Assembly: GCA_030055615.1 (NCBI GenBank)
Contig: JASFYN010000003.1
Coordinates: 62,001-126,000 of the forward strand
Direction: 5' to 3'
Length of the DNA stretch: 64,000 nt
Source of the DNA: Methanothermobacter sp.
GTDB taxonomy: Archaea > Methanobacteriota > Methanobacteria > Methanobacteriales > DSM-23052
The position numbers and the translations under genes were made by a program. The notes beneath the pieces were generated by a model. The model did no database searches. It had not been told where the DNA came from and saw only the letters and a program-made list of their open reading frames with translations. Below are positions 1 to 64,000 of this stretch, piece by piece. Positions within the stretch are counted from its first letter, which is position 1, and each line of letters opens with the position of its first letter.

Positions 1-369
1 CGAATCACCAGCATATAATCCAATGTTAACCTTCCTATCATTTATAATGGCTATATCCCCGCCATTATCGATTATACTATACCTCGAACCTTTATCCATA
101 AGATAGTAAAGTGATAATTCAGAGATGGTCCCTGCAACCGCAGCCATAGGACCCACACCCCCAATTAGGCCTGCTTTCAACATCATCTTAACTATAAGGG
201 GTCCTTCATCAATAGATAATGGTTCAAGGGATGTGAGAAAATAAGGTCTACGCCTTATATAATCTTCAAGGAGAAACCTCTCCTTTAATATGAAACCCGG
301 GAGGCCATGATCCTCTATGTCAGTGATTAATTTTATCCTTGTCTCCTTAATCCTTATATTCTCCTTCAT
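1..369 (-). CDS. UPF0280 family protein (ApbE-like), 3' end cut by window
   Basis: Reading the minus strand from the ATG at 369 gives an open frame of 123 codons to the window edge, so only the N-terminal part is present. It begins MKENIRIKETRIKL and contains a glycine-rich stretch (GLIGGVGPMAAVAGTISE) and an NGGDIAI motif. Both resemble the UPF0280 family, which is distantly related to the FMN transferase ApbE. The function in methanogens is not established. It is divergent from the PH-domain gene and shares its upstream region. Confidence 0.75.
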   Translation of the reverse strand, partial: MKENIRIKETRIKLITDIEDHGLPGFILKERFLLEDYIRRRPYFLTSLEPLSIDEGPLIVKMMLKAGLIGGVGPMAAVAGTISELSLYYLMDKGSRYSIIDNGGDIAIINDRKVNIGLYAGDS

Positions 370-416
370 CGAAAATACTATAATAGTTTCTAATTATTTA
401 TAATTTGGTGATTATT
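370..416. promoter_or_regulatory. divergent promoter region
   Basis: This AT-rich gap separates two divergent genes. On the plus strand ACTATAATA (378-386) lies about 31 bp before the ATG at 417, and GGTG (408-411) is a plausible ribosome site. On the minus strand an AATTATAAATAATT box (391-406) lies about 25-35 bp upstream of the ATG at 369. The boxes were assigned by eye from spacing and composition. Confidence 0.5.
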
Positions 417-1010
417 ATGAAACCTGGTGAAAAGATAATTTATAGTACTCACCCTCGCCTATTCCTTTATTCAAGTTCCATAATCTTAAACCTTATAGTA
501 GTTGTGATATTATTCTATATTCTGCCATTTGCCATGGAGGCCACTGCAAGACTTGAATATTCTATAGCATCTGCTGTTAGGTTGCCACTTGTCCAAATAG
601 TAACATGGATATTCCTAATCATTATATTAGCACTGATCATAAAGTCGATAATAGATCTCATATCCTGGAGGTTTACAAAGTACATTTTAACTGACCAGCG
701 AGTAATCATAGAAAAGGGCCTAATACACAAGGAAATGTCCTACATATACTATGATAAGATAGTGGATGTAGTATTCTCCCAGAGTCTATTAGAACGTTTA
801 GTATCCGCTGGGGATATTCAAATATTCGGAGGCCATGAACACACTCCTATAATTTTGAAAAATGTTCCTAACCCAGGGAGGATAGATAAGTTAATAAACC
901 AGTTAATTTCAGGAGATTATGAAATATCCAAGGTTGCGAGAGATGATAAGCCTCCAGGTGAGGGGTCAGTGATCAAAAGGCATTCAAATAAATTCAAAAG
1001 ATTAAGATAA
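417..1010 (+). CDS. membrane protein with PH-like (bPH2/YdbS) domain
   Basis: A protein of 197 residues with two strongly hydrophobic segments (about 20-42 and 60-83) and a following soluble half. The soluble half has the pattern of bacterial pleckstrin-homology domains of the YdbS type (TKYILTDQRVIIEKGLI, then a YYDKIVDVVFSQSLLERL block and a GDIQIFGG turn). The C-terminus is basic. I prefer the ATG at 417 to a TTG four codons upstream because GGTGA lies just before it. The function is unknown; the fold often occurs in membrane-anchored stress or envelope proteins. Confidence 0.75.
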   Translation: MKPGEKIIYSTHPRLFLYSSSIILNLIVVVILFYILPFAMEATARLEYSIASAVRLPLVQIVTWIFLIIILALIIKSIIDLISWRFTKYILTDQRVIIEKGLIHKEMSYIYYDKIVDVVFSQSLLERLVSAGDIQIFGGHEHTPIILKNVPNPGRIDKLINQLISGDYEISKVARDDKPPGEGSVIKRHSNKFKRLR

Positions 1011-1041
1011 TTTTTTTCTATTGAGCCAGTGGAGGATATAA

Positions 1042-2178
1042 ATGTGGGATTATGATGTCCTCGTGCTAGGAGCCGGTCCAATCGGATCCACCCTCGCAAG
1101 ACTTTTAGCAGAAAAGGACCTTAAAGTCGGATTGGTTGATAAGAAGAAGATAATAGGCTTACCACTTCAATGTGCAGGTTTAGTGTCTTGGAAGATAAAA
1201 AAAGTTAACATACTACCAGATGAGTTTATAATAAACAAGATAAAAGGCGCCATTATACATTCACCATCAAATCATATTCTGAAAATCTCCAAGGATGATG
1301 TGGAAGCATATGTAATTGACAGAATATCCTATGACCAGTACCTAGCAGAAGAAGCTGTCTCCAGTGGGGTTGAACTTTTAACAAACAGTAAAGTGACAGA
1401 AGTCGACTATAATCAAGGCAAAGTAACAATAAACGGGCGTGATATCCTTTCGGCTCCCATAATCGCCGATGCAATGGGATTCAAACCCGGCCAGAAAGGA
1501 TTCCGTGCAAAACAATACCTCATAGAATTCCAAGATACTATAATGGATCCAGAATTCCTCGATTTGAAGATTGACGCAGATATTAGTCCAGGTTTCCTCT
1601 GGAGGATACCCCTATCAGAGACAAGGGCGAGAATAGGCTTCTTTTCAGAATCTGGAAAACCTTGGGATTTCCTAGTTAAGTTCATAAAAAGTTTTTCACA
1701 CCACTTCAATATACTTGAAAGATACTCTGGTAACATACCAGCACCAGACCCCAATAAAAGATTATACAAGGGTAGATGCATCCTTATAGGGGATTCAGCA
1801 GCCCAAGTAAAACCAACCACTGGTGGGGGCTTACTATTAGGCTTCAAAGCGGCTGAAATAGCAGCTGAGACCATAGAAGAGGCCATAAACCATGAAGATC
1901 ATAATATACTCAGAAAATACCATGAGAGATACCATAAAATTTATGACAAAGAAATCAGAAATCAGCTCAGAATACAGAAAACCTTCAAACTCTTAGAAAA
2001 CGATGAAATAGACAATATAATCCTAAAAATAAAAGAAAAAAACCTCAAGGACATCATAATAGAATATGGTGACATGGACTATCAAACACCGTTAATACAA
2101 GAATTCCTAAAAAGAGGCCTCCTCACCTCACTGATACCCTCCTTCATCTGGAAGAAGGTGACAAGAATATGGAAATAG
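1042..2178 (+). CDS. geranylgeranyl reductase family flavoprotein
   Basis: FAD-dependent reductase of 378 residues. The N-terminal dinucleotide-binding site is GAGPIGSTLARLLAEKDL, followed by an acidic strand end (VDKK). A second flavin-contact motif GDSAAQVKPTTGGGLLLG lies near residue 250. This arrangement is typical of archaeal digeranylgeranylglycerophospholipid reductases, which saturate the isoprenoid chains of ether lipids. Related family members reduce other polyprenyl substrates, so the exact substrate is inferred. The GGAGG at 1030-1034 supports the start. The next gene overlaps its 3' end by 10 bp. Confidence 0.8.
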   Translation: MWDYDVLVLGAGPIGSTLARLLAEKDLKVGLVDKKKIIGLPLQCAGLVSWKIKKVNILPDEFIINKIKGAIIHSPSNHILKISKDDVEAYVIDRISYDQYLAEEAVSSGVELLTNSKVTEVDYNQGKVTINGRDILSAPIIADAMGFKPGQKGFRAKQYLIEFQDTIMDPEFLDLKIDADISPGFLWRIPLSETRARIGFFSESGKPWDFLVKFIKSFSHHFNILERYSGNIPAPDPNKRLYKGRCILIGDSAAQVKPTTGGGLLLGFKAAEIAAETIEEAINHEDHNILRKYHERYHKIYDKEIRNQLRIQKTFKLLENDEIDNIILKIKEKNLKDIIIEYGDMDYQTPLIQEFLKRGLLTSLIPSFIWKKVTRIWK

Positions 2179-3203
2179 CCATGATACTATCAGGAGAACA
2201 CAAAACACTACCTCCAAGTGAAGTCAAGAGCTTACTAGAAGCAGAAAATACAAAATACAAGATAAAATATCACAGAGACAAATTAATGATCCTCGAAATC
2301 CAAGCAGATAAAATCCCCAACCTATCTAGGCTAGCCTATACCCATGAAATATCCCAAGTCATATCTAAGACCACACTCACCAAATTTGAGAACACGATAA
2401 GATCCATACAATGGGAGAAACTGATAGAGGACAACTTCGCAGTCAGAGCAAAGAAAATAGAAAAGGCACCCATAGATTCACCAATAATAGAAAAAAAGAC
2501 AGGCACAATTATAAAAAAGGGCTTCCCACACCTACAAGTAAACCTAGAAAACCCAAAAACACTAATCCGCCTGATCATAGAAAAGGATAAAATATTTATC
2601 ACAAAAAGACTCTATAAAATCGACAAGAAACACTTCAACATTGCAAAGCCCCATAAAAGACCATTCTTTTATCCTGGCTCCATGAGCCCAAAACTTGCCA
2701 GGTGCATGGTCAACCTTTCAGGTGTCCGAAAAGGGGAAAGACTACTTGACCCCTTCTGCGGGACAGGGGGCATACTCATAGAAGCAGGCATAGTAGGTGC
2801 AAAGGTTATAGGTGCCGATATAGACCCCAAAATGATTAAAGGGACTGAAAAAAACCTCAAATATTATGGTATAAGAGACTATGAGCTTATAATGGCCGAT
2901 GCCAGAAGTCTTAAACTTGAAAAACCAGTGAAGGCCATTGTAACAGACCCACCCTATGGAATATCCGCATCCACCCGTGGAGAAAAACAAGAAAGACTTT
3001 ATAAGGAATTCCTCAAAACAGCAAAATACAACCTACAAGAAGATGGTAGAATATGCATAGCAACACCACATTACCTCCAACTAGAAAATATAACAGATGA
3101 ATTCAAAATAAAAGAAAAACATGCTGTAAGAATGCATAAAAGCCTCACTAGGATAATATATACACTAGAAAAAGATTCTGGGGGTTCATATCATTGCAAG
3201 TGA
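2169..3203 (+). CDS. tRNA (guanine(10)-N2)-methyltransferase, THUMP family
   Basis: 344 residues: an N-terminal THUMP-type RNA-binding region (about 1-160) followed by a class I SAM-dependent methyltransferase domain. The SAM motif is [14 protein letters not shown] and the catalytic motif is DPPYGIS, both typical of N2-guanine methylases. The order and length match archaeal Trm-G10 (Trm11-like) enzymes that make m2G/m2,2G at tRNA position 10. It overlaps the reductase gene upstream by 10 bp and cimA downstream by 10 bp, so it is probably co-transcribed. The GGTGA at about 2156 supports the ATG at 2169. Confidence 0.82.
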
Positions 3204-4678
3204 AAATATTAGATACAACACTCAGAGACGGTGAACAGACACCAGGAGTTTCATTAACACCAGAAGAGAAACTTAGAATAGCATTAAGATTAGACGATCT
3301 CGGTGTTGACATAATCGAAGCAGGATCAGCCATAACATCCGAAGGCGAAAGGAAAGCCATTAAAAAGATCGTAAAAGAAGGATTAAACGCTGAGATATGT
3401 AGCTTTGCACGTGCCGTAAAATTGGATATTGATAAGGCACTAGAATGTGATGTTGACAGCATACACCTAGTAGTCCCAACATCCAAATTACACATTAAAA
3501 ATAAACTCCAAAAACCCCCAAGCCAAGTAAAAGAAAACGCAATAGAATCTGTAGAATATGCTAAAGATCATGGATTAATTGTAGAATTCTCAGCTGAGGA
3601 CGCCACGAGAAGTAACATGCAATTCCTAAAAGAAATATTAGAAGAGAGTATAAGTGCAGGGGCTGATAGAATCTGTGCATGCGACACTGTAGGAATCCTA
3701 ACACCCGAAAGAGCCTACGAATTCTATGGCGAACTTTCAAAACTCAAAGCACCATTAAGCGTGCACTGTCACAACGATTTCGGACTTGCAGTCGCAAATT
3801 CACTTATGGGCCTAAAGGCTGGTGCAAGTGAAGTGCACGCAACCATAAATGGTATAGGTGAAAGAGCAGGTAACGCAGCCCTCGAAGAAATTGTAGTAGC
3901 CCTCTATTCACTTTATGACGTTAAAACCAACATTAATACAAAAATGTTATATGAAACCTCCAAGATGGTTGCCAGACTCACAGGAGTATACATCCAACCT
4001 AACAAGGCTATTGTCGGCGAAAATGCATTCGCCCACGAATCAGGCATACACGTCGATGGCATCCTCAAAAAAGCCGAAACATATGAACCCATAACACCCG
4101 AACTTGTGGGTCGTAAGAGAAGATTTGTAATGGGCAAACATATTGGAACCAGTGCATTAAAAGAAAAGTTAGAAGAATTCGATTTTAAAGTTGATGAAAA
4201 GCAGTTCAAACAAATATTTAAGAGAGTTAAAAGCCTAGGTGACATGGGGAAATGTGTAACAGATGTGGACCTCCAGGCAATAGCAGAAGACGTGCTAGGC
4301 ATAGTTGAAGATAAAATGGTGAACCTTGAAGAGCTTACAGTAGTATCAGGTAACAAAGTGACGCCAACAGCATCAGTAAAACTAAGGATAAATGAAAAAG
4401 AGATCCTAGAGGCTGGTATAGGTGTGGGACCTGTTGACGCTGCCATAGTGGCCATAAAGAAGAGTTTAGAGGACTTCGCGGATATAAAATTGGAGGAATA
4501 CCACGTAGATGCTATAACAGGGGGTACCGACGCTCTAATCGACGTGATAATAAAGCTCAGATACAAGGACAAGATAATAAGTGCAAGAAGCACACAACCA
4601 GATATTATAATGGCCAGTGTAGAAGCATTCATAAGTGGAGTTAACCGATTACTAGCAAACGAAAAAAAGGAGACATGA
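3194..4678 (+). CDS. cimA: (R)-citramalate synthase / isopropylmalate synthase family
   Basis: 494 residues of the DRE-TIM acyltransferase family. The N-terminal [13 protein letters not shown] signature, the [13 protein letters not shown] metal-binding motif and the [13 protein letters not shown] motif are all present, as is a C-terminal LeuA-type regulatory domain from about residue 370. In methanogens this group condenses pyruvate and acetyl-CoA to citramalate for isoleucine synthesis; some paralogues are isopropylmalate or homocitrate synthases. The TTG at 3194 is chosen because GGGGGTT lies eight bases upstream. The stop overlaps the next start as ATGA. Confidence 0.82.
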
Positions 4679-5142
4679 AAATAAAAATCCTAGGATTTAA
4701 GGGCGAAATAAGGGATATAAATGAAACCCTAACTATTTTAGAAGACGATGGTATCATACAATTAATGGATGCCAGGGCAGTAGCTGGTAAAGAGCATGTT
4801 TTACACGCCACAGCACATGCAATCAAGGCATTTAAGAGGGGAGAGAACATAGCAAATGACATAGGCTTGGAAATATGCTTAAGGACGGCAGCCACAAGAC
4901 AAATAAACAAAGCCCTCGAAATGGTGGGCCTCAAAGAGGGGCCAATGGAAATATGCGCAGTCCTCATAGATTCTGATAAGTTAGATATATTATCAAAGAT
5001 GTTCAAGCGAGACGACAGCGTCCTCGAACCAGATAAAGAGTACCTTAAAAAACTTTATAATCTTACAGAGAATGAAATAGAACTTGTAGGTGTTACAGGT
5101 GCTCTTATGGAGCGCACAACCCTCCTCATCCTCGAATCATAG
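4675..5142 (+). CDS. cgi121: KEOPS complex subunit Cgi121-like
   Basis: 155 residues. The central pattern [20 protein letters not shown] followed by [18 protein letters not shown] matches archaeal Cgi121, the KEOPS subunit that recruits tRNA for t6A modification by Kae1. Other KEOPS genes are not in the window. The start lies inside the cimA stop (ATGA overlap), so translation is probably coupled. The 3' end overlaps the convergent PLP-enzyme gene by 17 bp. Confidence 0.78.
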
Positions 5143-6091
5143 ATTCTATACAACCTATCAGATCATTAAGGTTATCTTTTGTGATTGATTCAACTTCTAA
5201 ATTTTTTATTTCTACTGCCACGGCCTTCTTCTTCAACCGATCGTAACTAGGGCAGACAGTTAAAATATTTCCACCATCCACTTTTATAATTTTACGGAGT
5301 TTTCTAGCATACCCAACAGGATCCTCTGTAGGTATTATTACATTCACTCCCCTTCTTTTTGGATGATATACTCTTTCTAGCCTATTTTTAAGATATTCAG
5401 TGGCTTCAAGGAGTTTTTTAAGCGTTTGAGGTGCCTTTTTAAGTTCTTCGTTTATTGCTGCCGGTAGATAAGGGTCAACTTTCAAAATCCTTAAGATTAG
5501 ACTATCCTTGAATATTTTCCAGTTAGAGGTTGCTATGAAGCCCCCACCACCAGCATTCACTATCTTAGGAGATCCTGTTGATGCTATTATAACATCATTA
5601 TGCTCACTATTACATAGACGGCCAAGAGGGTCACCTATGCTCCCTGAAGCGTCTTCTACGAGAATCACACCATTCTCAGAGCATACATCATAAATTTCTT
5701 TAACCGGCTGTTCAGCTGTATAACCGGCGAAACTCGTTAAAAAGAGTGCTGCAGGCCTATTTTCCTTGATTGCGTTTTCGAGTTCTCCGGGTTCTATGAT
5801 GCCCAATCGAGTTTTTAACGTTATTGTTTTTTTACCGAGGAACTTGGGGATTTGTTTGAAGCCTCTCCAACCACCTTCATCTGGTATGAGAAAAGGTGGT
5901 GGTAGATTGCTCATAACGGCTAATAAAGCGGCGTTCCCACTGTTCACGATCTTAACAATATTATGTCCGGTCAATTCAGATATTCTATTTTCAACTTCTT
6001 TTAAGACCCTGTTTGCTTTGGATGGTTCCATCGCGGCTCTGCAGAGAGCTCTTCTCGCAGCCTTTGATGGTCTTCTAAATTTGAGGTTCAA
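5126..6091 (-). CDS. PLP-dependent enzyme, aspartate-aminotransferase fold
   Basis: 321 residues of a fold type I PLP enzyme similar to DegT/cysteine-desulfurase-like proteins. The glycine/asparagine cofactor pocket is IVNSGNAALLAVM, the PLP aspartate is in VILVEDASGSIGD, and the Schiff-base lysine is probably in STGSPKIVNAGGGGF. It is shorter than classical aminotransferases (about 380-400). The substrate is unknown. It starts inside the end of the upstream Nre gene (17 bp overlap), suggesting one transcript. Confidence 0.65.
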   Translation of the reverse strand: MNLKFRRPSKAARRALCRAAMEPSKANRVLKEVENRISELTGHNIVKIVNSGNAALLAVMSNLPPPFLIPDEGGWRGFKQIPKFLGKKTITLKTRLGIIEPGELENAIKENRPAALFLTSFAGYTAEQPVKEIYDVCSENGVILVEDASGSIGDPLGRLCNSEHNDVIIASTGSPKIVNAGGGGFIATSNWKIFKDSLILRILKVDPYLPAAINEELKKAPQTLKKLLEATEYLKNRLERVYHPKRRGVNVIIPTEDPVGYARKLRKIIKVDGGNILTVCPSYDRLKKKAVAVEIKNLEVESITKDNLNDLIGCIESMIRG

Positions 6092-7277
6092 AGTCTTTTT
6101 TTCCTCCTTTATTTTTTTGAGTGAACTCTTCTAGGCTTGTCTGCCTGTCAGTTTCCTTGAGGAGATGGCTTTCCCTTATATACTCTCCCAGTTCGAGTCT
6201 TAAACGCCATCCAACATACTTTAACACGCCCTTAAGGGTGTTAAATTCTATTGGGGGTTGCTTCATGGCATTTTTCACATTCTCGCGTACATTGAACACT
6301 CCCAATGGGACGTACCCTTTGTATGCTTCCCTTAATACTATTGCACCAGCTTGTCTTTCTTCACGGTTAAGAGCGTCAAGCACAGCCATCTTCGAACTGT
6401 AATAACAGCCCCCAACCCTAGAATATTCCTTTTTCGAATCTCCAATTTCATGATCAGAGAACATAAGCTTTTCCGATCCTAGGACACCTAAGAAAACTTC
6501 TATCCACTCATATTGCCATCTTGTAGGTGTTAATATTATAATATACCTATTTTTAAAACTTTCAAATTCATAAACCCGGTAGGAATCGATAATCTCATAA
6601 TTTTGGATTCTCCTGAGGAGTCTGTCTGCTATTATGCTGTCACAAGCTGTTATGGACCAACGGGTGGGTACAAGCTTGCGCCTCCTTTCAATACCAAAAG
6701 CCCCAACTGATAATCCCTTCTGTATGGAAGAGAATGGCACTCCCATCTTATATAACTCGTAGATTGCATCAGATGCTTTAAGGTCAGTATCATAATAGGC
6801 CTTTTCAAGATGACGATCCCATCTCACATTATCGGCCTGGAAGTATTCTATTGGTGCGCTAGGCCCATGTGGTGGATTTTCATCACCGAAAAATTGCACT
6901 CCACGTGGTTTATGTGAAAATAGCACTTCACTGTCAACAGGGGATTTGGCGAGTGTTATCTCTTGAAGTTTTTCCACCAATCTGTCATCAAAGTCTTTCA
7001 CATGGACTCTTTGCTTTCCCCTTACAAGGTTGAGACGATATCCTATGATATCCTGGATACTTTTACCCTTTGGTATCCACTCCTCTGGCAGATCCATAAG
7101 ATGAACATCATCACCATTGGAGGTTACAAGAGGTCCTGCATAAACTTTTGGATAATTATAACTTCCAATAAAAACTGATGGGGGTGTGGATCCCTCCATT
7201 TCCTTCTCAAAATTTGATGACCTCAATTTAATGTTCTTTGTAAGCTTTTCAAGGTATAAGTACTTTGATTTTATCAT
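6075..7277 (-). CDS. Nre family DNA repair protein with C-terminal PCNA-interacting motif
   Basis: About 400 residues resembling archaeal NreA/NreB (DUF650/DUF651). It has the GPLVTSNGDDVHLMDLPEEW region and the GRRRKLVPTRWSITACDS block. In this family the protein acts with PCNA in repair of DNA damage. The C-terminus carries QTSLEEFTQ, a good archaeal PIP box. The N-terminal cysteine zinc motif seen in many NreA proteins is absent. The start is uncertain: ATG 7277 is preferred over ATG 7316, because a TATA-like CTATAAAA lies between them and only a divergent gene lies beyond. Confidence 0.75.
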   Translation of the reverse strand: MIKSKYLYLEKLTKNIKLRSSNFEKEMEGSTPPSVFIGSYNYPKVYAGPLVTSNGDDVHLMDLPEEWIPKGKSIQDIIGYRLNLVRGKQRVHVKDFDDRLVEKLQEITLAKSPVDSEVLFSHKPRGVQFFGDENPPHGPSAPIEYFQADNVRWDRHLEKAYYDTDLKASDAIYELYKMGVPFSSIQKGLSVGAFGIERRRKLVPTRWSITACDSIIADRLLRRIQNYEIIDSYRVYEFESFKNRYIIILTPTRWQYEWIEVFLGVLGSEKLMFSDHEIGDSKKEYSRVGGCYYSSKMAVLDALNREERQAGAIVLREAYKGYVPLGVFNVRENVKNAMKQPPIEFNTLKGVLKYVGWRLRLELGEYIRESHLLKETDRQTSLEEFTQKNKGGKKDFEPQI

Positions 7278-7319
7278 TAGAAAAATTTTATAGAAACCTT
7301 GTCCTAATATAATCATCGT

Positions 7320-7757
7320 ATGAAGTCCACTAAAGAGACTATAATAGAGAAGGTGCGGGAGAAACTTAAACCTGCTTTATCCATTGAAGAGATACTAGAA
7401 TTACTTTCAAATATACCATACTTTGATTGGGTTGGGATATACATTCTAGAGGGCGATGAACTCATATTAGGCCCATATAAGGGTCCCGCCACGCCACATC
7501 TCAAGATACCATTAGATATGGGGGTTTGTGGGAGAGTTGCGAGGACTGGTAGGACATCTATTGTTGATGATGTCCTTTCGGATGATGATTATCTTCAATG
7601 TAATGAAAATGTTAAATCTGAGATAGCTGTACCTATAAAAAAGGATGATAGGATCCTTGGAGTTCTTGATGTTGACAGTAACAAGCCGGCTGCCTTTGAT
7701 GAACTTGATAGGAACTTGCTTGAAGAGGTTGCATTAATAGTCTCAAGGCTCCTCTAA
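7320..7757 (+). CDS. GAF-domain free-methionine-(R)-sulfoxide reductase-like protein
   Basis: 145 residues forming a single GAF domain. The motifs GVCGRVARTG and YLQCNENVKSEIAVPI place two cysteines where fRMsr enzymes have their catalytic and resolving cysteines. The closing VLDVDSNKPAAFDELDR is also typical. The third cysteine of the E. coli enzyme (in a GKPAC context) is replaced here (GPATPHLKI). The likely role is reduction of free methionine sulfoxide after oxidative stress. It is divergent from the Nre gene with a short shared promoter. Confidence 0.72.
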   Translation: MKSTKETIIEKVREKLKPALSIEEILELLSNIPYFDWVGIYILEGDELILGPYKGPATPHLKIPLDMGVCGRVARTGRTSIVDDVLSDDDYLQCNENVKSEIAVPIKKDDRILGVLDVDSNKPAAFDELDRNLLEEVALIVSRLL

Positions 7758-7767
7758 TTTGGAGGTT

Positions 7768-8136
7768 TTAACCTTTGAGGACTATTATGTCTGGGCGTGA
7801 GACTATACTTCCAAGTTCTCTTTTGCATCTTCCACAGAATCTTCTGGCGGTTATGCCAACTACCATATAACTTCCTGGGAAGTTCCTCGCATATATCATG
7901 TCCACTTTAAGGCCCAACTTTCCGAGGACATCCTTTAAGGTTTTTGTTATTTTCTTGTGGAATACTTCTGCTTCTTCTGTTTCAAGGCCTCTGAGGTCTG
8001 CGAGCAATCCTCTGCAACCACATGCCATGTTAAATATTTTAACCTCGGGGACAAATATTGCCCTCCCACTCAAATCCTGGAGTGTGTCTTCAATTCTATC
8101 TCGCGCATAGGACAGCTCCTTCAAAGTTTTGTTCAT
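7768..8136 (-). CDS. small four-cysteine protein, conserved hypothetical
   Basis: 122 residues of unknown function. Two cysteine pairs, C39/C41 (ACGCRG) and C101/C104 (RFCGRCKRE), could bind zinc or an iron-sulfur cluster. Its start overlaps the stop of the U32 peptidase gene as TAATG, so the two are translationally coupled and probably act together. No signal peptide or membrane segment is visible. Confidence 0.6.
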   Translation of the reverse strand: MNKTLKELSYARDRIEDTLQDLSGRAIFVPEVKIFNMACGCRGLLADLRGLETEEAEVFHKKITKTLKDVLGKLGLKVDMIYARNFPGSYMVVGITARRFCGRCKRELGSIVSRPDIIVLKG

Positions 8137-9131
8137 TATAAATCCCTTCTCTTAAGGATTAATTCCTCTGCGAGGTTTTCACAAAAATTACATTTATGGC
8201 ATAATTTTTTGCAAGTTTTCCATTGTCTTATGGCACCCTCAAGTTTCTCATTTGGTATGTAGAAGTGATCCCTTAATTCGTTTGGACAATCCAACAATTC
8301 TAAGAGGTTGCCATTGTGATGTCCTTGGATGTAACTTTTCATGGTATCTATTATCCATTGTGTGGTGTTTGCTCTTCCCGAAATTTTTATCATGTCGATG
8401 CCTATCTTCTCATATTCAGGGATATCTTCTGGTCTTATCCAAGGTGACCTTATTATGAGGGTAGGTTCTCTGACCCGCAGTGAAATACACTTTTCAAAAT
8501 AATAGTCTCCCATGATGGCAATTTGGGGTGAAGCAGTAATATGTGAGAATAAGTTGAAGTGTGAGTAACGGAATGGGCACTTGTAGAGGCATGCTTCATT
8601 GGCTATGAGTTTGAGTTTACAATCTGTAGCTTCTCTTATAGCCTCTAATAAGTTGAAGTGTCTGTTTATGTTCGTGTCAACTGTTATCTCATCAGCTCCT
8701 AAATCTTCGAAGAATTTGGCCCTTTGGGGTGAATCTACGTGGGCTATGCATGATACCCCAACTTTTAGACCTTGTAAGTCCTTTGATATCATCTCCACCA
8801 AGTAAGGGTCTGAGACTATGACCATGTCCACGTTTATTGTCTCTAATTCTTCTAAGTACTTTCTGAATATGTTATAACCATTGGAAGTTAAATGTTGTCC
8901 TGATAGGCAGGAAGAGTTTAATATAAGTTTGAATTTGATGTTGTGTCGATGCGCATAGGATACTTGCCTTCCAATATCTTCTAGTAAAGGTGAATGTAGT
9001 GTTGCCCGGCCACTGCCCATGTACTCAGATGGGCCTGCCATGTAAACCTCGTCTATGCTTCCTTTCAATTCTTTTATGATCTGTTTGAGGGATTCTGTGT
9101 CTCCTGGTAGTGGGGTGCTAAACTCCATCAT
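8136..9131 (-). CDS. peptidase U32 family protein with cysteine cluster
   Basis: 331 residues of a TIM-barrel U32 protein. Family signatures seen are EVYMAGPSEYMGSGRA near the N-terminus and NEACLYKCPFRYSH in the middle, plus further cysteines at the C-terminus (CKKLCHKCNFC). The mid-protein cysteines resemble those that bind a 4Fe-4S cluster in UbiU/UbiV and tRNA hydroxylase TrhP. That similarity makes an RNA- or cofactor-modifying role more likely than proteolysis. The substrate is unknown. The start may be the first or second of two adjacent ATGs. Confidence 0.72.
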   Translation of the reverse strand: MMEFSTPLPGDTESLKQIIKELKGSIDEVYMAGPSEYMGSGRATLHSPLLEDIGRQVSYAHRHNIKFKLILNSSCLSGQHLTSNGYNIFRKYLEELETINVDMVIVSDPYLVEMISKDLQGLKVGVSCIAHVDSPQRAKFFEDLGADEITVDTNINRHFNLLEAIREATDCKLKLIANEACLYKCPFRYSHFNLFSHITASPQIAIMGDYYFEKCISLRVREPTLIIRSPWIRPEDIPEYEKIGIDMIKISGRANTTQWIIDTMKSYIQGHHNGNLLELLDCPNELRDHFYIPNEKLEGAIRQWKTCKKLCHKCNFCENLAEELILKRRDL

Positions 9132-9175
9132 TGATTATCATATGTTACCATCATAAATATAATAATTATGATAAT

Positions 9176-9182
9176 AAAAAAA
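9176..9182 (-). terminator. T-run terminator after guaAB
   Basis: On the minus strand, about 12 bases after the guaAB stop codon, there is a run of seven T. This fits the U-rich termination signals of euryarchaea. A TATA-like ATTATATTTATG (9153-9165, minus strand) follows and probably serves the U32 gene starting at 9131. Confidence 0.45.
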
Positions 9183-9194
9183 GGAGAGTTATTA

Positions 9195-10121
9195 TTATGC
9201 GAATTCTATGGTGCTTGGTGGCTTATCACTCACTGAGAGGGCTACATGTGTCACTTCGGGTATCTCAGAAGTTATGCGCTTGGATATCCTTCTTATAAGA
9301 TCCCATGGTAATTCGGGCACCCTTGCTGTCATGGCATCTATTGACTCCACCATCCTTAAAACTACAAGATAGCCAAAATCTCTCATATCACCTTTCACGC
9401 CTGTGGCCATTGTATCAGTGAGTACCGCGAAGTATTGCCATAACCTTTCATCTAATCCCGCGCCTATTATTTCCTCCTCTACTATAGCATTAGCCTTTCT
9501 ACATATCCTAATCTTCTCGGGGGTTATCTCACCTATTATCCTAACCGCAAGACCAGGACCGGGGAATGGCTGTCTCTTGACTATCTTATCAGGCAGTCCA
9601 AGTTCTTTGGCGAGGATGCGGACTTCATCCTTGTAAAGTTCCCTTAAAGGTTCGACTATCTTCAGGACTAGTCCATGTGGTAGGGTCACGTTATGATGCG
9701 ATTTGATCTTCCCCTCACTTTCAATCCAATCAGGAGCTATGGTCCCCTGTACAAGGTACTCCGCGCCTACTTCTTCAGCAACCTCTTCAAAAACTTCTAT
9801 GAACACTCTCCCAATTATCCTGCGCTTTTCTTCCGGGTCGGTAACTCCTCTGAGCTCTTCTAAGAATCTTTCTGATGCGTCGATGAAACGTAAATTAAGG
9901 CGACTACTAAAGGTTTCCTTAACATAATCTACTTCACCCTCTCTTAGGAGGCCATGATCAACAAATACTGCTACTAGCCTATCCCCTATAGCTTTACTGG
10001 CGAGTACTGATGCAACTGAACTGTCAACACCCCCAGATAATGCTATTATAGCCTTACCATCACCTACACGTTCTCTTATACCCTTTACTGCTTTTTTTAT
10101 GAAATCTGATGGTTCGAACAT
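9195..10121 (-). CDS. guaAB: GMP synthase subunit B (ATP pyrophosphatase)
   Basis: About 308 residues. The PP-loop [12 protein letters not shown] (near residue 29) activates XMP as an adenylate. The motif [16 protein letters not shown] and the C-terminal KPPSTIEFA dimer tail are typical of GuaA C-terminal domains. Archaea often encode GMP synthase as two polypeptides, and the glutaminase partner lies immediately upstream. The ATG at 10121 overlaps the partner's stop (TAATG), so I reject the longer frame beginning at 10139. Confidence 0.93.
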
Positions 10122-10681
10122 TATTCCACACCCTTGCATACCTTATAGAAGTTCTCGAATATCCTAGGACCCTCTGGTGTGTGATAGACCTCAGGATGAA
10201 ACTGCACACCATAAAGTGGCCTTCTAACATGTTTCATGGCTTCTATCTCACATATACTCGATCTTGCAAGGACCTTAAAGTCCTCGGGTAAAACCTTAAC
10301 TTCATCCTTGTGCGAAGCCCATACACTCATATATGGTCCAAGGCCCTTGAATATATCATCCTCGTCTAATATTTCTATTTCTATCTGGGCATATTCCTCG
10401 GCTTCTGCACTACCAACACTACCATTAAATGCCAAAGCCATCAGCTGATGTCCAAGGCATATGCCAAGTATTGGCACCCTAATCTTCAATATATATTCTA
10501 TGGAATTGCCAGCCTCCTCTACTGAGGGTCCCCCACCTATTATAATCCCTGTGGGTTCACACTCTAGGAGGACGTCAACTGGGATAGTATTGGGTATCAT
10601 CTTAGCAGGTATATTAAGGTATCGTAGCGTCCTATGGATCCTATGATTATACTGTCCATGGTTATTCACAATGAATATCAT
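10121..10681 (-). CDS. guaAA: GMP synthase subunit A (glutamine amidotransferase)
   Basis: 186 residues of a class I glutaminase. The nucleophile elbow is [11 protein letters not shown] (Cys75), the oxyanion region is GIIIGGGPS, and the distal His-Glu pair is in GVQFHPEV. It supplies ammonia to the PP-loop subunit encoded directly downstream. AGGTGGGAG precedes the ATG, and a palindromic TATA box lies about 30 bp upstream. Confidence 0.93.
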
Positions 10682-10708
10682 ACTCCCACCTTTGGGGAAA
10701 CTATTAAA

Positions 10709-10716
10709 TTATATAA
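10709..10716. promoter_or_regulatory. palindromic TATA box shared by guaA and a small membrane gene
   Basis: TTATATAA is its own reverse complement. It lies about 28-35 bp before the guaAA ATG on the minus strand and 18-25 bp before the ATG at 10734 on the plus strand. It could seat TBP in both orientations, and the plus-strand transcript would be leaderless or nearly so. This is inferred from spacing only. Confidence 0.45.
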
Positions 10717-10733
10717 ACCCTCACATAACTATT

Positions 10734-10877
10734 ATGGGAATACGAGATATTATATATTTGATAGTGGCAATAATACTTGCAATTATAGCCTTCTATGTCC
10801 TTATATGGTTGCTGCCAGTTATAGTGATCCTCATAATAGCATATATTATCTACATATTCCTCAAGGCAGGAGACTAA
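10734..10877 (+). CDS. 47-residue membrane protein
   Basis: A short, almost wholly hydrophobic protein beginning MGIRDIIYLIVAI. It has one or two transmembrane segments and ends with a short charged tail (KAGD). The ATG at 10734 is preferred over an in-frame start at 10671, because that one lies upstream of the TATA box. It sits just before the RNA methyltransferase gene. The function is unknown, and it could be only the leader part of that transcript. Confidence 0.5.
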   Translation: MGIRDIIYLIVAIILAIIAFYVLIWLLPVIVILIIAYIIYIFLKAGD

Positions 10878-10885
10878 AAAAGAAG

Positions 10886-11971
10886 ATGGAAGTATACGCC
10901 ACAACACACAAAGGATTGGAAAAAATAACAGCAAAAGAAATCCAAGAACTCGGGGGTAAAATAAAAAAATATGGTAATGGCAGAGTCTATTTTAAATGCG
11001 ATGAAAAGTTAATCAACAAGTTAAATTACCATGCAAGAACTTGTGAAAGGATCATACTACTACTCAAATCCGCAAAAGTCACAAAACTTGAAGATATCCA
11101 CAAAGAAGTTAAAGACATTGATTTCTCATTTATAAAGCCAAATGAAAGTTTCGCTGTAAGATCCAAGAGGGTGGGCGTCCACGATTTCAACTCCATGGAC
11201 ATTGCAAGGGTAGCCGGTGACGCTATCATAAAAAGCTACCAATCTTCCAGGAAAAAACGCCTCAGAGTAAACCTAGATTCCCCAGATAACATAATCAGGG
11301 TTGAACTAATCCATGACCTTCTACTAGTAGGCATTGACACCACTGGGGACAAGGGCCTTCACAGGAGAGGCTACAGGGTATACCAACACCCAGCACCACT
11401 CAACCCAACAATAGCAGCCGCACTCCTCAGAATCTCCCATTGGAAGCCGAAGAAAATACTAGTAGATCCCATGTGCGGTAGTGGGACGATACTAGTCGAA
11501 GCAGCCCTCATGGGAAGCAACATCCCCCCAGGTCGCATCAAAGAGGGTGGAAAACTCCCATTCAACCATAAACTTAAAATCATAGGCATTGAAAAATTCA
11601 AGAAACACGTTAAAGGCTGCCAAAAGACACTATCAGAACTTGGGATAGACTTCATCAAAGTCATACAAGGTGACGCAGAACACTTAGACAAGTATGTTCA
11701 AGAAGCCGATTTTATCGTGACAAATCCACCATACGGTATCAGAGTCGGGAGAAAATCTATTATCAAAAAACTCTACCATAACTTCCTCAGAACCGCGAAG
11801 AACATACTCACAGAAAATGGGAGTATAACACTCCTAACACCGCAAGAAAAAATCCTGAAAAATACAGCTACAAAACTAGACTACAAATGGATTGAAATCC
11901 CAATAGTCTATGGTAATCTCCCAGTGAAAATATTCAAATTAACCCGCTTGGAGGGGAGGACTTGGCCATAA
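10886..11971 (+). CDS. THUMP-domain RNA (guanine-N2)-methyltransferase, Trm14/RlmL-like
   Basis: 361 residues. An N-terminal THUMP domain begins MEVYATTHKGLEKI, followed by a UPF0020-type methyltransferase domain with SAM motif DPMCGSGTILVEAAL and catalytic TNPPYGIRVG. This matches archaeal Trm14 (m2G6 in tRNA) and the related rRNA methylases; the target position is inferred. The frame is open back to 10634, but that part overlaps the divergent guaA promoter. The ATG at 10886 is the family-like start. Its end overlaps the response regulator gene by 10 bp. Confidence 0.75.
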   Translation: MEVYATTHKGLEKITAKEIQELGGKIKKYGNGRVYFKCDEKLINKLNYHARTCERIILLLKSAKVTKLEDIHKEVKDIDFSFIKPNESFAVRSKRVGVHDFNSMDIARVAGDAIIKSYQSSRKKRLRVNLDSPDNIIRVELIHDLLLVGIDTTGDKGLHRRGYRVYQHPAPLNPTIAAALLRISHWKPKKILVDPMCGSGTILVEAALMGSNIPPGRIKEGGKLPFNHKLKIIGIEKFKKHVKGCQKTLSELGIDFIKVIQGDAEHLDKYVQEADFIVTNPPYGIRVGRKSIIKKLYHNFLRTAKNILTENGSITLLTPQEKILKNTATKLDYKWIEIPIVYGNLPVKIFKLTRLEGRTWP

Positions 11972-13209
11972 AATTGTTAGTGGTCGAGGATGAAAGTATA
12001 GTAGCCCTTGACATTAAACATAGAGCAGAATTATTAGGCTATAAGGTTGTGGGTATAGCAAGTTCAGGGGAAGAAGCCTTGAAACTTACAAAGGAAAAGA
12101 AACCAGACCTTGTACTCATGGATATAGTGCTAAAAGGAGAGATGGATGGTATAGAAGCTGCGGAGATAATAAAAAGGGACTATGATATTCCCGTAGTGTA
12201 TCTCACAGCTCACTCTGATAAAGAGACCCTTGAAAGGGCAAAACTGACAGAACCATTCGGTTACCTTATAAAGCCCTTTGAAGACCGGGAACTCCACAGT
12301 GTAATCGAAGTGGCCATTTACAAGCATATGATGGATTCAAAACTTAGGATGAGCGAGAAGAGATACCGTAAATTGGCAGAATCTTCACCAGATCTGATCA
12401 TGCTCTTGGACAGGAATGAAAGGATAGTGTTCCTCAATAATGCCTTTGAAAGGGTTACAGGGTTCCCCAAGAAAGAATGTTATAAGAGACATGTCAAGAT
12501 CCTTGAAGAAATAGGTATTATCACCAAGGGGGAATTCGAGAAGCTCACAAATGAACTTATAAAGCCATTCAAAGACCGTCTAGATAATCCAGTACAAGTA
12601 AAAATAAAAGACAATGATGGGAAAGAACATTACCTTGAATTATATGCTTCCACAATAAAAAATGGGGAAAATTTTATACAAATCATAGGACATGATATAA
12701 CAGCAAAAATGGAAGCAGATAAAAGAAGATTAAAGTTGATTAGGGAAAAAACAAGACGAGAATTATACGGGTTTCTTTTATCAGCCATCCCAATATTCGC
12801 ATCAACAATCCCCCCACAGCTTAGGAATACCATAATAAAAAGTTTCGGGGATAAATTCGAAAAAAACCTCAAACCTTCATTCAATGAACACATGAAAAGA
12901 AAGGGCCTATTATCCCAGATCAAAACAGGGAAAATAGAAGACGCCAAGAAAATCTTCGAAGCCTATATATCATGGTTAGAATCATTCCTCAAAAACCTTG
13001 GAATAAAAACAAGAATAAGAAAGGAAAACCAATACAAATTCGAGTTTGTAACATTCCCATGGGATGATCATATAAATCCTATATTTTCTCTCATGTTCAG
13101 AACAATAATCATGAGAAGTTTCACATGGACAAAACTCGAGGGTAATGTAATACAAACATCCAGGAAGAAAAAACTTGAATTTGAATTCCACATAGAAGGA
13201 GGCGCTTGA
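11962..13209 (+). CDS. response regulator: REC-PAS-uncharacterised output domain
   Basis: 415 residues. The receiver domain (1-120) has the acidic pair E9/D10, phosphoacceptor D54 (VLMDIVL), T82 and K104, so it should be phosphorylated. A PAS domain follows (about 125-245). The last 165 residues form a helical, lysine-rich region without a DNA-binding motif that I recognise; it may be a methanogen-specific output domain. The start is TTG with GAGGGGAGGA just upstream. It is followed one base later by a KaiC-like ATPase gene. Confidence 0.75.
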
Positions 13210-13210
13210 A

Positions 13211-13927
13211 TTGGAAAAACTCCAAAGAATAAGTACAGGTATAAAAGACCTAGATGAAATATTAGGAGGATTCCCAGTAGGCCGCAGCATACTCATAACA
13301 GGGGATGCTGGTTCTGGCAAAACAATAATGGCTTTACAATTCGCCATAAAAAGTGCAAATGATGGTCTCAGGACAGTCTATATTACAACAGAAGAGGATG
13401 AAACCGATCTCAATTTCCAGTGTAACTCCTTTGGCTGGAACATAGCACCATTAATTGAAGATGGTAAATTAAAGATAATGAGTCTCGCCGCTACAAGGGC
13501 CATGGTTACAGAAGCCGAGATGAAAATCGGGATCGAATCAATTAATGAAGACATTGGAAGACTCCTAGAAGAGGTTCCGCCAGATACTAAAGTGCTTATC
13601 ATAGACAATCTCGGAAGCCACACTGGCAAGTTAACACCTTATGAGTTCAGGAATAGGTTCGATTTCTTCGTATATGAATTGAAAAAAAAGAATATAACAA
13701 GTCTAATAATACTTGATAGTGCAACAGCCAGAGAATTTAATGAGATAGCATTATTCTCAGTTTATGGTGCTATAAACCTCATAAAGAGGGAGAACCCCTA
13801 CACTGGTAGAAGAGAAAGGGTCATGGACATTGTCAAAATGCGTAGTACAAAAACCCCAATCGACTTCGTACCCTACAGGATAGGTGAAAACGGGATTGAA
13901 ATAATAGAAAAAGTAAAATATGAATAG
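13211..13927 (+). CDS. KaiC-like RecA-fold ATPase, single domain
   Basis: 238 residues beginning [16 protein letters not shown], the typical KaiC/GvpD start. It has Walker [12 protein letters not shown], the two-glutamate motif ITTEEDE and Walker [10 protein letters not shown]. Single-domain archaeal KaiC homologues often sit next to signalling proteins and are thought to act as ATP-dependent regulators. The TTG start at 13211 follows GGAGG inside the end of the REC-PAS gene, so the pair is co-translated. Confidence 0.78.
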
Positions 13928-13929
13928 GC

Positions 13930-14958
13930 CTATAGGCGTTCAAGGGCCTTTAAGATGAGCTTAACACAATTTTTAATATCATCCATGCTCGCAACACCAA
14001 CGGGCGTGTGAATATACCTTGTAGGTACCGAGACAACACCAGCCGGTATACCTGCACGAGTTAAATGTATTGCTGTTGCATCTGTCGTGCCACCCTCACT
14101 CACCTCCAACTGCACAGGTATATTCTCCTCCCTTGCAGTTGAAATAAGCCAATCCCTGATCTTCTTATGGGTTATTATACCCTTACCACTCGCATCAGTT
14201 AAAATTATTGCCGGTCCCTTACCGAGCTTGGCCGGCGCATCCTCTTCCTCCATGCCAGGATGATCCCCTGCTATTGTAACATCAACTGCCAAGGCCATGT
14301 CAGGATTCAATTTAAATGCTGATGTCCTGGCACCTTTGAGGCCCACTTCCTCCTGGACCGTGCCAACACCATATATTGTTGCCCGAGTTTCAACCCCCTT
14401 TAACACTTCTATTAGTATGAGGCAGCCTATTCTATTGTCGAGGGCTTTACCAGTGAATAGTCTGTTTGGGAGTTCGTTGAATGGTGCCTTAAAGGTTACA
14501 GGATCTCCTACCCCTACGAGTTTTTCTGCATCTTCTCTCGAGGTCGCCCCTATGTCTATGAACATTTTCTCATAACTTGTAACCTTCTTTCTTTCCTTTG
14601 GTTTCATCCTATGGGGTGGCTTTGAACCTATAACCCCCATGACTGGGCCCTTTTTTCCATGGATCTCTACCTGCTGGTTGAGGAGCATCTGATCGTTTAT
14701 ACCACCAATCTTTGAAAATTTTATGAAACCCTTCTTGTCGATGTAGCGTACCATGAGGCCTATCTCATCCATGTGAGCTGCTAACATTATACTAGGGGCT
14801 TCAGGATCTCCTTCCCGGACCATTATAAGGTTTCCGAGGTTGTCCTCTTCTATATTATCCACGTGCTCTTCTAGTTCATCTTTCATGATTTTTCTTATCT
14901 CATCTTCAAAACCTGATATGCCATTGGCTTCTGATAAACGCTTCATCAAATCAAACAT
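13930..14958 (-). CDS. M42 family metallo-aminopeptidase
   Basis: 342 residues of the M42 (TET-like) family. Metal-binding motifs seen are [15 protein letters not shown] and QEEVGLKGA with the catalytic Glu-Glu pair, followed by [11 protein letters not shown] and the last ligand in YIHTPVG. It probably trims peptides in the cytoplasm as a large oligomer. The start at 14958 is followed by a typical helical N-terminus. It is convergent with the KaiC-like gene, with only two bases between the stops. Confidence 0.85.
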
Positions 14959-14964
14959 TCTAAT

Positions 14965-15162
14965 CTACCCCACTGATTTAACTAGTATGAGTATCCCAAT
15001 GACTATCAAAAGGATCTGTGGCCAAAAGCGCAAGTAAACTACTGGTACTATACCCAAGGCGACAAGGAGCCATATAGCACCGATAATTATGAGCATTCCT
15101 CCGAAGTAGACTCCCCATTTATGCTTGGGTTTCTTCTTTTTAATTTCGATTTCCTCTGCCAA
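14965..15162 (-). CDS. small membrane protein with two transmembrane segments
   Basis: 65 residues. A charged, lysine-rich N-terminus (about 18 residues) is followed by two hydrophobic helices separated by a short loop (VVYLRFWPQ). The pattern resembles the LiaI/LiaF-like transmembrane region (DUF5668 type). The TTG at 15162 is preferred over GTG 15171 because GAGGTGAT forms the ribosome site. It is probably co-transcribed with the M42 peptidase. Confidence 0.55.
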   Translation of the reverse strand: MAEEIEIKKKKPKHKWGVYFGGMLIIIGAIWLLVALGIVPVVYLRFWPQILLIVIGILILVKSVG

Positions 15163-15224
15163 TAATATCACCTCTGATAATGATCTGGTTTCATCCCCTT
15201 AGTACTATATTATGGGGGGGTAAT

Positions 15225-15234
15225 TATTTTATAG
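15225..15234 (+). promoter_or_regulatory. TATA box for the phosphopantoate ligase gene
   Basis: TATTTTATAG lies 27-36 bp before the ATG at 15261, and no purine-rich ribosome site precedes that ATG. Together these suggest a leaderless transcript. Confidence 0.45.
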
Positions 15235-15260
15235 TAAAGGGTTGAAAATCTATCTTTTAT

Positions 15261-16010
15261 ATGGTTGAGAAGGGGCATCCACGTTACAAATCATTAAAGT
15301 TGCGGGAAAAGATACTAGAAGCCTACCATAAAGGAGTGCTCGCAGATGCTGGTATCATAGCCCATGGCAGAGGAGAAGCCTTCGACTACCTTATAGGTGA
15401 AAGAACAAGAAAACCAGCAACCCAAGCCATTAAAGCAGCCGCAGCACTATTATTACTGGCCAAGAATCCTGTACTGTCAGTAAATGGTAATACAGCTGCT
15501 CTAGTCCCAGAGGAGATAGTTGAACTTGCAAGACTATTAAATGCAAAAATAGAGATAAACCTCTTCCACAGAACACCTAAGAGGGTTAAACTTATAGAAA
15601 AGATACTTAAAGAAGCCGGTGCAAAAGAAGTTTTCGGAACAGAAGATGAAAAACTTAAATATCTCCAGGGTATAAAGAGTCCGAGGGCCACGGCAAGTCC
15701 AAAAGGCATATACATTGCAGATGTTGTCCTCGTGCCATTGGAGGATGGGGATCGGGCTGAAATGCTTAAAAAGGCTGGTAAGACCATCATAACTGTGGAT
15801 CTCAACCCTCTATCAAGAACATCCCAGAATGCTGATATAAGCATTACAGATAACATAGTGAGGGCTATCCCCCTCCTCATAAGATACGTGAAAAAATTAA
15901 AAGATTATAACAAGGATGAACTAAAAAAGATCCTAGAAGGATTCAACAATAAAAAGAACCTGGAGCATATGCTCCGTTTAATAGACCTCCAAAGGATGCG
16001 AAAACTTTAA
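15261..16010 (+). CDS. 4-phosphopantoate--beta-alanine ligase (phosphopantothenate synthetase)
   Basis: 249 residues matching the archaeal DUF137 family shown to join 4-phosphopantoate and beta-alanine in coenzyme A synthesis. Conserved stretches seen are HPRYKSLKLREKI, LADAGIIAHGRGEAFDYL, LSVNGNTAALVP and ITVDLNPLSRTSQNADISI. It replaces the bacterial pantothenate synthetase route. It is first in a three-gene run with UPF0200 and UPF0201 genes (gaps of 12 and 15 bp). Confidence 0.88.
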   Translation: MVEKGHPRYKSLKLREKILEAYHKGVLADAGIIAHGRGEAFDYLIGERTRKPATQAIKAAAALLLLAKNPVLSVNGNTAALVPEEIVELARLLNAKIEINLFHRTPKRVKLIEKILKEAGAKEVFGTEDEKLKYLQGIKSPRATASPKGIYIADVVLVPLEDGDRAEMLKKAGKTIITVDLNPLSRTSQNADISITDNIVRAIPLLIRYVKKLKDYNKDELKKILEGFNNKKNLEHMLRLIDLQRMRKL

Positions 16011-16022
16011 AGGAGAGACCAG

Positions 16023-16556
16023 ATGAAGATCATAGGATTAGCTGGGATGCCAGGATCCGGTAAAGGAGTAGTTTCAAGTATTGCAGAGGAGATGGACTAC
16101 CATATAATAAGGATGGGTGACATCATAAGAGAAGAGGCGAAGAAAACAGGTGAGGACCCAGGCAAGACAGCAGTACGCCTAAGAAAAGAACATGGAGAAT
16201 ATATAATAGCTGAAAGATGCATCCCCAAAATAGAAAATATCAAAAATGGGAAAATCCTAATAGAGGGTATAAGAAGCCCCCATGAAGTTGAAATATTCAA
16301 AAAACATTATAAAGGATTCAAGGTAATATCAATATTCTCCACCCAAAGGACAAGATTCAAACGCCTCCGAAAAAGGGGTAGAAAAGATGATACAAAAGAC
16401 TACAAGAAATTTGTAAAAAGAGACCAGAGAGAACTAGGATTCGGCCTCGGAGACGTTATAGCAACATCAGATTATATAATCATAAATGAGGGCTCCCTAC
16501 ATAAATTCAAAGAAAACACAAAAAAATTATTAAAAAAGATTACAAAAGACTGTTAA
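16023..16556 (+). CDS. UPF0200 family nucleoside-triphosphate kinase-like protein
   Basis: 177 residues with a P-loop at the N-terminus (GMPGSGKGVVSSIA) and a lid-like basic region (RFKRLRKRGRKDD). The fold resembles dephospho-CoA kinase and adenylate kinase. UPF0200 has no assigned substrate. Its place directly after the phosphopantoate ligase hints at a link to CoA metabolism, but a different, GTP-dependent archaeal dephospho-CoA kinase is known, so this is only a suggestion. Confidence 0.72.
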   Translation: MKIIGLAGMPGSGKGVVSSIAEEMDYHIIRMGDIIREEAKKTGEDPGKTAVRLRKEHGEYIIAERCIPKIENIKNGKILIEGIRSPHEVEIFKKHYKGFKVISIFSTQRTRFKRLRKRGRKDDTKDYKKFVKRDQRELGFGLGDVIATSDYIIINEGSLHKFKENTKKLLKKITKDC

Positions 16557-16571
16557 GGTGGAACACTCCCC

Positions 16572-16964
16572 ATGGAATGTGAAGTTAAAGTTGAAACTCG
16601 GATAAACGCAACAGAAAACCCCAGAAAGGTACTAGAAAGTGTGCTTAACATATTCCCCAAGATAGAAATCAAAGAAACAGACAATTCAATCCAGGGCGAA
16701 GGTGGGATAGAAGTCCTAGAAGAACTCAGAGAATCACTAGAGAAGAGAAGAATACGTTCAACAGCAAGAAAAATATTATATGAGAACCTTAAAGGTTATA
16801 GGACAACATTCTACCTTAACAAGCAGGCTGCATTCATAGGAAAAGTTAACATATTAGAAGAGGAAATCTCACCACTTGGTGATATAAAAGTAGAGATCAT
16901 ATCAGAGAACTTAAAAGAGATTATTGATTGGCTAGCTCCCAAAATCGAAGAAGAATATAACTAA
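16572..16964 (+). CDS. UPF0201 family protein
   Basis: 130 residues beginning MECEVKVETRINATENPRKV, with a central KILYENLKGYRTTFYLNKQA region. This matches the small archaeal UPF0201 family, which folds like a ribosomal protein L5-type RNA-binding domain. No function is established. It follows UPF0200 by 15 bp, an arrangement I recall from M. thermautotrophicus. Its 3' end overlaps the convergent diphthamide gene by 4 bp. Confidence 0.7.
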   Translation: MECEVKVETRINATENPRKVLESVLNIFPKIEIKETDNSIQGEGGIEVLEELRESLEKRRIRSTARKILYENLKGYRTTFYLNKQAAFIGKVNILEEEISPLGDIKVEIISENLKEIIDWLAPKIEEEYN

Positions 16965-17641
16965 CCTTTATCCAGGAGTATAGCATCCATTATCTCTAAA
17001 ATACCACTATCCTTGAACCACTTCTTCTCAGCCTTTAAGATCTTGATCCTCTTTTTGAATATTGGCCCGTCAAGGACGAATGTTTCGGCTTCACCACCTT
17101 CAAATGCCAAGTGGACACCATATCTCTCATTTAAATCCTTTAATTCTTTGAGCATTTCATAGTCTATTTCACGTCCAAGCCATGAACTGTCAAGACCCTC
17201 AGCTGCAACTGCAGTCACTATAACCTTAAACCCCAAATCCAAGATTTCCATCATATACTCCCACGGGTTAACATGCCAGAGTGGCGTTTTTGAAATGAGT
17301 CCAACCTCTTGACAAAGTTTGTCTATTCTCGACCGCTGGTAATCGGAAACAATGGCACCGGAATATAACACTTTGACCCCGCGTTCAACGAGCACTCTTA
17401 AAAGCTTCTTAAGATCTTTTAGCTCTTCCTCTTTTATTCCGCTCGTCGGACCCTCGATTAAGGGTATGCCAATAGCCTTAGAGGATAAACGTGTCCACTT
17501 TATATTAGGCACATGGAACATGTACGAATGTGGGTTATCTGAGACCATGGACACTAGATACTTTACATTGTCCTGTTCCATAGCCTTGTAAAGTGCCATT
17601 GTACTATCTTTACCACCGGAATAGAGTACAGCAGCATCCAA
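16961..17641 (-). CDS. dph6: diphthine--ammonia ligase (Dph6-like ATP pyrophosphatase)
   Basis: 226 residues. The PP-loop VLYSGGKDSTMALYKA is at the N-terminus, and EGGEAETFVLDGP marks the Dph6/DUF71 family. The enzyme amidates diphthine on elongation factor 2 to complete diphthamide. Archaeal family members are about this length. A downstream-facing membrane-protein gene ends four bases upstream. Confidence 0.8.
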   Translation of the reverse strand: MDAAVLYSGGKDSTMALYKAMEQDNVKYLVSMVSDNPHSYMFHVPNIKWTRLSSKAIGIPLIEGPTSGIKEEELKDLKKLLRVLVERGVKVLYSGAIVSDYQRSRIDKLCQEVGLISKTPLWHVNPWEYMMEILDLGFKVIVTAVAAEGLDSSWLGREIDYEMLKELKDLNERYGVHLAFEGGEAETFVLDGPIFKKRIKILKAEKKWFKDSGILEIMDAILLDKG

Positions 17642-17644
17642 AGC

Positions 17645-18436
17645 TTATCTCCCCAATTTTCTCCTAATTGCGGCTAAAACGGCCATGATACTGTCTATGA
17701 ATATGCCAGCAAGGCCGGCTAACATGCCAATGAAACCACAAGAGACCACAACAGCAGACTTAGGCGGCATGGAAGCCTTGAAACTTTCAATTTTCTCCTC
17801 CACAGAACCTTCAATGGAGGCTATTGCAATGCCTTTGGATGAGAGATACTCCCGTAAATTTTCGATCTTATTTGCATGAGTGTCAATGGACACTCGTACT
17901 ATACTATACTTTGTATAAATTTCACTGGTTAAAATGAGCCAATCAGATATTCGGTTGATAGTAGCCTGCGGATCTCCACTTTTAATCCTACATATGATAG
18001 TCCCACGGGGATCCGCTTTGCAATATGTTACATTAGAATCGATAACTGGAACACCCTTTTCTATTAATTCTCCGCGTTCACTAGTAAAATTATCAGTTTT
18101 TAAGAGAATATATCCTACCTTAACATTCTCAACACCTTCAACGCCTTTCACGCCCTCGATGAATTCTCCAATATCAACATCATGTGACAAATCAACATAG
18201 ACAGTTTCAGGGCTACTATATATGCTCTCATAGAAGCCCCTAGCAATCCCTGGTATATCATCATAGACTGGTAAGATGAAAAATGTGCCACCGATAACAC
18301 CAACCATGAAACCTATGAATATCACAAAGAATATGTTCCTTTTACCCACAACAGGTGTCATAAGACCCACAGAAAATACAAAGACTAACAGTATTATGAA
18401 TAATATGAGCATTATTAGGGTTACTATGACATCCAT
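17645..18436 (-). CDS. membrane protein with extracytoplasmic domain, unknown function
   Basis: 263 residues. There are two hydrophobic helices at the N-terminus (about 3-25 and 33-55). A soluble middle domain of about 170 residues has a ferredoxin-like repeat feel (GEFIEGVKGVEGVENVKVGY, later KIENLREYLSSKGIAIASIE). A C-terminal glycine-rich hydrophobic helix is followed by a basic tail (RRKLGR). GGAGG precedes the ATG. It lies downstream of the pilin-like operon and may belong to it. I do not recognise the family. Confidence 0.55.
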   Translation of the reverse strand: MDVIVTLIMLILFIILLVFVFSVGLMTPVVGKRNIFFVIFIGFMVGVIGGTFFILPVYDDIPGIARGFYESIYSSPETVYVDLSHDVDIGEFIEGVKGVEGVENVKVGYILLKTDNFTSERGELIEKGVPVIDSNVTYCKADPRGTIICRIKSGDPQATINRISDWLILTSEIYTKYSIVRVSIDTHANKIENLREYLSSKGIAIASIEGSVEEKIESFKASMPPKSAVVVSCGFIGMLAGLAGIFIDSIMAVLAAIRRKLGR

Positions 18437-18486
18437 GGATTTCCTCCTTGTAAAAAAATTTGAAGCTTAGGCTTGGTGATTTTTTT

Positions 18487-18885
18487 CTAAAATTTTTCCG
18501 TTGCAACTATTTTACCATCTGTTTTACTTATATATACTCTTTCTACGAGTTTATGGTCTTTGTAGAGTGGGACTATCCATACTTCAATATCCTTTTCTTG
18601 AATCTTAATAGAACCGGATGTTGGATCCTTAGTAGTATATCCTGGCTTTGATGCTATCTCCTCAGCCTTTTCAGCGCTTATTTCAAAATCTCCTGTTGAA
18701 TTATTATTGTTTGATGAGTTATTGGGTTTTGGGACTACGATGGGTGCGGGTTGAGGCTCTGCTGGTGGAGGGGTTGGTTGCTTTGGTGGGGATTTCTCCT
18801 TAGAAAAGAACGGGTTATATGCATAAAATATCAATGAAAATGTTATGATAATTATCCCAATAAGTGCTTTATACTCCCATTTCAT
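18487..18885 (-). CDS. membrane-anchored PepSY-domain protein
   Basis: 132 residues: a single N-terminal transmembrane anchor, then a proline-rich linker (KQPTPPPAEPQP) and an asparagine/serine-rich spacer. The C-terminal PepSY-like domain contains ISAEKAEEIA and ends VYISKTDGKIVATEKF. The domain would face outside. Its start overlaps the neighbouring pilin-like gene region by a few bases, so it is probably the last gene of the pilin-like operon. The exact role is unknown; PepSY domains often inhibit proteases. Confidence 0.65.
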   Translation of the reverse strand: MKWEYKALIGIIIITFSLIFYAYNPFFSKEKSPPKQPTPPPAEPQPAPIVVPKPNNSSNNNNSTGDFEISAEKAEEIASKPGYTTKDPTSGSIKIQEKDIEVWIVPLYKDHKLVERVYISKTDGKIVATEKF

Positions 18886-18889
18886 CCTA

Positions 18890-19282
18890 TCACGTGATCC
18901 TTGTTATTTTTATAGTGCCGTTATCATTTTTCAGATTATATGAAGATCCGGCACTAAGATTTGCTGGTATAATATCAGTTTTAGGTACAATGTTTAAGCT
19001 TACCACATAGCTTCCATGATAAATTTTAATCGTTCCGTTCGTGACATTTATTGTATAGGTGCCATTAGGCAATGTTAAATTCACTTCATATCCAGGACCA
19101 TTGATATATACTGTATTAACTGCCTCAGCTACTCTTTCACCTACCATGCGTGCTTTTCCAAATTCTCCTGTTTGGGTCTTTGAAAGTTCACTATCTACAA
19201 GACTTACCATACTCGCTATTATAATAATGACCATGAGCGTGGCGAATAACAAGTCAGCGCTTAAAACACCTCTTTCATCCAT
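18890..19282 (-). CDS. pilin-like secreted protein (class III-type signal)
   Basis: 130 residues starting MDERGVLSADLLFATLMVII. A charged n-region ends in R-G and is followed directly by a hydrophobic segment, as in archaeal type IV pilins processed before the hydrophobic helix. The mature part is rich in Asn/Thr with several N-glycosylation sequons (NLT, NGT, NVT). GAGGTG precedes the ATG. It belongs to a run of four such genes. Confidence 0.65.
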   Translation of the reverse strand: MDERGVLSADLLFATLMVIIIIASMVSLVDSELSKTQTGEFGKARMVGERVAEAVNTVYINGPGYEVNLTLPNGTYTINVTNGTIKIYHGSYVVSLNIVPKTDIIPANLSAGSSYNLKNDNGTIKITRIT

Positions 19283-19291
19283 ATATACACC

Positions 19292-20350
19292 TCAACTATA
19301 ATTATTTGCGGCAAGTCCAAGAAGTATCTTATAAGGGTCTGATAGACAGAATGGAGCTCCAAGAGGATCATACATTGGATGACCTCTAACTTTTATCGTT
19401 GAACCGGCTACACCTGCAAAATATTCTCGGTCGATCTTGGAAATGTATGGATTACCATTATGGTCTTCGAGGAGCGGATCGCCTATTATGAATGTACTCA
19501 TTCCTGCCACGGAGTTGGTTCCACTTGAACGATTTTCTAGACGGTCAAAAAATGAAAGCCCAGAAGGGTCAACTATATAATATGGGCGTGGTGTTATAGT
19601 GCTCGGGTTATCAGTACCATTCAGACAATACCAAAGATGCTGGAGATGATCATCGTCATCGACCGTCTCGTTTAACCGATAATCATAGTATGTACCATTA
19701 GTGGCATAATACGGATACTTATAAATCACGTTACTTTGACGGTGCTTAGTTCTTATCCAAATGTAAGGGTCTTCAAGTCCCTCAATACTCACATAAGCCT
19801 TTATCTGGGGCGTTTTACCCTCAAAAGATTGTCCTTTTTGCACGACTTTGATGGGTATACCTGCCCTTATAATAACATAAAAACCAAATGGATCCTCTTG
19901 GGTTATGTTAACATCACTACTTGTTATTACTGTACTAGTATAGTTATTGACTGAAATATTGTTTATGTATATTTCACGTCCAGTCTCTCTCTCAAGGGTA
20001 AGAGTGGAGTTTATTATATAAACATTAAGGGCATCAACAACACGAGCTTGGATATAATTTTTGCTTTGACCAGGTTCAAAAAATGGGTTGGGATCCAAAG
20101 CAGTTGCATTATCAATAACCATCCTAGTGGCATTATAAGCCGCGTTACGACCAGCATCACTAGCAGCCTTTTCAAGATCAGAATAAAACGATGAAAAGAC
20201 AGTTAATGTGACATCTCCACCAGTTGCAAGCGCGACTAACATGTTGGCCTCGTTCACAATATCTGCATATGCTATGGCCATGATAACAATAGGTATGAAT
20301 AAGAGGACCATCATGGGCGTGAAAACATAACCTCTCTCATCATTATACAC
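19292..20350 (-). CDS. large pilin-like secreted protein
   Basis: About 352 residues. Starting at GTG 20350 it reads MYNDERGYVFTPMMVLLFIP, again D-E-R-G followed by a hydrophobic helix. GGAGGGAC, seven bases upstream, lies inside the last codons of the preceding gene, so the ATG at 20365 is rejected. The rest is a long Asn/Thr/Tyr-rich extracytoplasmic domain with many N-X-S/T sequons. The function is unknown; it is probably a surface fibre or adhesin component. Confidence 0.65.
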   Translation of the reverse strand: MYNDERGYVFTPMMVLLFIPIVIMAIAYADIVNEANMLVALATGGDVTLTVFSSFYSDLEKAASDAGRNAAYNATRMVIDNATALDPNPFFEPGQSKNYIQARVVDALNVYIINSTLTLERETGREIYINNISVNNYTSTVITSSDVNITQEDPFGFYVIIRAGIPIKVVQKGQSFEGKTPQIKAYVSIEGLEDPYIWIRTKHRQSNVIYKYPYYATNGTYYDYRLNETVDDDDHLQHLWYCLNGTDNPSTITPRPYYIVDPSGLSFFDRLENRSSGTNSVAGMSTFIIGDPLLEDHNGNPYISKIDREYFAGVAGSTIKVRGHPMYDPLGAPFCLSDPYKILLGLAANNYS

Positions 20351-20352
20351 TT

Positions 20353-22443
20353 TTAGTCCCTCCATAAATCCAATCTAACAGGCAAGGCATTTGGGAGATT
20401 ACCAGTATAAAGTGCCTCTGTCTTTATAAGATTCGGATCCACGGTGTAACCTGACTGTGCCAACATATCTATAAGGTTTTGACGCGCCATTGCCTGTGCA
20501 ACATAAGCATCATCCGCATAAGCGCTGGCCCACATATTAGCAAGGAACTTTGGATAAATAACAGCCACTCGAGTACCTGAATAAATCTCAGCATTAGAAT
20601 AACTCTGATAAGTGCTACCAGTGCCTCCGATATCCCCTGATTCCCATGATGCGCTTGAATTCACAGTTACTCTAATATAGTAGGTTCCTGGTTTAGTAGT
20701 GTAGTTTTGGGGGGTTCCACTCTTTGTGAATATTTTGCTCCCTGCAACATCTATTGATCCGATATCGATTGCAAACTGTGGAGAGCCACTATAAAGTTGC
20801 ACCCAGCCACTCGTAGAATTTCTAACTTCCACTGAAATATTCCTAGTGTCAAGGCCCGTGCCGAGGAATAATATGACTCTCTGGGCATCCGGTCCTATTG
20901 TAAATGTATTCACTGGGGCTGTGGTATTTGTACTGTTCTGGTAACTTGGGAATGGGAAATTCTGCCATTGTATAGGAAGTGCACTATACGAAACCGTACT
21001 GTAACAATCTACAAGACCTACAAGGTCATAATCATTCCCAGGTACTTGGTCCCATATTGTAATGCGCACCTTATTGGTCGTGCCAGCCCTAAGATAATCT
21101 CGTATATAAATTATACCTGGTACATTACCATAACCATCACTTCTTACACTGTAATCGACACCACCATAATCAAATGAACAGAAGACGACATTCCATGCTG
21201 TTCCATTCCAGACCTCCACGAGGGCGTTGTCAACACCACCATAAGGGTTTATAACCGTATAAGCATCAAATATCCGAGAACCAGCAGGGATATCTATGTC
21301 TTGGACAACCGAAACAGCGCAGCCGTTTTCTCCATTAACACCGGTTATAACAAAAGGTTGACCATCAGAATAACTATGGTTTTCTCTCACCATACTGTTC
21401 CATGCTATTGTTCTAGAGTTATACAAGTTGCTAACGGTACCTGTTTGGAGGTTATAAATTCTACCATACTCATTTGCTTGTCCGTCTCCGTCTAGGTCTT
21501 GAGCAGTTGGAACCGCAAGGCCTGCCGCATCATTAAATGCGAAAGTCCTTGTTATCAAGCCCTTAGGGACTTTTATTGTTGTAGTATAATTCGCTAGGAT
21601 AGAAAACCATGGCATGTCATAACTTTGGGTAGAGACCATTTCTCGAAAGTTCACATAGAAATTGTTTGAACCGCCCACAAGATTGGAAATATTCCCTTGG
21701 TAATTATACATAAGCTGTGGAGGAGAAGTCTGGGGTCTGCGATTCAGGAACGTGAAGCTTGAATTAGAAATATTGTATGGTTGGCCATTAATATAGACGG
21801 TTGCACCATATGATGATCCATTGTTTTTGTTGCATGAGCCTAGGAGAAATTTGCCCCATATGATATTATTTGAAGGGACTGTGAATGGAATGTTTCGTGG
21901 TGAGCTGCCACCACCCCAATAAGGGTAAGTACGTAAACCACCACTCCATGGTTGGAAATTGGTGAGCCAATTGTGGAAATTCCAGAGTGTTGTGGTGGAA
22001 TTTACTGTCTGATCTTCCATCGTGATCTCTTCGACCTTATACCATGCACGTCCGAGCCATCCTTCCCTTGGCCCTGAGATTACAATGGCCCTCGATGCAA
22101 CATCCTTTGGGACGCTTATCCCCCTGTCGTCCGTGACTGAAGGATATGGGCCTATCGTAAGTCTGTAACCTGTATCTGGAGGTATTAATGATTCTAGTTC
22201 TTCTTGAAGTATTGCTTGGGCTGCCGATTGGTTTCCGGCTGCGTATTTGACTGCAGCGGCTTGTAGTGTCCCGTCTTGTCTCATTAGTTCGAGTGTATCT
22301 GCTGCCATGGCTTCCAAGCGTTGGTGATCTGAACCCATATATGCTGGTAGAATATAATATGTTAGTATTGAGGTTGCTAAGATGAAGAATATGACTAATG
22401 CAAGGGTTGCATCTGTTGTGAATATGAATCCTCTTTCATCCAA
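20353..22443 (-). CDS. very large pilin-like secreted protein / candidate adhesin
   Basis: 696 residues starting MDERGFIFTTDATLALVIFF, with the same D-E-R-G processing-type motif before a single hydrophobic helix. A short helical stretch follows (about 30-80). The remainder is a long beta-rich domain with many Asn, Ser, Thr and Tyr residues and sequons, containing FTIGPDAQRVILFLGTG and a DLDGDGQANEYG calcium-binding-like loop (about residue 320). The TTG at 22443 is supported by AGGTGATC. At this size it may be a tip adhesin or scaffold. Confidence 0.65.
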   Translation of the reverse strand: MDERGFIFTTDATLALVIFFILATSILTYYILPAYMGSDHQRLEAMAADTLELMRQDGTLQAAAVKYAAGNQSAAQAILQEELESLIPPDTGYRLTIGPYPSVTDDRGISVPKDVASRAIVISGPREGWLGRAWYKVEEITMEDQTVNSTTTLWNFHNWLTNFQPWSGGLRTYPYWGGGSSPRNIPFTVPSNNIIWGKFLLGSCNKNNGSSYGATVYINGQPYNISNSSFTFLNRRPQTSPPQLMYNYQGNISNLVGGSNNFYVNFREMVSTQSYDMPWFSILANYTTTIKVPKGLITRTFAFNDAAGLAVPTAQDLDGDGQANEYGRIYNLQTGTVSNLYNSRTIAWNSMVRENHSYSDGQPFVITGVNGENGCAVSVVQDIDIPAGSRIFDAYTVINPYGGVDNALVEVWNGTAWNVVFCSFDYGGVDYSVRSDGYGNVPGIIYIRDYLRAGTTNKVRITIWDQVPGNDYDLVGLVDCYSTVSYSALPIQWQNFPFPSYQNSTNTTAPVNTFTIGPDAQRVILFLGTGLDTRNISVEVRNSTSGWVQLYSGSPQFAIDIGSIDVAGSKIFTKSGTPQNYTTKPGTYYIRVTVNSSASWESGDIGGTGSTYQSYSNAEIYSGTRVAVIYPKFLANMWASAYADDAYVAQAMARQNLIDMLAQSGYTVDPNLIKTEALYTGNLPNALPVRLDLWRD

Positions 22444-22449
22444 TTTTGA

Positions 22450-23331
22450 TCACCTAACCCATATATAAAGGATTAATTTTGCCGGTCTAATTTTAATATT
22501 ATCGAGGTTTATTTGTTCTGCAGGAGTGCCTTTAGGAGCTGCGATAACATATACGTCCATTGATGCTCCAGGATTACTCTGTGTCCTCACAGCTAATATA
22601 TTATCTATGAAGGTCGTATTATTGTATAGATAGGTTTCGTTGATCTGCTTTTTAACCTCGGTTATGTGCTGATTTATCTCATTTGGTGGTATTACACGAT
22701 TGCCGTTTACATCTACAAATGCTGAATCATAGCCACGATTTATGACGATCACCCAGTAATCATATATTTGTAGGTATACATTGTTGGTTGGGAAACTCGT
22801 AGTATAAGTTCTAGGTTGTCCAGCGTCCCGTATAAGTCCCTCAAGGGATGTTATACGTTCAAGTTTAGTTGTGAGAACAAATCTTTCAACCCTTACAATG
22901 TTCTGGGCACTTGCATTATAAGTGCCGAGAGTTTTTATTTTCAAGCCATCGGTTGATGTTATGTTGAGGTAGTATCCATATTGAGGTCCTATGAGTTCCC
23001 TTAAATGGGTATCATTTAATGCTGCCACTTTGATGGGGGCTAAATAATTTTTATTAGGAACTCCCTTTAACACATCATATCTTGCAAGGCCAACTGTGGA
23101 TGGATTACCTGTCTGTTCCCAATTATATGGAACCCCTGGGGTTTCTACGAGCGCATCGGCCACATCAGAGGCGTGTCTTTCAAGGGAGCTCTGAAAAATG
23201 GTGTTCTGGGAAAGATACATTATATTATCCATACTCATTACTACCGTGCCAAGGAGTATTGTGAGCGGGATAAGGGCCAGTAAAAGGTCAAGTGAAAACA
23301 CAAACCCTTCCCTCTCCTTTATAAACCTCAA
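22450..23331 (-). CDS. pilin-like secreted protein, first gene of the operon
   Basis: 293 residues starting MRFIKEREGFVFSLDLLLAL, a positively charged n-region, E-G cleavage-type site and hydrophobic helix. The mature domain includes NITSTDGLKIKTLGTYNAS and ends KLILYIWVR. GGGGGAACT lies upstream of the TTG at 23331. It leads four pilin-like genes read toward 18.5 kb. A TATA-like box lies at 23351-23362 on the minus strand. Confidence 0.65.
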   Translation of the reverse strand: MRFIKEREGFVFSLDLLLALIPLTILLGTVVMSMDNIMYLSQNTIFQSSLERHASDVADALVETPGVPYNWEQTGNPSTVGLARYDVLKGVPNKNYLAPIKVAALNDTHLRELIGPQYGYYLNITSTDGLKIKTLGTYNASAQNIVRVERFVLTTKLERITSLEGLIRDAGQPRTYTTSFPTNNVYLQIYDYWVIVINRGYDSAFVDVNGNRVIPPNEINQHITEVKKQINETYLYNNTTFIDNILAVRTQSNPGASMDVYVIAAPKGTPAEQINLDNIKIRPAKLILYIWVR

Positions 23332-23403
23332 AAAAGTTCCCCCTACAAACTTGTTATATATTGGAACATTATTTATATTTGATCTTAAATATAATTTATT
23401 ATC
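23332..23403. promoter_or_regulatory. divergent promoter of two pilin transcription units
   Basis: The minus strand carries AATATATAAC (about 23352-23361) about 20-30 bp before the TTG at 23331. The plus strand carries TTTATATTTG (23372-23381) about 23-32 bp before the ATG at 23404, which has no clear ribosome site and may be leaderless. Assigned by eye. Confidence 0.45.
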
Positions 23404-23790
23404 ATGATAGTCGATAAGCGAGGTCAGATTTCTGGAGAGTTTATTTTAATAATATCTTTTGTTGTTATCATAATATTGGTTTTCGCATCTTTCATAGGTC
23501 CTCAAATAGAGGAGAATAATATTATATCTGCCGCTCGGGAGGGGGCTTCTTCAGCTGTCACTGAAATTACATATTCTAATGTTTCAATGCAACCCATTCG
23601 GTTGGAAGGCATTATTGTAACAGGTGAAAAAGACAAAAGTATCATTTTAAATTTTGATAGGCCATTACCTGAAAATTATAAGGCATTCGTGATAAATAGG
23701 ACTGTGGAGTCTATTCTTAGAGTTGGGGGTAGTCGAGTAGGTGATAATAAAATTAAAGTAAGTGATAGGATATATACCATCATGGTTTAG
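23404..23790 (+). CDS. class III signal peptide pilin-like protein
   Basis: 128 residues. The N-terminus DKRGQISGEFILIISFVVII carries the canonical archaeal Q-x-S-x-E-x-x-x-L/I motif after a K-R-G site, which a prepilin peptidase would cut before Gln. The remaining domain is short and beta-rich. It is divergent from the four-gene pilin-like operon and convergent with a membrane-protein gene, whose end it overlaps by 4 bp. Confidence 0.78.
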   Translation: MIVDKRGQISGEFILIISFVVIIILVFASFIGPQIEENNIISAAREGASSAVTEITYSNVSMQPIRLEGIIVTGEKDKSIILNFDRPLPENYKAFVINRTVESILRVGGSRVGDNKIKVSDRIYTIMV

Positions 23791-24659
23791 GATACTATTT
23801 CCAGTATTTTAGTTGGTCGATTGCCCCGGGCACTGAATAGCGAACCTTCAATTGCCAGTTTCACAATATTACCTTTTTTAGCTTTGAATCCATTATTTTC
23901 AACGATATAAATGTCTGGTTTCACATTTGATCTTATGTCATAGTCCACACGTACATATGATGTGTTCTCACCGACTTCTATAACTTCCCCAAATGTATAA
24001 TTTCTGTAATATCTTATCCTAAATACTAAAAATACTATTATTACGGCTATTATTGCAAATAGTAGGATGCTGAGTGATGGGAAAAATGTGAAGAAGAATG
24101 ATGTGGAAAAAGCAGGGTTATTAGCCACCACTACTATGAATAATCCTACCATTATATACATAATGAAGAAATCTCTATACGCATTGAAGTCCTCTGCATA
24201 CATTACCCTAACTTGATAATAGAGTATATAGACTATCAGAAATACTAGTATAATCCCCACAGCGGCAAATATAATAAATGATACGAGATTAAAAGAGTAT
24301 AATATTGAAACAATGAGAAATGCTGCAGCGGATACTTGGAGCTTTAGGACGGTGTTTTCTTTTTCTGAAGGATGAAAGCGGGCCCCTTTAACCATTATGT
24401 GCACTTCATCCTCTATTGGGGTTAAATCTTCGACTTTAGCTCCCTTCATCCTTTTAACCCCAAAATTATCATGTGCACCTATTTTGCCCAATAAAGCCAT
24501 TCCTTTCCTGGATATAGTCTCTACTTTGATTTCTTTAATCTTCTCTTTAACTGCCCCTGATTTTATCTTTTTAGGCAATCTTATAAGTTCAATAACAAGA
24601 GTACCTAACAAGTAAAAAAAATTTATGATGATTTCACCTAGTGTGGAAAAAAACCCCAT
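23787..24659 (-). CDS. membrane protein, DUF2101-like
   Basis: 290 residues. An N-terminal hydrophobic helix precedes a basic soluble segment (about 30-100). Four transmembrane helices follow (about 105-225), and a C-terminal beta-rich domain ends PTKILEIVS and includes GEVIEVGENTSYVRVDYD. The shape resembles the archaeal DUF2101 family, but I assign that from memory. Its place between two class III pilin genes suggests a role in assembly or anchoring of the surface structure. Confidence 0.5.
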   Translation of the reverse strand: MGFFSTLGEIIINFFYLLGTLVIELIRLPKKIKSGAVKEKIKEIKVETISRKGMALLGKIGAHDNFGVKRMKGAKVEDLTPIEDEVHIMVKGARFHPSEKENTVLKLQVSAAAFLIVSILYSFNLVSFIIFAAVGIILVFLIVYILYYQVRVMYAEDFNAYRDFFIMYIMVGLFIVVVANNPAFSTSFFFTFFPSLSILLFAIIAVIIVFLVFRIRYYRNYTFGEVIEVGENTSYVRVDYDIRSNVKPDIYIVENNGFKAKKGNIVKLAIEGSLFSARGNRPTKILEIVS

Positions 24660-24681
24660 ATAAATCCCCAGATTTCCTTTT

Positions 24682-25110
24682 TTAAACTATTGTGATCGTA
24701 AGTGATCTCGTGTTTAGTGGCCATGTGATGGTTGCAGTATGCCAGCCCTTTGTCAATTGTATGTTATTTGATGTTAGGTTATAATTATATTGTGTCGTGG
24801 CTGTTATGTTCCTCATAGTATTATTACTAAAGGTAATGGTAAAGTATATCATGTTGTTCCTGTAGCCTAGTATACCATTTTGGGGTATATAGAAACTCAC
24901 CGTCCTTTTAGCCCCTGGTCCATTGGAATATACAACATCAGCCGCATTTGCAATCGATTCCACGGCGACTTTTGCATCTGATGCCCTTGAAACGTCATTA
25001 CTAGCATCTATGGCTCTTCCTATAAGAGGAATGGTCACTCCACCTACTATTAAAATGATTACAAACACGAGCAAAAGATATTCAACTGAAAGCTGACCTT
25101 TATCATCCAT
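24682..25110 (-). CDS. class III signal peptide pilin
   Basis: 142 residues. MDDKGQLSVEYLLLVFVIIL shows the K-G cleavage site and the Q-x-S-x-E motif of archaeal class III pilins. The mature region contains N-glycosylation sequons (NNT, NIT, NLT) and ends SLTITIV. The ATG at 25110 is preferred over GTG 25119, because the GTGATAAAG between them can act as ribosome site. The prepilin peptidase gene ends just upstream. Confidence 0.8.
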   Translation of the reverse strand: MDDKGQLSVEYLLLVFVIILIVGGVTIPLIGRAIDASNDVSRASDAKVAVESIANAADVVYSNGPGAKRTVSFYIPQNGILGYRNNMIYFTITFSNNTMRNITATTQYNYNLTSNNIQLTKGWHTATITWPLNTRSLTITIV

Positions 25111-25148
25111 CTTTATCACTATATTCTTTTTTATAATCTTAAGATATA

Positions 25149-26294
25149 TTAGCGTATCCCTATGCTAAAGACTTTTAAGAGTAAAATTGCAAGATCACCT
25201 ATAGATAAAGATAATAGTAGCCCTATGAATATTGCAGGAGCGAATGGAACACCCTTTTTTATCCTAACCTTCCCCGGGATCTTCCCAGTTTTTGAAAGTT
25301 CAACTAGAAGTTTTATATCTTCTCTTGTGAGGCCGGCGGCCATAGATGATAATACGATTTTCCCTGGGGATAGACTTTGAAGGTTGCCTGTCCTGGCAGC
25401 TTCTTTGATCTTTTCCCAGAAACTTTTTTCATCGAAATAGTATTTGTTATCCTTTTTGTAGAGTTTATAGGCTAGTATCATGCCCTCTTTGAGGTCTTCT
25501 ACTTTTATTTCGTCTTGGAGAGCTTCCTTGGCCACTTTCCCTAGGAGTTTCCTTATAACCTGTAAGATGATTATAGAAGTCCATAGGATCAATATCCCAG
25601 TTATTGTCAATTTTGGATTCTGGTATATGGAGTATAATGTTACAGCGGATATTACTAGGATTTTTGGTTTCATGGGTAGTTTAGATATCATCATCGTAAG
25701 AATATAGATTATTATAAAGGCTAATATGATAATCTGCAATGATAAGATTGATGTTATCATTAATGTTAAGGTTATGGCTGATGTTATGATAAGAGCAAAA
25801 ATTAGAGAACTTTTATAATCTTTTATAGGTTCTAGGAGCTCTTCTAATAAGTGTCTTTTATATTTGGATGCTATGTAAAATACAAAAATGATAAGGAATG
25901 GGAGTATACCCAGTATACTGTTGATTATCAATGTAAAAGGGAATGGATAAGATGCTATGATGGGAAATGACACTCCCATGATAGAATATCTTAACAGGGA
26001 TGGTTGGAATGGTAAAAGCGCGGCAAGGCCCGTGAATAATTTAACATCGCCACCAGCCCAGGCACCCAACCTCCAAAAAATATAACAGACAATAAACGTC
26101 ATACCAGTGAATATCAGTGCAAAAACAAAAAAGAGCGGATCTCCCATCTGATAGGAAAATATGGCGTCTAATACTATGCCAAGGCCTATAAGTGGGAATG
26201 TTAACCTATTAGGGATTACACCCCTCTTGAGGTCACTATATGCAGCGTATAGACTAGCTAACAATGCTACTAGGACCGGTAAAATTGAATACAT
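25149..26294 (-). CDS. A24-type prepilin peptidase
   Basis: 381 residues. The two catalytic aspartates of the GxGD family are visible: D21 in AAYSDLKRGVIPN and D83 in GAWAGGDVKLF. Multiple transmembrane helices follow. A cytoplasmic C-terminal domain (about 265-350) resembles the archaeal A24 C-terminal extension. The enzyme should cut class III signal peptides such as those encoded beside it. It is probably co-transcribed with the pilin and DUF2101-like genes downstream. Confidence 0.82.
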   Translation of the reverse strand: MYSILPVLVALLASLYAAYSDLKRGVIPNRLTFPLIGLGIVLDAIFSYQMGDPLFFVFALIFTGMTFIVCYIFWRLGAWAGGDVKLFTGLAALLPFQPSLLRYSIMGVSFPIIASYPFPFTLIINSILGILPFLIIFVFYIASKYKRHLLEELLEPIKDYKSSLIFALIITSAITLTLMITSILSLQIIILAFIIIYILTMMISKLPMKPKILVISAVTLYSIYQNPKLTITGILILWTSIIILQVIRKLLGKVAKEALQDEIKVEDLKEGMILAYKLYKKDNKYYFDEKSFWEKIKEAARTGNLQSLSPGKIVLSSMAAGLTREDIKLLVELSKTGKIPGKVRIKKGVPFAPAIFIGLLLSLSIGDLAILLLKVFSIGIR

Positions 26295-26298
26295 GCGA

Positions 26299-27900
26299 TC
26301 ACGGCCTATTATTTGCAGCTGCTTCTAGGAATGATACGAAGAGTGGATGTGGCCTGTTAGGTCTTGATTTAAATTCTGGGTGGAACTGGCATCCGAGATA
26401 CCATGGGTGATCCTTTAGCTCTATGATCTCTACTAGGAAATCGTCTGGTGTTGTCCCCGCTATTATAAGCCCCTTCTTTTCTAGTTTTTCCCTGTATTCG
26501 TTGTTGAGTTCATAACGGTGTCTGTGCCTTTCACTTATGAGATCCTTTTTGTATGCTTTGTGGGCGATTGTTCCAGGTCTTAGTTTGCATTTGTAAGCTC
26601 CTAGGCGCATTGTACCCCCCATTTTCTTTATCCTCTTTTGTTCTTCCATCATGTCAATTACTGGATATGGTGTTTCCTTGTCGAATTCTGTGCTATGGGC
26701 GCCCTCAAGGCCTATGTGGCGTGCGAATTCTATTACCATGCATTGCATTCCAAGGCATATTCCAAAGAGTGGGACTTTTTCTTCCCTGGCGTACTTTGCA
26801 GCGTATATTTTACTCTCGATACCCCTTCTTCCAAAACCTCCTGGTATGAGGATCGCGTCAAATCCTTTAAGCTTTTCTTTAGTTAGCTTTTCATTGGTGC
26901 TTATCCATCCTATTTCCACTCTTTTGCCAAGGTGTGCTGCGGCATGCCTCAAAGCCTCCCTTATACTCATATAGGAGTCTTCAAGTTCCACATATTTTCC
27001 CACTATACCAACTTTTATTATGGGTTCCTTTATTTTGAGGGATTCCACGATCTTAGCCCAATCTGAAAGGTCACCAATCCCTTTAACATCTAAGTTTATT
27101 CTATCTATGATATATTCTCCCACTTTTTGCTGGTTTAATACTAGTGGGACCTCATATATTGATTGGACGTCTGGGGCGTTTATGACAGCTTCTTTTTTAA
27201 CGTCACAAAAGTGTGCTATTTTCTCTTTTATTGAGGAGGTTATTGGTGTCTCGCTCCTGCATATTATCATGTCAGGGGTTAGGCCTGTGCTTCGGAGTTC
27301 TTTTGTGCTGTGCTGTGTGGGTTTGGTTTTGAATTCTCCAGCAGCCTTGAGGTATGGTACATAAGTTACATGTATGAACATGACATTTTCGTATCCTTCC
27401 TCGTTTCTTAATTGTCTTAACGCTTCTAGGAATGGTTGACCTTCTATGTCACCTACTGTACCACCTACTTCTACTATCACAACTTCTGCCCGGCTTTTTG
27501 ATGCTATTTTCCTGATCATGGATTTTATCTCATCTGTTATATGGGGTATGATTTGCACACAAGATCCTAGATATTTGCCCTTTCTTTCCTTTTCTATCAC
27601 TGAAAGGTACACTTTCCCTGTGGTTATGTTAGATTCCCCTGGTAAGTTCACGTCTAGGAAACGTTCGTAGTGTCCAAGGTCTAGGTCTGTTTCCATTCCA
27701 TCTTCTGTTACGAAGACTTCACCATGTTGGTATGGGTTTAGGGTTCCTGAGTCCCAGTTGAGATATGGGTCGATTTTTATAGCAGCGACCTTTAATCCAT
27801 AAGATCTGAGTATTCTTCCGATTGATGCTGCTGTTATACCTTTACCAATGGAGCTTACAACCCCACCAGTTACGATTATATATTTTGCCAGGATAATCAA
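26299..27900 (-). CDS. pyrG: CTP synthase
   Basis: 533 residues. The synthetase domain begins [16 protein letters not shown] and includes [20 protein letters not shown]. The glutaminase domain has nucleophile GICLGMQC (near residue 380) and [11 protein letters not shown]. It makes CTP from UTP, ATP and glutamine. The TTG start at 27900 overlaps the apgM stop as TTGA, and GGGAG is adjacent. The stop is four bases from the prepilin peptidase start, so the pilus genes may be read from this long transcript. Confidence 0.93.
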
Positions 27901-29081
27901 CTCCCTATAAGCTTATCTAAGAGCTTCCAGGCCACTGATAGGCCTAGACCACCTTTTTTCGCGGATTCTTCATCATATGAGTTTATATTGTCCTTTTTCA
28001 TGTTTTCGCCGCAGATGGCGTATGGTACTGGGTCCCGGGTGTGTGTACCCACTTTTATAGGTGTGGGATGATCTGCTAATAAAACTAAACGGAAACCGTC
28101 ATATGATGGAAGCTCATCTAGTAGTGGGCCTAGTATCTTGGAGTCGATATTTTCAATGGCTTTTATTTTTTCTTTTATGTCTCCTGCGTGTCCTGCCTCA
28201 TCAGGAGCCTCTACATGTATGAAGATTATGTCATGATCTTGGAGTGCCCTGATCGCATATCTGCCCTTTGCCTTATAATCAGTGTCTAGGTATCCGGTAG
28301 CCCCTGGAACATTAATATTATCTAATCCTAGGTAGACTCCTAGGCCTTTTATCAGATCCACGCCGGTTATTGTAGCACCCTTGAGACCATATTTTTCTTC
28401 TAGTGTTTCCATTGTGGGTTTTTGGCCTTGTCCCCATAACCATATCATATTCGCCGGGTGTTTACCCCTTTTAGATCTTTCTATGTTGGTGGGATGATCT
28501 TTGAGTATCCTTTGGGATTCTTTTATTATCTGTTTTATTTTTTCTGCTGTTTGTCCATTGGACGGTAGATGATCTTCTATGGGTTCTCCTATGATATCAT
28601 GTGGTGGTTTGGTTTTGACTTTTAAGGCTTCTCTACTTGGGTAAATGTATAGGTTTCTGTAACTTACACCTGTATAGAATTTGCCTATTTTGAAATGTTC
28701 ATTTAGGGTTTTTATCAGTTTTGAGGATTCTTTTGTACTTATATGATCGGCGTTGAAATCTATGATGCGACCATTATGGACTGTTATAAAGTTGCATCTG
28801 AATGCGACATCGTCTTTTTTGAGTTTTACTCCTATGCTCGCGGCTTCGAGGGGTCCTCGGCCTGTGTAATATTTCGTGGGATTGTAGCCCATTATGGCCA
28901 AGTTCGCAACATCTGATCCGGGTTCCATGTCATCGGGTATTGTTTTTAGGAGCCCGTTAGATCCTTTTTTGGCTACATGGTCCATGTGTGGCTTGTCAGC
29001 TACTTGTAAGGGTGTTTTTTCTCCGAGTTCTGGCAGGGGGTAGTCTGCCATCCCGTCTCCTATGAGTATCACGTATTTCAT
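27897..29081 (-). CDS. apgM: 2,3-bisphosphoglycerate-independent phosphoglycerate mutase, archaeal type
   Basis: About 394 residues of the alkaline-phosphatase superfamily. Metal site and nucleophile motifs are [26 protein letters not shown] and [15 protein letters not shown]. It interconverts 3- and 2-phosphoglycerate. The ATG at 29081 ([10 protein letters not shown]) is preferred over ATG 29108, which would overlap hom by 22 bp and add residues not typical of the family. Confidence 0.9.
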
Positions 29082-29086
29082 ATTTT

Positions 29087-30103
29087 CTAAGATTGTTTGG
29101 ATTTCCATATATTTATTATGTCTGTGAGTATTGCTGATGCTGTTTCGAGTGAGCCTGCGCCTTTGCCTATGACTGTTATTTCCCCTGCCAGGTCTGTGCG
29201 GAGAGTTGCCATGTTAAGAGTGCCATCAACAGCATATGGTGATGTTTCTTTCACAAGCCGTGGGCCTACCCTCAGTATATCATGTGATATTTCTGCTATG
29301 AGCTTTATATGGTATCCGTCTTCCTTTGCAAGTTCTATGGCCTCGGGTGTTATCTTTGTGATCCCTGTAACCTCAACATCATCTAGGGTGCATTCTCGCC
29401 CAAGCACAGCATTTGCTAATATTACTGATTTGCATGCAGCGTCTAACCCTTCAACGTCCTGTGTAGGGTCTGTCTCTGCTATTCCAAGCTCCTGGGCCTC
29501 TTTTAGTGTTTGTTCGTATGATGAGCCTTCAGCAGTCATCCTTGATAGGATGAAGTTGGTTGTACCATTGAGTATCCCTATTATAGATTCTATCCTAGAG
29601 GAGGGTAGTGTCTCTTGGGCGAAGTTTATTATAGGCATGGCACCCCCAACTGAGGCCTCGAATTTAAAATTTACATTATTTTCCTGGGCTAGGTCGATTA
29701 GTTCTTTGTAGAATAGTGATAAGTGGCCTTTATTGGATGTTACAACATCTTTTCCATCTTTCATGGCCTTTGTTATGAGTGATTTTCCAGGTTCTCCTGT
29801 TATGATGTTTGTGGGTGTGACCTCCACGAGGCAATCATATTCAACCTCATCAAGTACTTGGAGGCCATCCATGCTTTCATACCCATGATCTGGGTAATAG
29901 GCTACGCTTCCCTTTTCTGATTTGACTTTTATGAGTTTTTGGGGGTCTAGTCCATCTTCTCGTATAGCAGCTCCCTTAGAGTCTGCAGCAGCAACTATGT
30001 CAATTTTGAGGTTGTATTTTCTCTTTATTCTTTCTTGGGTTGACCTTATAGCCTTTGCAACTCCTTGGCCAACAGCACCAAACCCTATGATGGAAATTCT
30101 CAT
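29087..30103 (-). CDS. hom: homoserine dehydrogenase
   Basis: 338 residues. The N-terminal NAD(P) site is [15 protein letters not shown] and the catalytic domain contains [16 protein letters not shown]. The length fits the archaeal form without a C-terminal ACT domain. It reduces aspartate semialdehyde to homoserine for threonine and methionine. An ACT-domain gene lies directly upstream and may supply regulation. Confidence 0.92.
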
Positions 30104-30132
30104 GAGAAAAATCCTCCCAGATTCTAGAACTT

Positions 30133-30606
30133 TTATGTTTCTGTGATGACGAGCAAACCTTCTTTTGCACCGATCTTGCGGATCTCGTCTTCTAATAACT
30201 TTAAACTTTGGTGTTCTGCTTCCATTGTGATCTTGATTGTTGATGTTGTGGTTGACATTTTAAGGGAGAGGTCGGCGACTTTAACACCTTCTAGAGTGTT
30301 TATATTATCCACTATACCCTTTAGTTCCTCTTCTGAGATTCTACCTACCAGTATGGCGTTTACTTTTTCTTTGATGGGTATGCCATCCTTTTCTATTATC
30401 CTTATACCCTTTTCTGTCAATTTTTTTATTGCAAGATTTAGTGTTTTTTCATCTCCTTCGATTGTTACTTGTACTGGTACAAATGCTCCTGTTTTAGCAT
30501 CCCTTTCATGTATTATGGTTACGATATTCGCACCTACGCTAGCTATCGGTTCTAAAGCAGCTACTAATTGCCCAGGGATGTCTTGTAGTTCGAGAACTAG
30601 GCTCAT
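30133..30606 (-). CDS. tandem ACT-domain protein
   Basis: About 157 residues with two ACT-like repeats. The first starts [20 protein letters not shown], with the typical D-I-P-G-Q ligand-binding turn. The second begins about residue 80. It has no catalytic domain, so it is probably an amino-acid-sensing regulator. Because it precedes hom, which lacks its own ACT domain, regulation of homoserine synthesis is a reasonable inference. The start is uncertain (ATG 30606, TTG 30612 or GTG 30624). Confidence 0.72.
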
Positions 30607-30632
30607 CCGCAAATTTAACACCACACTCTATT

Positions 30633-30848
30633 TTATTGGGTCCATTCTCCCCTTTCTACGATTATGTTACCTTCTTCGTCTACTGGGGCGTTCCGTAGTA
30701 TCCTTTTAGGGTCATGTTTCCGTTTTTTATCGGCTCTTGTCCTGTTAAGATTATCAACGATGTAGTGTGTTTCTTCAAGTTCGGGCACCTTCTCAAGGGC
30801 TTTGGAAAACTCTTCTAATATTTTTTCGGCTTCCTTTTCTATCATCAT
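30633..30848 (-). CDS. gatC: Asp-tRNA(Asn)/Glu-tRNA(Gln) amidotransferase subunit C-like
   Basis: 71 residues. A helical N-terminus (IEKEAEKILEEFSKALEKVP) is followed by the conserved LRNAPVDEEGNIIVERGEW tail, as in archaeal GatC. It stabilises GatA-GatB during tRNA-dependent Asn or Gln formation. gatA and gatB are not in the window. Its start overlaps the asnB stop by 4 bp, placing two routes to asparagine on one transcript. Confidence 0.8.
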   Translation of the reverse strand: MMIEKEAEKILEEFSKALEKVPELEETHYIVDNLNRTRADKKRKHDPKRILRNAPVDEEGNIIVERGEWTQ

Positions 30849-32257
30849 TGATACCCCTTATAAAATTCCATCCTCAGGTCTTTCATGTAGGATTCATGAT
30901 CAAAACCCGGCAGTATGCTCTTCCTCAAAATCTTATCTATCCCTGACCCATATTGGGCTGCCTTTTTAGGTCTTCTCGCGATAAAAGCTGGTACTCCCAT
31001 TTCTAATGCAAGGTCCCGGAGTATGTGCTTCCTTAGACTATCATCACTACCTTTTATCTTATAGTCTATTGGTATATTAAAGGCTATGTTTATAATTTCC
31101 CTGTCAAGGAATGGAACTCTTAATTCTGTACTTGTTGCCATTGCAGTGGCATCATCCCTTTCGAGGTTTACATGGTACATATTTTGTATATCAGCCTTGA
31201 AGGCTTCAACAAGTTTATCCTCGCCCTCTTTATATAATTGGAGGTAGCGATGGTATCCTCCGAAGAGTTCATCAGCTCCTTGACCCGCGAATATAACTCG
31301 AATTCCATCTGCATGGGCGGCTTTGGATGCGAAATATAATGGCATGGCCACACCTATCTTCATGATATTAAATTCTTCTATAGCGGCTAAGACTGGTCTG
31401 AGCGCGTCTTTGACCATCTCTGGGGTAACTTCTATTATTTTAGGTTCTATTCCAAGCTCTTGGGCTGCTCTCTCCGCGAATATGAGATCTTGTGATCCTC
31501 TGCTGCCAACAGTATATAATATGGGCTTGGTATATTTTTCTGCGAGTATGGTGAGTAAGGTGCTGTCAACCCCCCCAGAAAATAATATGCCAATCCTTTT
31601 AAGTTTTCTGATCCTTTCTTTAACAGCTTTTTTAAGCGCTTCTTTTAATTTTTCCTTGGCAGTATTATAGTCCCATTTTGCCTTGATTTTTTCTGGTAAT
31701 CTTTTTAATCTTATAAGTTTGTTATTTATTAGGATTGTTCCAGGGGGTAGTCTCTTTGTATCTTGTATGCCTATACTCCAGAGGGCTTTGCGTTCAGATG
31801 CGAATGCTATGAAATCCTCTCCAAGCTTGTAATAGAGTGGCTTAACACCTAGGGGGTCCCTTGCAAGGACAATATTTTCATCATCGAAAAATGCGAATGA
31901 ATAATCACCATCGAACTTGTCCATGATTATCTGGAGGGCTTCCATAAGCCCATATTTTTTTATAGAATCTAATATGAGCCTAGAGGCTGATTCTGTTTTT
32001 GGATTGTATATCCTACCGTCACAAACTATTATGCCATGGTCTCCTATATGGGGGATTTTTTCATCTGTTATGAGAATATTATGACCCATAGCCACGTCTC
32101 TTTTAAATCTAGGGCTTTCTGGGTCTTTTTTATTAGGGGCTTTTAATCTTTTGTAATATATTCTTGTGGCGTCAGGACCTCTATGTTCTAGGATTCTCAG
32201 CATCCTGAGGAGTTTTGGGAGGGCTCCTTCACCTATGAAACCTGCTATTGCGCACAT
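30845..32257 (-). CDS. asnB: asparagine synthase (glutamine-hydrolysing)
   Basis: 470 residues. Cys2 starts the class II glutaminase domain (MCAIAGFIGEGAL) with EHRGPDATRIYY. The synthetase domain has the PP-loop GILFSGGVDSTLLTILA and IFAGQGADELFGGYHRY. It makes asparagine from aspartate, ATP and glutamine. It is followed, with overlap, by gatC. The start lies 28 bp from the upstream flavin-binding gene. Confidence 0.92.
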   Translation of the reverse strand: MCAIAGFIGEGALPKLLRMLRILEHRGPDATRIYYKRLKAPNKKDPESPRFKRDVAMGHNILITDEKIPHIGDHGIIVCDGRIYNPKTESASRLILDSIKKYGLMEALQIIMDKFDGDYSFAFFDDENIVLARDPLGVKPLYYKLGEDFIAFASERKALWSIGIQDTKRLPPGTILINNKLIRLKRLPEKIKAKWDYNTAKEKLKEALKKAVKERIRKLKRIGILFSGGVDSTLLTILAEKYTKPILYTVGSRGSQDLIFAERAAQELGIEPKIIEVTPEMVKDALRPVLAAIEEFNIMKIGVAMPLYFASKAAHADGIRVIFAGQGADELFGGYHRYLQLYKEGEDKLVEAFKADIQNMYHVNLERDDATAMATSTELRVPFLDREIINIAFNIPIDYKIKGSDDSLRKHILRDLALEMGVPAFIARRPKKAAQYGSGIDKILRKSILPGFDHESYMKDLRMEFYKGYQ

Positions 32258-32284
32258 GATTACTGAACCCCAAGGTTGGAGTCG

Positions 32285-32677
32285 CTATTTTATCCTCTTA
32301 CCGGCGTCTGGGCCTGGTTTCACAGAATATATTTCTTCTATTGTCATGAGGATGGCTGATTTCGGCTCCACTTCACTCATAACATTTTGAGCCCACTCAA
32401 CAGCCTCTTCGAAAAATTTACCTGATTTGAATATTTGTGCAACGCCCTTAAATTGGTATGGATGTTCTTTGGCGTTCTGGACTATAATTGACATTTTAGG
32501 GTTTTCTTCGAGGTTACTTAGGGTCTTTTTCATGAAAACATCTACTATTAGTATCCTTTTGTCGTCTATTGGCCTTGTGAATCCGATGGGCACGACATTG
32601 GGTGTGCCATCACTGCTTGCTGTCGCCACAAAAACAAGATTTTTTTCTATGGCCTCTTTCATCTCATCAGTTAACAT
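32285..32677 (-). CDS. pyridoxamine 5'-phosphate oxidase-like FMN-binding protein
   Basis: 130 residues of the split-barrel flavin-binding fold. Typical elements are LVFVATASSDGTPNVVPIGF and KTLSNLEENPKMSIIVQN. The substrate is unknown; such small proteins usually bind FMN or F420. It lies between the P-type ATPase and asnB genes, on the same strand. Confidence 0.75.
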   Translation of the reverse strand: MLTDEMKEAIEKNLVFVATASSDGTPNVVPIGFTRPIDDKRILIVDVFMKKTLSNLEENPKMSIIVQNAKEHPYQFKGVAQIFKSGKFFEEAVEWAQNVMSEVEPKSAILMTIEEIYSVKPGPDAGKRIK

Positions 32678-32704
32678 CTTCCCTATCCTCCTAATATTCT
32701 TATC

Positions 32705-34516
32705 TTACTGGGGGGATAAAAGCTTTTGGTTATTGCGCAGTCCATTGAGGATTACTGCGAGTGAAAGTCCCATATCACCTATGCCCACAGCCATCCATAA
32801 TGATACTAGTCCAAAGATTGAAAGAATGGCCAAGGACCCTTTAACTAATATTGAAAAGAATATGTTCTCTTTAACTATTCTCATTGTTCTTCTTCCGAGT
32901 TTTATTATTTGGTGGATTTTCATGAGGTCATCGTCGATTAGCACTATATCTGCGGTGTCAAGGGCTATGTCAGAGCCTCTGGTCCCCATAGCAATCCCGA
33001 CATCTGCTGCTACAAGGGCTGGGGCGTCGTTTATACCGTCACCAACCATGGCAACTCTTCCCTTAGATCTTAGATCTTCTATGAAATCGAATTTGTCCTC
33101 TGGGAGCAGACCTCCAATGTATTTGTCAATTTTAAGTTCCTTTGCTAATTTCTCCGCGACTTTCGGATTATCCCCTGTTAAAATCATTGTCTTAATATTT
33201 TCCTGGGATAACCTTTCTATTAGGGCAGGGGCTGATGGTCTCATTTTATCTTCCAATGTTATTTCCCCAATGATTTCATCCCCACTTTCTAGGAAAATGG
33301 ACATGTCTTCGCTTTTCTGCCGGGCGTTCTGGCCTAGGAAGTACAGTTTACCATCGATCCTACCAGAGATGCCATATCCCGGCTTGTATTCTAAATTTTC
33401 AGCTTTTAATGGTTCCAAACCTTTTTCTTCTGCTATTTTAGTTATTGCTTCTGCTATTGGATGTTTTAAACCTCTTTCTAGCGAAGCTGCGATCTTTAAT
33501 ATGTCAATGTTATTGTATGATTTTATTTCCTTTATTGTTAGCTTACCCTGCGTTAGCGTCCCTGTCTTGTCAAATACAACAGTTCTTACCTTTGACATTT
33601 CTTCAAGGTAATTTGAACCCTTGATTAGTATCCCTTCTCTTGTAGCTGCTGTTATCCCTGATATCATCGCAACTGGTACTGATATTACAAGGGCGCAGGG
33701 GCATGCGATCACCATCAATACGAGAGCCCGGTATATCCAAATTTCTGGGTTGCCTATGATAAAACTTGGGATAATACCCGTTAATATGCTTGCAATTATA
33801 ATTGTTGGAGTGTAATATGATGCGAATTTGTCCATGAAAACTTCTCTGGATGATCTTTTCATTCTAGCCTTTTCTATCAATTCTATGACCCTTGCTATGA
33901 TTGTCCTTTCAGAATTCCTTGTGACCTTGACTTCAAGGTAGCCTTCAAGGTTTATTGTGCCAGCGAATACTTCATCCCCAACAGTCTTATGAACTGGCTC
34001 GGATTCTCCTGTAATATTTGATTGGTCAACATAACTTGAACCATCTATTATCTCCCCATCCAAGGGTATCATGTCCCCTGGGCGTATGACCATTATCTCC
34101 CCTGGTTGCACTCTACTAGCATCCACCTTAACCTCTTTTTTTCCAATTTTTATAGTTGCTATTTCTGGTTTGAGTCGCATTAAGCTCTTTATAGACTCAT
34201 GCGCCTGGCCGGTCGCATATTCTTCTAGATATTCTGCGATATAATATAGCAAAACTACGAGGGCTGCTTCAGGATAATCCCCAAGTGAGTATGCTCCTAT
34301 CACCGCTAATGTAATGAGAAGATTTATAGTGAACTTGCCATGATAAAGTGTGATGATGGCACCTTTGAATGTCTCGAGACCTGACGCAAAAACAGTTGCT
34401 GTGAATAGTATGAAAGCAAGTAGCATATACCCATTATATTGTAAGTAGAGTCCCATGATAAACAAGATGACAGATATGATTATGACTTTTTTATCTTTTC
34501 CATTATTACAAGGCAT
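32705..34516 (-). CDS. P1B-type heavy-metal ATPase, probably Zn/Cd/Pb export
   Basis: 603 residues. Metal-transport motif CPC (272-274), phosphorylated Asp316 in DKTGTLTQGK, the HP dipeptide (His352) of P1B ATPases, and hinge MVGDGINDAPAL are present. A conserved Asp in the last helix (GIGDMGLSLA) fits the Zn2+/Cd2+/Pb2+ subgroup. There is no N-terminal HMA metal-binding domain, only a short Cys-containing start (MPCNNG). Eight transmembrane helices are expected. Confidence 0.85.
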   Translation of the reverse strand: MPCNNGKDKKVIIISVILFIMGLYLQYNGYMLLAFILFTATVFASGLETFKGAIITLYHGKFTINLLITLAVIGAYSLGDYPEAALVVLLYYIAEYLEEYATGQAHESIKSLMRLKPEIATIKIGKKEVKVDASRVQPGEIMVIRPGDMIPLDGEIIDGSSYVDQSNITGESEPVHKTVGDEVFAGTINLEGYLEVKVTRNSERTIIARVIELIEKARMKRSSREVFMDKFASYYTPTIIIASILTGIIPSFIIGNPEIWIYRALVLMVIACPCALVISVPVAMISGITAATREGILIKGSNYLEEMSKVRTVVFDKTGTLTQGKLTIKEIKSYNNIDILKIAASLERGLKHPIAEAITKIAEEKGLEPLKAENLEYKPGYGISGRIDGKLYFLGQNARQKSEDMSIFLESGDEIIGEITLEDKMRPSAPALIERLSQENIKTMILTGDNPKVAEKLAKELKIDKYIGGLLPEDKFDFIEDLRSKGRVAMVGDGINDAPALVAADVGIAMGTRGSDIALDTADIVLIDDDLMKIHQIIKLGRRTMRIVKENIFFSILVKGSLAILSIFGLVSLWMAVGIGDMGLSLAVILNGLRNNQKLLSPQ

Positions 34517-34526
34517 AAGCGGGACC

Positions 34527-35435
34527 TCATTTTTTTAATATTCTTGTAGCTTCACTTGAAGGTAGTGTGGTAGTTGCACCATATCCTTGTATACAATGGG
34601 ATGCTATATAATTTCCAAAGTAGCATGACATTTCAAGGTCATGGCCCGTAAGCCATGCGTATAGGAATCCCGCGTTGAATGCGTCACCCGCCCCAGTTGT
34701 GTCCACGCATTCAACTTTTAAGGCCGGTACTTCCACTTCCAGGTCTTTCATAAGCCCGTAAACCCCTAATGGGCCTCTTTTTATGATGATGACATCAACT
34801 TCATCTGCTAAGAGTTTCGCAGCCTCCTTGTAGGATCCATGGTAGCCTAGCATCATCTTAATTTCCATCTCATTTAATAATAGGATGTTAACGGCTTCTA
34901 TGAGCTTTCTAAGAGCTTTTATCCCCCTTTTGGCGTACAAGTTTCCTGGGTCTAGGCTTATAAGAGGCCTAGAAGATAATCTATCAAGTAATGTTTCTTG
35001 GACATGTAGGCCTTCACCTGCAAATGATGTCAAGTGTAGTAATTTGCTATTCTCTACCAGTCTGATTTTTATCTCATCAATTTTTATGGTGTCATTTACA
35101 CCAGGGTCTAAGTAGAGTGCTCTTTGTCCATGTTCATCCACAAAGCCTATTACTTTACCGCTTCTACCTTTTTTTGTGATGATTAAAAGATCCAAGTTGA
35201 CCTTTTCCCTTTCAAGGTTTTCTTTAAGCTTGAGGCCTTCTCTGTCCATGGCTACCTTACCGATGTATGCTGTTTTAAGGCCTAATTTTGAAAGTCCTAT
35301 GATGGTATTAGCCGCTGAACCGCCGCAACTTTCTTTAAAACCTCTGATTATGGTTTCTTCTTCTGGGCCTATGATTTTATCAACCATGTAGAGTTGGTCC
35401 ATGTTAAGGGCTCCGAAACCCACCACATCAAACAT
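34527..35435 (-). CDS. PfkB family carbohydrate/nucleoside kinase
   Basis: 302 residues of the ribokinase fold. The substrate motif ESCGGSAANTIIGLSKLG and the ATP/anion-hole signature DTTGAGDAFNAGFLYAW (catalytic Asp near 247) are clear. In related methanogens a similar enzyme phosphorylates nucleosides; the substrate here is not proven. It follows the Ftr-like gene by 23 bp on the same strand. Confidence 0.8.
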   Translation of the reverse strand: MFDVVGFGALNMDQLYMVDKIIGPEEETIIRGFKESCGGSAANTIIGLSKLGLKTAYIGKVAMDREGLKLKENLEREKVNLDLLIITKKGRSGKVIGFVDEHGQRALYLDPGVNDTIKIDEIKIRLVENSKLLHLTSFAGEGLHVQETLLDRLSSRPLISLDPGNLYAKRGIKALRKLIEAVNILLLNEMEIKMMLGYHGSYKEAAKLLADEVDVIIIKRGPLGVYGLMKDLEVEVPALKVECVDTTGAGDAFNAGFLYAWLTGHDLEMSCYFGNYIASHCIQGYGATTTLPSSEATRILKK

Positions 35436-35458
35436 TTAAAATCCCCAAAAAAATATTC

Positions 35459-36349
35459 CTAGAATAGTTCATGGAGGAATATCTTATCATCGCCTAGTTT
35501 ACCATCGTAGTTGCCGGCTGAAACTCTTATCACACCATCAAATTCTGAAACGGCCTTCACACCCACCCTTAAGGCTTCTATGACATTTTTTTTGGAAAGT
35601 CCGTTTATTACTATTTCTGGTATGTATTTAACTCCATTTGGGACTTTGGATTCCTTGCCTAATTTTGTTTTTAGTGATGGGCAGTATGGATGGTTTGTTG
35701 TGGGGCCTATCCATGGGTACTTTGTTTCAGGCTTTGATGGGGCTGAACAGATATCAAATGGTGTTATGACCTTATCTATTCTACTTATGGCTTCTATGGC
35801 GCTTTCACCCGCTTCAAGTACTGATTTTTTATCCTTGCACATGTACCAGAAGTTGGCGCCCATTATACCTGTCTGGTATCCTAGCCGGGCTTCTATTTTG
35901 AAATCCGGCACTGCTATAGGTACTATTATCATCTCTCTTCCATGAATGGTTTCTATCCATTCGTATCCATCACCACAATGTCCAACGTGCTTCATCATGT
36001 CAATGTACCCTTCTGCTTCTAAACTTGCATCAAATAGGCTTGTGAACGGCTTCACTAGGATGTCCTGTCTTATCCTATAGGATAATTCTACCTCAAATTT
36101 TTCCATGTCATCAAGGGCAAAATAGAATTGTAGAATAGCACCATGTCTAGAATCTGGGGTCATGTCAGGACCCAAGAAAGATTCAACACCACTTTCTAAT
36201 CTTCCTATGACCGCTGCTGGTGTGGAAGTAGCATCATATGCCGCTCTTTTAACTGTTTTTTTGTCGTGGGCAGTTACTATGGCCCTTACACATTTACCCT
36301 TGAAGATTTCGCAGAATGTGTCCTCTATGATGGTGCCGTTGATGTTCAC
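35459..36349 (-). CDS. Ftr-II-like formylmethanofuran:H4MPT formyltransferase paralogue
   Basis: 296 residues aligning in order with Ftr. It begins [16 protein letters not shown] and includes [21 protein letters not shown] and GRLEAGYQTG-type segments (here [15 protein letters not shown]). It differs from the catalytic Ftr consensus in many places, as the second copy (FtrII) of Methanothermobacter does. In M. thermautotrophicus that copy lies at the distal end of the eha hydrogenase operon (from memory). The GTG start overlaps the upstream stop (TAGTG), with GGAGG eight bases before it. Confidence 0.78.
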
Positions 36350-37374
36350 TATCCTAGGCCTCCTATGGCCTCCCCCCTGACCCTTTTACGCATTTGGAGG
36401 CTCTCCTCTGCTATCTTTTCTATGTTATCATCTGGGATGAGTATTCTTGGGAAATCTTCCTTGAATGTTTCCATGAATTTTTCAAAGATATTATAGCTTA
36501 TCCTAAAATTTTCCAAGGCCCTTTCAGGGTCCATTGTGTAAGCTTTCACGAATTCTATGATATAGTCTCTGCCGAAACGTGAATGTAGATCTGCTATTAG
36601 AGCTAATGGGAGGGCGTTCTCTGCTATAATGATTATATCAGCTTCCTTTACAGCGTAATGGTTTCCATTGAAGGATACAGCCAAGCCACGCCCCTTTGTG
36701 TACCTGAGGGGTTCCACGTCAGTTATACTATCCCCCACATATAATGTTGATTTTATGGGGAGTTTCTCCTTTTTGAGTATTTCTTTGAGGGCTAGGCGTT
36801 TTCCCTCCCCTCCTACTGTCTTAACATCCTCTATGAGTTTACCTATCCTCATCTGGGGTATTTCTTCGAAGAATATTTTGTCCATTGTCTCGAAATCAGC
36901 GCCTTCCACTATCATGTCTTTGAATTGGAATAGTTTCTCCCTTTCATCCTCAGGAAGTTCGTGTGAATCTATGTCAAGGCTTGTATAATATGTGTTCTCG
37001 AAGGGAAAATCGATTAGGTTACAGAGGGCTTCAATGTATTGCCTATAACTTGTGCTTATAATATAGGATGGCATGACTCTCTGGACTTTTTGGAGTAGTT
37101 CGCGGGCCCATGGGACTAGGCTGATATTTTCTTTGGAAAATTCCACTATCTTGTCATTGGTGACATTATAGGCTTTTAAGAATGGTGTAATGAGTTTAAG
37201 GGTGTCACCCGCATTATAACCTGGTCTTTTAATCTCATATGCTAGTATATCATCGTATCTGCTCACTGCAGCGAAGAATCTGTCACCATCCGGTATGAAA
37301 TGGCTTGCAAGTTCGAACGCATTGTCATTAAGTGAAATGGGACCCTCACAGTCTGTTACAAATAATTTTTTCAT
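36349..37374 (-). CDS. HAD-superfamily phosphatase-like protein, EhaR-like
   Basis: About 341 residues. [20 protein letters not shown] contains the first HAD motif, although the second Asp of the usual DxD is a Glu-Gly here. Motif II Ser/Thr lies in [11 protein letters not shown] and motifs III-IV near [13 protein letters not shown]. Proteins like this are annotated as energy-converting hydrogenase A subunit R in Methanobacteriales. The assignment rests on memory and context. The ATG at 37374 is chosen because GGGGTGATC precedes it; the frame extends to 37398. Confidence 0.62.
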
Positions 37375-37401
37375 TTTGGGATCACCCCCCGGGAACATTT
37401 C

Positions 37402-37689
37402 CTATCCAGGATGAAATGGGGGTTTGGGGAAGATGCTCTCTAGGATATATTTTACTAGGAGAGCTGATAATATTCCCATGATAAGGCCTAGATCCAAAGT
37501 ATTATAGAATCCTTTAAATCCCAATCTTAGGGATGCTGCGAGTAAGCCTGCTGCGATTATGGGTGTTGGGAATATCACTGTCAAAGTCCATGAACGTCTC
37601 CATGGTCTTTCAGCTACGATTGGGAGTCCAAGGAGTGAAGCTGCAATAATAGCTGATATTATCGCAATCAAGTAACTAAAGAGGATCAT
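37402..37689 (-). CDS. ehaA: small membrane protein, EhaA-like (energy-converting hydrogenase A)
   Basis: 95 residues from ATG 37689, with three hydrophobic helices. The pattern LPIVAERPWRRSWTLTVIFP TPIIAAG resembles EhaA, the first subunit of the Eha membrane hydrogenase in Methanobacteriales. It is followed after 27 bp by the EhaR-like gene instead of ehaB. A TATATATTTTG-type box lies about 30 bp before the ATG, suggesting a leaderless transcript. The identity is from remembered family features. Confidence 0.58.
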   Translation of the reverse strand: MILFSYLIAIISAIIAASLLGLPIVAERPWRRSWTLTVIFPTPIIAAGLLAASLRLGFKGFYNTLDLGLIMGILSALLVKYILESIFPKPPFHPG

Positions 37690-37800
37690 ATTAAAAAGAT
37701 GAAAATTCAAAATATATAAAATTTTTCCAAAATCTGATATCTTAATCCGTGAAGTTTCATCCCCATTACAAAAAATAAAATCATTTGACTTATTAAAAGG

Positions 37801-37922
37801 GCATATATTTATCCCAGTTTATAATCTAATGATCAAAAAAAGGAGGATGTGCCAGAGTAGCTGATGTTCATGATAACAGTTATAAACTCTTATCATGTCA
37901 CAAATCTTTGCTCTCTAGGAGG
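37801..37922 (+). promoter_or_regulatory. promoter, leader hairpin and ribosome site of the DUF1616 gene
   Basis: A TATA-like CATATATTTATC lies at 37802-37813. About 60 bp further down, the perfect inverted repeat CATGATAA (37869-37876) / TTATCATG (37890-37897) with a 13-base loop can form a hairpin in the leader RNA. GGAGG at 37918-37922 then precedes the ATG at 37934. The roughly 100-base leader is long for this genome. Thirteen bases of the loop side (GATAACAGTTATA) recur at 40300-40312. Confidence 0.45.
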
Positions 37923-37933
37923 CGAATTATATC

Positions 37934-39286
37934 ATGAAATCTAAAAAGCATGAAGAAATTTTAAGATTGCATCAATCCTCAAGGGATCTTATCGTTGTAG
38001 TTTTTTCAGCCTTCATACTCTTAATACTTCTACAATTCCCATATAAGTTTTGGATCTTCAGAAGCCTGATTATAGGATTTAATATTTTTTTAATACTGGG
38101 ATATTCTATAATATCATCTTTTTCCCTCAAGTTTCAAGAGAAAAAATTATCCTTGAGGCTGATCCTAAGCATCCCCATAAGTCTGGCGATAATCATAGCA
38201 TTTGACTATCTACCATTAGATAACCATGGGATCCTCAGATTATCAGCTATTATATCACTCATAGCAGGGATACTAGCATATGCTAGAAGACGTAGAAGAC
38301 AAAGCATGATAAGAAGATCACTGAAAGAAGCTGGAATAGATGAAAAGAATATTATAAGCCCATCAGAGGCTGCTAGGATAGCTATAAAACGACATGAAAG
38401 GTTATCCAAAGGGGATGAGCTCGAAAGGGCATTCCCACCAGAGGAATATTTCAAAATCGAAGAAAAAAAAGAAAAGCCAAAAATAGGATCCTACGCAGAC
38501 CTAATACTCATCCTCATATTCACAATAATAACAATAATATCACCAACCAAATGGCCACTTGGAATATTCATGATTATACTAATACCAGGTTATTTACTCA
38601 TAGCAAGTCTAGTCCCAAAAAAGGAGACCATAAACCTTTATGAGAGACTATTCCTAAGTTTCACACTGAGTATGATCATAAGTGCCATCATCAGCCTAAT
38701 CTTAAAAAAGCCTTTAAACCTCGCCCTCACAGAAACATCTTGCAGATTGTCCATTTTCTTAACAATAACATCCTTCATAATAAGATCGAAGACTAAACCC
38801 GCTGAAAGATTTTACTGGAGCCCCATCAAATCCATTAAAAGGATCAAAGACATGCACCTGAAAAAAAACCAAATGATATCACTCATAATATTCATCATCC
38901 TCATTTCAATGATAGGAGCCACCATTAACACCGTAATTTTAAATCCAGTCCCATCAGAAAAATTCACAGAATTTTACATCCTTGGACCCACAGGAAAAGC
39001 ATACGATTACCCAACAAACCTAAAAATAGGCGAAACCGGAGAAGTAATTATAGGAGTTGTAAACCATGAATATCAGACCACAAAATATAGGATAATCGTT
39101 AAAATAGGCGAAGAAGTCATGGACAATACTACAATAACATTAAAAAACGGCGAAAAGTGGGAAAAACGCTTTAAATTCACCCAAACAGAAGCTGGGGACA
39201 ACCAAAAACTCCAGTTCCTATTATACCGTCTGCCAGATGAAGAAAAAGTTTACAGATCACTCCACCTCTTCGTGAATGTGAAATAA
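37934..39286 (+). CDS. DUF1616 membrane protein
   Basis: 450 residues. There are several transmembrane helices (about 20-40, 45-65, 75-95, 97-115, then about 190-285 and 315-335) with a basic cytoplasmic loop in the middle. The C-terminal extracytoplasmic domain carries the typical DUF1616 motif FYILGPTGKAYDYPTNLKIG and IGVVNHEYQTTKYRI. The function is unknown. These proteins occur next to glycan and S-layer genes in archaea, as here. Confidence 0.75.
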   Translation: MKSKKHEEILRLHQSSRDLIVVVFSAFILLILLQFPYKFWIFRSLIIGFNIFLILGYSIISSFSLKFQEKKLSLRLILSIPISLAIIIAFDYLPLDNHGILRLSAIISLIAGILAYARRRRRQSMIRRSLKEAGIDEKNIISPSEAARIAIKRHERLSKGDELERAFPPEEYFKIEEKKEKPKIGSYADLILILIFTIITIISPTKWPLGIFMIILIPGYLLIASLVPKKETINLYERLFLSFTLSMIISAIISLILKKPLNLALTETSCRLSIFLTITSFIIRSKTKPAERFYWSPIKSIKRIKDMHLKKNQMISLIIFIILISMIGATINTVILNPVPSEKFTEFYILGPTGKAYDYPTNLKIGETGEVIIGVVNHEYQTTKYRIIVKIGEEVMDNTTITLKNGEKWEKRFKFTQTEAGDNQKLQFLLYRLPDEEKVYRSLHLFVNVK

Positions 39287-39301
39287 TAAAAGGTGAAAAT
39301 C

Positions 39302-40240
39302 GTGAAAGATAAAAATGTTATAGTCACCGGCGGCCTTGGATTTATCGGTTCACACCTTACAGACAGACTACTAAAAGAAGGTAACAAAGTAACAGTTATA
39401 GATGACTGCTCCACAGGCTCAATCGACAATTTAACCATGAAAGACCATGAAAACCTCAAAATCATAAAAGGTAGTATAACAAAACTGGACCTTGAAAAAA
39501 TCTTCAAAGGAAAAGATTACATATTCCACCAAGCAGCCCTCGCAAACGTGGAAGAAAGTATAAAAAATCCAATAAAATGCCATGAAATAAACGCCACAGG
39601 CACTCTCAAAATCCTCCAAGCCGCAAAAAAGTGTAACATTATAAAAGTATTACACGCATCAACCTCAGCAGTTTATGGGGACAATCCAAACGTACCACTA
39701 AATGAAAACGAAAATCCCAAACCACTTTCACCATACGCCGCATCAAAAGTTTCAGCAGAATCATATTGTCACGTTTACACCCAATGTTATGGGCTTAAAA
39801 CCGTCTCACTAAGATACTTCAACGTATTCGGACCACGACAAAACCCAAAATCAGAATATGCCGCCGTAATACCAAAATTCATAAACGCCATACTCTCAGG
39901 AGAAAAACCAATAATCTATGGAAACGGCAACCAAACCCGAGACTTCATCTATGTAGAGGATATAGTGGAAGCCAACCTACTACTCGCAGAATCAAAATTC
40001 ACAGGCCCAATCAACATAGCCACGGGTGAAAGCATCACAATAAACAAACTCCTAGAACTAATAGAGGATATACTCAACGTTGACATTAAACCAATCTACC
40101 ATGATCCAAGACCAGGTGACATAAGAGAATCCATGGCAGACATAAAACTTCTAAAATCCCTTGGATTCAAAAAGGTCACAAAACTCAAAAATGGACTTGA
40201 AAAGACAATAGAATGGTACAAAAAAAAGATAGATTTTTAA
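39302..40240 (+). CDS. NAD-dependent epimerase (UDP-glucose 4-epimerase-like)
   Basis: 312 residues of the extended short-chain dehydrogenase family. The NAD site is VTGGLGFIGSHL, the catalytic Ser and YxxxK appear as STSAVYGD and YAASK, and SLRYFNVFGPRQNP is typical of sugar-nucleotide epimerases. It probably makes an activated sugar for surface glycans. GTG 39302 is preferred over GTG 39293 because GGTGA lies between them at the right distance. Confidence 0.85.
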   Translation: MKDKNVIVTGGLGFIGSHLTDRLLKEGNKVTVIDDCSTGSIDNLTMKDHENLKIIKGSITKLDLEKIFKGKDYIFHQAALANVEESIKNPIKCHEINATGTLKILQAAKKCNIIKVLHASTSAVYGDNPNVPLNENENPKPLSPYAASKVSAESYCHVYTQCYGLKTVSLRYFNVFGPRQNPKSEYAAVIPKFINAILSGEKPIIYGNGNQTRDFIYVEDIVEANLLLAESKFTGPINIATGESITINKLLELIEDILNVDIKPIYHDPRPGDIRESMADIKLLKSLGFKKVTKLKNGLEKTIEWYKKKIDF

Positions 40241-40299
40241 AGGGAAGATATAATTAGAAGATTTAAAAAATATACCAATTAGTGGGGGGAGAATCGAGC

Positions 40300-40375
40300 G
40301 ATAACAGTTATATAGGGAGCTTGTAAAACCCAAAGTTTATGTAGAGGAAAAAACCTCTACTATTATAATGGCCAA
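40300..40375 (+). repeat. degenerate intergenic repeat with hairpin
   Basis: This sits in the 424 bp gap between the epimerase and GT2 genes. It includes GATAACAGTTATA (also at 37872-37884) and a perfect hairpin GTAGAGG/CCTCTAC with a six-base loop (40341-40360). The stretch 40312-40375 can be aligned with 42498-42556, sharing GGGxGCTTGTxAA, CCTCT and ATGGCCAA. A short plus-strand frame over 40368-40559 shows no recognisable product, so I do not call it a gene. The rest of the gap holds nothing I recognise. Confidence 0.4.
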
Positions 40376-40664
40376 AATTGTCCCCCCCAAAAGGATGATT
40401 TTCATCAATAACCAGAGATTCCCCACAATAACAAAAGAGTTAGCTCATGGTCATTTTATGCGACCTCTTCCCCACATTAGAAGTAAAACTTTAAACACTT
40501 TAAAATTTAATGTGCTACTAATCATTTCCAAGAAAATGGAGAGTGAATCTACCAAATAGATAGCAGGCAATCCAGAAATTATATCAAAATTGTTTAAAGG
40601 AGCCAATAATCGTGCTTCAAGAGAATATAAGCTTTTCCTATCATCAACCTTTACTAGGGATAGC

Positions 40665-41351
40665 ATGAATATAGTGATAATAATACCAGCATATAATGAA
40701 GAAGCAAACATAGAAGAAGTTGTGAAAGGAGCCCTTGCACATGGAGACGTTATAGTTGTAGATGATGGATCTACAGATAATACAAGTACAGTAGCCAAGA
40801 AAGCAGGGGCAAAGGTTATAAAACATGGAAAGAATAAAGGTAAGGGCGCGGCTATCAAAACGGGGATTAAGACAATAATCGACAAAGGATATGATGTCAT
40901 AGTTTTAATGGATGGTGATGGGCAACACGATCCCCAGTATATAGGGTCTTTAACATCCCGGATTAATGGGGCCCAGATAGTTATAGGATCCCGTTTTATG
41001 GATGATATTAGTAAAATGCCTTTACATAGACGATTTTCTAACAAGATAACAACTTATTTTCTGGACTATTTGACAGGCTATCATTTAACCGACACCCAAA
41101 GTGGTTTCAAAGCTATTAATGCAGATTATGCACCATTGTTACTTAAAATACCATATGATGATTATATTTATGAATCAGAGCTTATACGCGTGGCCGCGGC
41201 CCATGGACTTATAATAGATGAAGTTCCAATAGCCTGTCATTATGCCATGGAAAAATCATACATAAAAATGGCAGACATCTTGAAATATATGGTCTTCATA
41301 ACAAGACTATTATCTTACAAGATTATGAAGAGCATAAGAAGGTATCTGTAA
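40665..41351 (+). CDS. family 2 glycosyltransferase (dolichyl-phosphate hexose synthase-like)
   Basis: 228 residues. MNIVIIIPAYNEEANIEEV, VDDGSTDNTS and the metal motif MDGDGQHDP define a GT2 enzyme like DPM1, which transfers a sugar to a polyprenyl phosphate. There is no C-terminal membrane domain. The ATG at 40665 fits the family start; the longer frame from 40590 adds unlike sequence. A flippase-like gene follows, consistent with glycan export. Confidence 0.8.
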   Translation: MNIVIIIPAYNEEANIEEVVKGALAHGDVIVVDDGSTDNTSTVAKKAGAKVIKHGKNKGKGAAIKTGIKTIIDKGYDVIVLMDGDGQHDPQYIGSLTSRINGAQIVIGSRFMDDISKMPLHRRFSNKITTYFLDYLTGYHLTDTQSGFKAINADYAPLLLKIPYDDYIYESELIRVAAAHGLIIDEVPIACHYAMEKSYIKMADILKYMVFITRLLSYKIMKSIRRYL

Positions 41352-41382
41352 GAGGATAAACTTTTTTGGAGAGGTTAGAATC

Positions 41383-42369
41383 ATGAGAAAATTCTATGTT
41401 TTCATTTTCAGCCTTGCACTCCTCATGATCCTCATAGCATGGATAAAGCCCTCTAATATAATATACGCTTTTTTGAGAGTGCAATGGCCATTCATTATAC
41501 TGGCTGTAATAGCCCATCTTATCATAGTATTTATAAGGTCTCTTAGGTGGGGTTTCATAATTGATAAAAGAGGATCCTATGTCGATAATTTTATCGTGAA
41601 AACCATAGGACTCTTCGCAGCTAATCTTAGTCCAATGAGAAGTGGTGGTGAAATTATCAGTGCCGTGGCTGGTAAGAAGATAAACAAGATCCCTCTTTCG
41701 CGTGGATTATCAGCTGGACTTACTGAAAGATTTTTCGACCTTGGAATAGTAGGAGGTCTCCTTATAATTTCGGCATTATTCATCCCCATGATGAGATTGA
41801 TAACCTTAATTGGGGGTTCTATTTCGATCATTTTAATGGTTATCATATATTTAGTTAATTGGAGGGAAGGAATAGGTGTAAAATTATATGATAGGGTTCA
41901 TAGGATTTTGGAAAAATTCCCAATAGCAAATAGAATCCTTGATAGCATCTATGATAAGATAACAAAGACTATAATTAATATTGTAGTGCATACTAAATCT
42001 TATTCAGGTACGAAGGATATCATTGTAATATTCTTGTTATCATTAGTTTCATGGTTGATGGAATGTATAAGGTTGTATCTGGTTTTTTTGTCTTTTGGGG
42101 TTCATAAGAGCTTTTTTGTGATTGTTATTATATTTCTCCTCGCAAATTTTGTAGGAGTGATTTCAATGCTTCCAGGGGGTCTTGGTTCAATTGAGATTTC
42201 ATTAACAACACTTTTGATACTATTTCAAACACCGGTTTATTTAGCGGGTAGTATAGTCCTCATGGATCGTATCATATCATTTTGGATGGCTAACTTTCTT
42301 GGTCTGACATTCACAGCATACTATGCAGAGGAAATATTAAATGATATTAAATCAACCCTTGATATCTGA
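41383..42369 (+). CDS. flippase-like membrane protein (AglD/LPG-synthase transmembrane family)
   Basis: 328 residues with about eight transmembrane helices. The motifs RSLRWGFI, GLFAANLSPMRSGGEIISAV and MLPGGLGSIE are characteristic of the UPF0104/lysylphosphatidylglycerol-synthase transmembrane family. Archaeal members take part in N-glycosylation. It follows the GT2 gene by 31 bp and probably works with it. The stop is followed by a long non-coding gap. Confidence 0.78.
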   Translation: MRKFYVFIFSLALLMILIAWIKPSNIIYAFLRVQWPFIILAVIAHLIIVFIRSLRWGFIIDKRGSYVDNFIVKTIGLFAANLSPMRSGGEIISAVAGKKINKIPLSRGLSAGLTERFFDLGIVGGLLIISALFIPMMRLITLIGGSISIILMVIIYLVNWREGIGVKLYDRVHRILEKFPIANRILDSIYDKITKTIINIVVHTKSYSGTKDIIVIFLLSLVSWLMECIRLYLVFLSFGVHKSFFVIVIIFLLANFVGVISMLPGGLGSIEISLTTLLILFQTPVYLAGSIVLMDRIISFWMANFLGLTFTAYYAEEILNDIKSTLDI

Positions 42370-42497
42370 ATTTAGAATTTGATAATTTACTTTTATCTAT
42401 TTGTATCTCAACAGCGCAATCCCATTTATGGCGTGTAAAAAAGGCTAAAAGTAAACTTCAAAGTTCGAGAAAGTCGCAAAAAAATTATAAAGGAGTA

Positions 42498-42556
42498 TAA
42501 GGGGCTTGTGAACTTCAAATTTTGCGTATGGGGAAACCTCTGTTAGTAATGGCCAA
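42498..42556 (+). repeat. second copy of degenerate intergenic repeat
   Basis: Within the gap 42370-42860 this stretch resembles 40312-40375: GGGGCTTGTGAA, then GGGAAACCTCT and ATGGCCAA. Just before it, AGGCTAAAAG and TCGAGAAAG (about 42444-42474) recur at about 45218-45239. The rest of the gap has no open frame that I can identify. It carries a small GGGGAAACCCC hairpin near 42741. Confidence 0.38.
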
Positions 42557-42828
42557 CGTCTTTTTGATGGTGCGAGTAACAACCACACAACTAACCTATG
42601 ATAACAAATTGGGTCGATATCTTCTATATTTTTGATATTGAACTTGAGGATGTTAAACTCTTGATAACTTGCTAGTATCTATCAAAGTCTATCAATGTCC
42701 ACATCTTATTATGTTTTTTCTGTTCCTAAGCACCTCTTGAGGGGAAACCCCCATAAAAAGCTTTAAAAATAAGTGGTTCTTCTATTAACAGATAAAATAT
42801 ATCCTCTTTCCAAGAATTAAATAAAAAT

Positions 42829-42841
42829 ATTTATATAAAAC
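42829..42841 (+). promoter_or_regulatory. TATA box of the pseudomurein-binding protein gene
   Basis: ATTTATATAAAAC is a strong archaeal TATA match. Transcription would begin near 42860, which places the TTG at 42861 at the very 5' end of the RNA. The GGAGG at 42891-42895 would then lie in a short leader ahead of an ATT at 42903. Confidence 0.55.
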
Positions 42842-42902
42842 TTTCAAGTGATATTTTTATTTGTCACAGGTTACATTTGCCTGTGATGTGGGAGGCGATA
42901 AT

Positions 42903-44513
42903 ATTTCGACTGGTATAACAGTACTATGCATGCTATGCATGGTACTAGCAACAGTAGGTACCAGTTATGCCCAAGAAAACACAACCACAAACTTTGAATT
43001 AAAGGATAACAGTGCACAATTAAGTGAAGAGAAAACCAACGAAACCCCCACCATAATGGGAAAAACCCCCAAAATTAATGAAACGAGCCAACAGGCAGCA
43101 TATAACGATGAAAAAAATGTAAAGACCGTTAAACCCTCGGATATTGAGGATGCAGCGGTCAGGGTTAACAAGTTCATCCAAGAGAACGGAAAACTCCCCA
43201 GGTATGTGAGTATCAAAAATTCAGAGGTTAGCATGCCGGACTACTTATACCTCCTCACAGCATCCCTAACAGGTGGGGATACCATCCTAAAGAATGTGAA
43301 ACCACCCAAAAGCTCCATTGGAAGCACATTGACCGGTTCAATAAAATTAAATGACTACCTTGAAGTTGCAGGTAGGGTGTACAATTTCATAAAATCGGAA
43401 GACACAGCACCCTCCTATGCAAACTACCAGGGCCTTAAAATCAGATTCGAATCCCTCATATGGCTATTCACAAAAGCCGTTAATTTCAAAGTAACAAATC
43501 AACAACTGCCCAATTACATAAACCTTGAAAAACTTAATAACATAGGCACATACACTGCATACAATAACAATCCAGGCAGCACTTCAGGAAGTGCTGCCAG
43601 CGACAATTCAATAGCTATCAAAGACATCTTAAATGCGGCAGTTTCACTTAAAAATTTCATAGAACAAAATCAGCGCCTACCCACATATGTGCAGGTGGCA
43701 AATCAAAAAATAAGCCCAAGCCAATTCTTATACCTAATGGCTAAAAGCATAATCAAAATAAATAACGGGAAAAACACACCCATCAGCCTAATAGAAGCTA
43801 ATGAAGCGCCAAACCCATCAGGGAACGCTACAGGCATACTTGAACTCAAAGAATATCTTCAAAGCGCGGTGAATGTCGCAAGTTTCATTGAAACCAACAA
43901 AAGATCATCAAATTATGCCATAACAAGCATTGGGAAAGTATCCTATCCCGATATAATCTATGCCATGGCGAGGATACTTACATTCTACAAGGAAAATAAC
44001 ATATTACCTAAAATAGTAACAATAAAAAAGGTATACAAACAAAATCAGGATACAAACAATGAACTCACTCAGTACCTTATCGCCACGGCAAACTGTCAAG
44101 TGAACGATCCTAGTATACAATCATTAGCCACCCAGTTAACCCGTGGCCTTACCAGTACATGGGATAAGGCGAAGGCTGTCTTCAACTGGGTCAGGGATAA
44201 CATAAATTATAGTTTCTATTATAATACAAGGTATGGTGCTGTTGGAACCCTTAAATACAGGACTGGTAACTGTTGCGATCATGCACATCTTGTAGTGGCA
44301 CTTGCCAGAGCAGCCGGGTTACCAGCACGATACAAGCATGGAATCTGCACATTCTCCAGTGGAACCTATGGACATGTCTGGGCACAAATCTACATTGGGG
44401 GTACATGGTACGATGCAGATGCAACAAGCCTCAGAAACAGTCTAGGTGTAATAAACAATTGGAACACAGCAACTGGGACAATACTAGGAACCTACGCAAG
44501 CCTACCATTTTAA
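42903..44513 (+). CDS. secreted pseudomurein-binding-repeat protein with transglutaminase-like domain
   Basis: About 536 residues if started at ATT 42903. A signal peptide ends near ...VGTSYA-QENT. Four pseudomurein-binding repeats follow (about residues 79-122, 147-193, 238-284 and 314-360), each with an F-I-E-x-N-x-x-L-P-x-Y-type core. The C-terminal transglutaminase-like domain has triad Cys457 (RTGNCCDHAH), His491 (YGHVWAQI) and Asp504 (WYDADAT). The layout parallels the phage pseudomurein endoisopeptidases PeiW/PeiP but with an export signal, so a wall-remodelling hydrolase is likely. The alternative starts (TTG 42861, ATG 42930) lack a ribosome site or shorten the signal. Confidence 0.8.
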   Translation: MSTGITVLCMLCMVLATVGTSYAQENTTTNFELKDNSAQLSEEKTNETPTIMGKTPKINETSQQAAYNDEKNVKTVKPSDIEDAAVRVNKFIQENGKLPRYVSIKNSEVSMPDYLYLLTASLTGGDTILKNVKPPKSSIGSTLTGSIKLNDYLEVAGRVYNFIKSEDTAPSYANYQGLKIRFESLIWLFTKAVNFKVTNQQLPNYINLEKLNNIGTYTAYNNNPGSTSGSAASDNSIAIKDILNAAVSLKNFIEQNQRLPTYVQVANQKISPSQFLYLMAKSIIKINNGKNTPISLIEANEAPNPSGNATGILELKEYLQSAVNVASFIETNKRSSNYAITSIGKVSYPDIIYAMARILTFYKENNILPKIVTIKKVYKQNQDTNNELTQYLIATANCQVNDPSIQSLATQLTRGLTSTWDKAKAVFNWVRDNINYSFYYNTRYGAVGTLKYRTGNCCDHAHLVVALARAAGLPARYKHGICTFSSGTYGHVWAQIYIGGTWYDADATSLRNSLGVINNWNTATGTILGTYASLPF

Positions 44514-44530
44514 AAGCCACCATATTTTCC

Positions 44531-44567
44531 TGGGAGAGGTAAAAATTCCTCCCATTTTTTCTTTTTT
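44531..44567 (+). terminator. hairpin plus U-tract terminator
   Basis: TGGGAG (44531-44536) pairs with CTCCCA (44548-44553), followed by TTTTTTCTTTTTT. It lies 18 bp after the stop of the transglutaminase-like gene and looks like a factor-independent terminator. Confidence 0.65.
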
Positions 44568-44752
44568 AAGAAAAAAATGGTCCTGGAATGGATACAGTCT
44601 TATTGGGATGCTCTAGTATACTTAAACAAGAATATATCCATTGTTTATCTTCCGATTTTAAAATGAATCGGGAAGATCTCCCATCATACAATATAGGCCT
44701 TATAACCTATTTTAGGTCCATGTAACATGCGCAAAAAAGAGGGATATAAAAT

Positions 44753-44902
44753 ATGATAGAGTATACCACACCCAAACCATATGATTATGGAAAGTTGAAG
44801 AGATATGATTTGAAGAATAAGATTTTATCAACCCCATTATACCATCTAAAGCTGAAAGCCCGATTAGGGTTATACCCCTCAGAGAATTCGATTTTAAGAT
44901 AA
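44753..44902 (+). pseudogene. possible gene remnant, 49-codon open frame
   Basis: In the roughly 760 bp gap 44568-45325 this ATG-started frame encodes a lysine- and tyrosine-rich peptide (MIEYTTPKPYDYGKLKRYDL at its start). A GATATAAAATATG box lies just before it. Codon composition looks coding, but I do not recognise the product. Reading continues in another frame for about 28 codons (RIISSIEEV onward), as if frameshifted. It could be a remnant of a transposase or other lost gene. Confidence 0.3.
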
Positions 44903-45001
44903 TCTCCTCCATTGAAGAAGTCAAACCCCCCCCACACAATGAAAATATGTACAAAAATAGTAAAGGACAATATTAAATGGAATACAATTTAGAGGTTAAT
45001 C

Positions 45002-45250
45002 TTGAAATATTTTAAAGGGGTTATCTTAAACCCTCCCATTCTCAAAATAACCGGGGTTAGAGTGGTGGTAAAAACTTTTCAAACAATATTAAAATTTAAT
45101 GGTTCAAATAACAAGTGTGAAAAACATTCTTTAAGGAGAATTATTATATTCCGACTCGAAGGTGACAAGATGATACTAGATGCAATTTACATCCCATTAT
45201 CCCAAGGGAACCACGGAAGGCTAAAAGGGTCGAGAAAGATCACTATGTAA
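45002..45250 (+). pseudogene. possible gene remnant, 82-codon open frame
   Basis: A TTG-started frame encoding a basic peptide with coding-like composition (VVVKTFQTILKF, then SLRRIIIFRLEGDKMILDAI). It ends 75 bp before the next gene. No family recognised. Pieces of its DNA (AGGCTAAAAG, TCGAGAAAG, CCAAAGTTTA) recur in the gaps at 40.3 and 42.4 kb, which fits decayed copies of one element rather than a working gene. Confidence 0.3.
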
Positions 45251-45325
45251 TCCAAAGTTTAAAGAAAGCACACTCCAAAACTTGGTGGCTTTTAATTTTT
45301 TGCATGAACATAGGAGGAATGAAGA

Positions 45326-46024
45326 TTGGATCTTATATACTTTAGAGGTTGTATGGGCCGAGAAAGAGTCCCTGAGATAACTAAGGCCACAGAACAAATC
45401 TTGGATCATGTGGAGATCCCTTATAGGATTCTAGAAGATGAAAAGTGTTGCGGTTCAGTGCTGCTCCGCACAGGCTTCCTCGAAGATGCTAAAGAGAGGA
45501 TAAGGGAAAATTTAACCCTATTATCTGGTTCCAGGTTGCTTGTATCATGCGCTGGCTGTTACAGGACATTTAAAATAGATTATCCCCGTCTATTCAATGT
45601 TAAAGTAGATGTTATCCATAGTTCCCAATTATTCCATCAATTATTAAAGGAGGGAAGAATCCAAATTAAAGGAAATTTAAAGGTTACATATCATGACCCT
45701 TGCCACCTCGCAAGGCATTGTGGAGAATATGATGCTCCAAGGAAGGTTTTAGAAGCTACCGGAACCCTTGTGGAGATGGAAGAACATCACGTGAATGCCC
45801 AATGTTGTGGTGCTGGTGGTGGTGTGAAGGCAGCATATCCCCACCTTGCAGAAAAAATAGCCCAAAAGAGGATAGAGCAAGCCCTTGATACCGGGGCGGA
45901 GATATTATGTACAACTTGTCCCTTCTGTAAATACAACTTAAAATCTCATGGAATGAAAGTAATGGACATTTCAGAGATTATAGTTAGCCTTATGGGGGTG
46001 CCAAAATCCGCAAAAATCAACTGA
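45326..46024 (+). CDS. CCG-domain iron-sulfur protein (LutA/HdrB-like)
   Basis: 232 residues with two cysteine-rich CCG domains. The motifs are EDEKCCGSVLLRTG with SCAGCYRTF, and HDPCHLARHCGEY with QCCGAGGG plus CTTCPFC. Such domains bind unusual 4Fe-4S clusters in heterodisulfide reductase HdrB and in LutA/GlpC-type subunits. The size matches LutA. The TTG at 45326 is supported by GGAGG eight bases upstream. The LutB-like gene follows. Confidence 0.78.
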   Translation: MDLIYFRGCMGRERVPEITKATEQILDHVEIPYRILEDEKCCGSVLLRTGFLEDAKERIRENLTLLSGSRLLVSCAGCYRTFKIDYPRLFNVKVDVIHSSQLFHQLLKEGRIQIKGNLKVTYHDPCHLARHCGEYDAPRKVLEATGTLVEMEEHHVNAQCCGAGGGVKAAYPHLAEKIAQKRIEQALDTGAEILCTTCPFCKYNLKSHGMKVMDISEIIVSLMGVPKSAKIN

Positions 46025-46050
46025 AAAACCTCAAGAAATCCTTCCAGATA

Positions 46051-47211
46051 TTGGCTGAGAGAAGGGTGGGAATAATAGAAGACCCCCTGATAAAAGAATT
46101 AAAAGAAAAAGTGAAGAGTATAAGGGAAAATTCCATTAAAAACCTCGAAATATTATTAAAAAAGGTGGGAGAATCCTTTGAGGATAATGATATAGAATTT
46201 TATATTGCAAAAAATGGAAAGGAAGCAAATAAAATCATATATGATATCGTTAAAGAGGAGAATGTAATCGCAAAATCCAAATCCAATACACTTTCTGAAA
46301 TAAACATGGCAAAATTTCTCGAAAAAAAAGGCTTAGAAGTTATAGAAACAGACTTAGGTGATAGGATAATCCAACTAACAGATGATAGGCCAATACACCC
46401 AACAGCCCCAGCCTTACACTTTAACATACAAGAAATAGCTGACATAATAACCAAGAAACTTAAAATAAAAATCAAGGCAAACCCAGAGGATATAATGGAG
46501 ACAATAAAAGCAGATGTTCTCAATAAACTTGAAAATGTTAAAGTAGGGATTACAGGGGCTAATGCAGTGGCAGCATATGATGGTTCAATTGTAATGATCC
46601 ATAATGAAGGTAACATAGGCTTGCTTTCACTCAAGGACACCCACATTATCGTATTCGGCATCGACAAACTAGTAAGCACATTAGAGGATGCCATATTAGT
46701 GGCTAAACTCGAAACAGCCTATGCTACCGGTTCAAGAGTCCCATCATATATAAATGTGGTTTCAGGTCCCTCTAAGACAGCAGACATCCAAAAGATACTC
46801 CTGAAAAACATGTATGGTGCCCATAGGGTTGTCGCAATAGCCCTTGATAACGGTAGAAGCAAAGCCCCACCTGAATGTTTATGGTGTATAGGCTGTGGAA
46901 CTTGTATAACATCCTGTCCCATTTACAATATAGTAGGATATGATTTCGGCTACAAGGGTTACCTTGGTGGTAGAGGCGTAGCATTCACAAATTTCATAGA
47001 AGGTGAAAAGGCAAGTTTTGACGCTGGAATATATATGTGCACACTTTGCAGCCGATGCACCACAACATGTCCCCTTGAAATCCCCATACCAGATATAATA
47101 GAAAAGGTAAGATTTAAAGTACAAAGGGCGGGTTATAAATTAGATCCCCATGAGAACATAAGAAAAAACATCAAAGAAAATGGAACACCCTTCAGACATG
47201 GGAAAACATGA
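46051..47211 (+). CDS. LUD-domain iron-sulfur protein (LutB/LldF-like)
   Basis: 386 residues. The N-terminal LUD domain (about 30-255) includes GITGANAVAAYDGSIV and HNEGNIGLLSL. Two 4Fe-4S motifs follow: CLWCIGCGTCITSCP and CTLCSRCTTTCP. The layout is that of LutB, the electron-transfer subunit of bacterial L-lactate oxidation. LutC is absent here and the substrate in a methanogen is unknown. The start is uncertain: TTG 46051 has no clear ribosome site, and the frame is open further upstream without ATG or GTG. Confidence 0.75.
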   Translation: MAERRVGIIEDPLIKELKEKVKSIRENSIKNLEILLKKVGESFEDNDIEFYIAKNGKEANKIIYDIVKEENVIAKSKSNTLSEINMAKFLEKKGLEVIETDLGDRIIQLTDDRPIHPTAPALHFNIQEIADIITKKLKIKIKANPEDIMETIKADVLNKLENVKVGITGANAVAAYDGSIVMIHNEGNIGLLSLKDTHIIVFGIDKLVSTLEDAILVAKLETAYATGSRVPSYINVVSGPSKTADIQKILLKNMYGAHRVVAIALDNGRSKAPPECLWCIGCGTCITSCPIYNIVGYDFGYKGYLGGRGVAFTNFIEGEKASFDAGIYMCTLCSRCTTTCPLEIPIPDIIEKVRFKVQRAGYKLDPHENIRKNIKENGTPFRHGKT

Positions 47212-47283
47212 AAAGACAATAAAAGAGCTTCCAGCATTCACATAAGATCTCACGCTACACTATTCACAATTTTGAAAAGGATT

Positions 47284-47424
47284 TCACGACTCAACCACCC
47301 TCTTGGATCTATTAAGATGTAATATACCCTCAAATTCAAGTTTTGAAATCTCCATGTAAATAGACATCCCAGAAATATCTAAATATTGGCAATATTTAAA
47401 TTTCCCGGCTCTTATCCCCCTCAT
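47284..47424 (-). CDS. possible small protein, unknown
   Basis: In the 300 bp gap after the LutB-like gene, the minus strand has an open frame. Its last 46 codons (from ATG 47424, MRGIRAGKFKYCQYLDISGM) have coding-like codon use and no low-complexity bias. No ribosome site precedes this ATG, and the frame is open up to 47517. I do not recognise it; it may be chance. Confidence 0.28.
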   Translation of the reverse strand: MRGIRAGKFKYCQYLDISGMSIYMEISKLEFEGILHLNRSKRVVES

Positions 47425-47520
47425 TTTCGAAAGGGACTTTGCGCCGAAAAAGATAAAAAGGATGTTTTTCTGATAAAATAAAAAAATATTATCTTCATTC
47501 TCATGAGGGAGGTTCATGAA

Positions 47521-48234
47521 TTGCTTCTACTAGTAAGTCCAATCAACCCAAAGGAGGCTATAGAGGCCATTAAAGGTGGCGCGGATATAATAGATGTGAA
47601 AAATCCCAGGGAAGGCTCCCTCGGAGCTAGCTTCCCCTGGGTTATAAAAGAGATAAGGAGAATAACACCTGATAACATGCTTGTGAGCGCCACATTAGGT
47701 GATGTCCCATATAAGCCGGGCACGATTTCATTAGCCGCATTAGGCGCCCTTACAGCCGGAGCAGATTACATAAAAGTTGGCCTTTATGGGACGAAAAATT
47801 CTAAAGAGGCAATTGACGTAATGGAAAATGTTGTAAAAACAATAAAAGACGAGGAAAAGAAAGCTTTCGTGGTCGCGGCAGGATATGCCGACGCCCACAG
47901 AGTAGGCTCCCTAGATCCGATGGAAATCCCCAATGTGGCCTATGAAGCTGGTGCCGATGTCGCAATGTTAGATACTGCTATAAAGGATGGTAAAACCTTA
48001 TTCGATTTTCTGAGTGTTGAAAAACTCCAAGATTTTGTTAAAGAAGCGCATAACATAGGATTAAAAGCCGCACTGGCAGGTTCCATTAAAAAAGAACAAT
48101 TAAGGCCACTAAATGAGATTGGATGTGACATAGTCGGTGTAAGGGGGGCTGCATGCGTTGGAGGAGACCGCAACACCGGTACAATACATAGAAGTGCAGT
48201 TACAGAACTTAAAAAGTTAATAGAAGCTATTTAG
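47521..48234 (+). CDS. mfnB: (5-formylfuran-3-yl)methyl phosphate synthase, methanofuran biosynthesis
   Basis: 237 residues of a TIM barrel. [40 protein letters not shown] and [16 protein letters not shown] are signatures of MfnB. It condenses two glyceraldehyde-3-phosphate molecules to the furan precursor of methanofuran. The TTG at 47521 is chosen because GGAGGT (47507-47512) lies eight bases before it and the protein then begins LLLVSP as in relatives. Confidence 0.9.
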
Positions 48235-49722
<1,488 letters not shown>

Positions 49723-49737
49723 CGGGGGTATAACAAT

Positions 49738-50322
49738 ATCATATCAGCCATAATACTCTGCGGAGGCCAGAGCAAACGCATGGGAACAGACAAGGGTCTA
49801 ATCATTTTAGATGGAAAACCCTTCATATCCAGGATCATTGATAAAATCAAACCCTATTTTGACGAAATATTCATCATACTAAGGGACGAAAAACAAAAAA
49901 GAGAATACATAAAGTTACTTAAAGACGAAAATGTGAAAATCCTCACAGATATAATAAAAGGAAAAGGACCTCTTGGGGGCCTGCTAACAGGACTAAAGAA
50001 TATAAAATCGGAAAAAGCCCTTGTTTTACCCTGCGATTCACCATTTATAACAAAAAAGTTTATAGAAAACTTTCTTAAAATAGATAAACTGGAAGAATAT
50101 GATGCAATAATACCAATATGGGAGGACGGCAGACTAGAACCCCTACATGGGATATACAGTCAAAGGGTAGCTGAAATAATCCATAGACTACTTTTAAAAA
50201 ATGAAAAGAAGGTCGGTACTCTAATAGAGACTATCAAATCTAGGCTAGTGTCTGTGGAGGAATTGGATCCGTCCCTAGAAAGCTTTAGGAATATTAATAG
50301 GCCAGAAGATCTTAGGATTTGA
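49738..50322 (+). CDS. mobA: molybdenum cofactor guanylyltransferase MobA-like
   Basis: About 194 residues. The nucleotide-binding signature ILCGGQSKRMGTDKG spans the first ATG (49780), so translation must begin upstream of it. In frame there is no ATG, GTG or TTG between the previous gene and 49780. GGGGGT at 49724-49729 points to ATC 49738 or ATA 49741. Further motifs are GKGPLGGLLTGL and LPCDSPFI. The enzyme attaches GMP to molybdopterin, as needed by formylmethanofuran dehydrogenases and formate dehydrogenases. Confidence 0.78.
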   Translation: MISAIILCGGQSKRMGTDKGLIILDGKPFISRIIDKIKPYFDEIFIILRDEKQKREYIKLLKDENVKILTDIIKGKGPLGGLLTGLKNIKSEKALVLPCDSPFITKKFIENFLKIDKLEEYDAIIPIWEDGRLEPLHGIYSQRVAEIIHRLLLKNEKKVGTLIETIKSRLVSVEELDPSLESFRNINRPEDLRI

Positions 50323-50515
50323 TATCAACGGTCTGTGGATTACGCCCCATTTCAAGTATGAACTTGTTCACCCGTTCTATCATGTCAATATAATGTTCTT
50401 TTCTGATCTTTTTACCATCAACGATGGCGTATTCAGGGAGCATCCCAGTCTGATTTTTGAACTCTAATATCTCATTAACCATCTCTCGATATTGCTCTAG
50501 CGTCAAACGCTCCAT
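50312..50515 (-). CDS. standalone pseudomurein-binding-repeat-like protein
   Basis: 67 residues without signal peptide. YREMVNEILEFKNQTGMLPE followed by YAIVDGKKI and YIDMIERVNKFILEMGR matches one pseudomurein-binding repeat plus the start of a second. The same repeat is found four times in the secreted protein at 43-44.5 kb. The 3' end overlaps mobA by 11 bp. A TATA-like TTTATATATG lies near 50570. How a protein lacking an export signal would meet the wall is unclear. Confidence 0.6.
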   Translation of the reverse strand: MERLTLEQYREMVNEILEFKNQTGMLPEYAIVDGKKIRKEHYIDMIERVNKFILEMGRNPQTVDIKS

Positions 50516-50618
50516 CAATACCAACCATCAAACCTTTTTAATGTTATAATTCATTCCATCTCCTCATATATAAATGATACGATTTTATTTTACAAACCTT
50601 TAATAAGTGATCGGCGAT

Positions 50619-51365
50619 TTATATTACATGTATATTCGCTTTTGGGTCGAATGGATTTGTCCGAATTGCAAGTGAAAAAAGGTAAGGGTAATTCTTCATT
50701 AAATGCTCCATGTACTTTAACCATTCAGAAACAACACCTTTATAAGCACGTTCCAAGTCGCCCTCAAGGTGCTCATAATCAGTCCTGGGCAAATCATCAA
50801 ATGATACCCTCTTCTCAAGCTCCTCAGTAAAGTGGAAAATCGCCCAGAGCATGTCAGTGAAACTTTCATGCTCTAAAAGGTTTGGGTTCTCCAATAAGCG
50901 CAACATGAACCTCCGACGCTCACCCAAGAACATTCTCAAATCTTCTAGAAAAGGACTCTTACTCTCATCCAATGGTATTCTAGGATCATAGGCCTTTATT
51001 TTACCAATTATCCTCTTGAATTTGTATTCACTCCAATCTTGGCCTATTTTAAGATCTTCACGTATCCTTTCCGTGTTTATTTCGTGTTTTGAAACTTTTT
51101 CCAGAAATTCTGTTCCCACTTCGCTGAAAAACGCCCCTATTACCATGTTAAGTTTTTCTAGGAGCATGGATTTCTCCCTTGCGGTTATAGCTGCCTCTAT
51201 TACTAGTACAACTATAAGCACTTCCAAGGGCAAAAATGCAAGATCAATCCCAATATAAAACAATTCATGCTTAGCATCCTTAAATATAAGATATACTAGA
51301 AGATAGAGTAGTACCGAGGATAGAATGAGCATGATGCCAAGTTTAACCCGCCAGTTAATCTTCAT
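50619..51365 (-). CDS. membrane protein with long cytoplasmic helical domain, unknown
   Basis: 248 residues. Two transmembrane helices (about 8-28 and 37-60) are followed by a 185-residue charged, helical region with coiled-coil character. It includes LEKLNMVIGAFFSEVGTEFL and RMFLGERRRFMLRLLENPNL. I do not recognise a family with certainty. Its start overlaps the cbiT stop by 11 bp. Confidence 0.6.
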   Translation of the reverse strand: MKINWRVKLGIMLILSSVLLYLLVYLIFKDAKHELFYIGIDLAFLPLEVLIVVLVIEAAITAREKSMLLEKLNMVIGAFFSEVGTEFLEKVSKHEINTERIREDLKIGQDWSEYKFKRIIGKIKAYDPRIPLDESKSPFLEDLRMFLGERRRFMLRLLENPNLLEHESFTDMLWAIFHFTEELEKRVSFDDLPRTDYEHLEGDLERAYKGVVSEWLKYMEHLMKNYPYLFSLAIRTNPFDPKANIHVI

Positions 51366-51924
51366 CTATGCCCCCCCATATAATTGATATCGGATTATTA
51401 GCTAGCATCATAGTACCCCTTTCAAGAGAACGTCCCCTCGCAATATTAACATCTATGATCCCATATTCAAACCCGAGCTTTTTGAACGCTTGGATGGCCT
51501 CTAACTTAGTCTCAAGTAATATGGAAGTTATTATGATCCTTCCATGGCCTTTAAGTTTCCTTGCACCTACTTCCATTATTTTTGATAATTTACCGCCGCT
51601 TCCCCCAATGATTATTATGTCAAGATCCCCTATCTCTTCGAGGGCCTTCTCAGCATAGCCATTGATCAATTCAACGTTTTCTCCAAGCCCATGCTTTATT
51701 AGGTTTTCCCTTGTAATTTTTATGGCATGAGGATCCTTGTCTATGGCATATACCTTATGGACTCTCTTCGCAAACTCTAATGTGAAACCTCCTGTGCCAC
51801 AGCCAACATCGGCAACAGTCTCATCCCCTTTAGGGTCGGCCTTGCACAAAACCAGACATCTTATCTCCTCTTTGGTGGGCCCGGGCACTTTATCATCTTT
51901 TATGAAATCTTCATCGGGTATCAT
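51355..51924 (-). CDS. cbiT: cobalt-precorrin-6B C15-methyltransferase (decarboxylating)
   Basis: About 189 residues. It starts MIPDEDFIKDDKVPGPTKEE and has SAM motif VADVGCGTGGFTLEFA, then IIIIGGSGGKLSKIME and ARGRSLERGTMM, matching methanogen CbiT. It acts in anaerobic cobamide synthesis. The ATG at 51924 is the family start; the frame upstream overlaps ubiX. It overlaps ubiX by 14 bp. Confidence 0.88.
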   Translation of the reverse strand: MIPDEDFIKDDKVPGPTKEEIRCLVLCKADPKGDETVADVGCGTGGFTLEFAKRVHKVYAIDKDPHAIKITRENLIKHGLGENVELINGYAEKALEEIGDLDIIIIGGSGGKLSKIMEVGARKLKGHGRIIITSILLETKLEAIQAFKKLGFEYGIIDVNIARGRSLERGTMMLANNPISIIWGGIDED

Positions 51925-52471
51925 GGCCAGTCCACCGCCTGAAAAGGCTGTTTTCAACTCCTAGAATGTCTAGTGCCTTGCCTGCTATGAAATTAACCAT
52001 GTCATCTATATTTTCCGGTCTATGGTAGAATCCTGGCATTGCAGGTAATATTATACCACCTTCCCTGCTCACCTTTAACATGTTTTCAAGGTGTGCATTC
52101 CTAAGTGGCGTTTCACGAGGTACTAATATTAGTTTGCGTCTTTCTTTGAGCGATACGTCAGCTGCCCGTGTAATAATGTTGTCAGCATATCCTTGGGCTA
52201 TGGCCGCTAAAGTTTTCATGCTACAAGGTGCTATTATCATCGCCTCGAAATTAAAGGAACCACTGCTTATTGGAGCTTCTAAATCATGGACATCAAAATA
52301 GTGGTCTGCCAGGTCTTTTATCTCGTCTAGTTTCAAGCCGGTTTCATGCTCTAGGATCTTGGAGGCTGTATTGGTAACTAGGAGTGCTGTCTCTTTTTTT
52401 TCTGATAGGGCTTCTAGTATCCTTACACCATAGATTGTTCCACTGGCCCCTGTAATGGCTATTATGATCAT
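51911..52471 (-). CDS. ubiX: UbiX-type flavin prenyltransferase
   Basis: 186 residues. MIIIAITGASGTIYGVRILE, APCSMKTLAAIAQGYADN and LVPRETPLRNAHLENM are the UbiX signatures. The enzyme makes prenylated FMN for UbiD-type decarboxylases. It lies 13 bp after the HD-domain gene and overlaps cbiT, within a cofactor-gene run. Confidence 0.88.
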   Translation of the reverse strand: MIIIAITGASGTIYGVRILEALSEKKETALLVTNTASKILEHETGLKLDEIKDLADHYFDVHDLEAPISSGSFNFEAMIIAPCSMKTLAAIAQGYADNIITRAADVSLKERRKLILVPRETPLRNAHLENMLKVSREGGIILPAMPGFYHRPENIDDMVNFIAGKALDILGVENSLFRRWTGHDTR

Positions 52472-52484
52472 CTTCTATCAACCC

Positions 52485-53690
52485 TTAGTTTGGGGTGGTG
52501 AGGCGTAATTGTTTTTCATGCCTTTTTATCTTTTTGGGGAGGTTGAGGTAATCATAGAAATTGAAGTTTTTGAATTTTTCTGATTCCTCTGCGAGTGTAT
52601 AAATACAGAGGTCTGCATGGTTGAATCTCGCATCTCTTAATGCTCTGACTAGACTGGAGATGTCGCTAAGTTTTACTATGGAGTCTCCACTATCTACTTG
52701 GGTTTTCATCTCATCAAATGCAGGATACTCTGGCACGTCTATTATAAGATAATCAGGGTCTATGTTCATGTCCTCAGCTATTTCCGACTCTGCCTTCAAT
52801 ATCTCAGATTCTGTGAGCTTGAATATCCTCTCAGGGTCCTCTAGTTCATTTAATCGGATGGTGGCAGCCCTCTTCAAAAGATTCCTTGTATCTAATCTTT
52901 TTATCATGTCACCGACCAGTCCTGTTTCTTTTCGACACATTGTTATAATGTCCATATCATCGTAATGATAGATGCGCTTGGGGTCTATTTTATCTTCCAT
53001 GATGAGCCTTTTAAGGCATCTTCTAAACATTGAATTCACTATCCTTGTAGTATGATGTTGGTAGACGCTTGGGTACATGAAATAACGTGCTAGGAGCATT
53101 GACTCTGCAGCTGGGACACCCTTCTTATCCAGTATCAGATCATCTTCGATTTTGATATTCTGGATTAACCTCTCAACGTCTATTATACCATAGGCCACCC
53201 CAGTATAGTGTGAATCCCTTAAAAGATAGTCCATCCTATCAACGTCTATTTCACCAGAGATTGCTTGTCCAAGAACGCCTTCACCCCTTAAGGTGGCCTC
53301 TATTTCATCTAGGTCAAATTCTTCTGTGAGTATATCTGAAATTACGGATTCTCTTATCACTTTTATTGTGAGTTCTTCGTGGGAGTCTGGGATCACGGCC
53401 TCTGATACGTGTGAGAATGGCCCGTGGCCTAGATCATGTAATAATGCGGATACCCTTAGTATGCTTTTTTTATGTTCGTCTAATCCTAGTTGGTCTGCTA
53501 GTTGGGATGATAGATGCATGGTTCCGATGGAATGTTCAAAGCGGGTATGGTTTGCACCTGGATATATTAGATTGGTGAAGCCTAATTGTCTTATCCTTCT
53601 AAGTCTCTGGACTGGGGGTGTGTCTATTAGTTTGACCTCGAAATCCTCTATTTGAAGGTTGCCATGTATGCTGTCCCTTATAAATTTCAT
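52485..53690 (-). CDS. HD-domain phosphohydrolase (SAMHD1/dGTPase-like)
   Basis: 401 residues. The HD metal site is seen as HTRFEHSIGTMHL, LLHDLGHGPFSHV and SGEIDVDRMDYLLRDS, with a preceding PVQRLRRIRQLG. These are features of the archaeal and eukaryotic dNTP triphosphohydrolase-like group. It probably hydrolyses nucleotides; the substrate is unproven. It is the middle gene of a same-strand run from nadM to cbiT. Confidence 0.82.
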   Translation of the reverse strand: MKFIRDSIHGNLQIEDFEVKLIDTPPVQRLRRIRQLGFTNLIYPGANHTRFEHSIGTMHLSSQLADQLGLDEHKKSILRVSALLHDLGHGPFSHVSEAVIPDSHEELTIKVIRESVISDILTEEFDLDEIEATLRGEGVLGQAISGEIDVDRMDYLLRDSHYTGVAYGIIDVERLIQNIKIEDDLILDKKGVPAAESMLLARYFMYPSVYQHHTTRIVNSMFRRCLKRLIMEDKIDPKRIYHYDDMDIITMCRKETGLVGDMIKRLDTRNLLKRAATIRLNELEDPERIFKLTESEILKAESEIAEDMNIDPDYLIIDVPEYPAFDEMKTQVDSGDSIVKLSDISSLVRALRDARFNHADLCIYTLAEESEKFKNFNFYDYLNLPKKIKRHEKQLRLTTPN

Positions 53691-53716
53691 TTCAACCTCC
53701 CAGAGTGTGGGGGTGT

Positions 53717-54789
<1,073 letters not shown>

Positions 54790-56502
54790 TTGATAAAGAT
54801 AGAAAATCTTTCAAAAACTTACAAGTTAGAGACGGGGGAGAATTTCAAAGCACTAGATAACATTAACCTAGAAGTCAAGAAAGGGGAGATTCTTGGGATA
54901 ATTGGTATGAGTGGAGCAGGTAAAAGCACCCTACTCCGCATACTAAGGGGTGTTGAACCATTCGATCAGGGGACAGTGATACTTGATGATATAAAAGTAA
55001 CAGCAAATTCCAATCCATACGATTTCACCAAACTTAAAAGGGCCACTGCAATCCACCTCCAAAGAACCTTCGGATTATGGGCCGAGACAGCCATAGAAAA
55101 TGTTCTAAGGAAATTCTATGGTGCAAAGTATGGTGACGAGTCGCTCACAGACTTTAAAAGAGCCTATGACGAATTCGGCGAAGAAGCCATGAAACTCCTC
55201 AAAGTTGTGGGACTCGACCACAAGGCAGACCATTTCGCCCCGGTACTCAGTGGCGGGGAGAAGCAACGTCTCATAATCGCCAGACAACTCGCCAAGAGAC
55301 CGAAGGTCTTATTATTGGATGAGCCGGCCACAATGTCATGTCCAAAAACCAAACAGGAAATACTAGACGCTATAAAGAAGGTTAACAAGGAACTTGGAAT
55401 CACAGTAGTTCTCGTATCACACTTGCCAGAAGTCCATGAGTACCTAGCAGACAGGTTAATACTCATGGAAGATGGTAGAATAGTGGATGAAGGAGAACCT
55501 AAATGGATCATAAGAAAATTCCTCAAGGATATAGAGCCTCCAGAAAAAATAAAGATTAGGAAATGGGATGAACCAATATTAAAAGTTAGAGATCTCCGTA
55601 AAAAATTCGTACTAATAAAAGGTGGAACAGTACTTGAAATGGAGAACATAAACTTCAACGTGAATCGGGGGGAAATAGTATCCATCATAGGACCCAGTGG
55701 AGCTGGTAAAACAGTATTATTAAGGATGGTGGGTGGATTAGACTACCCAGAAGATGGAAAAGTGGAATTCAAATTAGACGATGAATGGGTTAACATGCAC
55801 GAACCAGGTATAAAAAGGATGCGTATACGCAGAAAAATGGGCTTCATGCACCAGGAATTCGCTCTGATACACCATGCAACCATCAGGGACCAAATAGCAG
55901 CACGACTGGGCGTAAAAGGTGAAAAGGTTGTGGATGAGGCCAAGAAGAGAGCTGAGAAGATGGGTATAAGTGACAAAGTCCTCGATGTCCTTTATCAATT
56001 AACAGACCTCCCAGAGGAAGAGGCTAAACAAAGACTAGAAAAATTAGGACTATCATCAAAAATCCTAGAAAAATTATTCCCCAAATTCCCAGACAAAGAG
56101 GTTAAAAAGTATGCGGAACCAGTCTTCGAAGCACTAGACCTATCATTAGACATCCTAGACAGAAAATCTTATGAACTTTCAGGTGGCCAGAAGGTGAGGG
56201 CGGCCCTAGCACTTGTAATGGCATCACAACCAGAGGTTCTAATATTGGACGAACCATTCGGGGACCTAGATCCTATAACATTAAGGCTAGTCTCAAATTC
56301 CCTTAAAAGGATAAACAGGGAATTCAACACAACAATAATAATGGTAAGCCACCACATCGACTTCATCAAAGAAATAAGTACAAGGGCGGTGATGATAGAA
56401 GACGGTAAACTAACAATGGATGGAGAACCCGAAAAATTATGTGAAAAATTTATCGAAAAAAGTAAAGCAGAATACCTGCTAAAGGCACAAACACACATAT
56501 AA
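54790..56502 (+). CDS. atwA: methyl-coenzyme M reductase activation component A2
   Basis: 570 residues with two ABC ATPase domains and no transmembrane helices. Domain 1 has Walker [10 protein letters not shown] (39-47), signature LSGGEKQR and Walker [13 protein letters not shown]. Domain 2 has [17 protein letters not shown] and [12 protein letters not shown]. The divergent D-loop of domain 1 and the overall order match AtwA, which drives ATP-dependent reductive activation of MCR. It starts at TTG. The mcr genes are not in the window. Confidence 0.88.
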
Positions 56503-56516
56503 TAGGAGGATTTACA

Positions 56517-57068
56517 TTGAAATTTACTGAGTTCCCTATAAAAGATTCTTACAGGCTTTTAGCGCCACGGCCCACAGTTATAATAACAACTGTCAACAAA
56601 AAAGGAGAGATAAATGCGGCCCCCTTTTCTTTTGTAATGCCAATATCCATGGACCCGCCAATCATAGCATTTGCTTCAATGCCAGAACACCACACTTCCA
56701 AGAATGTTGAAGAAACCGGAGAATTTGTGGTAAACCTCACAAGCCTCAACATATTAGATAAGATGTGGATAACAGGAAAAAGTATACCATATGGTGAAAA
56801 CGAACTTGAAAGAGCAGGTTTAGACTGGATACCATCAGTTAAAGTTTCGCCTCCACGCATCAAAGAGGCAGCAGCCCACCTAGAATGCGAATTATTAAGG
56901 ATGAATGAAATAGGAGACCATAACCTTTACACGGGATCAGTAGTCCATGCAAGCATAAAAGAGGGTTCAATAAAAGAAGGTCTGCTCCATGTTGAAGAGG
57001 TGAAACCCATACTCCATGTGGGTGGTAACAAGTTTGTAATAGGCGATAGGGTTAAATTCGTCAAATAG
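56517..57068 (+). CDS. flavin reductase-like FMN-binding protein
   Basis: 183 residues of the flavin reductase/split-barrel family. [39 protein letters not shown] and [11 protein letters not shown] are typical, as is the C-terminal [15 protein letters not shown] similar M. thermautotrophicus protein binds FMN. The physiological substrate is unknown. The TTG at 56517 follows GGAGG. It is 14 bp after atwA, hinting at a role near MCR activation or electron supply. Confidence 0.82.
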
Positions 57069-57077
57069 GGGTCTATA

Positions 57078-57470
57078 ATGTTTAAACGTATAATGGTGCC
57101 GACCGACGGCTCCGAACAAGCCCAGAAAGCCGAAAATATCGCCATAGAACTTGCAGAGAAACTAGATGCTAGGGTCATAGCAGTCCATATCATGGACGAA
57201 AAACTCATCTACCCATTCGAAGTCCTAGAAGAAGAAGGAAAAAACATCCTAGCGAAAGTACAGGAAAAGGGGAAAAGAAAGGGCGTCAAAGTAGATGAAA
57301 TCCTAATATACGGAAATCCAATACATGACATGAAAAAGATCGCAGAAAGAAGCAAAGCCGACCTAATAATAATGGGCCATGGAAAAAGTGGCCTTGAAAA
57401 GTTTCTAATGGGTAGTGTAGCGGAGAACACCCTAAAGAATGTTAAAATACCAGTCTTAATAGTTAAATAA
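57078..57470 (+). CDS. universal stress protein UspA-like
   Basis: 130 residues: MFKRIMVPTDGSEQAQKAEN at the start and the ATP-binding G-x-x-G-x9-G-S/T pattern in IMGHGKSGLEKFLMGSVAEN. It follows the flavoprotein by nine bases, completing an atwA-flavoprotein-usp run. Confidence 0.88.
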   Translation: MFKRIMVPTDGSEQAQKAENIAIELAEKLDARVIAVHIMDEKLIYPFEVLEEEGKNILAKVQEKGKRKGVKVDEILIYGNPIHDMKKIAERSKADLIIMGHGKSGLEKFLMGSVAENTLKNVKIPVLIVK

Positions 57471-57551
57471 CACAAATTGAAATGAAAAGTCAAAAGTATC
57501 CTACATCGATTAAAAATATTAATAATAAAAGTTTACATATAAAACAATTAT

Positions 57552-60500
57552 ATGGTACATATCCTCCTTGTAAGTAGAGATACCCACATCACTGAACTTA
57601 TAAGATCTTGTGGATATGATCCTATCATAGCAGATAGTGAAGAAGATATTCTCGAAGCTGAATCAAAAGCTGGACTTATTATAATCGACACATCAAAGCC
57701 CACAATCAACAAAAGAAAAGCCATCAACTTGGTAAAAAAATCCAATCTACCCATCATACTAGTCACAGAACCTCTAGAGGAGAGGACAACACAAGGTATA
57801 AAAGTGGCAGCACATCTCAAAAAACCAATAGATCCACAACAGTTCATAAACGTTGTAAAAACGGGCCTTTTCAAGTATAAAATGGAAAGATTATTTCTGG
57901 ATAATGAGCAGATATACCAGCATATAATTAACACAAGCTTAGAGGGCATTTGCATTTTCGACAATTCAGGAAACATATTATATTGTAACAAACAACTAGG
58001 GAAATTTCTAGAGTGTCAGCCAAGCGAACTTATAGGAAAAAATATTCTAGAAATTGTACACCCAAATGATAAAGTGATCGTCGAAAGAATACTCAATCTC
58101 TGCAGAAAAGGGATGCAGGGAAAACAGGAGATACGCTTTATCAAAAACAATGGGAAACCATGCTGGTTATTATTTTCTGGAACACCAATAATAGAAGATT
58201 CTGCCTTCAAGGGCGGATTCTGCATGTTCACAGATATAACGGGACAGAAAATACTCGAAGAAGAACTTATAAGGACCACCAAGTTCCTCACACTCCTAAA
58301 CAAGGTCAACAATTCCATAATAAAATCCAGGAACATAGAAGAAATGATCCAAAGAGTATGCAATATACTCGCTGAATACAGACCATACAAATATATCGGC
58401 GTATTAGACAAGGATCATAAGCCAATCCATGAAATCGGAGAAAGACCCGCCAAATTCGAAAACATCCTAAAATTACGTGTAAAGGATAAACTATGGGGTC
58501 TGCTCGGCATAAAAGGAAACCTTGAACCTGAAGAACTAGCCATACTAGAGGAGATAGCATCCACACTCTCATTCACAATAGAAAAAATGCTAGCAGAGAA
58601 AAAATTAAGAGAAAACGAACTTGAATATAGAGAACTCTTCGAAAGTGCAGGTGACGCGCTATTCATCATGAAAAAGAACACTATAATAACTTGTAACAAG
58701 AAAGCCCTCAAACTTTTCCAGGCAAAACCTAAGGATATAATAGGCAAACACCCATGGGAATTATCGCCAAAATACCAAGAAGGCGGAGAAAAGTCAGAAA
58801 TTAAAGCCAAAAAATTAATAAGAGAGACCATCAGAGAAGGTGAAAGACAATTCATGTGGATTCACAAGAAAAAGACTGGAGAACCATTTTATGCCCATGT
58901 ATCTCTCACATATCATCCCCACAGAGGCCAAATCATAGCAGCCATACGTGATATAACAGGCCAAGTAGAGATGGAAAAACTTTTAAAAGCAGAGCACCGG
59001 AAATTCAAGGATCTTATAAACTCATTACCCGATGCAATTTTTGCAGTGGATAAAAAAGGGCGCATCATAGCATGGAACAAGGAGATAGAGAAGATGACAG
59101 GAACCCCCGCAGAGGAGATGCTAGGAAGAGGCGGCCACGCATATAGCATACCATTCTATGGGAAACCCAGACCAGCACTCCTCGACCTACTGTTTCAAGA
59201 TCTACCAGAGATAGAAAAATTTTATGAAAATGTTAGACGCGAAGGCCACAACATCTACGGTGAAATTTACCTTCCAAACATTTACAATGGACGCGGAGGC
59301 CACCTACAACTTAAAGTCTCACCATTATATGACGAAAAAGGCGATATAACAGGGGCAATCGAAATCATAAGGGATATAACTCCCCTCAAAATCACGGAGA
59401 GGAAATTAAGAGCAGAACTGATGGTCACAAGTACCATAAGTAGATTATACCCTGTGATAGTATCGCCAAAAGCGACAAAAAAGAAATTGGCCAATAAAAT
59501 CCTCACAGAACTTTTAAAAATCACAGGAAGCAGTGGGGGGTTCATCACATTCAAGGGTGAAATCCTCGCATCCAAAGGAAAATGTAAAAACCCAGAATCC
59601 ACACCAATCAGTATAGGAGATGAAATAATCGGCCACATCAGCCTAGAAAAGGACAAAGGCTTTAATAAATTTGATATTAAAGTTATTAAAAGGTTTGTTG
59701 AATATTTTGGACTTGCAATTCACCGCATAGAATACGAAAAAAGGCTTATAAAACACCAAGCAAAGCTGAACATACTTAACAAGGTCTTAAAAGCATCAAA
59801 AACAGATAAAATAGAAAATTTCCTCACAAGTATACTTGATATCATAATAGATGATCTAAAATTTGAAAGTGGAAGCATCATAGTTAATGGAAAAATAATA
59901 TACAAGAGAGGATCCATCATACCAAAAAAGGAGATCCCAGAACATACCATCCTTAAAAAGGAGGGTGGAAAGAAAGTCCTCATGATACCTCTAAAGTTCC
60001 AAGGGGACATATTTGGTGTGATAGAAGCCTATACTAGCAATAAAACGCCTAAAATGGAATTTATCAGATTATTTGCTGATGAAATAAATGAAGCTATTTC
60101 GAAGATAATAACCCAGATGAACCTCCAACAGTCACTCCATGAAAAGGAGGCTCTGCTAAAGGAAGTTCACCATCGCGTGAAAAATAACCTACAAGTCATA
60201 TCAAGTCTATTATCATTACAGGCTAAATATTGTGGAAATGAGGAAGTGAAAAATATCCTAGCAGACAGCCAAGCAAGGATAAAATCCCTAGCACTAGTAC
60301 ATGAGAAACTTTACAAGACAGAAAACATAACCAATATAAATTCCAAAGACTACCTGGAAAGTCTTGCACGAGACCTTATAAACTTCCAAGCCCCAAGACC
60401 AATAAAAATACGCCTAGAAACCGATATAGATGATATACCCCTTGAAATGGACAAGTGCATACCCCTTGGACTCATAACAAACGAACTTGTAATGAACTCC

Positions 60501-60737
60501 CTAAAACATGCTTTCCCAGAAAAAGAAGGGATAATAACCGTGAAATTTAAATGCCAAGAAAATAAATGCAACCTTGAAATATCAGATAATGGTAAGGGCC
60601 TGCCAGAAGATTTTGACATAGAAAGATTATCATCCCTTGGCCTGCAGATCGTTCTAGGCCTTGTAAGACAATTGGATGGAGAACTCAAGATAGAATCAGA
60701 TGGTGGGACATCATTCATTATGGACTTCCCACTCTAG
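57552..60737 (+). CDS. large multi-sensor histidine kinase with degenerate receiver domain
   Basis: 1061 residues, apparently soluble. A receiver-like domain (1-115) keeps Asp46 (LIIIDTSKP), but the usual acidic pair is reduced to SRD. Three PAS domains follow (about 115-235, 370-480 and 490-620), interspersed with GAF-like regions (about 245-350, 640-735 and 750-860). The kinase core is of the HisKA_2 type: EVHHRVKNNLQVISSLLSLQ with His near 872, N-box NELVMNSLKHAF and G-box DNGKGLPEDF. Signals are unknown. Its 3' end overlaps the convergent gene by 27 bp. Confidence 0.82.
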   Translation: MVHILLVSRDTHITELIRSCGYDPIIADSEEDILEAESKAGLIIIDTSKPTINKRKAINLVKKSNLPIILVTEPLEERTTQGIKVAAHLKKPIDPQQFINVVKTGLFKYKMERLFLDNEQIYQHIINTSLEGICIFDNSGNILYCNKQLGKFLECQPSELIGKNILEIVHPNDKVIVERILNLCRKGMQGKQEIRFIKNNGKPCWLLFSGTPIIEDSAFKGGFCMFTDITGQKILEEELIRTTKFLTLLNKVNNSIIKSRNIEEMIQRVCNILAEYRPYKYIGVLDKDHKPIHEIGERPAKFENILKLRVKDKLWGLLGIKGNLEPEELAILEEIASTLSFTIEKMLAEKKLRENELEYRELFESAGDALFIMKKNTIITCNKKALKLFQAKPKDIIGKHPWELSPKYQEGGEKSEIKAKKLIRETIREGERQFMWIHKKKTGEPFYAHVSLTYHPHRGQIIAAIRDITGQVEMEKLLKAEHRKFKDLINSLPDAIFAVDKKGRIIAWNKEIEKMTGTPAEEMLGRGGHAYSIPFYGKPRPALLDLLFQDLPEIEKFYENVRREGHNIYGEIYLPNIYNGRGGHLQLKVSPLYDEKGDITGAIEIIRDITPLKITERKLRAELMVTSTISRLYPVIVSPKATKKKLANKILTELLKITGSSGGFITFKGEILASKGKCKNPESTPISIGDEIIGHISLEKDKGFNKFDIKVIKRFVEYFGLAIHRIEYEKRLIKHQAKLNILNKVLKASKTDKIENFLTSILDIIIDDLKFESGSIIVNGKIIYKRGSIIPKKEIPEHTILKKEGGKKVLMIPLKFQGDIFGVIEAYTSNKTPKMEFIRLFADEINEAISKIITQMNLQQSLHEKEALLKEVHHRVKNNLQVISSLLSLQAKYCGNEEVKNILADSQARIKSLALVHEKLYKTENITNINSKDYLESLARDLINFQAPRPIKIRLETDIDDIPLEMDKCIPLGLITNELVMNSLKHAFPEKEGIITVKFKCQENKCNLEISDNGKGLPEDFDIERLSSLGLQIVLGLVRQLDGELKIESDGGTSFIMDFPL

Positions 60738-61976
60738 CCTCCCCCTTAAAGTTTCTAAAAGTATGCTCTTTTCAATTCTTGTAATGAAAACCCTCATCTT
60801 TAAAAGCTGATCAGGGTTTGTTGATATGCCATCCACGCCCATTCTTATAAGTTTTTCCACAATATTATAATCTGTTGCAGCATACCCTGCTATACAAGTT
60901 TTTATTCCCTCCCTAGAACATATTCTAATAACATTCTCTACGAGTCCAAGAAGGGCCGGATGGGTTAAATCGAATAGTTTTGCAACCCTCACACCCCTCC
61001 TGTCCACTGCTAGGGTGCACATGGCAAGATCGCTCATACCAATAGATACAAAATCAAGACCATAACCTATAAATTCCCTAATTTGTAAAGCGGCTGATGG
61101 CGTCTCCACTGATAACCCAACTTCAAGGTCACGGTGAGGTTTCAAACCACACTCTTCTAATATTTTCTTAGCGGACAAATATTCGCTCCCATCCCTTACA
61201 AAAGGGAACTTGAGGCCAAGGTTGGAATACCCATCATCTATAAGCTCTTTTATCGCCATGAACTCTGCCTTTAGCACTTCAATGTCCCTAAGATCCTTGT
61301 ATATGCCCCTGAAGCCAAGTAGTGGGTTTGGTTCTTCTGGTTCCACATCCCCCCCTTGGAGGTTCCTTAACTCATCAGTAGGGATGTCAAATGTTCTAAA
61401 CCATACAGGCTTAGGATAAAAGGATTCGAGGACGAACTCAAGACCCTTTTTCAGAACATCAGTTAACCTACCCTCCTCCAAGAGCCTATAAGGGTGTTTA
61501 CCTGTTTCTATAACCATATGCTCTATCCTAACAGATCCTATACCATCAGCATAATCTGCTATTCTATCAGCGATTGATGGTATATTCAAGTTCGTCATTA
61601 GAGTGGTTGCAGTCTCCTCAAGTGGCAGCTCCTCTATGATTTCCTCCCATTCCATCACACCCTCATAAATGTTACCAGTTTTACCATCAACTGTAACCAC
61701 CATATCATCCTCTAGGATCTGGGTGGCTTTCTCAGTCCCTACTACACATGGTATTTTCAGTTCTCGGAGTGTGATGGCAACATGACTTGTGAGGCCACCA
61801 TAGTCTGTTACAACAGCCCCTACCCTTTTTAGTTTTGGGAGCATGTCCCTTGATACTCTTTGCGTTACTATGATCTCCCCACCTTCAATAGACATCATAT
61901 CCTCGAAGGATTCTATCTTTTTCACCCGTCCACTTCTAATATAAGGGCTGGCCCCTATACCCTTGATGAGTTCCAT
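60711..61976 (-). CDS. PEP-utilising enzyme lacking the ATP-grasp domain
   Basis: 421 residues: a swivelling phosphohistidine domain with GAVVTDYGGLTSHVAITLRE (His in TSH), then a PEP/pyruvate TIM barrel containing NPLLGFRGI and SIGMSDLAMCTLAVDRRG. PEP synthase is about 750 residues and begins with an ATP-grasp domain, which is absent here. It may work with a separate ATP-grasp protein, or phosphoryl may come from elsewhere. The ATG at 61976 begins the swivelling domain directly. Confidence 0.75.
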   Translation of the reverse strand: MELIKGIGASPYIRSGRVKKIESFEDMMSIEGGEIIVTQRVSRDMLPKLKRVGAVVTDYGGLTSHVAITLRELKIPCVVGTEKATQILEDDMVVTVDGKTGNIYEGVMEWEEIIEELPLEETATTLMTNLNIPSIADRIADYADGIGSVRIEHMVIETGKHPYRLLEEGRLTDVLKKGLEFVLESFYPKPVWFRTFDIPTDELRNLQGGDVEPEEPNPLLGFRGIYKDLRDIEVLKAEFMAIKELIDDGYSNLGLKFPFVRDGSEYLSAKKILEECGLKPHRDLEVGLSVETPSAALQIREFIGYGLDFVSIGMSDLAMCTLAVDRRGVRVAKLFDLTHPALLGLVENVIRICSREGIKTCIAGYAATDYNIVEKLIRMGVDGISTNPDQLLKMRVFITRIEKSILLETLRGRLEWEVHNE

Positions 61977-62014
61977 ATTTCCATTTATGTAAATTCTGAT
62001 AAAAAAGGATATTG

Positions 62015-62875
62015 TTAATATTCAATGTAGTGGAACTTCTTCTCGATTAGGAAAACTATGAAGAACCCGATGATAGCTATTATAACTGCGAAGATCAACG
62101 AAGGTGTTGATTGTATGATGGACATTTTACTATATGGGAGTCTCAGGGTTCCTATCATTAAGCCTACAAGGAATGCCATTGTCACGGCCTCATGGTTCCT
62201 GAGGAGATAGTCAAGGAACCTGGAAAAGCTTATGATCCCGATAGCCGCGCCTCCGATGAATGTTATAATATCTGGGATTGAGAACTTGGCAAGAGCTCTG
62301 AGCATGTATTCATACTGGTTAAGGAGTAATAACATGAAAGCTCCTGAAATCCCTGGTAGTATCATCGCACATATGGCAATAGCCCCTGAAATGAATATTA
62401 TGGGTAGGCTATGGTTTGCCTGGATAGGATTTAAGCCCACAAAGAAAAAGGCAAACAAGAATCCCATGATAGCTGAGATGAGATTTTTTAATGAAAAACC
62501 ATCTATTCTATTGAAGACTAAATAAGCTGAGGCTAATATAAGCCCTAGGAAGAATGAGTAAGTGTATGCCACATAATGGGTTATGAGGAACGATATAATC
62601 CTTGATATTGTTAAAATGGCCGTTCCTATCCCGAGAAGGAGTGGTATGAATAATTCGAAGTCTATTTCTTTTTTAGCCAATTTTATGGAAGATTCAAACT
62701 CGGCTTTGAGGAGGGGTTTTAGGAATCTGAATCTGATTTTACTTATAGCATGGACTAATCTTTCATATATTCCGGTTATAAGTGCCATTGTCCCCCCTGA
62801 GACTCCTGGGATCGTATCAGCTGTGCCCATGAGAAAACCCCTCAAAAATATTCCAATGAAACTTGCAATCCCCAT
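62015..62875 (-). CDS. DUF368 membrane protein, polyprenyl-phosphate translocase-like
   Basis: 286 residues with about eight transmembrane helices. RGFLMGTADTIPGVSGGTMA and the repeated MILPGISGAFMLLLLNQYEY are the paired DUF368 signatures. Bacterial DUF368 proteins were recently shown to recycle undecaprenyl phosphate across the membrane. In this cell a dolichol-type carrier is the plausible substrate, which is inference. Confidence 0.82.
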   Translation of the reverse strand: MGIASFIGIFLRGFLMGTADTIPGVSGGTMALITGIYERLVHAISKIRFRFLKPLLKAEFESSIKLAKKEIDFELFIPLLLGIGTAILTISRIISFLITHYVAYTYSFFLGLILASAYLVFNRIDGFSLKNLISAIMGFLFAFFFVGLNPIQANHSLPIIFISGAIAICAMILPGISGAFMLLLLNQYEYMLRALAKFSIPDIITFIGGAAIGIISFSRFLDYLLRNHEAVTMAFLVGLMIGTLRLPYSKMSIIQSTPSLIFAVIIAIIGFFIVFLIEKKFHYIEY

Positions 62876-62978
62876 ATTTTAACCTCCTCAACATTATAAG
62901 GTTACACCATGCCAATAATATGTAGGTAAGCTGCAACCCCCTTTTACAATAATTCTCCACATAATATTATACTTTTTT

Positions 62979-64000
62979 TTATCCGATCTTTTCGACTTCA
63001 AGGAACCTTTCACCTGCAATTCTAACCGTCAAAGCGCCAAGGGGTGCTGTGAATATTATTGACAGTACAGCCATGGCCAATATCAATTCCCCGTGGGCCA
63101 CCCCCATGGATAATGGTATTGCACCTATGGCGGCTTGTACTGTCGCCTTTGGTATATATGCGAATATGCAGAATATCCTTTCCTTTAAATTTAATTGCGT
63201 GCCCAAAAGTGATATGTAGACGCCAAGGCTCCTCCCTAAAAGTCCTATGACAATAATCGCAATACCTATAAAACCGGCTTTTACGAGAAGGTTGAGGTCA
63301 ACTTGCGCGCCTACAAGGACAAAGAGGAGTATCTCGGCGAATATCCATATTTTATTAAATTTCTTTGACAATTTTAATCCAACTTCAGGCATTTTCTCCA
63401 ATATTACAAGGCCTATGACCATGACACCTACGAGTGCTGCGATAGGAATGTATGAATTGAGAATGTCTCCCATATTCTTAAGGAGGATTGCTGTCGCAAG
63501 GACTATGAGGGTCTTCTCACTATCTCTTATCTTGAATCTCTTGAAAACTTGGATGAGGAGAAAACCCATGACAACTCCTCCCAGTATACCTAAAAGTATA
63601 GATAAAGGTACTCCCAAAATTTCCTTCACGATATTTATCTCTTTTCCTGTGTAGATTCCAAGGAATATTGAAAATATTGTTATTGAAATGACATCATCTA
63701 TTGAAGCTCCTGTGAGGATTAATGTTGGTATGCCTTTGGCTGTTCCCATCCGCCGTTCAATAAATGATAACATTTGAGGGACTATAACTGCCGGAGAGAC
63801 AGCTGCTATGACAAATCCAAGTATACCAGCTTCTACTAAAGGCAGACCCAATAAAAGGGAAGCTATTATCATTATGGTGAAACCTTCAATGCAATCAGGG
63901 ATGAAGCTCATCTTAACTGCGGCCATCCCAGCCTTCCTAAGACTTTCAATGTTTATGCCGAAGCCAGCTCTTAACAAGATTATTATGAGGGCTATGATCC
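62979..64000 (-). CDS. cation:proton antiporter, CPA2 family, 5' end beyond window
   Basis: The frame is open to the window edge (reading ...IALIIILLRAGFGINIESLR), so the N-terminus is missing. About 340 residues with at least nine transmembrane helices remain. The motif ILTGASIDDVISITIFSI carries the Asp-Asp pair of electrogenic Na+/H+ antiporters of the NapA/KefB type. The C-terminus ends soon after the last helix, with no RCK/TrkA domain. A TTG inside the frame at 63977 is not taken as the start. Confidence 0.8.
   Translation of the reverse strand, partial: IIALIIILLRAGFGINIESLRKAGMAAVKMSFIPDCIEGFTIMIIASLLLGLPLVEAGILGFVIAAVSPAVIVPQMLSFIERRMGTAKGIPTLILTGASIDDVISITIFSIFLGIYTGKEINIVKEILGVPLSILLGILGGVVMGFLLIQVFKRFKIRDSEKTLIVLATAILLKNMGDILNSYIPIAALVGVMVIGLVILEKMPEVGLKLSKKFNKIWIFAEILLFVLVGAQVDLNLLVKAGFIGIAIIVIGLLGRSLGVYISLLGTQLNLKERIFCIFAYIPKATVQAAIGAIPLSMGVAHGELILAMAVLSIIFTAPLGALTVRIAGERFLEVEKIG

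Follow-up and report, generated by a model that had tools for sequence, protein, structure and literature searches.

Within the window, which here means the whole analysed stretch of 64,000 nucleotides (positions 62001-126000 of contig C3 of the window genome, G000), four genes of the eha (energy-converting hydrogenase A) operon lie in a row on the reverse strand, between a gene for a metal-transporting ATPase and a divergent gene for a membrane protein. The features of this locus are as follows:

32708..34516 (-): heavy-metal P-type ATPase gene, the syntenic flank downstream of the operon, which comes after the CBS gene in group f2
34517..34526 (-): junction 2, the ehaT/P-type ATPase gap, where relatives have the FdX polyferredoxin and CBS genes
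34530..35435 (-; 34527 with the stop codon): ehaT, PfkB-family (ribokinase-like) gene (PF00294), positioned between FtrII and FdX in relatives
35462..36349 (-): ehaS, paralogue of formylmethanofuran:H4MPT formyltransferase (Ftr-II; PF01913/PF02741)
36352..37374 (-): ehaR, HAD-superfamily protein, homologue of AF1437 (PDB 1y8a, E 2.3e-43)
37375..37401 (-): junction 1, the ehaA/ehaR gap of 27 bp, where relatives have ehaB-Q (about 10 kb)
37405..37689 (-; stop codon to 37402): ehaA, native-type small membrane subunit of Eha (PF17367)
37709..37728 (-): BRE/TATA-like block GGAAAAATTTTATATATTTT, about 20-39 nt upstream of the ehaA start codon (ATG), a putative promoter
37934..39286 (+): DUF1616 membrane protein gene, the divergent syntenic flank upstream of ehaA, on the matching side in f2 and several genomes of group f3

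An earlier, sequence-only reading had taken the 95-residue protein for EhaA, and a profile search bears this out (PF17367, NiFe_hyd_3_EhaA; E 1.8e-29, 102.2 bits against a cut-off of 25.5, model positions 10-97 of 97). It was also right that a HAD protein, EhaR, begins 27 bp downstream (the better start is 37374), that an Ftr-family protein comes next, and that in the window ehaA and the HAD gene have none of ehaB-Q between them. The EhaR protein retains the motifs D-x-E and GDSxTD. The ehaS product aligns over its full length with the Methanopyrus kandleri Ftr (1ftr), contains the Ftr fold domains and conserves Glu245 (M. kandleri numbering), which we take to be the catalytic residue of Ftr; by fold and by this residue it would count as an Ftr, with a putative formyltransferase activity. 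It scores 216.8 bits against the curated one_C_fhcD equivalog, below the cut-off of 292.6, and a separate Ftr, 39% identical to EhaS, is encoded on contig C1 of the same genome. The PfkB gene had been regarded as an ordinary outside neighbour, which is mistaken: EhaS and EhaT of M. thermautotrophicus were originally annotated as formyltransferase and ribokinase (PMC3087415), and a PfkB gene lies between FtrII and FdX in all relatives' operons read at that place, so that this gene is ehaT, a member of the operon.

The GGAAAAATTTTATATATTTT block is nearly invariant in the four genomes of the window's genus (g1, G000-G003), within an upstream region that has otherwise diverged, and its distance from the ehaA ATG suggests a leaderless transcript. 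The dN/dS ratio is 0.14-0.17 for ehaA (against two congeners), 0.09 for ehaR and 0.10-0.11 for ehaS, and these values, together with the near-invariant block, indicate that the genes of the locus are being maintained, with purifying selection acting on those tested. In G002 the HAD match, which starts upstream of the likely start codon, shows one in-frame TGA. Further along the window (42861-44513) lies a gene whose translation, judged by eye, has pseudomurein-binding-like repeats and a transglutaminase-like C-terminal part.

The genes that are missing at the two junctions lie elsewhere in the genome. By position and Pfam content, ehaB-Q, the polyferredoxin gene FdX and the CBS gene are intact on contig C2 (G000:C2:375281-385860). 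The families matched there are PF00346/PF00374, PF01058, PF09877-PF09882, PF10125, PF00146, PF09218 and Fer4, with the NiFe large and small subunits among them; EhaB, EhaI and EhaK are assigned by position and homology only. The polyferredoxins of this core are P, Q and a third, FdX, which is followed by the CBS-domain protein. The gene set of the Eha complex (NiFe large and small subunits, membrane subunits B-M and polyferredoxins) is present in the window genome, and the loss of Eha that had been considered did not take place; ehb is present as well. A search for the NiFe small subunit gave four matches, one inside the Eha core (C2:380525), one within what homology and layout identify as the ehb operon (C1:186100), and two with the lengths expected of FrhG and MvhG. 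EhaA, EhaR, EhaF and EhaO gave one match each at the thresholds used, the sole EhaA being the window copy, and there is no ehaA at the C2 locus directly upstream of ehaB. Of the finding that would have refuted the sequence-only reading, the remaining genes intact elsewhere with an ehaA of their own, the first half holds and the second does not.

Rather than forming a single ehaA-T transcription unit, the genes are distributed over two contigs, where each set would be transcribed from its own upstream promoter-like block. Two conserved elements occur in the leader of the relocated ehaB (L039:7010-7150, G000:C2): a TATA-like palindrome, ACATATTTATATGT, and a perfect inverted repeat, ATGTTTAAT/ATTAAACAT, that encloses or overlaps a 19-codon frame. 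The frame is possibly a remnant of ehaA, though it overlaps the repeat. The 400-bp leader before ehaB matched no known RNA family in Rfam.

The same arrangement is found throughout the genus. The order ehaA-HAD-FtrII-PfkB-P-ATPase, with the divergent DUF1616 gene opposite, occurs in G001, which is a single contig of 1.52 Mb, and in G002, while in G003 it is present in pieces over two contigs; ehaA-R-S-T is thereby split from the core in all four genomes, each of which has the core elsewhere. In the two f2 genomes, and in those f3 genomes that have the stretch on one contig, A-B..Q-R-S-T-FdX-CBS is one operon. The f2 operon lies between the same flanks as in g1, with DUF1616 upstream and the order PfkB-FdX-CBS-P-ATPase at its end. 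Measured against this ancestral order, B-Q and FdX-CBS are the two blocks gone from the old site in g1, and precisely these two, joined together and with neither A nor R-S-T, make up the new site. The genus most likely corresponds to the M. tenebrarum group: Adam et al. 2022 (PMC9635834) take M. tenebrarum to exemplify a small, separate Eha clade, and a 2026 study (PMC13135261) has it branching basally in the order, as f__DSM-23052, a placement with which that of g1 in our tree of RpoA' agrees.

Comparison of the two sets of genes reveals different histories. Leaving I and K aside, the EhaB-O proteins of g1 share 70-84% identity with those of G038, an f3 metagenome-assembled genome (Euryarchaeota K_DeepCast_300m_m2_256) of 200 contigs and the sole genome of the supposed donor lineage, and 30-66% with those of f2, g8 and g18, which are mostly 55-86% identical among themselves. 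A, R, S and T of g1 have no such excess of identity toward G038. Across 151 genomes of the order, the large subunits of g1 and G038 group at 79% identity or more and all others lie at 60% or less. Fifteen single-gene trees divide by location without exception; EhaD, EhaE, EhaG and EhaL enter the analysis through the concatenation. In the trees of A, R, S and T (4/4) g1 joins f2 and G038 joins G148, sister-level statements that for these genes rest on unrooted trees; in those of B, C, F, H, J, N, O, P, Q, FdX and CBS (11/11) g1 joins G038. Support for g1 with f2 is 92/89 for ehaA, 98/98 for ehaR and 100/99 for ehaT, and CBS taken alone gives a weaker tree (89/85).

AU tests agree with this division, the retained and relocated sets having been defined by location, with the first trees already seen before the tests were made. 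For Q, FdX and CBS together, an f3 group that leaves g1 outside is rejected (p 2e-8), and for A, R, S and T together, g1 beside G038 is rejected (p 4e-6). The EhaB-O distance between g1 and f2 is 2.47 substitutions per site compared to 0.39 between g1 and G038, with the native-type distance from f2 to G148 at 0.59. With this supported conflict between gene trees and species tree, and the constraint rejected, the relocated block has the phylogenetic marks of horizontal acquisition. As to direction, Q, FdX and CBS of the pair g1 and G038 lie beside G148, inside f3, and G148 is the sister of G038 in the RpoA' tree (86/99), so that transfer from f3 to g1 is favoured; holding the pair outside f3, as the reverse direction would have it, is rejected at p 0.01, a modest test. 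In G038 the odd type extends from B to P only, within the ancestral order, and A, Q, R, S, T, FdX and CBS are of the ordinary f3 type. An odd B-P inside an otherwise ordinary f3-type operon makes two steps likely, a replacement in place followed by a transfer; the ehaA/ehaB join of G038 and its core sit on two different contigs. The ultimate source of B-P would, on the trees, be a deep third lineage beside Methanococci and the other Methanobacteriales. No closer relative of this core type, above about 60% identity, was found outside g1 and G038 among the 151 genomes of the order, the phylum, named genomes, the G152 phylum and Methanococci, a sampling that excludes Methanopyrus and Methanomicrobiales. 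A further NiFe large/small pair, 39% and 48% identical to Eha, is present in G038 besides its Eha and Ehb (G038:C35; L049:11108-13078).

The gene identities, locations, synteny and gene-tree conflict seen directly are, we believe with good confidence, best explained by a core acquired by horizontal transfer, after which two operon copies reciprocally lost genes until one copy of each remained. The window locus would then be the remainder of the ancestral eha operon in a Methanothermobacter tenebrarum-type methanogen. In an older step, B-P would have been replaced in place in the G038 lineage; the ancestor of the genus would later have gained a mosaic eha operon, integrated at a second locus, whose donor was a relative of G038 within Methanobacteriaceae. 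The old site would have lost ehaB-Q and FdX-CBS and kept ehaA and R-S-T, and the new site would have kept B-Q-FdX-CBS, with A and R-S-T now absent from it. The sequence-only reading, in which the core was either deleted or moved, came close with the second option; the core now present is of other phylogenetic origin, the native one having probably been deleted.

Several other accounts of the split can be weighed against this evidence. A collapsed assembly or a binning artefact, as the sequence-only reading also considered, might be entertained in view of the fragmented state of G003 and G038, but the same split occurs in 4/4 genomes of the genus, including the single-contig assembly of 1.52 Mb, with the core elsewhere in every case, so that this explanation has a negligible probability. 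A simple rearrangement, in which the native B-Q-FdX-CBS moved by inversion or transposition with no foreign DNA, would fit both the presence of each tested gene exactly once and the consistency of the split in 4/4 genomes; it is nevertheless very unlikely in the face of the differing phylogenies of relocated and retained genes (the AU tests, at p 2e-8 and 4e-6) and of a B-O divergence from f2 so much greater than that from G038 (2.47 versus 0.39). That the window's four eha genes are decaying and functionless is also very unlikely: leftovers of an operon with a deleted core they may be, but their frames are intact in the window genome, the dN/dS values where tested are 0.09-0.17, the promoter-like block is conserved, and the genome has no other EhaA.

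The remaining two accounts accept the odd core and differ in its history. If g1 or a relative were the donor and G038 the recipient of B-Q-FdX-CBS, the odd core would equally be common to both, a lineage sampled as thinly as one G038-type genome leaves room for this, and g1 has no native sister copy of B-P by which the direction might be polarised. We still find it improbable, as Q, FdX and CBS of both genomes fall beside G148 inside f3, with the outside placement rejected (p 0.01), and as it is G038 and not g1 that keeps the ancestral operon order. Two Eha operons in the ancestor of Methanobacteriales, with differential loss leaving the second type by descent in g1 and G038, are conceivable insofar as the B-P type, branching no less deeply than the Methanococci lineage, could be old. 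Descent, though, cannot place Q, FdX and CBS of g1 within f3, the B-O distance between g1 and G038 (0.39) is smaller than the native-type distance between f2 and G148 (0.59), and no genome with both types was found in the surveys of the order and the phylum; the chance that this account is correct appears very slim.

Under the horizontal transfer that we prefer, a hybrid Eha is most likely built in trans from the native EhaA and the foreign B-Q core with its polyferredoxins, and would use an ion gradient to reduce ferredoxin with H2. G038 likewise pairs a native-type EhaA (G038 with G148, 82/80) with the odd core, and since this holds in both lineages EhaA seems exchangeable. In the 4559 group, as in several Methanococci, the Eha cluster contains relatives of FdX and CBS, and these two genes therefore look like true partners of the core.

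A different picture emerges for R-S-T. EhaR was found in 60/60 relatives searched, including Methanosphaera-like g5 genomes without EhaA; no EhaA was found in the g5 genomes searched and no EhaF in the 15 searched for it. Similarly, in the Methanothermus-like G151 EhaR is present and neither EhaO (E 1e-60) nor EhaF was found. The full trio was read directly in G020, G011, G019 and G151, all four without a match to EhaF. Conversely, EhaJ is present in 34/36 Methanococci, and EhaR was not found in 8/9 Methanococci tested, the ninth giving a weak partial match; in the 4559-type archaea EhaR lies away from the Eha cluster with no S or T nearby. EhaR, EhaS and EhaT do not, then, co-occur with Eha as obligate subunits would. 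The occurrence of R-S-T in genomes lacking Eha and the missing R in most tested Methanococci suggest that R-S-T is probably not part of the hydrogenase, and this distribution, along with the homology of EhaR to AF1437, argues against the subunit reading based on co-transcription. EhaR-S-T would more probably be a separate three-gene function that shares the operon. In general, then, the earlier proposal of a HAD-Ftr module able to function independently of Eha is probably correct, even if the window genome does possess Eha. Viewed as a subunit-exchange experiment, the split may mean that B-Q, FdX and CBS are co-adapted and inherited together, that EhaA is interchangeable, and that R-S-T is an independent pathway of a HAD phosphatase, a formyltransferase paralogue and a PfkB kinase found across Methanobacteriales with or without Eha, a reading to which we give an even chance. 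Ehb is absent from Methanothermus (PMC13135261), and G151 may lack both energy-converting hydrogenases; G061 (f3 g16, 90% completeness), with no EhaO at 1e-100 and no EhaF, is possibly a further case of Eha loss.

The closest known system is the ehaA-T unit of M. marburgensis and M. thermautotrophicus (PMC3087415), which has the same genes, order and families of flanking genes, with EhaS and EhaT as operon members; in those species the genes form a single transcription unit with a polyferredoxin gene after it, whereas here there are two loci and a core of other origin. The R-S-T clusters of g5 and G151 are orthologous to the trio in the window, and the g5 copy too adjoins DUF1616. Unlike here, none of them comes with an EhaF match, or with ehaA or ehaO where these were searched, and the order in G151 is T, R, S in the direction of transcription, which differs from R-S-T in the window.

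An odd Eha clade and a possible recombination are already published: the main text of PMC9635834 describes a "Methanobacteria small clade in Eha" and proposes a possible ancient homologous recombination affecting some Methanobacteria. That clade very probably has the same core type as g1 (and G038). The concatenation used in that paper consists of EhaBCDEFGHJLMNO, without A, Q, R, S and T, genes that are included here. A similar example is provided by the split ehb genes of Methanococci, ascribed in that text to massive homologous recombination, again a hydrogenase operon split after foreign replacement; this concerns Ehb and not Eha, another lineage and other breakpoints. In the main text of PMC9635834 we found no mention of the split, a relict locus, breakpoints, the donor signal of Q-FdX-CBS or the decoupling of R-S-T, and by comparison with that text the split, the location-based partition, the probable donor lineage and the R-S-T decoupling appear new.

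Methanogenesis draws on Eha for the low-potential ferredoxin of its first step, and the eha genes of Methanococcus maripaludis proved impossible to delete (PMC3087415). The eha genes of g1 are a well-preserved case of the swapping of an essential multi-subunit membrane machine, nearly all of it replaced and its genes spread over two loci. How the genes are divided between the loci offers a direct hypothesis on which products truly belong to the enzyme; it also suggests that ehaR, ehaS and ehaT are misnamed and code for an unrelated function.

A separate peculiarity of the genus concerns RpoA' (RNA polymerase subunit A'; G000:C1:357953-361060), which in 4/4 g1 genomes has about 1055-1067 residues compared to mostly about 870-900. 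An intein is not supported by the sequence of the extra segment, which is a charged, helix-rich insertion of roughly 180 residues near residue 186.
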